Source of the DNA: Geosiphon pyriformis
Taxonomy: Eukaryota > Glomeromycota > Glomeromycetes > Archaeosporales > Geosiphonaceae
NCBI GenBank assembly: GCA_016748015.1
Contig: JAAOMT010000770.1
Location: forward strand, 40,231-104,230
DNA: 64,000 nt
Direction: 5' to 3'
Shown: positions 1 through 64,000 of the stretch, in pieces
Layout: each line of letters starts with the position of its first letter
Position numbering within the stretch: the first letter of the stretch is position 1
Program-made: the position numbers and the translations under genes
Notes under the pieces: model-generated
The model's input: the letters and a program-made list of their open reading frames with translations, nothing else
What the model was told of the DNA's origin: nothing
The model's database searches: none

Positions 1-138
1 ATTTTCATTAGCCTCAAATTCTTCCGGAAACGTGATATCTTTCACCGTTTGAGAATTTGGGAAAGAGAAGGTGGATGAAATGATGACAATGGTAACCAAA
101 AAAAATAAGAGGTAATTAAATCTAAGAGAGAAAATCAT
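1..138 (-). CDS. 5' end of a secreted-protein gene (partial)
   Basis: An open frame starts at an ATG (138-136 on the minus strand) and runs off the left edge of the window after 46 codons with no stop. The first ~30 residues look like a signal peptide: MIFSLRFNYLLFFLVTIVII followed by small polar residues (SSTFS). After it comes an acidic stretch (VKDITFPEEFEANEN). The frame is richer in C and G than the AT-only DNA next to it. The family cannot be named from 46 residues. A secreted or cell-surface protein is inferred from the leader alone. Confidence 0.6.
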   Translation of the reverse strand, partial: MIFSLRFNYLLFFLVTIVIISSTFSFPNSQTVKDITFPEEFEANEN

Positions 139-1126
139 TTTTTATGAAAAAAGTTATTTAAATATTTGTCTTGATTATTTGATTTTTTTTTTTGTCAACT
201 TGTTAGAAAAATAGAATGGTTTATGACTGGTTTTTATGGCTTTTCTCTACAGTTGTAGGCTGGTGTGGATTCATTCTTGCTAGTGATTGGAAAAATTAAT
301 GAACGTTTTTGTTAACAATTTTGATATATTATTCGTTACGCCTAACGAGTTTTATATCTTGGAGAATTGTTTACTTTTTTCTATTTTTTCTCAGGTATCT
401 GATATATCCAAGATTTATTGGAGATGAAAAAATTCAAAACGTCGTTTAAAAATGATTTTGTTGCCCAATTTTTTATTAATCTTCGTATTTAGGCGATTTA
501 GAACTCTATTATAAATTATCTCACTACTCTTCTCTAAAAGCAATTAGAAACTATATGACGTTTTTTGATCTCGATGATTTATGAAAACGTTCAATTATTA
601 CATTTATCCTCAATTTTAAGAAAAATTTTAAATTTTTTTTATTAAACAATACGGAAATAGTATAACCAATCACCCAATAAATCACAACAACCAATAAAAA
701 TATCATTTAAAAAATTTTTGTAATACGGCGAAAGATTAATAACGATCATGAGTACACTCTTTTGGGTATGATCACGCACATTTACCATTTTTGATCATAG
801 AATTCCAAAATATGTTTGCAGAGTTTGACTATAAGATCAACGATTTGCTTTGACTTTAACTTTTTTTACGAAAAGTGAATCCTTATTGAAAAGTTTCTTG
901 CAGCAGTCAAATTTTTTTTATGGTTACCTATCGATTCTTGGCCCAATAATATCCCTTATAATTAATAATTTTCCTTCAATTAAAGCAACATTTTAATAAA
1001 GTTAGGCATTTTGGGTTTAAATCTAATTCTTATTTGCATGACTGTACTATTGATTTCATTTTTCTAATCTCTTCTTGTTACTGAAAACTTAATATACTAT
1101 AAAAATATTTTATAAAAAATTTCAGA
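139..1126. other. AT-rich intergenic region
   Basis: AT-rich spacer upstream of the secreted-protein gene, and probably its promoter. No convincing reading frame, RNA gene or repeat was seen. Confidence 0.4.
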
Positions 1127-1339
1127 ATGGCTCACATTGATCGATTTCACTTAATAATGATTATTACAATTATTTTTATTATTGTTACTTTTAATTTAAT
1201 TGCATTGGATTACAAACCTGGAGATAGTAAGGATCATAGACAACTAAAAAAGCGTTTAGCCCGTAGTAATCGGGTAATATATCATAATTCAGCTTATTTA
1301 TTAAATTTTAAATTAATGATTGATTGCTTGTCATCTTGA
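1127..1339 (+). CDS. Possible small membrane-leader protein or first exon
   Basis: A 70-codon frame opens with MAHIDRFHLIMIITIIFIIV, a strongly hydrophobic segment that could be a signal anchor. A basic stretch (KDHRQLKKRLARSNR) follows. The ATG sits just after an acceptor-like TTTCAG, and a donor-like GTAATAT follows the basic stretch at about 1274. It could therefore be an internal or first exon rather than a complete gene. No family is recognised, and the surrounding AT bias makes a chance frame possible. Confidence 0.25.
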   Translation: MAHIDRFHLIMIITIIFIIVTFNLIALDYKPGDSKDHRQLKKRLARSNRVIYHNSAYLLNFKLMIDCLSS

Positions 1340-2005
1340 AATTAATTTATTTAATTGTATGTGATTCTCAATAACCTTTTTTTTTTAATTTTGATATATT
1401 AACTAAAATTAATTTAATTTTACAACAACTCTAAGTTGAAGCTAAAAAAAAAATTATCAAGAAATTATCAATAAAAAATAAAATTGGTACAAATTTAACC
1501 TATTTGATCTTTAGCACACTTTGAGTTAATTGCTATCTTTAAAGAATTTATTAAACCCAGTTTCATCCAATGTTTGATTAAAAAAAAGTTGAAATAAGTT
1601 TAATCAGCTAATATTATTCTTTTTTTTTTTTTGATAAAAAGTTAATAAAATAGCAGTCAAAAAAGGTTAAAATAATATTTTTTAATATTACAGCAAAAAA
1701 ATAAATTTTAACAAAGTTAATATTACAAATTTTTTAAAATTATGATTATTAAAATTATTTCAAGTTTACAAAGTTTACCATGAAAAATAAATTGTTTTAC
1801 ATAAATTTAGGAATTTTATTTTAAAATTGAAATTATAAAAGCATTTTTTAAATATGAATATTGTAAATATAATTAAAATTGTCTTGTTTATTCAATATTT
1901 TAATTTTTTCTTCTTAGTTTAAAATTTTTATTTTATATTATTGTATATTAATAATAATTTTTTTATTTAAATTTATTATTAAACTTATCAAAACCTGATA
2001 ACAGC

Positions 2006-2044
<39 letters not shown>

Positions 2045-2889
2045 TTGTGAAATTATTTACAAGTTAAAAAATTGTAAAATATTTTTATTATTTATGTAAA
2101 TGAAATGATTTTAGTTAATTAAATCAGTTTACAAGTTCAACACATTTCATTTTATGAAAATGAATTTATAAATGTAGATTCGTTGAGTGGGGTGATATTG
2201 AATAACCCTAAAGTTTTTAATAAACTTGTTCAAAAACGTAACTATTTATTTTACTTATTTTATAAAAATTTCATTAGAAATTAATCCAAACAAAACCACT
2301 TGATTTTACTTTACTTTACTTTACTTTACTTTACTTTACTTTACTTTAGTCGATTTATTTCCCAAATAAAACATACCTCTAACTGAAACTATTTCGCGAA
2401 ATAAAGAGTATATTATAATGAACGGTATCCAAAAGTGATCCCATTAAGTAGGCGATTAATTAATTTACTGGTTTTTTTTCTTCACAAAAACAATATAAAA
2501 TTCTACCTTAAACCACAATTTTTTAATCCTATCTTTGATAGTTAATAATTCTTTAAATCAACGAAAAATTGAATCTTATTTTAATCTGATCGAATAAGAT
2601 ACTAACGATCTTATTAAAAATTATTGAAGGATGTCCTCCCTTTTGAAAGGAGAATTCAAAAGCATATAAATTAGAGGACTAATGGGAAACAATAACGTGA
2701 GGCTTATTGAAAAGAGTAAATGAAGATCCAGAAAAGAGACCATGAGCTTTTGCAGAAATTGAATGAAGGCTTTTTAAATTTATTAAGTTGTGCAATGAGT
2801 TTATAATGGCAGAAACAGTAGTTTTAAATAAATGAAAGCTGCTATTGTAATTCGGACAATTTTAAAAAATTATTTGTAAATTCTAGGAA
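1340..2889. other. AT-rich spacer with microsatellites
   Basis: No gene was seen. It holds a (TA)n run at 2006-2032 continuing into a short (GTAT)n run, and a (TTTAC)8 run at 2305-2344. Reading the part after about 2600 for upstream exons of the P450 relic gave only broken fragments. Confidence 0.5.
2305..2344. repeat. (TTTAC)8 microsatellite
   Basis: Eight perfect copies of the 5-bp unit TTTAC in a row, ending where the unit degenerates to TTTAG. Confidence 0.9.
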
Positions 2890-3522
2890 GGCGTCTCAGC
2901 TACCATGTATTAATTTATTGCAATTTTATCAAATCATCCAGAGTTTCAGCATAAAGTGCACGACGAATTTGACAAAGTAGTTGGACATGAACGTTTATCA
3001 AGCATTTTTGACTTTGGCTCACTTCAATATATCCATTATTTTATTAAAGAAGTTATTCGTTGGTCTACTCCAATTTCGAAAATTCTCGATATTTGCTATC
3101 ATGTTTTTCCCCGAAAATACATTAACTTGACATTCATAATTTTTCCATTATTATTAGATCTTAACAATTCTTAGGTTTCTTGAACAAGATGATGAGTATT
3201 TACGATATCATATTCAAGACTCTATTTAAATTTTTACGCATTGAACTCGGACAAAAATCGATCATTATTCCTTTTCGGTTGGAAGACTAATTTGTAGTGG
3301 GATTTACTTGGTAAACTTCTATACCAAGGTTTCTAAAATAAAATTATTTTTGAATAGGCTAAAGCAGAATTACTTTTCATTACCATTGGGCTACTTTGGG
3401 TCTTCAAAATCGAAAATGCGAAACGGAAGGCCTCTTCCAATTGATCCAAGCAATTCTGCTGAGATTTTATATCAACTTCCTAAACCATACAATGTTCAAT
3501 TATTCCGAAATATCAAGAGATA
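2890..3522 (+). pseudogene. Cytochrome P450 relic (C-terminal half)
   Basis: Broken frames carry the C-terminal half of a P450 in the right order. An I-helix-like start (GVSATMY) is followed by an in-frame TAA where a Trp would be expected. Next comes HPEFQHKVHDEFDKVVG and a K-helix ExxR-type segment (FIKEVIRW, 3040-3063). A damaged heme-binding loop lies at 3263-3301 (FSVGRLICSG; the family pattern FxxGxRxCxG has Arg where this has Leu). The tail reads GRPLPIDPSN and LPKPYNV. Frameshifts and stops separate the pieces, for example two stops between 3180 and 3260. Intact P450s are ~500-residue heme monooxygenases anchored in the ER. This copy cannot make one. Confidence 0.75.
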
Positions 3523-4726
3523 AAACCTATCTTAATTAACTTTGATGAAAAAAAGTATTAAAATAATTAGTTAGCAAGTTATAACAATATGTTAATTAAA
3601 ACATAAAATATTAAATTGGATTAAATATTCTTAACATTTAAAAATATTTTTATTTGCATATTATTAAAATTAATTTTTTTATTAATTTTATTATAATTAA
3701 TTTTATATCATTTTTTAATTTAATTTAATTAGAATTAATTACAATTAATATAATGGTTTGTAAATATTAAAATTAATTATAAATATTTAATTAATTGTTA
3801 TAATGTAATTTCATAATTATTAAAAAATATTATTTTATTAATTATAACTATTTAAAAATATATTTATATATATTTATTATATTAAAAAAAATTAAAATAA
3901 TCAAGTTTTTTAAAATTAAAAAATATTTAGTATTTTTAAATTTTAAAAATCAATTACTTTTTTATTTATTTATTTATTATTATTTTTTAAAGTATCTATT
4001 TACTTTACATTTAATTTAATTAAATTTTTTTTTTTTTATAAAACAATTAAAAAACTTGGTATTTTATTAAATTGTTGAGTCTATTAATTTAAACGAAAAA
4101 ATTGCTATAAATCTAATTTTTTAATTATTACATAATTACAACTTTATTTATCATATTTAAATTTTATTATTAATTAAAACTTATAATTTTATTGAAATTT
4201 TATTATTTAATATAATTTTTTTTTTTTACAATATTGTTGTTTTTATTAAAATTATTATATTAATTTTATAAACCAAATTTGATAAATCTTGATTTTTTTA
4301 AAAATTAAACTTGAATTATTAAAGATTCATTAATTGTTAGAAATAAAATTATCAAGCATAATACAAATTAATAAAGCTTAATTTCATATAATTTTTGAAA
4401 AAATTATATTAAACATTTATAATTGTGCACAAAGTTATACTTAATATTTACATATTTCATTAATATTAATATACATTGTTATATGATAGGATTATTTATT
4501 TTAATTGATTTGAAATTAATTTAATTAATTTATGAGAATAAAGATATTTTTTTGCCTTTCCACTTTAAAAAGAAGTGCATTTATATGAACAATTTAATAT
4601 CATGAAAAGATTGTTCACACAATCAACCTCCAAACATAAAAAGGCTAAAAGACTTGATAAAACAGTGACATGTATGTTGTGAATAATTATAATGATCCTG
4701 CAGTTCGAGGTATCTAACATAATAAA
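3523..4726. other. AT-only stretch
   Basis: Almost pure A/T with runs such as TTTATTTATTTATT near 3961. No coding, RNA or transposon signal was seen. Confidence 0.5.
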
Positions 4727-4954
4727 TTAAAAAGGTCCGAAAAATGCTTGGTTGAGCACATTATCAATTTCGTCAACGTTTTGGTAGCCAAAGCAGAAGA
4801 ATAATTGGAGTGTGTCATTGTCTAGAATGAAACTTATAGATCCAAGAACTGTAGCTGGCGTGGTAACGTCCAAAGAATCAGAACTTAAATGGGTGGAGAC
4901 GAAAGTGGGGCTCGGGTAATTTTTCTGCGGGCATTGCTTGATGGAGGCCAGCGA
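4727..4954 (-). CDS. Orphan coding fragment, hypothetical protein
   Basis: An open frame of about 75 codons ending at TAA 4729-4727 has amino-acid use unlike the AT background. It includes the segments TPATVLGSISFILDNDTLQL and FCFGYQNVDEIDNVLNQAFF. There is no ATG at its 5' end, so it is either a last exon or a decayed gene. A second open stretch on the same strand just upstream, in another frame (CKGEEEEDQYHEDL, about 4990-5025), may be the preceding exon. It reads as one compact globular domain with alternating hydrophobic residues. The family is not recognised. Confidence 0.35.
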   Translation of the reverse strand, partial: SLASIKQCPQKNYPSPTFVSTHLSSDSLDVTTPATVLGSISFILDNDTLQLFFCFGYQNVDEIDNVLNQAFFGPF

Positions 4955-5987
4955 TCAAGAAATGAAATGAAGCAAAGAAAATGGAGATCTTCGTGATACT
5001 GATCTTCTTCTTCTTCACCTTTACATGTCTGTAATACTACTAGCCTTTCTTTCAATTATAGGAATAAATAGAATTATAGAGAAAAAAAGCGTTACTTTGA
5101 ATATTCCAATGCAGTGGTACCTTGCTGGAGTTCCCTAATTAACTCTCCGAACGCGCCATTGTAAGTTTCCTTTAAAATAAGTCAACGAAGGGACGACATC
5201 AAGTTGCACAGATTTATCATAAGACGAATTCAGTAAATCACGTGAATTTTCAAAATATGTGACTGTTTTTATTAAAAAAATCTACGATACTGCTTGAACT
5301 CATCATTCCTTTATAGTTTTATATGACGAGAAGCTTCGTAATTTTGCTCCTTTAAAACATATCTTTGAAACTGCCTTAACAGTAATCTTTTCTTCCCGCA
5401 AAATCTCGCGGCCAGAGGGGTGGAAATTTCATTGAAAGTCGCTTACACGTATCCCTTGCAGAGATGACTTCCTTTAAATATGGTTTATGTAAAAAGCAAG
5501 CTGAATTGCTAACATGACATCGGAGTGTAGGATATGAAAAAGGGGATTTAGTATTGGGAAGTGCGTCTTAAATTTTTTGGGGTCGATAGAAACTGTCATA
5601 GACTACTCGTCTTAGTTTTCCTATTTAAATTCAACTTTTCAGGATATATTGGTACATATACGGTTACAAATATACGAGCACATGTATAGATAATGAAATT
5701 TCCCATTAAATTTTTCTCTGGGAAATCAATTTTTTACAAGGACGTATAGAGAAACAAATAGAAACCTTTTTTGACCCGTCCTAAATAATATTTACAGAAT
5801 TAGGAATGCGTCAGGTAAGCTAGGATGCTAAGCATTCCTTGGCGCATATTAGTTAATTCCAATCCAGAGAGATAAGCTAGTTCGCTACGTAGCCCCTCGA
5901 CACATGGTGCCTCGAGACTTCAGAAAAGTTAGGATATTACGTATCCCCTTAGCATGAGATACTTCAGCTTCAAATGCGTCGGAAATT
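4955..5987. other. Moderately GC-richer spacer, likely decayed gene
   Basis: Base composition is less AT-biased than the flanks. Short open stretches occur in several frames (for example LYDEKLRNFAPLKHIFETAL near 5320), but stops break all of them. It looks like a decayed gene that cannot be named. Confidence 0.3.
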
Positions 5988-6167
5988 ATGAAATGCCATG
6001 CATTCAAAGGCGTTTATAAAGAAGAATTTAAAAAAACTCAATCAAAACATTTAGATGTTGATCTTTTGAATAATGTAGTTTTTTGGAATCAACGCTTAAA
6101 AAAAGATGGATTGTCAAAAGATTATTTTTGGTCTATATATTTACTTTACGACAACATTTTGTCTTGA
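5988..6167 (+). CDS. Short hypothetical reading frame
   Basis: A 59-codon frame from ATG 5988 to TGA 6165-6167. Its composition is basic and aromatic (VFWNQRLKKDGLSKDYFW) and looks more like real protein than the surrounding frames. There is no signal peptide or recognisable motif. It may be an exon or a remnant of the decayed sequence before it. Confidence 0.25.
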   Translation: MKCHAFKGVYKEEFKKTQSKHLDVDLLNNVVFWNQRLKKDGLSKDYFWSIYLLYDNILS

Positions 6168-8294
6168 TTAACTCATCCTTTTTATTTGCATAAACAAATA
6201 TTTTGTTTGAAAAAGTTGGTATGTTTTTAGCTTGAGAATACAATCGGAGGAACTTTAGTCCATTTGCCATATACATCCCCTAGAAAAAAGTCATTAAACA
6301 CTTTTTATTTTATAATATTATGAATGCTAAATAATAATTAATATCTAGTGGGTTCGTCATGATTCCTGAATGGATTTCCCATTCTTGCAAAACCACAAAT
6401 AATTTGCGAAAATTGATTGGCCACAGATTTTCCATTTCCATATTCTTAATTGAATTGAATTGGGAAATTGTGCAGGCCAATTTGAATGATCAAAATTTCG
6501 TCATTTTTGGCAATATGAATCAGAGTATTCTCATGTTAAAACATAAATAATAGAAAAATTAAATTTATGGGTAAATTTATAATTTTTTCCAAAAGTTTTA
6601 TATAATAAATTTTGGACATATAATAGATTTAAAATATTTTTTTACTGATTTGTTTTTTTTAAAGTTCAATAAATTTTTATTTTTAATAACTAAAAATTCA
6701 TTTTGTTTTTTAAAAATTTATTGAACCAATTGTTGTAAACTTAAATTCTTATTTGTAAATACTTGAATGGTCATTTTTATGAAATGATTTGTGATTATTT
6801 TTTGTTTTTTATTTGTTTTGTAAATATTGAGTTGATTTTTTTATTATATCTTATTGTTTTGTAAAATATTTTTGTTTTTCTGATATTCATTTTGAACAAT
6901 TGTATTATCTCTTTATATAATGTATTATAAAAGAACCAATCATTAGTTACTTGAGTTTAGTCCATTCACATGACTTGATTATATGAATGACTTTGATGAA
7001 AAAATCTCAAGTTTGTTTCTGTAACAATCTTGTTATCCCACTTCTATTTAATCATCACGATTTGACATTGCTTACATAATTATTATCCTTAACTTATTAG
7101 ATGTATGACTTGCTCTTTATGATTATCGAAAAAATGATTACTATTTGATAAAACGCAAATTTTGAGAGAATAATTTTTAATCCGTAATATTATAATACTC
7201 ATTCGCTTATTCATATTCACAAAGAAGAGTATATCTTACAATCTAATAACTCGTCCTAGATCAGAAGCCAGGTTTTGAGTTCGCTTTTATATTCCGTTTC
7301 AAGCATCAAACTCGGCTTACCCCGTTTTTCAAACTTTTATTGAAATTGAGGGTTGTCATATCTTTTCAAGGAAAATCTTGTTCAGTTTTAGATGGTCGCT
7401 GATCAGAGGAGCTCTTGAATATCTACTTCACATGGACAAACACGAACTTTGAGAATGGAAACTAAACTCCAAATAATCATTAGTCGAAAAGCAATATCAA
7501 GTAATGGGGATACACATCGCATGCAGATGTTATGGATTCACAATTTTCCGAACAATTCTCCTTGATCGTCAAAACTTCAAAGATGTTCCGTACCAATACT
7601 TTCAACAAAATGTTATCATATATCAATTTTGAAGATCTAGATTGGAGGTGCCAATTCTTAAGACCGAAAATTCTCTTTTGTAAAGTTTACCCTTTTATAA
7701 CGAATGGAACAATCGTTTAAGACGATTTTATAATTAGCGATATTGAAGATCTTTACTCTCAAGACGAAATATTCTGATTTCCGGAGAATCTCTTTCTCAC
7801 ACTTTTAACACACAAACAAAAGAAATTTCATCGTCGATGAACCCTATCTCTACAAGCAATGATATAACTCATAATAACCAAGATATTACTCTATTGGTTA
7901 TCAGTCTTTTTTATTAAGGCAAGAGTAAAGAGCTCAATTGGTGGCCTCGTTCACAAACCCTAATTTCCAATTACAAAACCTCCGTTGATATTTATATATT
8001 TACCGAGTTTTTAACTTTCTCACTTAGTTTAACTTTTTGTGTTCTGCTCGACGGAGACTGAGGGTTTTTTTTATATTTAAATCTAGGTTTGATACCTTGA
8101 CTCACAAAAACCGTCTTCAATACCCCATCTCATTTTTCCGCGTAAAAATTTAGCCATTTATTCTTTTGCTATTTTAAAGAAATACCCTTTTGACCAGGAG
8201 TCAAAATTAAAAGGTTAATCAAAAAGTCGAAGCATTTTCTCATAATTTTCTTAGGCCTCTCTCATTAGCGGCCAAGGTATCTTTGGTTGTTAAA
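6168..8294. other. Spacer upstream of receptor gene 1
   Basis: 6168-7200 is AT-rich with no gene. 7200-8290 is less AT-biased and should contain the promoter and 5' UTR of the receptor gene. Short frames (for example 7532-7720) have no true ATG or recognisable motif and were not called. Confidence 0.4.
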
Positions 8295-9742
8295 ATGAGC
8301 AACCCAGCTTTATATTTAGGTTATCCGGAGTGGTATGATCCAAAATCGTTAAAAGAGGCTGTTCAGGGCATGATTGCAATTTGCTCGTTTAGTACATTGA
8401 GTAATTTGGTTGTGATGGGAACTTTCATTTGGATATACTTTCACAAATATACCAATAAAACTACCGGGCGATTGGTGCTGAATTTGTTGTTTGCGGATTG
8501 GATTCAAAGTATTGGTTATATGATGAGCTATTATTGGATAAGTCAGGATGGTAATATCAAAAGTTATCCTAATTGTAATATTCAAGGGATGCTTATAAAC
8601 ATTGGTGGAGTAGCTTCTGGTAAGTAAGGATAGAAATACTATTGAACAAGAAAGCAGCTTGTGTGAGAATATTTCTGAAAGATGATCTAAAATATTAACT
8701 TTGAATTCCAGGGTGTTGGGCGTTTACATTATGCCTTCAAACTTATTTGATGGTCGTGCACTCTTATGATCCCAAATGGCTCTTTACTGCTTCAATGATG
8801 ATAATTTGGCCATTCAATATCATTTTATCAACAATTGGGACATTGATTCAAAACCCTCACATACCATTCTACAGCTCTGCTGGTGGTGCCTGGTGCTGGA
8901 TTAATGCAGAATACAGCACCTATCGACTCATATTTCATTATGGGATAATCACTGTTTTAGCTGTCTCAATTTACTTGTTATATGGAAGGTTGATTTACAT
9001 TATTTACCGTCGCCAAGCTACGATAAGAACGGAAAAGAACCAGACATTAAAAAAGAATGGCATAAAACTTTTATTATACCCTGGAGCTCACTGTTTGATC
9101 ACCTTACCATTGGCTTTGCGTAAGTCTAACCTCTTTTGATTTTTTTTATTAGAAGAAAATTCCTAATTGGTAAACTTTTTTTTTTATAGACCGATTAATG
9201 GAAAGTGGCGAAACACAGACATCATTTTCATTGTGAGTGACTCAATAAATTTTTCATGTTTAATTATTTCGATTTAGGAAAATTGTCATTGACTCTATAA
9301 TTTCTTTATTCACATAAATTCCAGCCTTATCATAGCTGGTTGCATAGCGGCTTCATCTGGACTCGTAAACAGTTTAATTTACGGAATGACGCGTAGTATG
9401 CCATCCACTAAACCAATATTTGAAATCGTTCCAAAATTCAACATTCGTGTCCGAAATGTTCAGATTGCTCCATCAGCCATTCGTACCGTTTCCATCTCCA
9501 GCAACGCGAGTGACATGAAACCACTAAATATGGCTATTAACATGCCGCCCCATACTGCCGAAAACCAGTCTCACCAACAACGAATGCAATATAGGGGTTC
9601 AAATATTGGAGGAGGAGTACACGGGCATAAAGGACCCGTTACGACAGATTTGATGGCGAACAGGGAAACATTGTTTGAGGGCCTAACCTATTATGAGAAT
9701 ATCGAAAGTATGGAACCGTTGCGTCCACGTGTTGAATATTAA
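8295..9742 (+). CDS. GPCR-like seven-helix receptor 1
   Basis: Four exons (8295-8619, 8712-9119, 9190-9232, 9325-9742) join to 1194 nt, 397 residues, ending at TAA. All introns are GT-AG. The protein has seven hydrophobic segments. TM1 is near residues 28-53. TM2 carries LVLNLLFADWIQSIGYMM. TM3 is at the GCWAFTLCLQTYLMVV junction. An extracellular GAWCWI loop motif lies before TM5, and a short basic loop (YRRQ) follows TM5. TM6 has YPG and PLAL, and TM7 has NSLIYG in place of the rhodopsin NPxxY. These are features of the fungal/amoebal cAMP-receptor-like and Git3/Gpr1 type of receptor, which couples to heterotrimeric G proteins at the plasma membrane. The C-terminal tail (~110 residues) is cytoplasmic, Met/Pro/His-rich and the longest of the three paralogues. 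The ligand is unknown. Confidence 0.88.
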
Positions 9743-9953
9743 AATTTTCTCGTTTTCTCGTAGGGTATGAAATAATATAACCACATAAACTATTTTTTTT
9801 CTTCTTTCTTTAAAATCAATTTATAATTAGCAACAATAAATATCGTTTTAATATTTGTAGATAAACTTTTGTTCAAAATTTGCTGTATTTTTTATATTCA
9901 TATTATACGAAGCTTGGAGTTAGATGGTCTACATTGTATGTGTGACCAAAGAA

Positions 9954-10013
9954 CAAACGCGACCTGATCAATACAAATTTGATATTTGTGCTATGAATAA
10001 TGGGTCGCGTTTG
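9954..10013. repeat. Inverted repeat / hairpin downstream of receptor 1
   Basis: CAAACGCGACC (9954-9964) pairs perfectly with GGTCGCGTTTG (10003-10013). A 38-base loop lies between them and contains a smaller ACAAAT/ATTTGT pair. It stands out as GC-bearing in AT-rich 3' flank, about 210 bp after the stop codon. It could be a transcript-end structure or a relic of a small inverted-repeat element. Confidence 0.55.
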
Positions 10014-11407
10014 AAGTTTATAATGATATTAATAAACAAGTTGAAAGAAATGCTTCGTGAAAAAATGGTTGATAATGTTGTCTGAATTATCTTGGAAAAT
10101 TTTATTAAACCTGTTTATCGTATATGATGTAATTATAATACATTATACCTGATGAAAAAAAATTCTTTCGTTCTAATGACTTGCTATCAGCGAATCTCGG
10201 TTTTTAATTTTATCTGATTTTCTATGTTATACGCAATAGAATGACCGAAAACTAGTGAAGACCATTAAAATTAAAAGGTGATAATTTAAAATTAATGTAC
10301 ATTATTAATACTATTTAATATTTATTACGTTTACTCAAAATACAAATTTTATTAAAAGAGCTTTGAGTTATTTCTTATTTAATTCAAGTTTATACATAAT
10401 ATAACAGTATTAGAGAGTAATTTAATTATTATTATATACTTTATGAATTTAAATTTTTTTTCTTTTAATATAATTGACTAAGATATATGAACAAATTTTC
10501 AATGTGAAAAGAACAAAATTTTGAAAAAATAATTTTTATATAATTTATAAATCATATTTGTTTATTAAACATAGTGTATGACATTTAAACTTTTTTTGAA
10601 ATTTTAAAAGATAAATGGAAATCATATTTTAGAGACATTTGAACTATATTTTAATTAAAAATTTTCATTTTCTTAATAATTTTATATAATAAAAAAATTA
10701 TTCTTAAAATGTATATTTGTCTAAATAATACCAGTTCAAAATTTAAAAAAAAATTAATTTACTAAAATCATAATTTTAATATTTGATAATTATTGTTTTT
10801 ACACCAAACTTAAAATCTATCCATGTTAAATAGTTTATAAACAAAATTAAAAAATTAATTAAAAACAATTTTGTTTAATGAATATTTTTCATTTTCTTGA
10901 TTTATTATTTAATTTTAAGATAAATCATTTAATTTAGTCATTCATTTTTTTATTCCTAAAAAATAAATTCTGGTTTTTGTTTTTTTGAACTTTGTTAATT
11001 ACTAGGTTTGATTTTTCATAAAAATATTGTGATCACGATTCTTATTTTAAGTTACATTCCAGTGCTTAAATAGGATATTACTATGATTCTGACATTTAAA
11101 AAAGTAATGATTGTTTATAGGTCTTTTGTATCTTTTGATTTTCCACTTTATGAAATATAATTCAGCTGTTTGAATTGGGATAGAGCTCATGATAAAAGAT
11201 AATTGTAATGATTTCAAAATTTTAGATCAATTTAATTATGTATTTTGAACATCATTAGGTAAAGTAGAAAAAGAAAATCCTCGGAAAGAATAAAAATAAA
11301 AAAATAGTTTCATTTTCTGGGTTTTATTATTTACATTGTAAAAAATCTTTCCTAAATACGGAAACCATCAACTGAGCGGTTTAAACAATTCACCAACCAC
11401 CAGGCCA
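10014..11407. other. AT-rich spacer
   Basis: Nothing supported was seen: no reading frame with coding character and no repeat beyond short A/T runs. Confidence 0.45.
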
Positions 11408-11654
11408 ATGTTAATGCGCCGAATCAACTCATTATTATTACGACCAGGAAAAAATTTATTCATGCATAAATTAATAATTTCAACAGAGACGTTCAAATTT
11501 GTAAGCCTTGGTTGCCTGCTTTATTTCTTAATTGAAAGGCTATTATTAAATATTTTATCTTTTTTTATTTTAGATTTACTTCGGAATTTTTCGTCCACCT
11601 TTTAATAGTGTAAAATCAAATGACTCTTACAAAATATGTAAATTCTCAGTATAA
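11408..11654 (+). CDS. Candidate two-exon small protein
   Basis: Exon 1 (11408-11500) ends in frame before GTAAGC, and a 73-bp intron with a T-rich end and TAG acceptor leads to exon 2 (11574-11654). Together they give a 57-residue protein. It starts MLMRRINSLLLRPGKN, Arg-rich and lacking acidic residues, as mitochondrial presequences are, and continues ISTETFKF then IYFGIFRPPF. An alternative second donor (GTAAAT at 11638) would slightly change the tail. The family is not recognised; a small mitochondrial protein is a guess from the N-terminus. The intact splice pair in an otherwise empty stretch is the main support. Confidence 0.4.
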
Positions 11655-14459
11655 AAATTGTTATTTTCACAGGTGATATTCACTAGGGATGGATAGTAAC
11701 AAACTTGGTGAAAATCTATTTATCTCTCTATAAATTAAATTTTGAAGTACACTTTGGTTCTTTAGTCAAGATCACCACACAAAGGAATAAATCTAGATTA
11801 AACTTTTAATTCAACATGAAATATTAGATTTTGATTTTGATTTTAAAATTACTAGAATCTTCGAGAGTATTTCTGAGCACAAAACTTTAGATGATGAAAA
11901 TTTTAATCAGGGCATGCTACGACAAATTTAGGCAAAGTGGACATTAATGATTGGGGATAAAATCTTTTCCTTTGCCCAATAACAGCATTCCTGGTGAAAG
12001 ATAGTAAAATTCAAAGATAAAAGTATTGTTTGCAAGAGAAATAAATTTACATCTTCAGCAGTTTTTATCCAAAAAATGGACTTTTTGAAAACAACCATCC
12101 TGAGATTATCATGCTACCTCTCTTTTTAATTGACTATGTGAATCTTAATGGTGCTATTCTCTTTGCAAAACCAAAGAAATTTTACAATAGAACCATTCAA
12201 AGTTAAAGACAAGTGTATTTTTTTTATAAGTACAGAATCTCTTAAACAGTTCTTTATTCATCTTAGGAGAACAGAAAGTGATGCTAATACCATTTTCTTT
12301 TTTATTCACTTTGTGGAATTTGTGAACTTCTTTTTGATAGTTTTATTTACCATTAAGTGTTAAAAGCATTGGTTTTATTCTCTTTTCCGTAATAATAGTT
12401 ATCTAATTTGCTTTTAAATTAGTAGAAATTGGCTAAAATAATTAATATAATTATATTTCAATAACTATAAGTGCCGGATATTAACAAACTAAATTTTTTT
12501 GACTTGGCATTATTAAAAACCACAAAACTGTATCAAAAAAGATAGAAAATAAAATATTGCTAACAAAATAAATAAATAAGAGCAGTTTATATATTCAGCA
12601 TTACTATAATTACTTTAATATCAATAAACAAATATATATATATATATATATATATAATCCAACAAAATTATATGTTTTAATAAAACAGAAGTACAAAGAT
12701 CTAAGTAACTAATTTATCATACAAATTAAATATAAAGATAAATAAACACAAATAGAAGCCACAATAATCTTGATTTTATATTTTTAATATAAGTATATAA
12801 AGTTAATTGATAAAACTAGGATCTATAACAAACTAAAAACAATAATATCTTGAAACCAGATTATAAAAACTTTTTCAAGTCTATAATAACATTAAAAATG
12901 ACAAATCATTGTAGAAGATGTCTTTTATAACTTTAATATGAAGCACAATACAAACAGTATGTTTATTTTATTTTGTAGCTTTATTATGATAATATATTAA
13001 AGTTTAATAAATTAAACTTCAATGTTGTTAAATGTCTTTATTATTCTTTTTTTTTGACTCTAATAATGAACAAAAAAAGTGCTTTTATCAGTGTTTGTAT
13101 ATGTTTTTTATATATTTTTTTAAGTTTCTAAAAAAAGAACTGGGATCGGTCTTTTTCATCTATATCCAAAAAATAGCATATCAATTACTAACCAAATTAA
13201 TAAGCTGATACAAATGTTCCAGAATAGTCCGGCATATTCCTAATTAACCGTTTCCTCGTGACAATATAACTGTGCTAAAGTAAAAAACTATTGAAAAAGA
13301 AAAAAGAATTGAAACTTTTTAAATGTTAAAAAACATATTCAAATAGTCTGCATAATTTTCAACAAAAATAAATAGAAAATTTGAAAATTGGAGTTAATTA
13401 AATTCTTATATGTAAGTGTTTTCTTGGTATTTTTTATTTAATTTTTGTTTTTTATCATATTTATCATTATTTATGTTTTATTTTAGATTACAATATTGCT
13501 GAATACATATGTTATGCTTTGTGTTTAAAGTTACTTAAAATTCTTTTACAAATTGCCCAATTCAATTCAAATATGCTTCTGTTATTTTGTTAACCTAAAA
13601 AGTAGAGATAAATCATAATATATATTAATTTACAAGTATTTATTAACAGCCATTATAACTGTATTAGAGACTATTTTTTCCAACATAATCTAGTTAGTTA
13701 AAGAAGATTGGTTGCAAAGAATTAAGAAAAAAAATTAGAAAAATAATCTTGTTTATTATTTAATATATTACATAAATTTCTTTTACAAAATCAAACAAAA
13801 TTATTTATATAGCAAACAATAAAAATATGAGAAAAATTTTCACTTTTAGAATTGGTTATGATTGTATATTAGTGTTTATCTTAACATTGAAAAAAAAGTT
13901 TAAAAATATTGTAAAAATAAAATGCAACAATAATTAATAAAAATATATTATTATAACTAAATCAATTTTTAATTTTTTCTTAATTCTAACACTTTTAGCA
14001 AAAAAAACATAATAACAAAGATACTAAAATATGTTAAAAAAAAGTGGTTCTAATATTTTAACTAATTGGTTTAGTTAGATTAACAGTAAGGTAGTTAAAT
14101 TTTTTGAGTACTACATTTAAAAAAATTACTAATTACCAAAGATTCTATTATTAAATTAAAAAACCATCAAAGCAGGCAAGATAATTATTGTTTTGGGTTA
14201 TTATTTCTGAACTTATGATTCTGGTTGATTCTAAGATTTACACAGAAACTGAATTGGCTAATGACTTCATTCCCAAAGTTGCAATCTTGTGCATAGTTTA
14301 CGTTGGAGTTGAATCTGTCGGTCAAGAAACGAACAAGCAAAGCTATTTCATTTCTCGGATGAAGATGAACGTTTAGTATGAAAATCAAGTAAACTCACCA
14401 AGATGCTTCTCTCAAATCCGAGATACAACGTCAAAAATTAATGACAATTGAGTAATTTT
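11655..14459. other. AT-rich spacer
   Basis: AT-rich DNA with a (TA)n run at 12632-12656. Short frames at 12148 and 14188 have no recognisable content. The last ~100 bp may already belong to the transposase relic that follows. Confidence 0.4.
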
Positions 14460-14830
14460 TTTCACAACATTATGGCGTATCATTGATGGAAGGTTTTACG
14501 CTAAGCTTTTGTGACAGCATGTTTAGAAAATTCTTGGAAGAAGTGGCCCTTTCAAAAAGATAACAATCCCAAGTGTACGAGTTGATAGCTAAAGACCTTT
14601 CTTACCGAGAAAGTCATTAACTGATCGTCTTGATCTAAATCCTATTGAAATTTTATAGGCGATAAATTCAATGTCACATATTAAATTGTTATTAATAAAA
14701 TCTGTTACTTTCGGCCTTTCCAACAATATGAATTAGAAAAAAATAGACACCTATTTGAATAAACATCATTATATGATCCTAAATTTTCCCAAGGATTAAT
14801 TCAAAAATTCTGCGTAAATTAGTGAGTTAG
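14460..14830 (+). mobile_element. Tc1-like transposase relic
   Basis: Two hallmark catalytic-region motifs of Tc1/mariner DDE transposases appear in order on the plus strand. WPFQKDNNPKCTS (14544-14582) corresponds to the QQDNxxxH segment with the second catalytic Asp. DLNPIE (14632-14649) corresponds to the segment before the third acidic residue. Stops and frameshifts separate them, so it encodes no working enzyme. Upstream the sequence near 14470-14520 resembles the MVWG region in broken form. Terminal repeats were not found. Confidence 0.65.
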
Positions 14831-15137
14831 CTTTTATTGCGAATATTTTTTGTCAGAAGCATTTAATTATTACAACTGATTTAATTGCGAAAAAAAAACA
14901 ATAAATATGGTATTGGGTCTGATGAATTTATAATGTAAATAAATCTTTTTTACTAACACGAGTTTGAATATTAATTTTACAATATATTCACAAAAATGAT
15001 TTCTTCGGATTTCAAATACTGTATTTTCTTCAACAATACATTGACACTGGTAATGGGGCTTTTCAATGACAATGGACAAGTACTTGTAGAAAGATTATCA
15101 TCAAATTTTACGCCTTCACAACTCACTTTAGAAGATA

Positions 15138-16290
15138 GTGGAATCTCTTGGTCCAAAGGCCCAAGACATAAAGAACCAATATTTATCAGCAGCAAAAAGG
15201 TTTCGATTTGAAGCAAAATACATTTCCAATAGTACCAATCCTATGACTTTAGCCTTTTTGAAGCGAATGGTTCATGTAACCAATACGCCATATTGTTCTA
15301 AAAGTAAAGAAATTGGAGATGGGAGTCCACAATTAATAAGTAAGCCGCTTACCTTGGATATTTATTGGCTTAGATTTGAATTTTGGCATTTAATCCTGAC
15401 TTCATTTTTCTTAAAACTGACGCTTTTGTGTGCCCAGAAAGTCAAAATATATATTAAGATACGCTCGAGGTACGATATAAATTCATTTTAAGAATTAAGA
15501 AAAGTTTTCAAGTTGCTAAAAGCTTTATTAAAATTCTAAAAAGGATCTAAACTGACGCCATGACAATGGCAATCCAGAAAATTTTATTTTTCGAAAATGC
15601 ATGATAATCCCCACGTTTAATTTGATACAGATTTACAAAGAATAATTGATATCCTATTTAGATGTAGATTAATCGCTAAGTATTACTATAAAGTCATTTG
15701 ATTCCCAAAGATAACTTTTCTATAATTGTAACTGGTCATAGTATTGGAGGTGGTAAGTGATGCTCTCACAATTTTGAAATTTTATTCTTTTTCATAGCAT
15801 ATGCCATGAGATTGGCAATGCTGATTTTAGGGACAATTAAAAACAGTTGTTACATTTGAACAGCCAAGGATAGGAAATGAGTCTTATGCTAAAATATATA
15901 TCATCAGTGATACTAATCTTTCGTGTGACCAATACCAATGACTATATTCCGCAGTTTCTTAAAAAATCTCAATCTGGTATCGAATACGTGCATCATGAAA
16001 CTGAATACTGAATTGTTGAAGATTGTGAGTGCAATCACGAAACAGAACAAAAGTAAAGAAAATTATCAGGCGTAAAAATGTTCTGGATCTGCAAAAAAGT
16101 CAAAAAAAGCTGTAGAAAATAAAGCAAGTATTGAATCTTTTAAGTTATGTGATAAATTAAATTTGACTTTACTTTGTAAATTTAGAAATGCAACTCTGGA
16201 ACAGATGGACTGGTTGTCAATGTTCACCATGGACCATATTTTGGAGTTATTTTTGGTCAATGTGAAGATTTTTTTGATATGACAAAATAA
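15138..16290 (+). pseudogene. Class-3 (fungal) lipase pseudogene
   Basis: Several lipase motifs lie in the right order but in different frames. The nucleophile elbow is VTGHSIGG (15726-15751), interrupted by a well-formed intron (GTAAGT ... TTCATAG) that restores GGAYAMRLAMLIL. TFEQPRIGNESYA follows near 15850-15892, but is reached only by a frameshift. RVTNTNDYIPQF (near 15925-15960) carries the catalytic-Asp region, and YVHHETEYW holds the catalytic-His region, with TGA in place of the Trp codon. The end reads HHGPYFGVIFGQCEDFF and stops at about 16290. An open frame at 15138-15491 may be the N-terminal part but is not recognisable. Fungal class-3 lipases are secreted acylglycerol hydrolases. 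The number of breaks makes a live gene unlikely. Confidence 0.72.
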
Positions 16291-16384
16291 ATTATCTTTT
16301 ACTTTGATAGCTTATTACATGTAAAAGTTTTCTGTTTTAAAATAAATTCAAATGATATGTCATGTCAGGTTTTTTGAAAAAAAC

Positions 16385-16498
16385 GGTTAAGATCAATGAG
16401 ATTAATTGGATTGGGTTTGGGTCAAACTTTTCTTTGAGAAAATTGGTAGCAATATTGGAGGTGTGTGGTCTTGGATTATCTTGTTGAAACCAAGTTAA
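16385..16498 (-). mobile_element. Tc1/mariner transposase fragment
   Basis: On the minus strand an uninterrupted segment reads FQQDNPRPHTSNIATNFLKE, followed by lysine and a broken PIQLI region. This matches the WQQDNxRPHT block around the second catalytic Asp of Tc1/mariner transposases. Stops flank it on both sides, and it lies directly after the lipase relic on the opposite strand. It is a short fossil of an element, not a gene. Confidence 0.7.
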
Positions 16499-19400
16499 TC
16501 AGGTGATAATTTTTGGTTTGACACTATAATTTATATATATTTTTTGAATTAATGATTAAAAATCATTTAAAATTTTAATAAGTTTAGTACTTATTCATTT
16601 TCTATTGTATATATATATTAATAGTTATTTTCTTACCAGAATTTGAAAACGATAATATCTAAAGCTACAAATAAAGCTGAAAGCTATATTATTTTGATAT
16701 AAATACCCTTAAATCTTTTTCAAAAAAAAATCAAATTTCGATTTGATTTTTTTAATTAATAAAAATTCATTTTTTTGATTAATAATCTCATTTTCAGTTT
16801 AAAGTGATATAAAGAATATATTTCTCATAAATAAAAAAAAAATTTTCGGTGTCAAAATGAATATGTCATCTCCTTATAATCAACTAACTCGTTTTTGGAA
16901 AGTAAAGCTTAATATAAATTTATTTTAATTTTTAACAATTAATTTTCATTACTCGAAAAAAAAAATCTATTTCATACAAAAATTATAATATATACATATA
17001 TAATTTATGCCAATAATATTACCAAATGATAATAATTAAAAATTTTACTCATGTATTCTTTTAATGTGTGTTTATTAATTATTTGAAATTTTAATCCATT
17101 TTAAGTCTTTTAAAAAAGTGACAGAGATGCAATCATTCGACTTTTTTGTTTTTGGCTTTGTTTCCCTGAATTTGGGTAAAAATTTTCCTTTTTTTGAAAA
17201 CAATCTTTTAACAATCAATTTATTTTGGTTCAGCTTCCCCCTTTTATATATTATTTAAACTGCATGGCAAATTTTAAGAATGCCTCTAATGCTTATTTTT
17301 AATTAATAATGTAATTGATTGAAGCATATTTTTTGGGAGTCTGCTATATTTTTTTAAAAATTCAATTTTTATTTCATGGTTTCAAAAAAAACATGATATT
17401 TTCTCTACACTATTCTTTCTGGCCAAAATTTAAAAGATCAAAAAGAAAAATATAAAAAATTTAATAGAAAACCAGCAATCTGGAAACTAATACTTTTTTA
17501 TTTTAGAAATTCCCAATCTTATGAATTTTCTATTTCAAATGTCTTTTTAAGAAATTCTTAAAAATAGTTTAAATAGAAGAATTATTATTTCTTTGACTTT
17601 AGCCAATCTACCCTATTGCCTACGTAATTAATCCAACAAACTATCAACAAGCTTTCCAGCAAAACTTGAAATCAATCATCTCGTACACTTTCAGAATTTC
17701 TTCTCCAATCCATGGACTTATTTACCACTTGACTAGTAATCATTTTTACTCCTTTTAACATAAAATTTGTCATTTTTTTAAAAAGTAAGTAAGATGTTTA
17801 TTATTTTTTAAAATCAACCAAGATTCCTTCTACAGCCTCCAAATACCGTTGCTGGATTTTCGAACCGATTCAATATCAATATCAATATCAAATATTGCTT
17901 TGATTTGACTAAGGTATATTGAATCTCCATGAATTGGGAGTTGGCTTATTGATACTTGGAGACGTAAATAAAGTTTTGCCTGGAAAGAAAATCAATAAAT
18001 AAGATATTTCTTGTCATATAAATAAGACCTGCTTAAAAAGTAATGATACTAAATAAAATTAGTTATTGAATTTTTTTAAGGATTTAGTGAAGAAATATTT
18101 TTTTTTTCTTTTATAATTTTACTTATATTGAAGAATAAAGACAAGTTTAAAAAAAGGAAAAGTCCTGTTAACTTATTTTGTCAAAAACCAAAGAAAGTTT
18201 CATAACTTACAAATAATTACTTGGTTAATTTTTATCTAAATTTGTAAAAATTTTATCACTTTATGATAAAATAAAAACTAATTTTATTTTAACAAACTAA
18301 TTTTAATACATTGATAAAATTTTTGATTATTATTTTTAAAAATAATTTAAGATTAAACATTAATGATTATTAATTTCTGCTGTCATTGTAACAATGATGA
18401 TAACAGTAATGGTGGGATTTTACAGGGATTAATAAAAGAACATGTAAGAAATAACCACATTAATCTGGTTTTGTTACAGTATGGCCCAATTCATGTATTA
18501 CAACACATTTCAAAATTGCTAGCCGAAAATTTCTTTTTGTTTTATTTACGGAAAAACTTAATCAATCATACAGATTAAAATATTTCTTGATTTCTTCCAA
18601 TAATTGAGAAAAAAAACCTAATCACAATACAAATTAGTAAGTTTTTTTTTCAAATGTTATTACATTTAAATTGCTCGCTTACCAAGCTGCAAAGTAATGC
18701 CATCAATCACAGATATAAAGGCTGAGATTCCGTTAGTGTTATCATTATTCATACGATTAAAATTCGGGATTGAATATAATGTCAATTCAAAGAAAATTTT
18801 TTATTTCGGGTTATTTTGTGTGTATAAAGTTTTCAATGGAATAAAGTTACCAAAATATATTCCAAATATCGTAGCACTAGGCAATGTCATAGCATGTTAA
18901 CCTTTTTACCATTTGTCCCTGCATGAAGATGAGAATGCTGTGGTCAAAAGTTGGTGCATAAGATTATCAAAGATGCTTTCCTGGAATAAAGTTGAATTTT
19001 TTGGGACTTGAATGTGAACTAAAAAGTCCTCATGATAGATGATTGACTAAATTTAAAATTTTATTCAAGTTTGCCTATTTGTAATTAGCCTAAAGAGGAT
19101 GAAAAAGAGTTCTTTGTATTGAGAGAAATTTTTTAAGCAAGTAGTCTTTCGAATCGATCATTTATTATAAAATTCAGAAAATAATAAAATTAAAAAAAAC
19201 TTTCAGGGAAAATTACTAGGAAAAGGAAAAGGAAAAGGAATACATGTTTAAAATTGTCATAATTAAACATTTAGGGAATATTTGAAAAAACGTCATTATT
19301 TGAATGGACAGCTTATTGTTCTTAGCACATGAATCTGTGAAATAATTCAATATTGGGAAATAATCGAATAAATTATACTCAAAATATGATGATTAAAAAT

Positions 19401-20536
19401 GATAATTATTATGAAAATAAAGTAAATATTCTACTAACAAATTATCTTATCGTTTCCATAGTCAAAGATAATGGACTTGTTTATTATCAAAATTTCTAAT
19501 TATTTACCTCATAACCAATCTTGTGGGACCTTGTGCAGATTTGAATCGTTTCGAAAAATTAATTTTCAAGGATTTTCTCAAAATTCCTTTTTATTTTTCT
19601 GTAAGATTCTCAAATGATTTTTCCAATAGTGATACCGAATTCATAAGCCGGTTTATATCCGAGAAGTGTATCACGCTTGATATTAAAAAGTTTTTTTTTC
19701 CCAAAAACGATGTCAACGAACAAAAACTTAAAGATACGAAACAAGAGAAGCTTTGCAAAAGGATTTTGTTCAGTGTATCAATTGTTTCAAAGAATTAGTA
19801 ATGTCAACCTTCAATCATTTCTAAAGCAACTCTTTCGAAAAGCAAAAGAAACAGGGGCCGTAAGTCAATATTTTAAAAATTTAAAAATTTTATAATAATA
19901 ACCTTTCATGGGGTTAAAGCTTCTGTCGTTCAGTTTAATAAAAAAAAATAATTACACCGAATATGTTAGGTTCATACCCCTCCCCCTATAAAATAATTGT
20001 GATCCACTTCACCATTTTCCAAAATTAGAATCGATTTCTTTCATTCCAGAGTGAAGGCTGTCTAATCAAAATTGCTTGAGTAATGTTTTTGAGAGAGATT
20101 AGGAAAAAAACTTAATAAATTCCATATCCGGAGAAACCTTTTCTAAGGGGAAAAATCTCTATAATTGCATTTTTGTCAAATAAATCTTTCTCGAGATCCA
20201 TATTCCATTTGAAACTATATATATATATATATAGAGAGCTTTGCCAGTCACTGGTTAACGTTTCAAAAAAGTAAATAGGACTCCGTATTAATTTTAATGC
20301 CATAAACCAATTTTTCAACGCCCTGCACTTGTTTCTTCTTTTCAAATAATACCTTTGAATAGGGGAACGATTGACGGTTAACATTAAAACTTTAATTTCT
20401 CGTATTGATATTTGAAAATTTGTTTTTGTGCTTTTTTTGAAAAAATAAAAACACCTTTGAAAAAGTATTTAGAGCTAGGGTGTATATAAAAAATAACTTC
20501 ATAAAATCTCCCTTCAAAAATCCTATTTTTTTTTTA
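16499..20536. other. Spacer between lipase relic and receptor gene 2
   Basis: Mostly AT-rich. It contains an imperfect (ATCAAT)n run near 17873-17896 and (GGAAAA)n at about 19219-19240. Short frames at 18363, 18697 and 19523-19895 were inspected. The last shows basic, protein-like stretches (LFRKAKETGAVSQYFKNL) but no splice-consistent gene could be built. Confidence 0.4.
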
Positions 20537-21851
20537 ATGGAAGTAATGGGTTATTATGTGTCCGAGCATGATTTAGTCCAAGGTCAAGTAGCCGTTTGGA
20601 TATTTGGTACACTTAGTAATCTCGTCACTACTGGAATACTGTTTTGGATTTGTGCCAAAACATCAACAAATAAGATGATAGGTCGTCTTGTTGTAAATTT
20701 ATTAATTTCGGATTGGGTACAAAGTTTTGGCTTTGTAATGAGCTCTAATTGGATTTTTCAAGGTGGTATTTATGAAGGGTTTTTTTGTACTATACAAGGA
20801 ATGTTTTTGAATCTCGGTGACGTGGCTTCTGGTGAGCTATTTCAACTTTTCTCCATAAAAAAAAACTATTATTCTTTGATATTTCATCAGGCTGAGAATA
20901 AAATATCTCTTTTTGTTTTGTTTTGTTTTGTTTTTTCATTTTTTGTCAGGATGCTGGGCAATGTCAATATGTATTCATACATATCTTTTAGTCGTACATT
21001 CTTATGAATCAAAGTATCATCTAGTGATATCGATGGCAGTAATTTGGCCAGCAAATTTACTCATGATATTCATTGGACACGCTATACAAACGAAAAAAAA
21101 TGGTTCATTTTGGGCACCAGCGGGAGGAGCTTGGTGTTGGATATCAATCAACTATCCTTTATATCGTATACTCTTTCATTATGGTATAATTGTATTACTG
21201 GCAGTTTTCATGGTTGGTATGTACGCAGTAATGTATATGTCATTATGGCGCCGACAAAATACTACCCAGCGGGAAGCTTCAAGACAAGTTCTCCAGAGAA
21301 CTAGCAAGAAACTTGTATACTACCCAGTAGCATATGTTATTCTTGTTTTCCCTTTGGCTTTTCGTAAGTGTGATCAATCCAATTTAAATTTTTAATTTAA
21401 CAATAATTTTTTATTATCTGACCAATATTTCTTTATTCTCTATATCTATATATGGTAGAACGTTTTTTGGCCTTTGGCGGTATACAAATGCCATTCCCAT
21501 TGTAAGTATTCTAATTACTAAATTTTATTGATCTATAATTTTTTTTTCTCATTATAAATCCTTTCAATTCAACAACTTTTACCCAATATTTTTATATTTT
21601 ATAGTCTCGTGGCTGCTGGATGTATATTCGCGTTATCTGGAATAGTTAACAGTATAATATACGGGTTTACAAGACACGTGGTAACAATCACGCCAAACAT
21701 TTCATTTCGACAAGTACAAAAACGACCAATAAGCACTTCAAATGGCATCGATTCTTCAAAACCAATGAACACTTTTACTATTAGTGTGACAACACAGACT
21801 GAAACTCGACTTTCACATTGGAATCCGAATTTAAAAGAAGTAGAAATTTAG
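20537..21851 (+). CDS. GPCR-like seven-helix receptor 2
   Basis: Exons 20537-20831, 20950-21363, 21459-21501 and 21605-21851 join to 999 nt, 332 residues. Introns are GT-AG at the same positions and phases as in receptor 1; exon 3 has the same 43 nt and exon 2 is 414 versus 408 nt. The protein shows LVVNLLISDWVQSFGFVM in TM2, GCWAMSICIHTYLLVVHSYE in TM3, GGAWCWI in the extracellular loop, LWRRQ after TM5, YYP and PLAF in TM6 and NSIIYGF in TM7. The start is the first ATG after an in-frame AT-rich leader; a second ATG three codons later is also possible. The cytoplasmic tail is short (about 60 residues) and Ser/Thr-rich. It is inferred to be a G-protein-coupled plasma-membrane receptor of unknown ligand. 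Confidence 0.87.
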
Positions 21852-21934
21852 TAATGTTCTAAACTAAATTAATATTATTTACTTATTTTTTGTATTTGAT
21901 TTTGATTTTAAGTTGTAATTGTTTGGCTTTCTTC

Positions 21935-21960
21935 TTTTTTTTTTTTTTTTTTTTTTTTTT
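21935..21960. repeat. 26-bp poly-T run
   Basis: An uninterrupted run of T shortly after the stop codon of receptor 2, a likely length-variable site. Confidence 0.9.
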
Positions 21961-22619
21961 GTTTTGTTTGTAATATCAATCCTTTTAAATTTCATTATTG
22001 GGCTGGATTACTCCATCTTTCTGGAAAAAATATTAGAATAGAGTGTGTGTTGTTTGTCTGTATATAATTCAATCTTCAAATTTTTGATCTTTTTGTACAT
22101 TAAGTTTAAGCATATAAAGAACAGGCAAACCATAAGTTTTTTTATTTTGAGAAAAATGTCAAAAATTTATGGATGACAAAAAAATAAAAAAATTGAAGAT
22201 TAATAATGATGATTTTTTTAAAGCGTCCCTATCATTAAAATTAATTAATTCCTTTTTAAATCATAAATCGGTTTTTATATAGGATTCGCTTTGAAATTTT
22301 CAGTTTCGTTATCTTGAAAAAAAAAAATATATTTAGAGAATTAAATGCATCAAAAATTTTATTTTTGCAAGTTTGAACTGAATTTTTGTGCTCAAAATAA
22401 TTTTTTCATTCCTTTCCTATATCGTAAATTTATCTTAACTGACTGACCTCAAATACTTAAAGAACATCAACATTTTAATGCAAAATTAGTAATTCAGATT
22501 GAATTATTCAAAAAATTTTAATTTAATAAATTCAAGATTACTAATAAAATTAAATTTTTTTCACTATAAATTTATTTTTGAAAAATAAACGTCTACCAAT
22601 CGATCGGATAACACTTCTT

Positions 22620-23250
22620 TGACACGTTTTGGTGTCGAGTCAATAAATTGAAGAATTATCTTTAATGAAATAACATTTCAAGGAGTAAAGACTACCTCCT
22701 TCTATTCATGGCTTTCTGTTTCTCTCCATATATTTTCCATTTACCATTTCAAAGGTCATAATTTCAAAATTATCTTGGAGTTCTGATGATATTGCTTCTT
22801 TGGTGGTCATAATCATTGGCTTTCATATGCTTCACCGGTCATAAGTGAAGAGGTACATCCCTATACCATGATAGATTTACATCCACTTTAAACGGTTCCA
22901 CTTGTATGATCAGAGTTATAAAGCTCATTTTTATGACACCATAAACGAAAATTTTCATAAGAATAGAAGATTCTTCTGTCCAAAGAACACGTCGTCAATT
23001 CCTCTTTGATCCAATGATTACAGGCTTTAGACCAATTTAGCCGTTTGATTCGGTTTACTTCATTAAATCATTGGTTTCTTGTGCATTATATAAGATATGA
23101 TATTTTTCTTTCAGGGTTTTCATCAAAGTTCTAATGAATGTAGGAGAGAAAATCGTGTCACCCGTTTGAACAGTACCCCCAAAAAAGTCGCAATTTGCAT
23201 GTGTATCCCTTTTTGACTCGCCACCATTATAATATGACATCCACTCGTAC
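22620..23250 (-). mobile_element. Tc1/mariner transposase relic (leftward)
   Basis: Reading leftward on the minus strand, broken frames give the transposase order. VNRIKRLNWSKACNHW (near 23015-23060) resembles the block before the first catalytic Asp. A damaged segment follows that corresponds to the WSDE region, then FRLWCHKNELYNSDHTSGTV (near 22880-22945). Multiple stops and frame changes show it is dead. It lies head-to-head with another relic that reads rightward from about 23250. Confidence 0.55.
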
Positions 23251-24060
23251 ACTGCTAAAGGAAACCATTAAATCACTAAAATCACAAAGATGTTTGGACA
23301 TGACCCACAACAATATGCAGCTTTATTGTCAAGTATCAAAAAACTGGAAGATCACCAATACTTTCCAACCACCAAAAAAAATTTGCTGTGTCTAATGCCA
23401 AGGAAAAACAATATGCACCACTTCACGAAATTGTCAACAATTTAGGTCTTCCGTCAACTGCTGCAAATGTACTGTACAACTCTAGACTTCATTCAGATAT
23501 CGCAGAAACATATGCTTATACCCGTGTTAGGTGGTGCAAGGAATATAAAATTACAATTGGGCAAAATTTATCTTCTCTAGTAAGATGAGTGTGAAAATTG
23601 AGAAGCAATCATGACAACTAAGTGTTTTGGGGCACACTGGAAAATTTTTTAATGCTAATTGCTTAGAGCCTGCTTTCAAAAGTAGACGAAAATTCATAAT
23701 GGTTTAAGGGTGTTTCACGGGAGGATTAAAAAGATCATTATTATTTCGCGATGAATACAAAAAAATGATGAAAAAATAAATGCAAAAAACTTACATTAAA
23801 ATCTTAAAAACCAACTTGCTTCCCGTTTCACAAGGCAATTAAATATGTTAATGGAATTTGTCAGCAAGGTAACGCGCCGATCCATACTGCGGGAAATGGT
23901 TAAGGGAAAAATAAAATTACAACTATCAACTGGCTGGCGAATTCGCCCGACCTGAATTAATTTGAAGCTGTTAAAGGACAATATCCAAAAACATGGAGAT
24001 TATTACTCTGATCCCAAGCAGTCAAATGGCCGACAAATTGTTAATAAGATTTAATTTTTT
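23251..24060 (+). mobile_element. Tc1/mariner transposase relic (rightward)
   Basis: Plus-strand broken frames read RVRWCKEYK then a WAKFIFSS-like segment (about 23525-23590). Further on comes WLANSPDLN (near 23930-23957), followed by an in-frame TAA and FEAVKGQYPKTW. SPDLN with a following E/K-rich helix is the typical third-acidic-residue region of Tc1-like DDE transposases. The order and spacing fit a single decayed copy. It diverges head-to-head from the leftward relic. No terminal inverted repeats were recognised. Confidence 0.55.
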
Positions 24061-25618
24061 ACTTTGGTGTATAAATTAGTAAATCGGGAAAGTATCCATT
24101 TTTTAATCGGGCGTTACTTTTTTGAACTATGCCACAGCCGATCCTAAATTGGGATTATAAAATTAGCAAACCAGTACCTCCGATTCCTAAAGCGTATAAG
24201 AAAAGCTCCACTTAGTTCTGCAGATTTAGACTTGAAACATTTTAAACAAAGTAGAACTCTCCTTCTCATTCATTAGAGTTGAAAGACTAATATCTATTAT
24301 TTGTTAATTTACTTTTTTTTTAAAAAAAAAAAGGAAAGTTACAATATGTAAAAAAATTTCGTAATATTACTCTCATTTCTGTTTTTCACTACTTAATTTG
24401 TTAAAGGCCGCATGATCCAAATTTTGTTTAATATGAAAGTATTCATGGAACTCCTTATTTGCTAACCCATTTATTTGAATTTATATCAAGGGATAAAATT
24501 AAGTCATCAACTTATTCTGAATTTTTACTTCAAAATTTAAAATACTATTTAGCTTTAAAAAAATAATCACGAGATCTAAATAAAACTAATGATTTGAAAC
24601 CAAAAAAAAATTATAGTTAAAAAAACTGCTAAATAATTTAGGGTAGCAAAAAATAAACCTAAATCTCCGAAAAAATGAATTTTTGATAATTTTTTTTAAA
24701 ACACAAAAAAAATACCTTATTTGAAATGTTTTTTTTTTTTCAAATTCATTAACTTTAAAAAAAAAATTTGTAATCATTATGGCTTTGCGTATTGTTCAAT
24801 GAATTTGTTCTCTTAATTTGAATAAATTTTTAATATATAATTTATTAATTTCTATCAAATTTTTCATCCAAATATTTTTCAAAGAGAAAATTCTAACTGT
24901 AAAAAAAAAAAAAGGGGGACATTCATGAGCTGGTCAACTCCATCGCCTTTACTGTTTGTCCATACATGTCAATAGAAAATCTTTTATCGTAAACAACCAA
25001 TTTTTGGTGTTTGATAAACATGCTAGATAAATGGTCAAAATCTTTTGTTTGTTGTAGAAATAGGGATTTATTTGAGTTTTAAAAATGAGGCTCAGGCATT
25101 TTCAAGTTTCAAAATAAAAGTCTATTTTAAATGAATGGCTATTTTAAGTATATTTATTTATTTATTTGTATTCCAAGGTAACATTCTTTGAGGATAAATC
25201 AAGTATATCTCAAGATTGATCTCACGTACAAAAGTAAATATATATTTTTTTCGACTCCTCAATTCAGCGTCATAATTGTGATTAATTTTTTTTATTAAAG
25301 AAAAATTTACAATTCAATATTATGAAAGTGTTATCAAATAAGACAATTTGATTATATGCCAATACCTTTGAAATATATTAGTCACATATCTTCTAATACT
25401 ATTTTCATTAAAATACAATCAATACATCGGTAAGTTGAACAAAGTAATCAAAGAAATCTTTAAAGAAAAAAAGGAAGATTGATCTAAAATAATACAAATA
25501 CATATAGGTTTGAAGGAAAATTCCTCAAAAAAATTGGATAAGCCATCAGGGCAAAAATGTCTTTTTGAAATAATGTTTTGACCAGTTTTTCCAGCATTAA
25601 ATGGCATCAAAAATAAAA
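24061..25618. other. AT-rich spacer
   Basis: Nothing supported was seen apart from short homopolymer runs (for example an A-run before GGGGG near 24901-24918). It contains the 3' flank of receptor gene 3. Confidence 0.45.
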
Positions 25619-26929
25619 TTAAGATTTAAAAACTGATAATCTTACATTAGAATCAATTTGAATCTTCACACATTCATGTTTACATTTCATTTCTTTATCG
25701 GAATTCTCCGCGTCATTTTTGGAGACTGATTGTTGTGTATTCGATTTTGTTTCTCTAGCGTCAATTTTTGAAACATTTTTAATGCTGACTGTGGTCTTGG
25801 CTTTTGAATCTTCATGAGTATTACTGCTGTTTAGACGATTTCTTATTCTTGGGACTATTTCGCTTACAGATTTGATTGATACTATATTTCTTGTGAAACC
25901 ATAAATTATGCTGTTCACCGTGCCAGCCGAAGCGAGAAGACAGCCGCTCACAATAGTGCTGATTTATAGAATTTTACAAAGAAAAAATTAATGATATGCT
26001 TTTTGTAAGCTAAACTAAAAAAAAACTCACATTGAATGATGCTTACTATGAAAATGGGAAATCTGGACCTTTAGCAATAACAGTGAAACGTTCTATGAAT
26101 AAAAAAATATTAAATTTCAATCTCAAAAGTACAAATCTTAAAAAATAGTTTAGATACTCACGTAAGGCTAATGGAAATACGATTATAATGTAAACACCAG
26201 GATAATAAATCAATTTTCGTCTAACACGTTGTAAAACTTTTTTTGTATTATCCATTCTCATTACTCCCTGACGACGATATACTTTGATGAACATGAGCGA
26301 ATACAAAACTATCATGAAGACTGCCAGGAATGCAATGATTGCATAATGAAAAAGAATTCGATATGAAGCATAACTTTCACTGATCCAGCACCAAGAGCCT
26401 GTCGCGGAACCATAAAATGGAACCCCATTTTTCTGTAATGCCAATCCTATGAGGCCAAAAGCAAGACTTATCGACCAAATTAAAGCGGCACAAACTCGAA
26501 CATACCATTCAGGTTCAAATGAATGAACAACTACCATATATGTATGTAAACAAATAGCAGTTGCCCAAAATCCTGAAAAAAAAAAATTTGAACTCTGATA
26601 TAACTTATATTTCAAAAAGATTAAAAATCATGCGTTTCAAATTATAAATTTTTTTCACCTGAACCTATATCACCCAGATTAATCAAAATCCCTTGAGTCT
26701 CACAATATGAGTCTGATATCAGGTGCCCATGTGCCCACCATCTATATGTCATCATAAATCCAATGCTTTGAATCCAGTCTGAGAATAGCAAATTCATCAC
26801 TAGACGCGTTACCGTCTTGTTTGAAGTAGTTTGTCTCCAAATCCAGAGAAGCATTCCAGTCGTAGCGAAATTACTTATGGTACTAAAGATGCACATTGCA
26901 ATCATGCCTTTTTGTTCTTTTGTTGACAT
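25619..26929 (-). CDS. GPCR-like seven-helix receptor 3
   Basis: Exons in transcript order are 26929-26659, 26572-26162, 26092-26047 and 25958-25619. They total 1068 nt, 355 residues, with GT-AG introns at the same positions and phases as in receptors 1 and 2. Motifs match the paralogues: LVMNLLFSDWIQSIGFMM (TM2), GFWATAICLHTYMVVVHSFE (TM3; the Cys of the GCW seen in the other two is Phe here), GSWCWI in the extracellular loop, VYRRQ after TM5, YYPG and PLAL in TM6, and NSIIYGFTR in TM7. The ~100-residue tail is Lys/Ser/Asn-rich with several possible phosphorylation sites, and is unrelated in sequence to the other two tails. The gene is oriented opposite to its paralogues and divergent from the kelch gene, about 1 kb apart. 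Inferred G-protein-coupled receptor; ligand unknown. Confidence 0.88.
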
Positions 26930-27957
26930 TTTATATTATGAGGAAATACAAATTATTATTATTTTGTTTTGAAGTTTTAATCTAATGCCCTTTATTATCT
27001 GGTTTTTAGGAAATTCTGAAAATTAAAAAATTACAAGGATTAAAAGCATAACATGAAATTCTTTGTGAAAAAAAAAAAAACTGATAATTTCTTGTTAAAA
27101 TGATTCAAGTTAGGGAATATATACGCGCGAAAAAGATTGAAAATTCCTTTTTTGCTTTGTTACACTGTTGATCAACATACGGCGTATAAATAGATAAAAA
27201 AATTTATTTATACATTTACTAATATAAAGAAACGTGGCTGAGAAAGCTGTTCAACGATATGATTAAAAAAAAAAAAACATTTCCAATTAAATATTAGGTT
27301 TGAAAAACTGAGACAGTTTTCTTTAATCTGACCCCTAGCACCTGAAAAACATCATGAAGTCAAAATCTTTAAAGAGCACAAGGGATGGAAGACAGGTAAC
27401 TTGAAAATTTATTCTTAACAAAATTTTTTTTTAGATTTGGTCAACGTCATGAAATAATGAAAATCTGTTTATCTGTTTCCCCCAGCTGTTAATTAAGTCG
27501 GATAAATTAGAATCCTTGCCAAGATTTTACCTCATTCATCACCATTGATACAACTCATTCATTTTTATTTAAACTAAAATCTAATTAAAATTTCTCATAT
27601 CTCGTTCGCAAATTAAAAAGTTACTTTCATAACTTCAACCACATCGAATTTCAAAAAAAATTGAAATTTGAAGTTATGATTGTTTGTCTTATTATAAACC
27701 AAAAAAAATTATGACTGTTTCGCAAGATATTTCCCCGAATAGCAATTTCACGTCATCTTCATTTCATAATTTTAAATAATATAGTTTGAGTAATAATTGC
27801 GGATAAACTATGACTAATTCTAATACATGTGCGCCTACATGTACATGTACATTAATTAAAGTGCATTTCGTTTTCCCACTTGCAGTTTTAATAAAATATT
27901 AATATAAAGGACCTTTTTGAAAGAATATGGTTTGAATTTTTGAATACTATCATAACC
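26930..27957. promoter_or_regulatory. Shared divergent upstream region
   Basis: A 1-kb region between the divergent starts of receptor 3 and the kelch gene, presumably holding both promoters. A 14-bp perfect palindrome, TACATGTACATGTA (27836-27849), lies about 110 bp before the kelch ATG. It is the only obvious candidate protein-binding site. No function can be assigned. Confidence 0.35.
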
Positions 27958-29504
27958 ATGCCTTCACTTTTAAATTCACTAGTAATAGCATTTTTATCAT
28001 TTTCATCAATAGACCTTGTCTCAAGTCAAGCTCCGGGCACAAGATTTTCCCATTGTCTATTTACATATAATGACACATTATACATGTTTGGAGGAACAGT
28101 CGACTGGGGTGCCCAAGCAGCTACAAATTATTTTCATTCAGCGCAACTACCATTTAGTACTTTATCAACGCCATGGAAACCAGAAAATATAAACAATGCC
28201 GTTCCGCTACAGGATCCAGCATGTGTAGTTGAACCTTCTTTGGGATATGCTTTGGTTATTGGGGGTGGCAATGAATTAAAACTTCAAAATCCGGGGATTC
28301 AGATTTATAATTTCAAAACAAAGGAGTGGAATGAATCTGAATTAAAAAACACTTATTTTCCAACCTTTCCATCAGAATTAACAAAGTCTATATATCGACC
28401 CGCAGCTGTCCTTTTAGCACCAAAGTTAGTTTTTATGTATTTGGGCGGTTTCTCAGAAACTGATAGAGTACCAGGAAGTTACTTATTGGATCTTGGACAT
28501 ACTCCTTGGAAATGGACTGCTATCAGCCGCAATGTATTGTAAAAAAATTTTTGTAAAAATTGAAATTAATTATCATAGTTAACTTGGTGAACTTTTTATA
28601 GAGTACTCAGATAATTATGACTAGCCCCGGTCTAGCAAGCTCAAAAGGAAATGCCTTTATTTTTGGTGGTTTTTATCACCTGAATAATAGTTGGCCACCA
28701 TCAAATGATTCCTATATCTACAGTCAAATCTATGGATATCTACCTACTCCTTATACTATTCCAACCACTATCGCTGATGCTGTTGTTGGTGTTTTGAATG
28801 ATAAATTAATGGTTATTGTTTTGGAGACTGGGTCAAAAATTGAAAACCAACAAATGTTTGTGCTTCCTCTGGATTTAAGTACTATGAAATTGGGTATCCA
28901 AACAATTCCTACGGGTGTCCCTGCAAATACAAATAATACACTAATGAGAAATCGTGCTGGTTATGTTCAGCTCCCTGGGTCTGACACTATTGTGGTGAGC
29001 GATTTTTGAATTTTCATAATCATATGTCATTGTTTCTTTTGATTGCTATATTTATATTTAAATTTATAATTTAAATTCTAAAATCAGATATATGGAGGGG
29101 TTACTTCATGGCCAATGGGCAAAACATCAAGTAGTATGATAGCTTACAATATGACAACGGGAGCATGGACTACGAATGTAAATATTGTGAAAAATATTCC
29201 CTCAGATCAATACCAATTAGCAAAAGTAAACGGCTTGGATCTTGAAAATGGCTCAATATCCGGAACTACTAAATCATATGATGACCCAAAATCTTCGAAC
29301 TTATCAAAAGACCCAACCGACACAAAAAAAAAGGATAATCTTCCAACTAGTACTATAATAGGAATCTTGATTGGGGTGATCGGAGGATTGGGCCTATTGG
29401 GAGGTATATCTGCCTATATTTTCTTTTCATTAAAAAAGAAAAGATTACCAGCTGAAAAAATGGAGTCTATGCATGTGAACAATGAGGTATTTACTGGTCT
29501 ATAA
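27958..29504 (+). CDS. Secreted/membrane-anchored kelch-repeat protein
   Basis: Exons 27958-28533, 28602-28994 and 29088-29504 join in phase 0 to 1386 nt, 461 residues. The N-terminus is a signal peptide (MPSLLNSLVIAFLSF, cleavage likely near the SSQAPG junction). The body has kelch-type repeats typical of a beta-propeller: the first strand motif RFSHCLFTYNDTLYMFGG, then ALVIGGGNEL, LVFMYLGGFSE, NAFIFGGFYH and IYGGVTSW. Near the C-terminus a low-complexity Ser/Asp/Lys linker precedes a single membrane segment (IIGILIGVIGGLGLLGG...) and a short basic cytoplasmic tail (KKKRLPAEK). The topology is an extracellular propeller on one TM anchor. Its partner is unknown; propellers of this type usually bind proteins or sugars. 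Confidence 0.85.
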
Positions 29505-32500
29505 TTGTAAAAGATTTATAAGTGAATATAAGCAAGTAATAATTTTATATCAGAGGGTGTTTTATGGCGACGTTAGTCACATAAATATATGGTACCTTTT
29601 TTTGAGATGAACTTCTCGATTATTTAGATTTCGTGAGTAGTTTCTAATTTTTCGCATAATAATTTGGGCATCAATTCAAGGTTAAATAGTGAAGTTTATC
29701 GGAAAGAACAATTACATATTTCATTTCTCATCATTTGGCAGGTGTCGCTTTTCATTTCCTTCAATGTCTCAATGTTAGATTGTAGTTTTTATCTCCCAAG
29801 CTATTTTGCCACAAATTTTTTATTTAACTCCAGCCTAATTCACAACGCTTATGGTTTATATGTATTTTTTGTAAAAATATTTATACATTCTTTGTCCTTT
29901 AAAAAATAAATGAACATGAGTAAAAACTATGACAAGTTTTTCTTCCTTTAGGAAGGCTTTCTTAGTAATGTCGTAATTTTAATTTGTTATTTAATGTTCA
30001 AAATGAAAATTTTGAATTGTCGTATTTTTTTGTGATATTCTTGATATATAATGGTTAATATCTAATTTGAAATGTTTTTTACGTTAGAATTATTGATTTG
30101 AATTTTAAAGTTGATAAATAAACCAGGCCAAAAAATGAATAATTATGTTGATATTAATAATAAATAATTAAATTATTATTATTATTATTATATTATTTTA
30201 TGTTTTTTAATAAATTAAAATTACTTTGAAAGTTACTTTCTAATTTATCCTTGAAAAACAACCATTAAAAAAATTTTATTGAAATTAAATTTTTTTGTGA
30301 CGAAGTTAATAATTTGTGATAAAGAGTATAAAAAATATTATACTTTCACACGTCTTTATTTTTGCACCCGAATTTATATTGCTAACTTTGCCACAATACT
30401 GTGATTCGTCAAAATATCTCCTTTTATCTTACACTAACAAGTTTTTGAATAAATTTTATTTCCAGTATTTTTTATTTATATTTATTATTATTATTATCAT
30501 TATTATTATTATTATTATTATTATAAAACTTTTTATTGAAATTATTTTGCTTTTTGTTAATATAATAGATTTTTAAATCTTTCAACAAAATAGAAATTAA
30601 AATTTATATTTTATTAAGCACCTTTTTTAATTAAAAATTTATATTATTATTTCTGATTTTATAAATCTTCCAATATTTTAATAATTATTTTTAAAATATA
30701 TTTTTAAAAATTTACATTTTCAATTTTTTTAATTCTTTTCACAACTTTAAAGATGTAGAAAAATTTTGATTTTATAATCACACCAGAACAAAAAGTAAAA
30801 AAGAAGCAATTATTATTTTTTCTATAGTAAATAATAATGTCACAACCTAAAAGGTTCTTTCAGTTGTAAAAACAGTTAAATAAACACATTTTTTCTCAAT
30901 ATTTCTGGTGTAATACAGTTTTTAGCTGTTCTAAAAGCACTCTTTTTGTTTTTGATTAAAAATTTTTCTCTAGTCAAAGTTTTATTAAAAACAATACACC
31001 AAAACTAGTCTTATTATTATTATTACCATTATTATAAAAAGCCCCAAAATTTTTAACAACAAATTTCTTTAAAATACGAGAAAATAGTATTTTTACTGTT
31101 TTGAAGCCTTTTTTTTTGTAAAATAAACTTTATTTTCCAATATTTCATTACTAATTACAGTGTTTACTTCTGTTTTGGCTATAAACAATGATTCTTTTTT
31201 GGCTTTGAACAATAACAATAACAATATGTTTGCTAAATTAGACTTGGATTAACATTTGGCTGTATTGTCTAATACAGACAATTCTAATTAATTATAAAAG
31301 TCAAAGAGTGGTATATTAACACACATTATTATTAAAATTTAGTTTGCTAAATTTTTTATTATTTATTAATTACAAAGTTATACGAAGTATTTGTTTTTGT
31401 TTTTGGTGTTGTTGTTTTTTAAAATATTTATTAAACATTATTTAATAATATTAAATGTGATTAATAAAGTATTTGCTATTAAATTCAGGTTTGATAACTT
31501 GTAATAATATGCTGTTATTTATTTAAGTCTTTAACTTTGCTAAAACTGTTTTTATTTGTTGGTTATTTCTAATAAAAACAGAATTCAAATTTTTCTTTTT
31601 TTAAATTAAAAAGCTAATTAATTTTTTTTGGTTATACAATCTTTAAAATAAGTAATATAATTATTTAAATATATAATCAAATATATTTTATTTTCTGGTT
31701 ATTTAAAATAATTGATATTAATTAAATGTTATTATTATTTTTAAATTCAAATTTTTTTTTAATACTGTTATTATTAAAACTGATACATTAAAGAAAGCTA
31801 TATTTTTAAATATTGATAAATCACAAGTATTAAAGTTTAAATCACTTGGTTCTTGGTTGTAAAATCACTTTTTTGGTTTATTTTAGTCTGTCTTAAGCTT
31901 TTTGTTATATTTAAAATTTTGCTTTATATCTAAAGTTACTGTTTTATTGTTTTTTTTTAATATGTTTAATAAAAAATTTGGATTCTTATTAAATTTTTTA
32001 AAAAACTAATTATTTTACTTAATATACTTAATAAAATTAGTAATTTTTTAAATAATAAAAAGATAAATGTCAGAACTAATTTTATTGTAAGTAAAAAAAA
32101 CATTTGGTAATTTGGTAATTTTGTGGACTTTGCAGGCCTTTAAGATTAAAACCAGTAAAAAATCGATTAAGAGTTTATTCAAAATAGTATTTATTAGAAT
32201 TGTTGTATAAACAAAATAGATACACTAGATCTGTTTTTAAAGTGTAATCTAAAATAGTCTTAATGTATAACAATTGGATTTTACAAAAATAGCTGGTAGT
32301 TAGACTGGACTTCGAAAAAAATGAAAAATTTTAATTATTAAAAATTACATATTTTTTGTTCTTTTCAAAATATATATATTCTTCTTTATCATTGAAAGTT
32401 TATAAGGAAAATTTTCTAAACTGCTTTAAATGCAAGCTTTTAAGAATATCTTGAAAATTCAAAAAATATTTCTGGTATGACACATCTGATGATGCAATTG

Positions 32501-33769
32501 ATTTTGTAGTTTCTTTTTCCTATTAATTATATTATTATTTTATTAATAAAATGCCAAGAGGTTCATTCATTTATAAATTCTAAATATACAAAAGTTTGAT
32601 AATAATTAATTAAACGTATCTTTGAAATTTAATCACTCATTAATTTCTCAATTAATAAGATTAATCATACTTGATCCATAATTTAGCATTAATATGGGGC
32701 AATTGAAAATCTTTTTATTTTCGAATTATTTTAGACTCAATCGATTTCAGTTTTAAGGGAAATATGAAAATTTCTTAGCAAAAAAGATTGCCTAAATTGT
32801 TCATTTCAAAAGTGGTGAAAATTTTCAAATCCATCTTTGGCACTTGTTACTTAATTTTGCAAAATTAAAACTTATATAGTTTATAATTTAATAATTTTGG
32901 AATATATAATATTAAGTTTAAACAAAATCATCTAACTAAAGTAATAATTTTTCAAAATATTTTGCCATTTTGTTATAATTTATGATTATTAAAAATAGGG
33001 GCAAATGGATTCCTTATTAATACTTTTAAGTTTTCAAATATGTATTTTATAGATGATTTTGTGCAGTAGTTGTGAAATTGCAAAATTTATAATTTTTTTC
33101 ATATTAAATATTTATTTATTATCTGTTTCATTTCTATCTTGATGAAACCCACTTAGCGAGAGGAGAGAGTACATTGTGAATTTTTACTTAACTAAACACT
33201 ATTTTAAATTTTATTTAATGGCAAAGCACATAATCTAATACAATAATACTTTGTGTGCCCGCTGTCATTAAAAATACAAGTCTCAATTTGGCGAGGCATT
33301 GATCAAACTAAATTATGATAAAACTTGTGTGAAATTCCTTCAAAATTTTTTTTTTGGTATATTGACTTCAAGAATATAAAAATTTATCCAATTAGTTTAA
33401 GTTTAATTCTTTCAATTAATGACTGTTATTGCAAACAGAAAAATTATCACAGCAACTTAACATTAACATTATTAATAAACCTAAACCAAAAAATATAAAT
33501 AAATATTTATTTAAAATATTTAAATCAAAAATCAATAAAAAACAATTATGTATACTCAACGGAAATTAAATTATAAATTGTATTTTGCTATATGAATACT
33601 CTTTTTGATTTCTATACTACAAAAGATAGTAGTAACTTTGCTAAAAGAACTATATCAAAAACAGGCCATTTAAAACAATTTTTTTGACAGAATTACAGAG
33701 GTTTAAGGTAAAAATTTAATGATAAATACTTTTTTTTAGCCAATTAAAGTTTTTGCTTTAGAATATATA
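29505..33769. other. AT desert, left part
   Basis: Overwhelmingly A/T sequence with no supported gene. It holds a (TTA)n microsatellite at about 30482-30524. It also holds a short inverted pair, ACACCAGAA at 30780-30788 and TTCTGGTGT at 30903-30911, which may bound a ~130-bp mini-element. The first few hundred bases are probably the kelch gene 3' UTR. Confidence 0.5.
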
Positions 33770-33808
33770 AGGCGTGTTGCAACAAAACCAGACAAAGTTA
33801 ATATTTGA
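33770..33808 (+). repeat. Left terminal inverted repeat
   Basis: Left copy of the 39-base repeat. The core GTTGCAACAAAACCAG is identical in both ends. Confidence 0.85.
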
Positions 33809-36800
33809 TGCTATGCAGTAGTATTTAATTTTCTTAGCTAAAAAGACCTGCGAACATTTACAACATTTTTATAGTCAAACATTCTTATTGTGAGTGTTAG
33901 CAGGGGGTTTTAATATTTTGCTAATACTTTTCTTGAGAATAATCTATTTCTGATAATTCTATCTGCCAAAAGATATGTTTGACTCTCTTACTTATTAGCA
34001 CTGTATTAAAGAAAATATTTCTGTAAGTATATTTAATAATTTACATCTATTTGCTTAATTTATTCTGTTTATTTTACTTATATTCACTTTTTAGTTATTT
34101 ATCTAATTACAAGAGACTTTTCACTAAAGATAACTAATTGCTAACAAATAAATTAAATTATGTTTAATATTAATTTTGTCACAAAATAACTTCAAATATT
34201 GCCTGTTTTTTATTCATTCTACTCCTATTTTCTCATTTTTAGTTATCAAACAGTCTATTTTAACCAACATCTCCACATTTTTAAATGTTTTTGGATTAAA
34301 ACTATGGAACTTATTATTAAAACTAATGTTTTTTGCTATAAGTATTTGTAAAATTTAAAAAAAAAGTTAAAAAATTACATCAAAAGATATTTTTACTTTG
34401 CAATTATATAGATAAGATTTATTTTATAAAAATCTATTTTTTAATACCAATAATCTTAAAGAACTGTTAATAGAGTAATTAAATTATTAAAAAAAGATTC
34501 TTTATATTATATGAATTCAATAAAGCACAAAAAACACCAGAAATTTGGGTTATTATTAAGAGTTTTTAGTTGTTAATAGTTATAAGTGCACAAATATTTA
34601 ACAAATTAATATGAATATATTAACTTATAACTCGGCTAATAAAAAATGGTTATTATTATTATTTGTAAATTAAGTCTTGTTTATAAATACATAATCTATT
34701 TGTTATTATTTACTTATTTAATTGTTTTTTTTTAAATAATAGTATTTTTCAAGAAAGTTATTGTCAATAAAAGCCAAAATACTTTCTGAATATTTTTAAA
34801 TAATGCTTTTTAATTTAATTAAAATAAAATCAAAAATTTTAAATTTTAAAGTGATTTTTTATTGCATTTATCTAATTGCTTAAAAAAAGCACAAAATTAA
34901 TTTTTTATGAACAAATTTAATAAATTTTACGAAACAACCAACAAAATTGGTAATTAATAGCTAAAAACTTTTTAAATAATTAGAAATATAAATTCTTATT
35001 ATATATATTTTCGGTATTATTGTTTACAAACATTTATTTTTTACAAATTTAAGATTTTTTAACATTATTAAGTTTTTGAGAAAATTATATTTTAATAAAC
35101 AGCAGATATAATGTTTTTTTGATAAATATACACAGAACAAAAAATTATAATAAATTATAATATTGTTGTTAATATATATTTAAAATTAAATAAATATGTT
35201 TTATAGCTTAATTAATATTATGCTTTGTTATTTGCTTTTTAATAAAACATTTAACATAATTTGTCTTTTTAAATATGTTATTACCAAGAATTTTCAAGAA
35301 AAAACCAATAAAACAAAGAATTATTTTATAAAATCAAACAAAACTTCTCTATTAATCAGCAAAAAAAAATTCATAATTGTTGTATCTTTAAAAAAATAGT
35401 TTATTACTTTTTAATAAACAAATTACAAATACTATTAATCTTTTTTAATAATATATATATTAAAATAAAAAAATAAAAACAAGCTAATTTTTTAAAAACA
35501 AAATAAATAGCAGTTTTTATTGTATGGTCTTGGCTTTTATAAACTTATTTATTAAAAACCACATTATTTTTCAAAAGTATTTAAATGTTTTTTTAAAATA
35601 TTGTGGTAAATCCTTGAATATTTTAAAGATATTAAAAGAATAATATCTGGTTACTTATACAAAATATCTAAAATATTTATAAATAGTTTTTATAAAATAC
35701 AAGTTTTTTGAAAGAGTGTATATAATATAAAATGGTTAAAAATATTGATAAACTGAAAATTTGATATTTGTTTTAAAGCTTATACTTATTAAAGACTTCA
35801 ACTTTTTTAATATAATATTTAAATTTAAAAACTTTACTTTGCTAAAAGTTTTAAATTATTTACTTTGCATATAAAAATAAATATTTTAGCTATTTTTATT
35901 GGCAGTTTAATGATCAATTAAACAAAAATATTAGTATGATGTATTTTTAACATAATATTACTTTTATAACTGTATAAATAACTGTATTAAAAATAAAAAT
36001 AACAATATTTAACAAATTAATTATTAATTATTGTCTAAGATATACAATTTTTTTTGGCCAATTAATTTTATAATTGCTTTTATTTATATTAATCTAAGAT
36101 ATTTTGATGTTTTAAATAATATTACTGTTAGTAACTACTAATTGAAAATTAAAAGTAATAGAAGATACAAGCAATTTGGCAAATTTGAATGTTATTTTTT
36201 GTTTTAATTAGTCGTAATTTCAGTTTAAGTTTTTTAGTTGTATTGAAAATCTATAAATCAAGAAAAAACTATTTTTTTTAAACTTTCTTATTTATATATT
36301 GGGATATAACGAGTTTATAATAATTTACAATAATATTATAAATTGTATAACAGTATTCATAGCTAAATACAAACATCTTTTATAAAACAGCAATAATAAT
36401 TAACAGTAATAGCTGTCTGAATTAATGCTTACATTAAGTTTATTATAAACCACAGAAATTACAGTATTATTAAAAGCATTTTGAAAAAACATAAGATAAA
36501 AAAATTTGTTTCTTATATTTTTAAAATATCTGTATGAAGGCTCTAAAAAATATTTAAATATAGAAAAATTATTTATAAAATTTATTAGGAAAAAAAATCA
36601 TTAAACAAGCATTAAAAATTCTAACCAAGAATTAAGAAAAAAACATTAGAAAAGTAACAAGATAAGTAAAGTATTTTTAATATATTATTCCAAAAAATTG
36701 TATATAAAATATTACATTGTTATAATAATTGAATACAAAAAAACAACCGAGTTTTTAAAAGTAGATTGTAATTTTAGTTATTTTTTAAAACTTTTCAAGT

Positions 36801-37538
36801 TCATTTTAAAAAGATCAAATTATTTGTTAAATAATTGTTTTTATGATAACTTTATAATATACTTAAATAAAAAACCAATATAAATATAATTTTTGTAATA
36901 AACAATTTTTTGTTAAATTATATCAAGATTTATGGCTTATTCAACTTGTTAAGAAATGTTAATTAAGTTATTTAAATAATTATTTTTTTACTAGTAGAAA
37001 AAAGTTTCAAGTCTGTTTATTGTGATTTTTTGGCTGAAAAAAAAAGGTTTTTTGTGTACTTTATTAATTAATTTTGCAAATCCAAATCAAACTAATTTAC
37101 ATAATAATCGTGAAGATTTGCAAAATAACTTTTAATTCAAAGGTTGTAAAGAAAAAAAGCCAAAAATTCATATAATTAAGCCCAAAATATTTATTTATTT
37201 TATTTAGATTAACAAATCAGCAAGTATATTAATATTAAGCATTTTAGAAATTTAATTCAAGAAACTGTTTAGCATGAAAAAGTTTTAAATTTTTTTATTT
37301 GTTTGTATTGCTTAATTAAACAAATATTCCAACAAAAAGAGAAGTAGCTAAAAATTGTTTCTGGCTGAAATAAATTTTATTTTATCCTATTACTATTTAC
37401 AAGTTTGCTTCTTTTAATATATTCTTTTAACAATTTTTTGAAAATTTTAAAATGAAAAGAAAAAGTAAAAAAACCTTATGAAAAATTTACTAAACTATTT
37501 GAAAAAAAAAATGCTAATTATCTTATAATAGAATACTG

Positions 37539-37577
37539 TCAAATGTTTACTTTGCCTGGTTTTGTTGCAACATGCCT
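37539..37577 (-). repeat. Right terminal inverted repeat
   Basis: Right copy in inverse orientation, differing from the left copy at 4 of 39 positions. Confidence 0.85.
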
Positions 37578-38314
37578 CATATTATAAGATCCAGAAAAGT
37601 TTTGTGTATTCAATACATTAGATGCTGGGAAATAGCAGCACAAAATGCATAATGATTTGTGTTTGGCAAGTTTATTTGCGAAATTCTTTTGTGGTGGTCT
37701 TTTTATAGAATTGATTTTAGTTATTCACCTTCAGACTTTGTCCTCTATATAAAATCTTACAAAATTCTTGAGAACGCATGATTAGTAGAAAGTCATTGGC
37801 TAGCTGTGGGGTTCTGAGTAGCTTAATAAGTGTGAAGACTAAATAGAGAACAGCTTAATTAAGATGAGATTTGGAGCTTAGCATAAAAAGTATATAATTC
37901 CAAAATGGCTTGAAAGACTTATATTAAAATGGCTTTCCATTATATTTTGTTTAAAAAAATAGAAAATTTGATATATTTGCTATTCAAAAAGAGAAATCTT
38001 AAATCACAATCATTTTTTAGGTCTTATAAATCAACTCCTTATAAAATATCATCTAAAGTTTCAACTACTGCTCTTAGAGATCACTACGGAATCAATCAGA
38101 TGATATATCATTTTAGCAAATGATAAATAGAGCTGTGAATGACTTATTTAAAAAAACCATTTCTTAGTAATTTCGGAAATTCACGCTCTTTTCCCTTGCT
38201 AATTGATGGCTGGAGGCCTTGAAATAGAAATAAATTACATGAGCGAGTAAGAAATTAAGATTTCAAATCTTACTCACACTTTTCCGATTTCTCATTTATT
38301 TTAATTGAAATTTC
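37578..38314. other. Spacer with possible BED-finger fragment
   Basis: Composition becomes ordinary again. A short frame (37929-38123) ends STTALRDHYGINQ, faintly like the last part of a BED zinc finger of hAT transposases, but without its cysteines. A small stem GAGTAAGA/TCTTACTC lies at about 38242-38276, upstream of the next gene. Confidence 0.25.
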
Positions 38315-41300
38315 ATGAGAAAAATTTATCTCTTTGATTTTGAAAATAGATATAATTCAGCTGCAAATGAAATCTCATTAAGTGGCATTAAGGAAATCAT
38401 TGATCGCAAAGTCGAGGGGTCCGATGTGCTGGCTTTAGTGACTTTCTTGGGTATTTTCACAATACTTCAGGATTTCAGCAATGAGCTTTTATAAAATTTT
38501 ATAACAGATATATTATTTGTGTAGATCCTGCTATTGCCCAAAGATGGGTGAATGAAACGGATCTACCCAAATATGCCGTTTCTCTTTGGAGAAATTACTA
38601 TCAAAGGAAATGTTCCGATCCTGAGCGTCAAATTCAAACTTACATTGAAGTAATGCGTCTTACCAGTTTGATCATACTTAGAATCTTAATTATTTAATAA
38701 AATCCTCTAATATTAGGATTTTGAAATGGAGATGAATGATGATGAAATGGAGATACACGATGAAGGAATCGACAATGTGTTTATAAACCACAAATTTCCC
38801 TCTCAAACTCAAGATGGGTATGTATGCAAACATTCAGTTATCAAAACAATATTGGATATTAATTAAAATTGTGATTTTCAAAAAATCGTTCGCAGAGCCT
38901 TTCTCCATCGTTCTATACCGAGGTCAAATCATTTACCTTTAACCTTTTCCAAGAAAGCTGAGAATGAAACTATTACGACTCATCCACCCACGTTTGAGCA
39001 TGGCTTACAAATAAGGAAAAATTTTAACACGATGAGCCCAAAAAGTAAACCCAAAGGACCCTTACCAGAAGCAGACGATTTTTCAAAGGTCATTCTCGAA
39101 CTTAATTCATCAGAAAATAATACCCAGGATTATAAAAATTTTCTTTCAGAGTTCATTTCTCAAAAAGAATCTCAGACAGATATCCCAGAAAAAAAAATTT
39201 CAAGCTGCGTAAACCATATTGAACCTGAAACAAAATTTGGACAAAACATGGAAGGGGAAAATGCATTCGATAATCAAATATTAATTAAAGAAATTGAGCA
39301 AACGAGCAAACTTCCACAGCAATGCCTAAAGTCACAAATAAAACTATCCACATCTCAGAATATCTCTGAGGACATTTTAGATATCATTAACAAAAATTCT
39401 AACAGCTTACAGGAAATGGAAAGGGTAGATGAAACTGAAAGAATTACATCAGAATTTTTGAACGAAACCTTGCAGACGGATCTTTACAATCAACCTTATG
39501 AGAAAAAAGGATGCTCAAAAATTGATTCCTTCGATTCCATCAAAAATCCTAACCATCCAATAAATCAAGAAATAGAACGAGACGAACATATAGGTGAATT
39601 TAAAAAAAGATCACAAGAATCTATAATGCATCTCCCTGAAAAGAATTCGAATTTCATGGAAGTCGAGACTCGACGCTCCTTGAAATCTCAACAGCCTGAA
39701 ATCAATGCACAGATATATTTGGAATTAGAAAAAAAATACAGTGACACAGAAATATCTCGTTCTGCAGCACTATCTGAGCAAAAGAAACATTTTTTGGAAG
39801 ACCAGATTGAACGCTCCCTGAAATTTAAAAAGCCGCATGCAAATAGGAATAAAACGGAAGGGGAAACTTTGATCCCTGAAAAAAATTTGCTTCCGATCAC
39901 AAATTATGAGTGTCTAAAAAAAAAAGTTACATCAGGAAATATGGTCGATGATTACGAATATTTTGCATCTCCAAAGCAAAGATTTTCATCAGAACCTCAA
40001 GAAGATTTGTTGTAAGTATTAGTTGCATTATTGTGAACCTCGTTTTCAAATTTTGTTTTTTTAGCATAAAGATTTTTAAGAAATAAAACACACAGTGAAT
40101 GGAGTGGATCCCTTTGGAAATGTGAAATCATTCAGTTCGTTGCTACAATAACTATAAGACCATTGGTGGGACGTTGCCCTGATCCTTTTTTTCTGTAAGT
40201 TATTGCTTTCTCTTTAAAATAGTAAACTTGATAGTTTCTAAAAAAATAAGTATTTAAATATTAACCAAATCAAACATTACATAACATAACTTAGGAATCT
40301 ATGTCGAGAGAAAGAGGAACTCCATCTTTCAAATGTCATACCTTTGACATATGCAGAAGTTAGTTTTTTAAAGGGGGTAGAGGCATATGACTTATCTTTC
40401 TTTTCAATGGAAGCAATTGGTGGTAATATGAGCTCGGCAAGACGTTTAAAAGCCGAAGCTGATTCTCTCAAATGGAATGAAATGGTATATATATTTTGAT
40501 TGAAGTTTAAAATGTGGAATTTTCCTTCTCATTTTTTTGAAATCCCCTTGATTCAACTCTAGGTTGGCATGATTTTCCTTGATGAGGAAGGCCAAAAATA
40601 TTGCTGGTTTGCATTTTACACTACGGCTCGGACATGTGATTTTTTTGCCTTACCAAAGCTTCGTGCACCTTTTTTTCTTATTTCAAGAAAGATTACAAAC
40701 CCGAGACCAAGACATTTGGAAATAAACTCACCCGAATTACTTCAAATTTTGTCAACCAATTTATTTGACGTTAAAATCTGTATGGCTGCTCTTTTTAGTC
40801 TCGAGACTAGGAGGGGAGAGCAGTTACGTTTAATTTGTGAGAGTCGACCCGCTTTTGTAGTTTTTGGGGGAATTGAGCATTCTGAAGTTGAAGATATTAT
40901 TTGTGCTGCCAAAGGATTTGGGGGTCATTATTTTAAAGAAGCAGAAAATCAAAATATCACGGCAATATTTGTATGAAATCAAAATTTTTTATCTTGAAAA
41001 TCTATCTGATTGTGATAATTAAGCAAAATTTTTATATAATTTACCAGATTTTCCTGCCATTAATTAAACAAGTTTTCTTTATGGACAAATTCATTGCTTG
41101 GAAAAAAAAAGTCTGATTGTCATTTTTACATATTTGGATGGGAAATTGGCGAAAAGCACGAATATATAATTGAAGAAGTTTTTAAACCAGGTAAGACATT
41201 TGGATGCTGTTAGGAATCTCGTTTTCTTAAATAGTATTAATTCTTAATTAAAAATCTAAACTGAAAAAGGTGGTAAGGTCACATTTACCACTAATCTTGT

Positions 41301-41886
41301 ACAGCTTGAACCAAATGTGGTCCAAAAAGTGAATCAAATACTTATGCAGGTTGGCGCCTTATTATTTTGTTCATCTACAATTTATTTTTTGGTTAAAAAT
41401 ATTTATTTTTTCTAGCGCAACTACTTTCGTCCGAAGGAGAATTGGGAAATTGTGCTACATCCTCAAGTCCAAAATAGGTTGGAAAGAATTACTACAAAAT
41501 GGCTGCTAAGCAATCCTGAGTGAGTTTTTCAAATTTTCAAAATTGACGAGGATTTCATGGCTTATTTATGTCTATTTTAGAACTAAAAGGTGTCCTTATT
41601 TCGATATTTGGGATCTTAAAGATTTTGGTAAACTGAAAATTCTTGAAGATATTGATGTGCTTCCGGTGAGTTTAAATCCCTTTTAAATTCTTGTTGAGTA
41701 GTAGGTTTTATTAATTCTAGTCTTTACATGAGTTATCAGTGTGAGAGAGGGGGAAGTTGTCAAGACCTTTACAAGACAATGCTAAGGCAACATACCATTT
41801 ACCACGCGAAATACAGACATTTTATTGTACTAGCACGTGCCGAGGAAATCGAAAGATGTCCTCCACTTCCTATTCCTGGGGTATGA
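38315..41886 (+). CDS. Chromodomain-like / SPOC-like chromatin protein (Chp1/TASOR-like architecture)
   Basis: Twelve exons: 38315-38450, 38525-38649, 38717-38817, 38896-40011, 40081-40194, 40295-40484, 40563-40970, 41048 (or 41073)-41190, 41270-41349, 41416-41519, 41581-41665 and 41740-41886; about 907-915 residues. Residues ~25-75 (IKEIIDRKVEG ... LALV ... RWVNETDLP, helix YAVSLWRNYY) align without gaps to a chromodomain through the conserved Trp. However, two of three methyl-lysine cage aromatics are replaced. A long charged, disordered linker follows (~120-490). Next comes a SPOC-like block from EWSGSLWK (WxG start) through ARRLKAEADSLKWNEMVGMI to the LISRKI strand. The C-terminal region (VFGGIEHSEVEDII...GGHYF...ITAIF, then FYIFGWEIG) may be a BRCT- or PIN-like fold. 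This order is that of Chp1 and the SPOC/PIN part of TASOR, nuclear scaffolds of heterochromatin silencing. Function is inferred. Confidence 0.5.
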
Positions 41887-41955
41887 TGTATGAACTTGCA
41901 TATTTTGAAGCTTTTGAAAGTTCATAATATTTACTATTTTCAAATAAAGATCGAA

Positions 41956-42547
41956 CTACTGGATATCCAACAATTTGAAGACCAATACTTGTTTCATGAT
42001 TGAATTTCTGAATGATTCAATGATCATTAAAAGGAAATTTAAATTACGAGTTCGATCCGTGATGCCATTATTCACTGAAGGATACATTTTATTTAAAGTA
42101 GTAAAAATAATTTGTCCATAGATAATGGGTTCTGTTAATATATGAAAAAATAATTCAACTAATGCAGCAGACCAATAAGTTAAATAAAAGCTGACTTTCA
42201 AAGCACGTGTAAAAAAATTTAGGAGAATTGAAAGTTTTGGTCTTTGAACTAAATCCTTGCTTTTTTCATTGGAGTTTTCGAGAAAGTTAGTTTTAATATT
42301 TTGGAACCCAAATTTTCTTAATTAATATTTTAAAAGAAAAAACTGACAGGTTATTGAATAAATATCTCCAAGCGTCCAGAATAACAATCGCTGAAGAGCT
42401 GTATATAGCTGTTTTATTTAAATTGGTCATATAATTATTAGAAATGGAGCCTCTAATAAAAAGATTCTTTGAAATAAGCAAGTCATGGTACTTTTCATTG
42501 TCTTTACAATAAATCCATATAATAGTGGAAAGATTAGAGTTTAATAT
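41956..42547 (-). CDS. Hypothetical membrane-like protein, model unresolved
   Basis: A minus-strand frame ending at 41956 reads VQRPKLSILLNFFTRALKVS, then a hydrophobic part (FYLTYWSAALVELFFHIL), then PIIYGQIIFTTLNKMYPSV and an amphipathic tail. It extends upstream to about 42316. A second open stretch in another frame (42348-42547: YHDLLISKNLFIRGSISNNY ... ILDAWRYLFNNL) is joined only if a 31-bp intron (GTCAGT...TTAAG) or a frameshift is accepted. No in-frame ATG was found at its 5' end. The stop lies 70 bp from that of the chromatin gene (tail-to-tail). The family is not recognised. Confidence 0.35.
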
Positions 42548-44857
42548 TTAATGAAAAATTCGAAAGTGAACTCGAAAAGAGAGCTTTCAGATTGGTTTAG
42601 ATTTTATACTTGTCTGAAACTTCCTTGATGCTGCATTCGAAAGCGGTTGGCGTTTTAAAGAATCAAACCTTAAGTGTAAACAAACAATTGATTAACAACA
42701 AAACAAAAATATAGATGTTTTTAGTTTTCCGCGAATATACGAAAAGAGGGCTGTAGATAGCGCATTAGCTATTGAACGCGTTCACTTCAGATACCACAGC
42801 AACCAATTGAAGGTTTTCGTCTAATCTTTAACGTATTTTTATGATAATCTTTTAAATAGTAGCCGAAAAGATAAGGTATTTGGTGTATTCATAATTTTCA
42901 TGTTTCTCAAGTTACCTTATTATTACAGCTAAAGAAGCTGAGGACAATAAATTAAATAGCTAGCGCCCTTTTTAGATTCCATAAACAATAAAATCAAGAC
43001 AATGATTAACAAAGAAAAGGTTACCTAAATTTAAAAATTAAAATTATAGAACCGAAAAACTGGGTTTTTTATAAAATAAAGAGATTATATAATATGTAAA
43101 TTCGATTTCTTTAAAAATTCTCAGAAAAGATCCATTAAGAATGTAAGTTTTGACAATATTGTTTTTTCATTCATTATGATTTTATTCATAATAAAGAATA
43201 ATAATGATAATGATAAATTTTTAAAGAAAATCATTTAGTTTTAATGGTAAATTTTATAAAATTAAGGAAATTAAATGGATTAGTTAATTGTGACATTTTA
43301 AAAGGCGTAAAAATTTATTAAATTGGTGTTATTTCATTTAATCTCGGAAACTGGCAATAAGAAATTTGTAAAAACTTGATCATGCAATGATAATATAATA
43401 ATTGTGATTTAAGGTTTTTAGGTTTTTTTTTTGGGGGGGGGGGGGTTGTTATCCAAATCAAAATGGTGAGAAATCTTGAGAAAATCATTTTTTGGTCATT
43501 CGTGTCTTACTTTAATTTTGAGGATGAAATGCGCTAGTAATTTTAATTACTCTTTGTTTTTAGGTATAATTAATAAATCCTAATAATTTTTTTTCTCTTT
43601 CGCTTCCTATATCTAAATATTTAAATAATTCCTGATTACCTAAAGTAATTTCGGTGTTGCTCCCTGGAGTGTTTGTTGAAATAGAACTTTTTTCGATTCA
43701 TAAATGACATTTTTTGCTGTCATTATTTTCATGCTGAAATCTTTTAGACCTAAAATTGAGCTGAGGAATTTTATAAAGGCTAAATACATGTATACTGATT
43801 GTCTATGCCCTCTGTTTCTCATATACATGAACAAGATTGAGAAACAAAAAATTGTGTTGTCAGTTCTTCCAAATTTGTCATGCATAGCAATATAAGTTAG
43901 GAAGATTGCACTATAATAGACGCTTTATTTCGAATGATTTACAGAAAATTAAAAAAAGTAATTGACAATGTTTTGCTGGAAATTTTAATATCATCAAATC
44001 TAACCACTTCCTAAGTGTTTTGATACTATGCGCTGACTATGGAAAATTATCAAAAAAGATTTTTAATTAAGATTAAAGGAATATGAGTAAATGCCAAGAT
44101 TTATTGAAATGATATAATTGAACATGAATTTTTAGTAATGTGGATTAAGAGAATAACAAAACAAACTTAAATTCACAACTTGCCTTTTCTTTGACTTTTT
44201 CCATTCATTAAAACTTTTTTGATCTTTGACTCTGACATCGAGATCACAAATTCAACTCGCGAAAAGTTCCACATGATTAGCTTTTAATTAATTTTGAAAC
44301 CTTGATTTACATTTGGGGGAACAAATTGACTGCTAACAAAAGCCAATTGTAAATATTGGGTTGAACACAGCTTTAAAGAAATAATTCTGAATCCAAAAAT
44401 TTTTTTTGTTGTAAAATTGTTGAAAAAATAATGTATTTTGTCAATGTGTTTGAACTACCTTTACAGCTGCAAAAATTTAATTAAATGCGAGAAATATTTT
44501 AGCTGTGGCTGGAAGAAAGCTCAAAATGCACAAAAATTTCAAGGATAAGCTTCTCAAATTTATTGTTGCAGTTTATTGAACTCATTTTCATAAAATAGGT
44601 AGGCAAAGAGTTTGAGCAATATAACAAAACTTTGTCGAAGCTGCGGCAAAAGACATTAATTATTCGATATTTATTAATTATACTTTTGATAAGACATTTC
44701 AAATTAATTGGTCATAAATTTTTTTAGCACTGCTAAAAACGACCTATCATTATTTTCATTAAAGACACGCCTGGTAAAAATTTCCCAAAAAAATACCCGT
44801 TGGAAAATTGTAAAATTTCAAGATCTTGATATTTTGGAATCTAGACATAACTTCCAA
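42548..44857. other. Spacer with homopolymer block
   Basis: Mostly AT-rich; no supported gene. Overlapping opposite-strand frames at 43640-43895 have no recognisable motif. T10 (43423-43432) runs straight into G13 (43433-43445), a likely unstable site. An ATG with a donor-like GTATAA after nine codons at 42636-42610 on the minus strand could be a first exon of the previous gene, but it could not be linked. Confidence 0.4.
43423..43445. repeat. T10-G13 homopolymer junction
   Basis: Ten T followed directly by thirteen G, the longest G run in the window. Confidence 0.85.
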
Positions 44858-45202
44858 TCAAGGAATACGTTTCCAAAAGTCCACAAGAGCTTGCCAAGTC
44901 AAAAATTCTGGATTGCCAGGGGGACAACACCGACCAATTTCCGCACCAAGTCGTGCCTTAATAGCGTATCGTTCCGCTTCAGTCACCCATTCCCCACTCT
45001 CAATCCTAAGTATAATGATCGCCGCATCCAAAATAAGTTTTTGTTTTGGGTATCCATGATAAAATAATACTAAATCTTCTAGTTGTGGTAATGATTGACT
45101 TTGATATCTTGAACATAAATTTTTTGCTTCAGTGTTGCTTGATGATGATGAACTTAATGGTTTCTTGTGTGATAATTGATGATATTGTCGTTGGGATGAT
45201 GT

Positions 45203-45248
<46 letters not shown>

Positions 45249-45547
45249 AATGAAGAATTTCTCGAATAATTTAGGCTGTATATACTCTCGAAGCTATCTG
45301 ATGGTTTATGAAGATATCTTTTAGAATTACCGACACTACTGTTTGGAATATGGACATGTGGTTTCAGGAAGGAGGTTCGTTTTTTTTGACATTTTGATGA
45401 CGTTGATGAAGATGAAGATGAAGATTGAAATGAGTAAAAGGCCTCTGATTTTGATGATCCAAAGAGTTTAGTTTGTCTACGAAGATGTTGAATACTTTTT
45501 CGTATTGTTGAAATCTTTTTAGTTTCGTTTGTAGGCCACATTTCCAT
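44858..45547 (-). CDS. Serine-rich protein with conserved-looking C-terminal domain
   Basis: A single-exon frame of 229 codons from ATG 45547. The N-terminal half is basic and dominated by serine runs (SSSSSSSTSSK; then about 20 serines broken by Thr). The second run is encoded by a (TCA)n tract, seen as (GAT)n on the plus strand at 45203-45249. The last ~80 residues look globular: LPQLEDLVLFYHGYPKQKLI, a helix with ESGEWVTEAERYAIKARLGA, then PPGNPEFLTWQALVDFW. Polyserine with a short structured end suggests a regulatory or nuclear protein, but no family is recognised. Frame intactness across the triplet repeat supports real coding. Confidence 0.6.
45203..45249. repeat. (GAT)n triplet repeat coding for polyserine
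   Basis: About 15 near-perfect GAT/ATG units on the plus strand. Read in the minus-strand gene they are TCA codons. Length variation would change the number of serines without breaking the frame. Confidence 0.9.
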
Positions 45548-45606
45548 TTTGTAATTTCAGAGTGTTGGTAGATTTTAAGTCAAAATAGGGTTTACGAATT
45601 ATTTTA

Positions 45607-45631
45607 GGGTGGGGGAGGGGGGGGTGGCAAG
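45607..45631 (+). promoter_or_regulatory. G-rich tract upstream of the serine-rich gene
   Basis: GGGTGGGGGAGGGGGGGGTGG lies about 60-85 bp upstream of the serine-rich gene's ATG, on the strand opposite its coding strand. In a window this AT-rich such a tract is unusual and could form a G-quadruplex with only one or two loops of single bases. A role in transcription is inference only. Confidence 0.35.
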
Positions 45632-45706
45632 AAGAAATAGTAAAAAACTTTTTTCCTTTGAAAATAAGTTCAACAAAAACCGAACTGAACCGAGATCAAC
45701 TCGAAA

Positions 45707-45934
45707 ATGAAATCAATAAAAAGAAAGGATGGGGAAATAGCAAAAAAGATCTGTAAGGAGAACGAGGAAAGGAGAGTGAGTCTTTGCCGTCAAAATTTAT
45801 TCGGTTTCCAAGAGAAACACATGTTCTGGTTTCTAATGATGGTTATTTATATTTATTTCACATCAATTATTATCAGCATTTTTGGTAGCAATTTATTTTG
45901 TACATGTGTTATAATGGATCTATCATTTCCGTAA
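45707..45934 (+). CDS. Possible small basic membrane protein
   Basis: A 75-codon frame with a true ATG. The N-terminus is charged (MKSIKRKDGEIAKKICKENE), followed by one hydrophobic segment (FWFLMMVIYIYFTSIIISIF). It would be divergent from the serine-rich gene, 160 bp away. No motif or splice evidence, so it may be a chance frame. Confidence 0.22.
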   Translation: MKSIKRKDGEIAKKICKENEERRVSLCRQNLFGFQEKHMFWFLMMVIYIYFTSIIISIFGSNLFCTCVIMDLSFP

Positions 45935-48094
45935 AACTATTTCTGATGGCACGCGGATCAATAATAGTTCTACAAAGAAACACTGCGAAAAAATATTCCG
46001 AAACAAATAAGTTAAAATGGTTATGATAAAAAAAAACTCTAAACATATTACATGTACAACTTTTTACTAAATTCCGAGTTCGTCTTTTTATTGCTGCATA
46101 CTAGTTATTTCGTTTTAACTAAACGAGATATGGTATGTTGTGACATATGATAGGGCTTTTGTGGTAAATCTTTCATTTATGGAAAATCAGCCAAAAATAA
46201 TTTTAGAAGGAATCCATGAACCAAAAAATCATTAATTGATTTTGTTTAGGTGTTTCACTGTTGATAGCGCAAACTATTTACGTATTGTGGAAATTATTAA
46301 AGTAGATAAGAAGTAAAGATTTCCTCCATTAATAGAATTAATAGATTAAGAATAAAAAACATTTAAACAAAAAGCTTTATGCTTTTCAAAGGCGAGAGAA
46401 TTAAAAATAGCTCTTTTTAAAACTAGAAAATATTTTATTGTTTCATCGTTTACAGGAATTTTTAAATAATTTTAAGTTTAATGTATGACCTTATAAACTC
46501 ACCCATTGATCTTCCCAACTCAATTTAAAAGTACTCGGATTTTGGTTTAAAGTAAAGATAAACATTTACCAGAATTAGTGGTCTGAAACTGTGTTTGATA
46601 AATTTGAAACATTTGTTGATACGGCTTTAAATTTGTGAATTCTTAAAAGATAATTCTTTGAAGAACTTATCCTTTTGAATACATAGAGACTAATATTAAG
46701 TAAATTAATTTTATTTTAATAAATTTTAATTAAAAAGGATATAGCAATCTCACAATTTTTTCCAAGAATTGCTCACTCGAAAAGAAGGAACTAGACTCAC
46801 TATTTTGGGATCAAGACCCACATAATTACAATCTGTATCTTAAATATGGAATTATTTTCTCCCTTGATAACCTATTCTAGCTTGTAAAATAACCTGAATG
46901 GAAGGCTTGGAATAAGTTTAAATTAAGTACATATATATCATAATTTTCAAAATTCATTTTGAAAGGACGAAGTGGTCAGAATACAGAATTGAATTTTCAA
47001 ATAAGCTATTTCTGATTTCATAAGAGTTTTTGATCTTTGTAAAGAATGAATACCCACTTAAATTATTTCATTTGAAATTAAAAAAATTTCCCAAAAGCTA
47101 TAGTTTATCTAGCATTAAATAATAATTCAAAATTATGTTGTTAAATTTGAGAAATGGAGAAAAATTAAAATAAAATATTTATTTTTGAGTTCAAGAAAAA
47201 CTCCATAGAAAAACTTTTGATTCGAAAAATGTTCAATTCCTTATTTGAGAATTAATGACTAAATACAGAATTTCTGTAATATATAAAAACTTTTAGATTT
47301 AAAGTATTTATACTATTTAAAAATTAAATTTTAATAAATTTAAAAATTGATTATTATTACAAATTAATGGACTAATATCAATGTTATATTAAAAATAATT
47401 AATAAAAATATTGAAAAAATGTTTTTAAATATGTGTATATATTAAATTTTAATTTATATTTCGTTTTAACAATTTTTTATTTTTAAATATTTCAAATTAA
47501 ATATATTAATATAATCCATTAATTACAATAATAAAAATGAAAAAGACCCAAAATAATTTATTGTGTATTTTTTTATTAAAAAGTTAAAATCACATTAATT
47601 AAAAAAAAATTAAATTAATTAAATGCATTTAATATTATATTTAAATTTTTAATATTTATTAAATAAAAACTATTCAAATAACATTTAAATTAAATTTAAA
47701 ATCATTTAAACAATATTAACTTTTAATTTTATTTTATCAAATCATTATTATTATTATTTTTAATTAGAAAATTTGAAATTTATTTTATTATATTTTATTT
47801 ATATATAACTTGATAATATTTATTTATTTTTTAATCATAAACCTATTCTTAAAGTTAAATTATATGTTAAAAACAATTAAATAAAATTCTTAATTTTGAT
47901 ATAATTATAATTTATTTTTTAACACTTCAAATTCATCTATTTATAAAATATTAAAAAGAGAAAAAAATTAAACTTAAATTTATTAAAATAGTTGATCAAA
48001 AAACAAGGATCTCCGCCCACATGATGATATCACCCATAAATGATTCCCACCGCATTTAGCAGACCTCCACCTTTTTCTTCAGAGACCAGGTTTG
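45935..48094. other. AT-rich spacer
   Basis: No gene seen. 47200-47990 is nearly pure A/T. The last ~100 bp before 48095 is less biased and is the likely promoter/5' UTR of the SCOC-like gene. Confidence 0.45.
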
Positions 48095-48582
48095 ATGTCC
48101 AATCCTGAAAACATAGAAACTACTGTTCCCTCAAATGAAGAGCAAGGTGTACTGGGGCCAGAAGAAACATTTGGAAGTGAAGACTCTGTAGAAACATCAG
48201 ACGACAAGCAAAAGTTGATCAAGTAGATGTTTGTGAAGTCTCATTTTGAGATCCTTACATTAACTCAGTACTCTAAATCGTTCTCTACTTGAAAAATTAG
48301 TCAAGTGGTAGACCTGCAAGGAGGTTTGAAAGGTTATATAAACTTTTTCTTCCACTCTCTTATCAAGATCTAACTTGATCATCACTAATGATTTCGAACT
48401 CAACTTCTTTTTTAATAGCCCTCATACAACGCGTCGAGACAATTAAACAAGAAAACGATCAAATGCAAGCCCAAAATCAGATATTACAGACCTACATCAA
48501 TAATTTAATGTCTTCAAATGTTTTGTCATCTTCTTCTGTTGTTGGTGGCAATGTTGGGGGTGGAGTCAAAAAAGAAGGCTGA
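48095..48582 (+). CDS. SCOC: SCOC-type short coiled-coil protein
   Basis: Exons 48095-48222, 48301-48332 (32 nt) and 48419-48582 join to 324 nt, 107 residues. An acidic, disordered N-terminus (to about residue 38) leads into a coiled coil: QKLINQVVDLQGG, LKALIQRVETIKQEN, QNQILQTYINNLMSS. It matches the animal SCOC signature without gaps (LINQ..LQ, RV..VK.EN, SENQVLGQYIENLMS). The tail is Ser/Val/Gly-rich and basic at the end. SCOC is a small dimeric coiled-coil protein that binds Arl-family GTPases at the Golgi and is linked to autophagy; that role is taken from the family. The middle exon was placed because only this choice keeps the heptads and the alignment. Branch site CTAAT precedes exon 3. 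Confidence 0.85.
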
Positions 48583-48894
48583 GTAATAGAAAAAAGGTAA
48601 GAATAATCCTTTAAATTGATAATTCTTTCTAAGATGGATTATTTTCTTCTAAATATCTAACAATACAGCTCTACTTTACTAGTATTTTTTATCGTTTGAA
48701 CTCTAGTTAAAGTGACCCAATATTTTTGGAAATCAAACGAGTGCATGAAGAGAATATTTTGAAAATGATGCCGTATCCCTATAGCCATGGAGTTTCATTG
48801 AGGATTAAATAGACATGGGGAAATTTTATAAGGATGTAAATAAATTAGGTCTCATAAAAAGTTAAAAATCTTGCTAATTGAATTTCTACCTCTT
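48583..48894. other. 3' flanks of convergent genes
   Basis: A 312-bp region between the stops of the SCOC-like gene and the CFA synthase gene. It should contain both 3' UTRs. No other feature was seen. Confidence 0.5.
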
Positions 48895-50788
48895 CTACAT
48901 TGGGATACCATCCAAAAATCCTTCGTTGCCTTCTCTCGTGACAACAACTTGAACGTTTCCTAAAATCCGACTCTTGAAGCCTCCTTCACAATAGGCGAAA
49001 TAGAACTCCCATTTTCTTTTAAATATTTCCACATCTTTTGATGTCATATGTGGCCAATCTTTATGTAATGCTGGTATAATGTCCTCGTCAAAATTATTCA
49101 AGAATTGTTCTCGCCATAGACGAAGCGTGCGCGCATAGTGTGGACCAATGTTTTCAATGTTATCGACAATCAACTTCCCTCGAGAGCCTTTTTGAATGGC
49201 ACTTACAAGAGATGTGACGGTTGGACAGTGACCACCTATGTAAGAATTATGTGAAACAATTTTTCATATTAAGATTCATGTCAATTGTTGGAGGAAGTGG
49301 GAACTTTGCAAAAATGTTCAATCCCCTAGGCCCATGAAGAAAACCTACCCGGAAATATATATTTCCTTATAAAATCTACCTCACGACAATAACGATCGTA
49401 TCTTGTCTCGGGCATAGTAATGACTTGGAAGACACCAATGCCACCTTGTTCTTTGAGAAATTTATCACAACATTCAAAATATGTTGCGAGGTATTGACGT
49501 CCCACCGCTTCGATCATTTCAATACTAACTATTTTATCATATTGATGATCCGCCGGCAGACTTCGATAGTCGCATAACAAAACCGTAATTCGATCAGAGA
49601 AGCCGGCAAGAGAAATCCGTTCTTCGGCGAGTTTTTTTTGTTCGATTGATAACGTGAGAGTTGTGACACGACATCCGGTTGTTCTCACCGCCTTGTGATG
49701 AAATAGAAAGAGTTTTAACATGAGTAGAATGACAAAGAGATAGCGAAAGATCTACAAAAAATTTCATATCGCACTTCAATGGCAAAAGAGCCCCAACCAC
49801 TGCCGATTTCCAACACATGATCATCTCTTGTAATTTTGGCCTTTGCGATTATTTTTCGTAATTTGTTATACTGTGCCTGTTCGAGGGTTTCATTTTCACT
49901 TGTGAAAAAAGCACTGGAATAGGTCATATCCTCACTGAGAAAACTAGCAAACATTGCGTTTGAAATATCATAATGTGCCGATATATTATTGATCGCATTT
50001 GAAATACTGTTGACAAATTGCGTGTTCATCAGATAATTAAGGATATTGAATATATATGATGGTCCAGTGCTTAGGTCATCAAGATATGACCGATTGGCGA
50101 CAAAGATCTGAAAATTTAGAGCAAATTTTAATCAAAATTATCACATTATCGTCAAACCTGTGTGTGATGTCACTCCTTACTTTAATTAAATTGAGCAGAT
50201 TGCCACAAGTCACGTCTCCCAGCATATATGCCTCTGCAAATCCCTATGGGAAATTACCAATATTATCAGATATTTGCCTTAGTTCTCCTATAATACAATC
50301 TTATTAGAAATTCCACGTACCAAATCCCCTAGCAAAAGCAATCGAACCCAAAAAGAATCATTTATTATATTAATTTGCGCACGATCTTTTGACTCTTTTT
50401 TACCGAATTCATAAATACGGTCTTTTGTCAAAACGCGAAGATGGCCAAAGTTGATCTTTGCCATTAAACCAAGCAATGTATTCTGCGCTGAATATTGTTA
50501 GTTCCAAAGGTAAATAAAATGGTGATGACAAACAAAAATTGTTGAAGAAACACAACGAATTTATGAAAAGGAAAATCCTGTGACTTTTCGTCCAGAACCT
50601 TTCGATTGTTGAGATTTGAATTGATTGAACAAGTGGAAATGAAAATGAGCATTCATACCGAAATCAAGCAAAACTGGCCATGATTTTCCAATAAGGATTT
50701 CTTTCCAATGTTGAAAGTAGAAATCAATTGTGGCGATAACTTTGCTTGTGGTTCGAGCAATGGGTTTTTTTTCATCCATATAAGACAT
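48895..50788 (-). CDS. Cyclopropane-fatty-acyl-phospholipid synthase
   Basis: Six exons (50788-50659, 50487-50321, 50243-50181, 50107-49775, 49691-49349, 49235-48895) give exactly 1377 nt, 458 residues. An N-terminal CFA-synthase domain (INFGHLRVLTKD ... LLLLGDLGFAEAYMLGDVT) is followed by the SAM-dependent methyltransferase domain. This has AHYDISNAMFASFLSEDMTY, motif I VLEIGSGWGSFAIE, LTLSIEQKKLAEERI, CDYRSLP, YDKIVSIEMIEAVG, RKYIFPGGHCPT and the late conserved YFAYCEGGF. The enzyme transfers a methylene from S-adenosylmethionine to the double bond of unsaturated acyl chains of membrane phospholipids. No transmembrane pair is visible, which argues against a sphingolipid C9-methyltransferase. 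The start at 50788 follows an in-frame stop just upstream. It is convergent with the SCOC-like gene. Confidence 0.92.
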
Positions 50789-52900
50789 GACTGGTTATTA
50801 TCAATTTATAAACTTTTTGATATTTCCCAGGAAAACGATGATTTAGAAGTTAATTCAGCCATGGGTCATGCTATATTTATACTTCGAAGACAATCTCTCA
50901 CCCATTGACAGTTGAATAAGAATACGAGATAGATCAAAAAAAAAATTCTTTTGTTTAAGATTGCACATTAACGCCGGAACACCCAAATCTTAATAATAAA
51001 CATTTCAGCCTAAATTTTTGATTCCACCACAGATCGTTGTAATTACAAGTGTAATTGCTTCGATGTTTATAAAACACAACAAAAAACTAAATTTGGTAGA
51101 AACGACTTCTTGATCATTACTAAATTTTAAATTTCTTTTATGGAGCAGCGATAACCGGAATCGCAAAATTGCACATATGTAGTGATAAGAATAAATTTGC
51201 AATTCAAAAAATCGTAAAAAATGAATACTTGGGTATAAGCTTTTTCCTGATACCATTTAATATTTCGGGTATATTTCGACATTTGAACATCTGTAATAGT
51301 ATATACGATTGAAATTTTTTGGTCCAAATAAACGCAACATTTGATGACTAATAGCAGAACAATGGGTTTTGGTGTTTCCGTTGGTGTTTAGGGAGAATTT
51401 TGATGACACTTTCGATTAGCCGGATGAACTGGTCTAGATTTTTTTGATATTACCGATTACACTAAATTTTTGACTATCATTCTTACTTAATTGGGTTTTT
51501 CCGGTAATTCACGAGTTAGCCTGTTGCCATATGTTTTTTGGATTATCTATCAATAGTGATTGACAGGGAAAATACTTTCTTGAAGAAATTCTTGTGATCT
51601 AAGAAGTTTTACTTATTTTGCGCATTCAAATAGTAATTTAAATTGTGCATTTTCTCTTCATCGAATCATTCAATGTTACTTTGGCAAATTTGATTTTTAT
51701 TAAGATGAAATTTTCGATAATTTGCAACAGGTAATCCCGGTAAATTATTCAAAAAATATTCAAGTACAAAATTGAATTGTTCATGATGGAAGAGCTTGTT
51801 TTTTTTGTGCTAAAATTTGATACTCTTTGATTTGGTTCGGTGGTACAGTATATGTTTATAAAAAAAATGAATTCCCGAGAAATGTTTTTTATGAGCTACC
51901 GGGATTCCTAATATGGGAAAATTTAAGGGGCGATCTCGGATCTATGTTTATGGGAAAAATTCTAACTTTTTACTGCCTTTTTTTCCTTAAATACCATGTT
52001 AACAAAAGGTTAGATTGAAGTATTCAAATTAGGAAGGTGTAATTAAATTGCCACAAATTTACAACTTTGTGAATCGGTAAAATTATGTAAACGATTATTT
52101 CAAAAAAAAAACTTGCTTATTAAGATATGAAGAAGTTAACGAAGGTATTTTTTTTTAATTAAAGCTAAATTATAATGATGTTCAAACATTTCATTAGGTG
52201 AAGTTCTTTTCATTCAAACATATAAAACAAGCAAGTTGGAAAATTACAATTTTTTTCTATAATTTTATATAAGAGAGTATTTGTGTCAAGAAAAAAGTAA
52301 TTTTAAAGTTAAACTTTTGAGGTCTTTACCACTTACATCTCGAATTTAGAAATTTATTACCAACAGAATAATCCAAATTTAGGAATTAATAATAACTTAG
52401 TAATCTTCCGATTACAATTTCGAAGAATTTAACGTCAAATTGTTAGGCGTTAACAAAGTTATATTTTTTTTTGAAAGCAAGCTACTAAAACCCAACATAA
52501 TTACAAAATTTTTGGTTAATAAATTATTAATATTTCTGATACTAGATGAATAACTGGATGTGAGAACCGACATGAACTAACATTAATTTTCTGCATAGTA
52601 ATTCTTGAAAAAGTTGCTGAATTTCTAAATAATTTTAATCGTCAGGTTAAGTTTCAAACAATATTCACTCAATTACAGCTAATGAATTTAAGTTTTCAAA
52701 AAAATTTTCTTGACAGTAATCAGTGCTATGCGGCGAAACCATCATATCAAATCTATAAAAGGATTTTGTACACATACAACTAACCAAACTTCTTTTATCG
52801 TTAACTTGTAACTGAAAAAAAATTCCGAAACTTTGTTCTACATTACACGAGTTACTAATTTCTACAAGATTGAAAATCATCTACTATTTATCTAAAGGAG
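50789..52900. other. Spacer, no gene resolved
   Basis: Upstream flank of the CFA synthase gene and beyond. An ATG-led 18-codon frame (ending ISKSL, near 50861) sits just upstream on the same strand but ends in a stop before the CFA start. Other short frames (51827-52018) show no motif. Confidence 0.4.
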
Positions 52901-55900
52901 TAAATAATTATGCCACACAAAAATTTTCACTATTACAGATTTCAAAGCTTTGGTGTTTTGTGAGATGCAAACAAAAAGAAACCACTTTTTGCTAAAAATT
53001 TCCAAAATAATTCTACATTTCACTACATATAAGAGAGTTAAACGAGCTATTCGCCTTCACCTTATCTTACTAGGCAGAATCTTTCTCTTTACAAATGAGA
53101 TTTTCTTAATATTATATAAATAAAAATTTGCGTTATAATTAAAAACAAAAAAAAGATTTTGTTTTAACATGCTTTTTAATAAATCATTAATTAACTGGTT
53201 AAAATTTTTATACCACCCAATATTAAATAAACAAAATTTTATATCATTAATATAATATACAAGAAAAATAACAAAATGTTATATAATTAGGATCACAATA
53301 TAAAGATTAAAATAAACTGGCAGAATTTTTAAAAATAAAACAGGATTAAAAGTGTATAAAAATAGGCAATAGTAATTGGTATTAACAGACTAAAAAATTG
53401 CTAATAAGAAAAAAGTTGTATATATAATTTGTATTTAAATTATAATGTAATATAAAATGATGATATTAGATATTGCAATTTATAATTTAAATTAAAAAAT
53501 ATAATAATAATTAATTAAAAAGAGAGATTAATTAATTAAAAGCATTATTAATTAAGAGAATGATTATTTTGATAATAATAATCATAATGAATAAAATTTT
53601 ATATTTTAATTGGCAAAATTTTAATTTAAAATTCACTTTATTCAGCTTTATATCTTAAAAAATAATAATAATTTCAATTATTAAGTAACAAATAAGTTAA
53701 TAAATAAAAAATAAAACACTTGAAATATTTAAAAAATAAATCTAGTTGTAACAATCTGTTACATAAAACAACCTCGAAAATAGTCTCAATTAGGATCGAA
53801 AATTTTATTAAATTTTAAAAAAATAACATGTAATAATGATGTATATTATTTATTTTTATTGGACAAATTAAAGTTGGATCATTAATTTCACTAGAAATAA
53901 ATGCAATGTTTAGTTATTGCAAAGTAAGAAATAAACAAATAATTGACTAAATCTTATCTAATTTTAACATCTTGTATTATTGTGTTATAAAAGACCACAT
54001 CTACTACAAGTGTATTTTGTGCATGGTTTTCCTTTTTTTTTGTAGCAGATTTATAACATTTGGTTTCTGGGCATTTTTTACATCATGATACTAATGGATT
54101 TTTAACTTGCTTAAGCTTATTTTCTTTATTGGCATTATTAACTTGATTGTTTTTTAGGACTTGGTCTTGATTTTGAAGTGTAGACACCACTTTTTTATGT
54201 TGGCCAATAAATTGTCTTAACTATATTATTATCTTATTATGATTGTTATTTTCAATAGCAAGCTAAACAGCCTATCATATAAGTTTTATATTTTACCATA
54301 TTTTTGTTTTTTCTGTGCTACAAGGTACAAAACATTGGTAATGATTTTAAATACAATTAAAAAATTTGAAATTACTATTTTATCAGAAAGATTTTTTGCA
54401 GTCTCTTAATTTGTGAAGCAAAAAGCTTTAGTGACTAAATTATTGTCTTTTTTTCATTAGTATACCATTGTAAAAATATTATTTGAATATAAAACTTTGC
54501 AATTTTTGAATATAATATTACTTAAAAATAATAATGACAAACAATATTATGAGATATATTAGACAAACATAAACAAAGATAAGAAACAGAATTAACAATT
54601 CTAATGAAATGTGAATATTTGCTGTTTTTTGGTTATAAATCTGTGATTTTTTATACTTTTTTGATGTTTTTTTTATTAATTTTAGCAATTATTGATTTCA
54701 ATAAGATTTGTTTTATGTTATACAAATTCTCAATGAAATTATTCATTATATTAAGACTGAAATCCTAAATATTAAAATATTATTAGATAAATAACTTGAA
54801 AAAATATATTAGAAAATAAATATTTTTATCTTATTATAAGTATTGATATTTAATAATAATTAACTTACAATAAAATATAAACATTAAACTATTTTTAAAT
54901 GTTTTATGAATAAAATATGAGGCATAAGATATTAAATTATTTGTTTATTGACTTTAAAAAAAAGATTATGGCCAACTAATATAATTTTCATACAAAATAA
55001 GAATGTATAATATTCAAAAAAACAATTCTATTCTGTTTTAATTTCAAGTTTTGCATCTAATATATCAGTAAAATCACACAAATTGTTATTTATTGAAAGC
55101 ATATGTTTAATAATATTGTTGAGACTTTTAATATAAGAGATAATTTGAATTTTTTGCAGTAAATATTTTTGATGTAAATACATAAATTTATGTTTGTCAG
55201 CTTAGATAAAGAGCTCTTATTAGGTAATTTTTAATATTAATATATGTTTTAGTAAGTTGTAATTATCATTTATAAAAAATTTTTTTACATAAATTATTGC
55301 AACATAGAAAAAAATTATGAACAAAACTTTTATATTAAGCATAAAGCTTTGATTTAAGATTTCTTAATAAGTTTTTATTAATGTAAAAAATACAATAAAT
55401 TTGGTAAGTTATTTTGTATACTTAAATATTTATTATATCTGCTACAAAATTAGCATTGGTAATAAACACTAATAATTCTATTATTGTTGATTTTTTTGTG
55501 TATTTTAAAATCTATTTATATAATTGGAAGTTTTATCTAATATAAAAGCTTATGTAACAAGACAAAATTTTGTATTATTGTTTACAATAAGAAAAAAAGA
55601 AAGTAGTATCTAATAGTAGTTGTTCTTTATTGTATTGTTATTTAAAACAATATTATGATACTTTAACTAAAAAACAATTTGTGCAAAAAACATTCAAAAT
55701 ACATGAATAAGCTGATTTTTATTAATTTTAAACTTTACAACTTATTTAGAATTATTTAATTTGCAATTTATAAGAATTTTCAACAAGCAAAATATATCAT
55801 GTTTTTTATTGCCATAAATTTTAAATCTTTGTATTGTATTTGTAAAGTCATAATTGAAAATAGATACTGTTGGAAATTTTACTTTTAATAATTTTTTTTA

Positions 55901-58900
55901 AATAATAATTGATAAATTTAAACATTCCATAAAAAATCAGATCTTTTAAAAAATGTTATTTGAAATTTTTTGATATGTTAAAACATATTTTCTAATATTA
56001 GAATATAATGAATAATTGTGTGTATTGTCAAAAGTAGTAAGAGTTATTTTGTGTAAGTTTTTGGTACAGTTAATATTAACATACTAACTATATTCTTAAC
56101 ATTTTGATTTGGTATTTTAATAATTTTAAACATTGATTTTTTTTTTAATTTATATTGGCTATCAAATTCGTATTTAAAAGTACAATGTTTAATAGTGCTG
56201 TTTAAATATTATTTTAATTTCTTTTAGATAACTCTAAATTCTTGTTGTTTATTATAGATCTTTATAATTACATCAATATTTTTCTATATTTTAAAAGCAT
56301 AATTAGTACAAAGTCTTATAGCTAAATAAATATAAGAAAATCTAATACTAAATATGACTAAAATTATAACCAAAAATTTTATCTTTATTTATAGGCACTT
56401 GATTACTTAATTGAAATGAATTTTTACTAATATGATTTTAAAGTTGATTAATTAGTTCTATATTAGAAATAAGTTCTAAATTAGAATAGAAATAATTTTA
56501 GTTTTTTAACACATGGTTTTTTATTAGACATATATACATATTCTTCTCTAAAAGCAAACTGGTTATTTTTTTTTATCCTGTGTTCATACTAAAATATTAA
56601 TCTTAATACAATATATAATATATAGAGTATTATATATTAAAATTACCAATATACTATTAACTATAATACTAATTAATATATTTAAGTGAATATTATCTAG
56701 AATAGTTTGAAGAATTAGACTTTGTATAATCTATTACCTTTAACACTTTAGAATTTATAGCTTATATCTGGTATATAAATTTTTATGTTTATATTTATAA
56801 TATACAAGTTTTTCTTGTAACTTAAACACTGTTTAAAACAAAAAATACTTCTTGTTGTACAAAAATAAAAGCATTTACACCAAAAATTTTAATGTGTTTT
56901 TGTACAATATACAGATGGCACGCATCAAATTCAAAAACCATATGATATAATATATGTGATTTATTTTTAACTAATGAAAATGATTAATATTACATAATTT
57001 AAAACAGATTGTTCCGTCGATCACTGCGCCATATATGGCGCAGTGATCGACGGAATAAATAAAGTCATGTGTTTAAATATTAAATCACGTGCTTTTCCGA
57101 GATTGTTACAAATCTATTAATCCATATTTAAATATAAGATTATTTAAAATACCAAAGTAATTATAATTTTGTATTTGTTTGACATTGTGTTTTTATTATT
57201 ATTTCAAAAGTAATTTTTAAATTAAAAATTCTCAAAATCTCTTGATTTGCAAAATAACTATCTAATACAATATACTTAATTATTATTATCTTTACAATTT
57301 ATAAAATGACAAAATAAAAAAGCTCTTTTTCTTATTAATTTCTTAATCATAAAGAGAGCGAAAAGAAATGAAAAATTTATTTTAATACGTTTTTCTATAC
57401 CCAGTTTATTTTTTAAGCTATTTTTTTCAACACTCTTTTGTTTAAGAAACTAGAAATATAGACATATTTATTAAAAAGCATAATCAAAGAAAAAATGAAA
57501 GAAAAGTCTATTCTAATGTGAAAAAAGCATCACTATGTAAGTTTAATAAGTTTAATAAAAGTATTAAGAATTCTGGTGTTAAAAACCCATTTTTAAAAAA
57601 GTTTATTAATATTATTAAAATAATTAATATTGGCAATAATTTGCTGTTAGAGAAGCTTATATCTTGAAACAGCAAATTAAGTAGTTTTAATGGTAATATA
57701 TACGCAAATTTTAATGTTGAGAAAGTTGAAAAATGTTTGGTTAAGGAAATAAGCTTTGTTTTGAGTAAGAATAAAAAATACCGAAACCAAGCAATTTGTG
57801 TTTGAGAAATTGGAAAAATTAAATTTTAATGAAAAAAATATAGATATAAAGCCATTTTTTGCTGTTAATTTGAATTAAAACTTCTTTTTCTTTGAAAAAA
57901 AAGTTGAATTTAGAGTTTAGAAGTTATTTGTTTTAAACATATAAAGTTTTATACAAATTAGAAAGTAATTGTTAAGAAAATCCCTGTTAATACTCTTAAT
58001 GCAGTTGTGAAATCTGCGTTTTCTAATTTGGTCAAATGATGTCAATCAAATTATAGCTAATTGGTCTTTAACAGAAGACTATAATAAAATTTGCTAAATT
58101 AGATTAGACGAATTTAAAATAATTTGTACAAATTATAAAGATTAATAAGAATAAAATATGTAAGAAAAGTAAAATAAACATTAAGCTTTATTATATATTC
58201 TGCCAATAAGCACAATAATTTATAATATCTCGAATCTTCTAATATTTTTTGGTAACAAAACATGTATTATTAATTATAATTTTGCTATTTATAACTGAAT
58301 TATGTGTTACTGTTTGTTTTGAATTTAAAGAAATTATGAATAAAATTTTAGTTTTTGATTGTGTAATTTTGTTGTAGATTGGACTTGTTTTCTCTGTTTG
58401 TGCTAATTTGGTCATACTGCTTTGAAGTGTAATTTTAATAAAAAAATTTAAAAACATTTTAGAAAAAAGAATCTGAAATTAATAAATAATGGCTTGTTTA
58501 TATATATGCTAAGAAACAGATTTTTATTAGTTATTCAGTCTTTTTGATAAAAAAAACTTGGACACAATTGTCGGAACTTTTTATTTTAATACTTAAGCCA
58601 AATTCTTCTTAAAGAACAGTTTATCTTTAAACACAATTTTTTTTGTTGGCACACAAGACTTTTGGATTGTGGTTTATAAGTATTAAGTACAGTCTTGTTA
58701 ATTTTATAAAAATAAGTTGGCATAAAAGTTAAATATACTTGTATTAATGGATTTCTAGTTATATTTTGAATGTAAATTATTGGTAACCTTTTTTTGATCA
58801 GAATTAAAAAATATATAATAATAAAAAATATTCAAATATATCTATTAACAACAAGATTATTAAAAAAAATATTATAATCATTATTATAAATTTAATAAAA

Positions 58901-61900
58901 TATATACATAACTTCGTTTTTTTAAAGTATGATAAATTATTTTCTTAATAACTGTACATATATAGAAAATTGCCACATTTAATATTAAAAAAATTAACAA
59001 TTTTGTTAAATAAAAAACATTAATAAGTAATACAAAAAAAGTGATAATACTATTTTAGTAATTAAAAAACTAAGTTAAAAAATAGTTATATTTTTAGTTT
59101 AAAAACAAGTTTCAAAATATAAAAGTATTTATTTTAAACAAAAACAAAAACTTTTTAGATTTTGGTATAATTTTATTTATTATAATAATATTCCTAAACA
59201 TATAAGCAAGATTTCAAAAGTTGTTAATAAATTAATTATAATTAAACTATTATTTAAAGAAAAATTATTAATTTTTTTGTTTGGACTTTATGTTAGTGTT
59301 TTTTAGTAAATAAATGTTTTATGCAGCAATTATTAATAACATAGTAACTAAAACACTTAATGATAAAAATTTTAATAAAAATAGCAAAAAATACAGTATT
59401 AATTTTAAGTTTAAGAATTTCGGTCTTTGCAATGAGCTTATAAATAGTCCAGAGATTATTATATCTATATAAAATAATATTTTAAGATAATCAATTATGT
59501 TTGGTTTATAAAAAATCTTTTAAATAAGTTGTTATAATTTAATACTATAATATAAATAATATATTTAAAAATTTTGTAGATTTAAAAGTTTTTTTAATTA
59601 AAGATTTTTGTTTTTTATACAAAAATCTAAATATTGTATTGTTTTTGTAAATTCTTTGTTTAACTTCTTTTATTTTTTTTAAAATTTATTTTAGTGTTTT
59701 TTTAGTAAGTATTAAACTTTAATAAGTTACTTTTATGCTTTTAGTATATGTTTTTTATTAAATTATTTTTAATATTATATTTTTAATGCTATTTTTTTTC
59801 AAAGTTAATTTGACTACAAAATAAAAAATAAATAAAATAAATAATAAAATTAGCATTTTATTAATAAAAGTTATTAATTTAAAATATCAATTTAAAGTTA
59901 TGTTTTTAATATCTGTTATTAATTAAAGATAATTAAAAGTATTAAATAATAACAATAATAATTGAAATTTATAAATTTAGATAACAATTTTTAGTTTTTT
60001 GATTATTTAATTATTGAATATTATTATAAATAAAAATATTAAGTTATAATTTGTAATTTAGTGCTGTAATTTTATTATGTATTCTAAAAATTTTGATAAA
60101 TTTGAGGATTTTTATGATTAAGTTTTTTGTATAAAAACAAAAATTCAATATTGATGGTTTTTAATACTTAGTGTCTTATTTTTTTAACATTATAATTAAT
60201 ATTTATTATTCTTTTAATAAGCTATTTAATTTTGTATTTTTTGTCAAATTATTTTTAATATTATAATTTTAGCACTTATTTTTTTATTAATTAGTTTAAT
60301 AATAAAACATCAAAAAAAATAAAAATAAAGTAAAAAAATTTAGTATCTTGTTAATAACTATAATTAAAAGTTATTGTTTTAGTGTAATTAAGTTTGTGAA
60401 TTTATTTTTTTGATATTAATTGTTTTTAAAAAAGTAATGCAAATAGAATAAGTAATCTTAACAATAGTAATTATAATTTATATAGTTTTTTTTTGTCCAA
60501 TTAATAAGTTTATTTAAATAGTAAATTGGTAGTTTGAAAGTTTTAAACTATTAATTAAGTTTCATTTCAGCAAAATTAGATGTTTTTTTTTAATACTACT
60601 ACTATATATACATCTTTTTAATAATATAAAATATTCTGGTATTTTTAGTTATTTTATACATTTTTTAGTTATTATTGGCATTTCTGGTATTTTTAAAATA
60701 TTTAGTATTTTTTTTAGTATTTCAAAATTTTTTAATATTATTTAATCTTAATAATAATAATAATTTTTCTTATTTTTTTTTATAAATTACAATATTTTTT
60801 TATTAATTAATTCTACTTGTATATATATATATATATATATATTTATTTATAGTTATTTTCTGGTATTTTTGGTATTTTTATTTATCTTATTTATAATACT
60901 AATACTTAATTAGTTAATTAATATTATTTATTATTTTCTGTTGTTTTTATTCAAGCAATATTGATTTTTTTTAAAATTAAGCTTTGTAATAATTATATTT
61001 GTATAATATTTAATTATTTTTATAGTTTATTAAACTGCTAATTAATAATTTTTTCTATATTGTTAAGTATAATAATATAATTTTAAGATTTTAAAAGATA
61101 ATAAATTGTTTAATTTAATATATAATATGGTTTTATCAAATATTTGTTTAAATTTATTTAAATATAATATTTGAATATAGAACTGTTTTTTAATATAATA
61201 CTAATAATATATTAATAAAAAGTATTTTTTTAGTTTTTTTATATAATTTTTTTGTTGTTTTTTATTATTTAATATAATAAAAAATTTATAGTTCTAATAA
61301 AATTTTTTTTTCTAAATTTTTATATGTTTTTATATTTAATTTTTATACTATTCATAATTATTTTTAAATTAAAATTTTGTTTTTGTAGTAATTTAAATAA
61401 CAATTGTGCTAATACATATATTTAGAGTAAAAAATAATAGTTTTTCTTATTGTATATTAATTGTATATATGTCTAATACTAATTTAATATTAACTACTTT
61501 AATAGCTTTAACTTTTGGCTATTTCGTAAAATAATCAATTGCTATTGCGATGGTTTTTTTTGATAAGATTATCAATAAAAAATGAAACTTTAAAAACATT
61601 AGAAAAATATTTTAATTTTCTTATAATTTATTATTTATTTAATTATTTATTCAATTATTTAATCTTATTTAATTATTTATTTTTAAATTAGTAATTACTA
61701 TTAGTTAATAGAATTAAATAAAATTAGTATTGATTTATAGAAAGTAAGTAAATTATATACAGATTATATACAATACTATAAATTTTTGACATAAAATAAA
61801 GTTTAAGCAATTTAAATTAAAATACATACATTTTAAATATATTTTAAGTAGTTTAAATAAAGTTTAGTTTGTTTAATTGAAATTAATTAGAAGTATATTA

Positions 61901-62300
61901 AAATAATTAGCTTACAAAAATTAATAATTTTAGAATCTTATTAATATTATATAAAAAAAATTTTTTATTTCAAAAAATATATTTTATTTTTACTTTAAAT
62001 TATTTAATCTTATTTATTTTAATTCTATCTTCTTATATCTTAGTTATATATATATTTATTTCATTTAATATTTCAAATTATAAAGTAATATTTTAAATAT
62101 ATAATCTTTTAAATATTCTAATTAAAATTAATCTTTAGTAGATTGACTTTTGAGTTTTAAATATTAATATCCTAATTTAAATTAAAATTTAATAATTAAA
62201 AAAATAACAACTTACAAAAATAGTTTGAAATTCATATTAAAAAACCATATTTTAAATTTATTTTTGATTAAATATAACAAATAAATAGGTGTAAATTGGT
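52901..62300. other. Large AT desert
   Basis: More than 9 kb of nearly pure A/T, with stops in all frames and no tRNA, rRNA or protein motif recognised. Short (TA)n runs occur, for example 60821-60842. The only strong GC-bearing landmark is the palindrome at 57012-57055. Terminal inverted repeats bounding the whole desert were looked for at both edges and not found. Confidence 0.55.
57012..57055. repeat. 44-bp perfect palindrome
   Basis: 22 bases starting TTCCGTCGATCACTGCGCC are followed directly by their exact reverse complement, with no spacer. The centre is GCGCCATATATGGCGC. About half the bases are G or C, against almost none around it. It could be two transposon ends joined head-to-head, or an extrudable cruciform. 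Confidence 0.95.
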
Positions 62301-62508
62301 TTAAACAACTTTTAAAAATAAAATTATTATACTTTAAGATCTTTCACAGTTAGAGCTAAAAAGCAATTGCTTGAATAATTTGAATTTAGATATAGTCTAT
62401 TGGATTTTCTTTAATATTTAAAAAAACATATTGTATTAACAAAATTAGACCAAATTCTAATAACAATATAAAAGTAACAAAGTATATTAATGGGAGGTTT
62501 AAGTAGAG

Positions 62509-62826
62509 CTAGATGTTGGCCAACTTTTTTGATCGTCCCTGGTTTGATGAACCTTTTTCTGATGCTTTTAGACATATTTCAATCAAGGAGGTGTGACGAC
62601 TTAGAGGTATCGCTGTTGTAATAATTGGTTGTGAAGCACTTCGATGAAGATTTTTTGATTGTAGATTATTTCGCACAAACTTTGTCCTTTGTAATCTATT
62701 TTTTTTGCTAGCTGCATGGCTTGATGGAATTATTAAGTGATTTGAATTTGATGAATGTTCGAGATTTTCTTGGAAAATTATCTTGTTAGCTAGTTGGGAT
62801 TTCAAGGGCTTTAGTAAAATTTTCAA
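62509..62826 (-). CDS. Basic serine-rich protein, downstream exon
   Basis: A frame ending at 62509 reads LLKPLKSQLANKIIFQENLE, then NNLQSKNLHRSASQPII, and SRHTSLIEICLKASEKGSSN. It is open upstream to an acceptor (ATGACAG) at about 62855, after a 43-bp potential intron (GTAATG...ACAG). It is therefore probably a 3' exon. It shares the RSASQ motif with the frame at 62927-63388 on the same strand, which suggests one gene. RSASQP fits the mode-1 14-3-3 consensus (RSxSxP, if the second Ser is phosphorylated). Family unknown. Confidence 0.4.
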   Translation of the reverse strand: MKILLKPLKSQLANKIIFQENLEHSSNSNHLIIPSSHAASKKNRLQRTKFVRNNLQSKNLHRSASQPIITTAIPLSRHTSLIEICLKASEKGSSNQGRSKKLANI

Positions 62827-62926
62827 TGAGAGCTTATGCCATTTTACATTTATCCTGTCATTTAGATTTTTCTTTTTGCTTTAGTTATCATCATTACCTC
62901 TCAAAGATTCGACACTTGTTTTATCT

Positions 62927-63388
62927 CTAGTTAAAGTTAACTAAACTCTGCTTATTATGGATTTTATTTCGCGACTTCTGCCTTTTCTTCGAAAAGAAAA
63001 CTTTTTCATTCCCATTGTTCAGTTCTGATTTTTGAGCATTTCGAGAAGAAAAAAGCTGGCTGGCAGATTTTCGAATTTTAAAAGGCTGACTAGTGAACTT
63101 TCGAAATGGAAAAATCTGGCTAGCAGATTTTCTAAGACTTTTTGTTGTTTTAAAATCTGGGATATTTCTGGTCTCTATATGTAAATTTTTACGAGAATGA
63201 AAAAATTCATTATCTTCCTCGGTTATCCCAAATGAATTGCTGTGAGTGTGTTCTTCTTCTTTATAAGAATTTTTTTTGTTAAATAACCAATTTATACAAA
63301 AAGTGTAAAAATTTTCATTGAGGTTAATAAATTTTTGATGTTTTATGGAATTTGAACATCTACTTCGCAGGTTAAAAAAGTTAAACAA
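62927..63388 (-). CDS. Basic serine-rich protein, upstream exon(s)
   Basis: An open frame of about 150 codons with three spaced copies of a basic/Ser motif: LRKSASQIFPFRKF, TSQPFKIRKSASQLF and SSRNAQKS. Upstream it has no ATG; the frame stays open to about 63445. A preceding ATG (ATGACTATAAAAG, near 63456) with a donor-like GTTAGT could be a first exon. Between this frame and the next exon there are two stops (near 62935), so the splice structure is incomplete. RKxS-type sites suggest a substrate of basophilic kinases; this is inference. Confidence 0.4.
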   Translation of the reverse strand: MFNFFNLRSRCSNSIKHQKFINLNENFYTFCINWLFNKKNSYKEEEHTHSNSFGITEEDNEFFHSRKNLHIETRNIPDFKTTKSLRKSASQIFPFRKFTSQPFKIRKSASQLFSSRNAQKSELNNGNEKVFFSKKRQKSRNKIHNKQSLVNFN

Positions 63389-64000
63389 ACTTGATACTTT
63401 ATTTAAAAGTAATTCTTTGCACCGAAAATTCCCACTAACCTTTTATAGTCATTCGTGACCAATAAAATAAACGGAAAATCTAAAAATATATCGCCATCAT
63501 TTTTGTTTAACTTTTTATCAGATATAGAGTTAATTTAAATGTTTTGAGTATTGCAATGAGGGGTTTCCAAATTTTCAAAATGTTTGGTCTATAACAAGCC
63601 AAATTCAAATAATTAAGCTTCCAGGTTTTTTAAGCCAATGGCCTAGTAATACAACCCGTTCCAAAGTTTTAAAATCTGAACTTTATATCGCCATTTTACG
63701 CAGAATCATAAAACTCAATTGAAGCTATCCTTTCACAATTCACCGGACAATTTATTGTTTGTTTTGCAAGAATTCTTTTCAATTAGTCGTTTATAAAACA
63801 TTTCCTTATACTTAAATACCGCCACAAGTATTAATGAAAATATTTTTAAATGACGCGTTTTATGATGAGACAGTTAAACCTTATATATTCAATCAAATAA
63901 CACATGCCTAATATAATGTTTTACAATGGTGATTTTGATAAGAGATAATCCGAAAATTCCGCAATTGAATTAATTACCCGCGATGAATCATGATCTATGG
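63389..64000. other. Right-edge spacer
   Basis: Composition is ordinary for the window. It may hold the promoter and first exon of the serine-rich gene on the minus strand. No other feature is supported. Confidence 0.35.

Follow-up and report, generated by a model that had tools for sequence, protein, structure and literature searches.

Among the described systems closest to the gene reported here are Chp1 of the RITS complex in Schizosaccharomyces pombe and TASOR of the HUSH complex. RITS of S. pombe is treated in a review of fungal RNAi (PMC7763443, passages on RITS), and Chp1 and TASOR have SPOC and DomII/PIN in common (PMC7532188, passages comparing the two). According to one study, four Mucor species lack Chp1 and Tas3 and conserve Stc1, Clr4 and CLRC subunits (PMC12863538). 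In Rhizophagus irregularis, HRR1 and STC1 homologs were found, and RNAi-coupled chromatin modification was suggested (PMC8647823, passages concerned). Another review names both Chp1 and Rhizophagus, and the passages that do so leave the two unconnected (PMC13136243). Among the matches listed from the open-access literature, none reported Chp1 in Glomeromycotina. For many fungi other than fission yeast, it is still an open question whether heterochromatin is directed by small RNAs.

Here we describe a gene of Geosiphon pyriformis, gene A, which we consider likely to encode a divergent Chp1-type scaffold. It lies in a 64-kb window, by which we mean the whole stretch of 64,000 nucleotides that was analysed.

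Structure of gene A

A first-pass annotation, made from the letters of the window, had proposed a spliced gene from 38315 to 41886 encoding a Chp1/TASOR-like heterochromatin scaffold. Joining exons by their splice signals confirmed a spliced gene from 38315 and initially gave 12 exons, 902 residues and an end at 41886. That end proved to be wrong. Comparison with two paralogs, B and C (described below), indicated that the stop at 41886 arises from read-through of a donor at 41881, and that the true last exon, 41950-42003, encodes the C-terminus GIELLDIQQFEDQYLF, which can be aligned with both paralogs. With this exon and an AAG acceptor at 41073, the product has 918 residues. The features of the gene are as follows.

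38315-42003 (+): gene A, whole model of 13 exons, with GT donors, AG acceptors and closed phases, and with 190-, 408- and 80-nt exons as in paralog B
38315-38450, 38525-38649, 38717-38817, 38896-40011 (+): exons 1-4
40096-40194, 40295-40484, 40563-40970 (+): exons 5-7
41048 (or 41073)-41190 (+): exon 8
41102-41110 (+): run of nine A's (A9), site of a frame slip in the homology-supported reading (exon 8 of 143 versus 142 nt; alignment shuffle test)
41270-41349, 41416-41519, 41581-41665, 41740-41880, 41950-42003 (+): exons 9-13
38384-38613 (+): chromodomain-like segment, split by the intron 38451-38524 (homology to the N-terminus of paralog B; weak profile alignment)
38614-40011 (+): linker that is presumably disordered, running from late exon 2 through exon 4 (no Pfam family; disorder judged by eye)
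40096-40694 (+): SPOC-like segment with a W-x-G-x-L start, exons 5 and 6 and start of exon 7 (conserved in A, B and C; assigned by its position ahead of DomII-PIN)
40695-41190 (+): segment resembling Chp1 domain II, last part of exon 7 plus exon 8 (PF23340 matched in the paralogs only, under the cut-off)
41270-42003 (+): Chp1/TASOR-type PIN-like domain, exons 9-13 (weak Pfam PIN matches; three-paralog profile leading to 3tix)

Because exon lengths of 190, 408 and 80 nt are identical in A and paralog B, and because the C-terminal block is shared with two paralogs, the exon structure of the C-terminal part is beyond chance. Exon 8 can be read in two ways. With the CAG acceptor (exon from 41048), its score against paralog B was matched by 1 of 2000 shuffles and that against paralog C by 96 of 2000; with the AAG acceptor, which preserves the frame (exon from 41073), the corresponding counts were 1190 and 1253 of 2000. 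The CAG-acceptor exon is 143 nt long (41048-41190), as compared with 142 nt for its counterpart in B. The CAG-acceptor reading is the better supported one and needs a frame slip inside the A9 run, which may be an assembly error or real decay.

Within the 64-kb window, neither Rfam at the gathering threshold nor a tRNA scan returned anything. Other protein-coding features were observed there. Three genes within 19 kb (8211-9742, +; 20441-21395, +; 26046-26627, -) appeared by eye to encode related seven-helix receptors; a Pfam scan of a single exon per gene gave a match to PF05462 Dicty_CAR (slime mold cAMP receptor; E 5.5e-7) for the third gene and not for the other two. The gene at 27895-29504 (+) encodes a propeller protein of the Kelch/attractin type (lowest Pfam E 2.9e-11, under the cut-off of that model) with, judged by eye, a likely membrane anchor close to its C-terminus. 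In the gene at 49326-50131 (-), one exon matched PF02353, a cyclopropane fatty-acid synthase-type methyltransferase (E 4.2e-25).

Paralogs in the same genome

We searched the genome itself, 124.7 Mb in 406 contigs, with the 410 C-terminal residues of A. At E up to 1 there were ten matches, eight of them to exons of A itself and two elsewhere. Paralog C, at C307, matched at 26% over query residues 2-394 of 410 (E 1.2e-12), and paralog B, at C284, at 28% (E 2.4e-6). Paralog C is one open frame of 730 residues. The model of paralog B has 12 exons and 680 residues in the same layout as A, with one uncertain donor ahead of the linker and one intron that starts with GC. Searching back with the SPOC-PIN part of paralog C returned C itself and B (E 0.048), and A was not recovered at E up to 1. 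This AT-rich genome thus carries at least three genes of a Chp1-like family; the family may be larger, as the genome search works exon by exon.

Membership in the Chp1/TASOR PIN superfamily

Paralog C matched PF21484 Chp1-like_PIN at E 2.6e-8, over the Pfam cut-off; a genome-wide search with this model, at E up to 1, matched C alone. Paralog B matched the same model under the cut-off (E 0.019). When a profile of all three paralogs was compared with 177,635 PDB sequences, the sole significant match was 3tix_B, S. pombe Chp1 (E 1.2e-7); one other match was listed, at E 1.1. Paralog C alone reached 3tix at E 0.034. Paralog B alone gave chance matches only, as did a profile of A plus B without C, which found no Chp1 chain in the PDB and so missed 3tix.

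Among 24,736 Pfam models, the PIN segment of A alone matched two, both under the cut-off: PIN_TASOR (E 0.013; residues 9-146 of 153 against model positions 10-135 of 141) and Chp1-like_PIN (E 0.081). None of ten controls, comprising nine shuffles and the reversed segment, matched either PIN model; an unrelated family came up for one shuffle (E 0.19). Of the three members of alignment A1 compared with Pfam, one matched PIN_TASOR (0.06) and one TASOR_alpha-beta (0.082). Longer or different queries returned nothing: the whole A protein, in the model without the last exon, in Pfam or PDB at E up to 10; the full C-terminal block including the last exon, in Pfam; and paralog C, in NCBIfam. Sequence comparison thus shows A to be homologous to paralog C and, by way of C and the profile of all three paralogs, supports placing A in the Chp1/TASOR PIN superfamily; the PIN segment of A itself adds weaker support. 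The C-terminus had been called 'PIN- or BRCT-like' in the first-pass annotation; the PIN half of that call stands, and the Pfam scans returned no BRCT model.

In PIN nucleases, the first catalytic aspartate is located near the GG motif region. In the paralog alignment, the ten residues after the GG motif contain neither aspartate nor glutamate in A, B or C. The PIN part of A is thus probably a scaffold rather than a nuclease.

SPOC-like and domain II-like segments

Domain II was detected in the paralogs, with PF23340 Chp1_domII matching C at E 0.01 and B at E 0.032, both under the cut-off; the Pfam scans gave no such match in the A protein. A DomII in this family is suggested by these matches. 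Further upstream, exon 5 of A (40096) opens with E-WSG, and the SPOC-like block marked earlier by its WSG motif is indeed present and conserved in all three paralogs, but its similarity to SPOC was not significant. The hhalign score of the block against two SPOC sequences was matched by 16 of 200 shuffles. A PDB search with the block yielded no SPOC chain, and its matches, to EAF7 and Cas10, were chance ones. The sole PF07744 match in the genome at E 0.001 was another locus (C307 near 872 kb). SPEN/PHF3-type SPOC proteins (PF07744) resemble A in the W-x-G start of the block, but similarity to them falls short of significance. A SPOC fold in A is plausible, given the position of the block ahead of DomII-PIN.

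N-terminal chromodomain-like segment and linker

A and B have homologous N-terminal segments (blastp E 6e-5, pairwise run). A genome search with the 121-residue N-terminus of A found only itself at E up to 1. A joint A-B profile was aligned by hhalign with a chromodomain profile built from nine seeds, six of them entered by hand. The alignment spanned 55 columns and scored 16.4, as compared with a maximum of 11.8 in 300 column shuffles, at an hhalign probability of only 3.8%. Among 250 control windows from ten other long open frames, those of paralog C and of the A linker included, three reached the A-B score; all three came from one Argonaute locus and aligned over stretches of 8-9 columns. 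Taken singly, A scored 13.6 over 22 columns and B 13.6 over 50 columns.

Other comparisons were less favorable. A profile of three own-genome chromodomains only was not significant for A-B, with 33 of 150 shuffles scoring as high. Single-sequence chromodomain HMM scores were matched by 25 of 5000 shuffles for A and 64 of 5000 for B, and the best A alignment in that test fell outside the expected segment; the B segment aligned there, weakly, along the entire profile. Pfam Chromo had five matches in the genome at E 0.001, none of them at A or B. The chromodomain-like N-terminus proposed in the first-pass annotation therefore held as a likeness, which no column shuffle equalled, but Pfam Chromo and the own-genome profile did not bear it out. 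A chromodomain in A, and in B, is suggested and plausible.

The positions of the methyl-lysine (H3K9me) cage were assigned by eye on an uncertain alignment, using the aromatic positions of the chromodomain cage. Read in this way, A has F at the central position only, and B has Y and F; A seems to be missing most of the cage aromatics. In paralog C, no chromodomain was seen in Pfam or by eye.

The linker of A is ~415 residues long and includes a 382-aa open frame (38867-40012); a Pfam scan of its long exon (E up to 0.01) returned nothing. A disordered linker of ~370 residues had been proposed in the first-pass annotation. The long linker is confirmed, and its disorder was judged by eye.

Silencing machinery in the genome

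Searches for silencing components gave 33 Piwi matches, grouped by hand into ~12 Argonaute loci, together with two RdRP loci, two Stc1 matches and one Arb1 match. Stc1 and Arb1 couple Argonaute to chromatin in fission yeast. Both have a fungal range, so their matches mark the genome as fungus-like. One locus (C398) combines a chromodomain with Pre-SET and SET, the make-up of Clr4, and by its predicted domains is a Clr4-type methyltransferase gene.

Two further observations were made. At C132, 37.0-40.7 kb, two Argonaute copies lie ~2.7 kb apart with match scores that are identical exon by exon; the pair may have arisen by tandem duplication not long ago, or may be an artefact of the assembly. 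At C238 near 539 kb (L026), a chromodomain exon is followed by a long open frame that resembles Hda2/3-type subunits by eye and for which Pfam, with E up to 0.01, gave no family.

A full-length 18S rRNA copy was also found (L037 801-2617, -; C320 near 1,045,500). It carries C-to-T or G-to-A changes in four conserved words, and its CpG observed/expected ratio is 0.54. It looks like a decayed rDNA copy, possibly mutated through methylation or RIP. The AML2 arbuscular-mycorrhizal primer site occurs once in the genome at up to two mismatches, with one mismatch, in a mutated-looking rDNA copy.

Comparison with Chp1 and TASOR

Profile searches of the separate segments thus led to Chp1/TASOR for the PIN domain, gave nothing significant for SPOC and were weak for the chromodomain. 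A shares with S. pombe Chp1 (RITS; 3tix, PF21484, PF23340) the order chromodomain-like segment, linker, SPOC-like segment, DomII-like segment and PIN. All three paralogs also have the GG at the PIN start, the K-x-R-x-F motif and the C-terminal G-[IVL]-[ED] of Chp1. The family differs from Chp1 in being very divergent, in the apparent loss of most of the cage in the chromodomain-like segment of A, and in having three paralogs here, one of them without a chromodomain. With TASOR (HUSH; PF24630, PF23314), A shares a related PIN, and the family resembles it in having SPOC-like plus DomII/PIN-like segments within one protein (PMC7532188, passages comparing TASOR and Chp1). Unlike TASOR, A and B have a chromodomain-like segment in the same chain, and Pfam at E up to 10 reported no pseudo-PARP DUF3715 in A, B or C. 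TASOR membership of A was set aside on this last result. Because DUF3715 has no match in the three proteins and two of the three have a chromodomain-like N-terminus, the predicted layout of A fits Chp1 better than TASOR.

A TASOR/HUSH-like scaffold would silence repeats without small RNA, its SPOC-DomII-PIN hub recruiting H3K9 methylation on transcription and a chromodomain being supplied by the same chain or by a partner. The slightly better match of A's PIN to PIN_TASOR (0.013) than to Chp1-like_PIN (0.081) is in its favor, as is the lack, in paralog C as in TASOR, of a visible chromodomain; in Mucor lusitanicus, RNAi and heterochromatin are said to be independent (a study cited in PMC12863538, passage concerned). 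We nevertheless regard this reading as improbable, given the missing DUF3715, the match of paralog C to Chp1-like_PIN over its cut-off, and the Stc1 and Arb1 matches in the genome. It is likewise unlikely, if somewhat less so, that A is a paralog in decay, with loss of its chromodomain cage and frame under way, and that B and C retain the function. The A9 frame slip that the better-supported reading of exon 8 requires, and the cage aromatics that by eye are apparently lost, would agree with decay, but the exons are open and in phase outside that run, the AAG acceptor (41073) gives a complete open model of 918 residues, and single-base runs are frequent sites of assembly error. Hardly probable, in our view, is a PIN/SPOC-fold nuclear protein of another pathway, such as RNA processing or turnover, with no role in heterochromatin. 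Function does not follow from a remote PIN match, and sequence scores leave SPOC and the chromodomain unconfirmed; against this reading, the only PIN models matched are those of Chp1 and TASOR, and the N-terminus of paralog B aligns weakly along the whole chromodomain profile.

We therefore return to a divergent Chp1-type scaffold, for which a RITS-type role is the most likely and best reading, its chromatin-reading and small-RNA steps being those we infer. Of the scaffold first proposed, superfamily membership of the PIN domain is borne out, SPOC and the chromodomain are plausible, and the small-RNA link is drawn from the silencing machinery encoded in the genome. In this role, the SPOC-DomII-PIN block of A would act as a platform; its counterpart in fission yeast holds Tas3 and, via Tas3, Argonaute. 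A would presumably have a Tas3-like partner of its own. Anchoring of the complex to chromatin would fall to the chromodomain-like module at the N-terminus, which the long linker connects to the SPOC-DomII-PIN block. A RITS-type apparatus built on A would recruit to repeats both Argonaute loaded with siRNA and the methyltransferase of Clr4 type.

A further idea, which we hold tentatively and think rather less likely than not to be true, is that RITS has diversified in this genome: of the Chp1 paralogs, two would carry a chromodomain and the third, which lacks one, would be TASOR-like, and each might work with different Argonautes of the enlarged set. If so, a state between RITS and HUSH would survive in this genome, whereas Mucor species reportedly lack Chp1. 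The Chp1-like family is of interest because the Mucor species are reported to be without both Chp1 and Tas3. Standing beside Argonautes, RdRP, Stc1, Arb1 and a Clr4-type enzyme, it would provide the scaffold that has been missing, and the coupling of small RNAs to heterochromatin would become testable.
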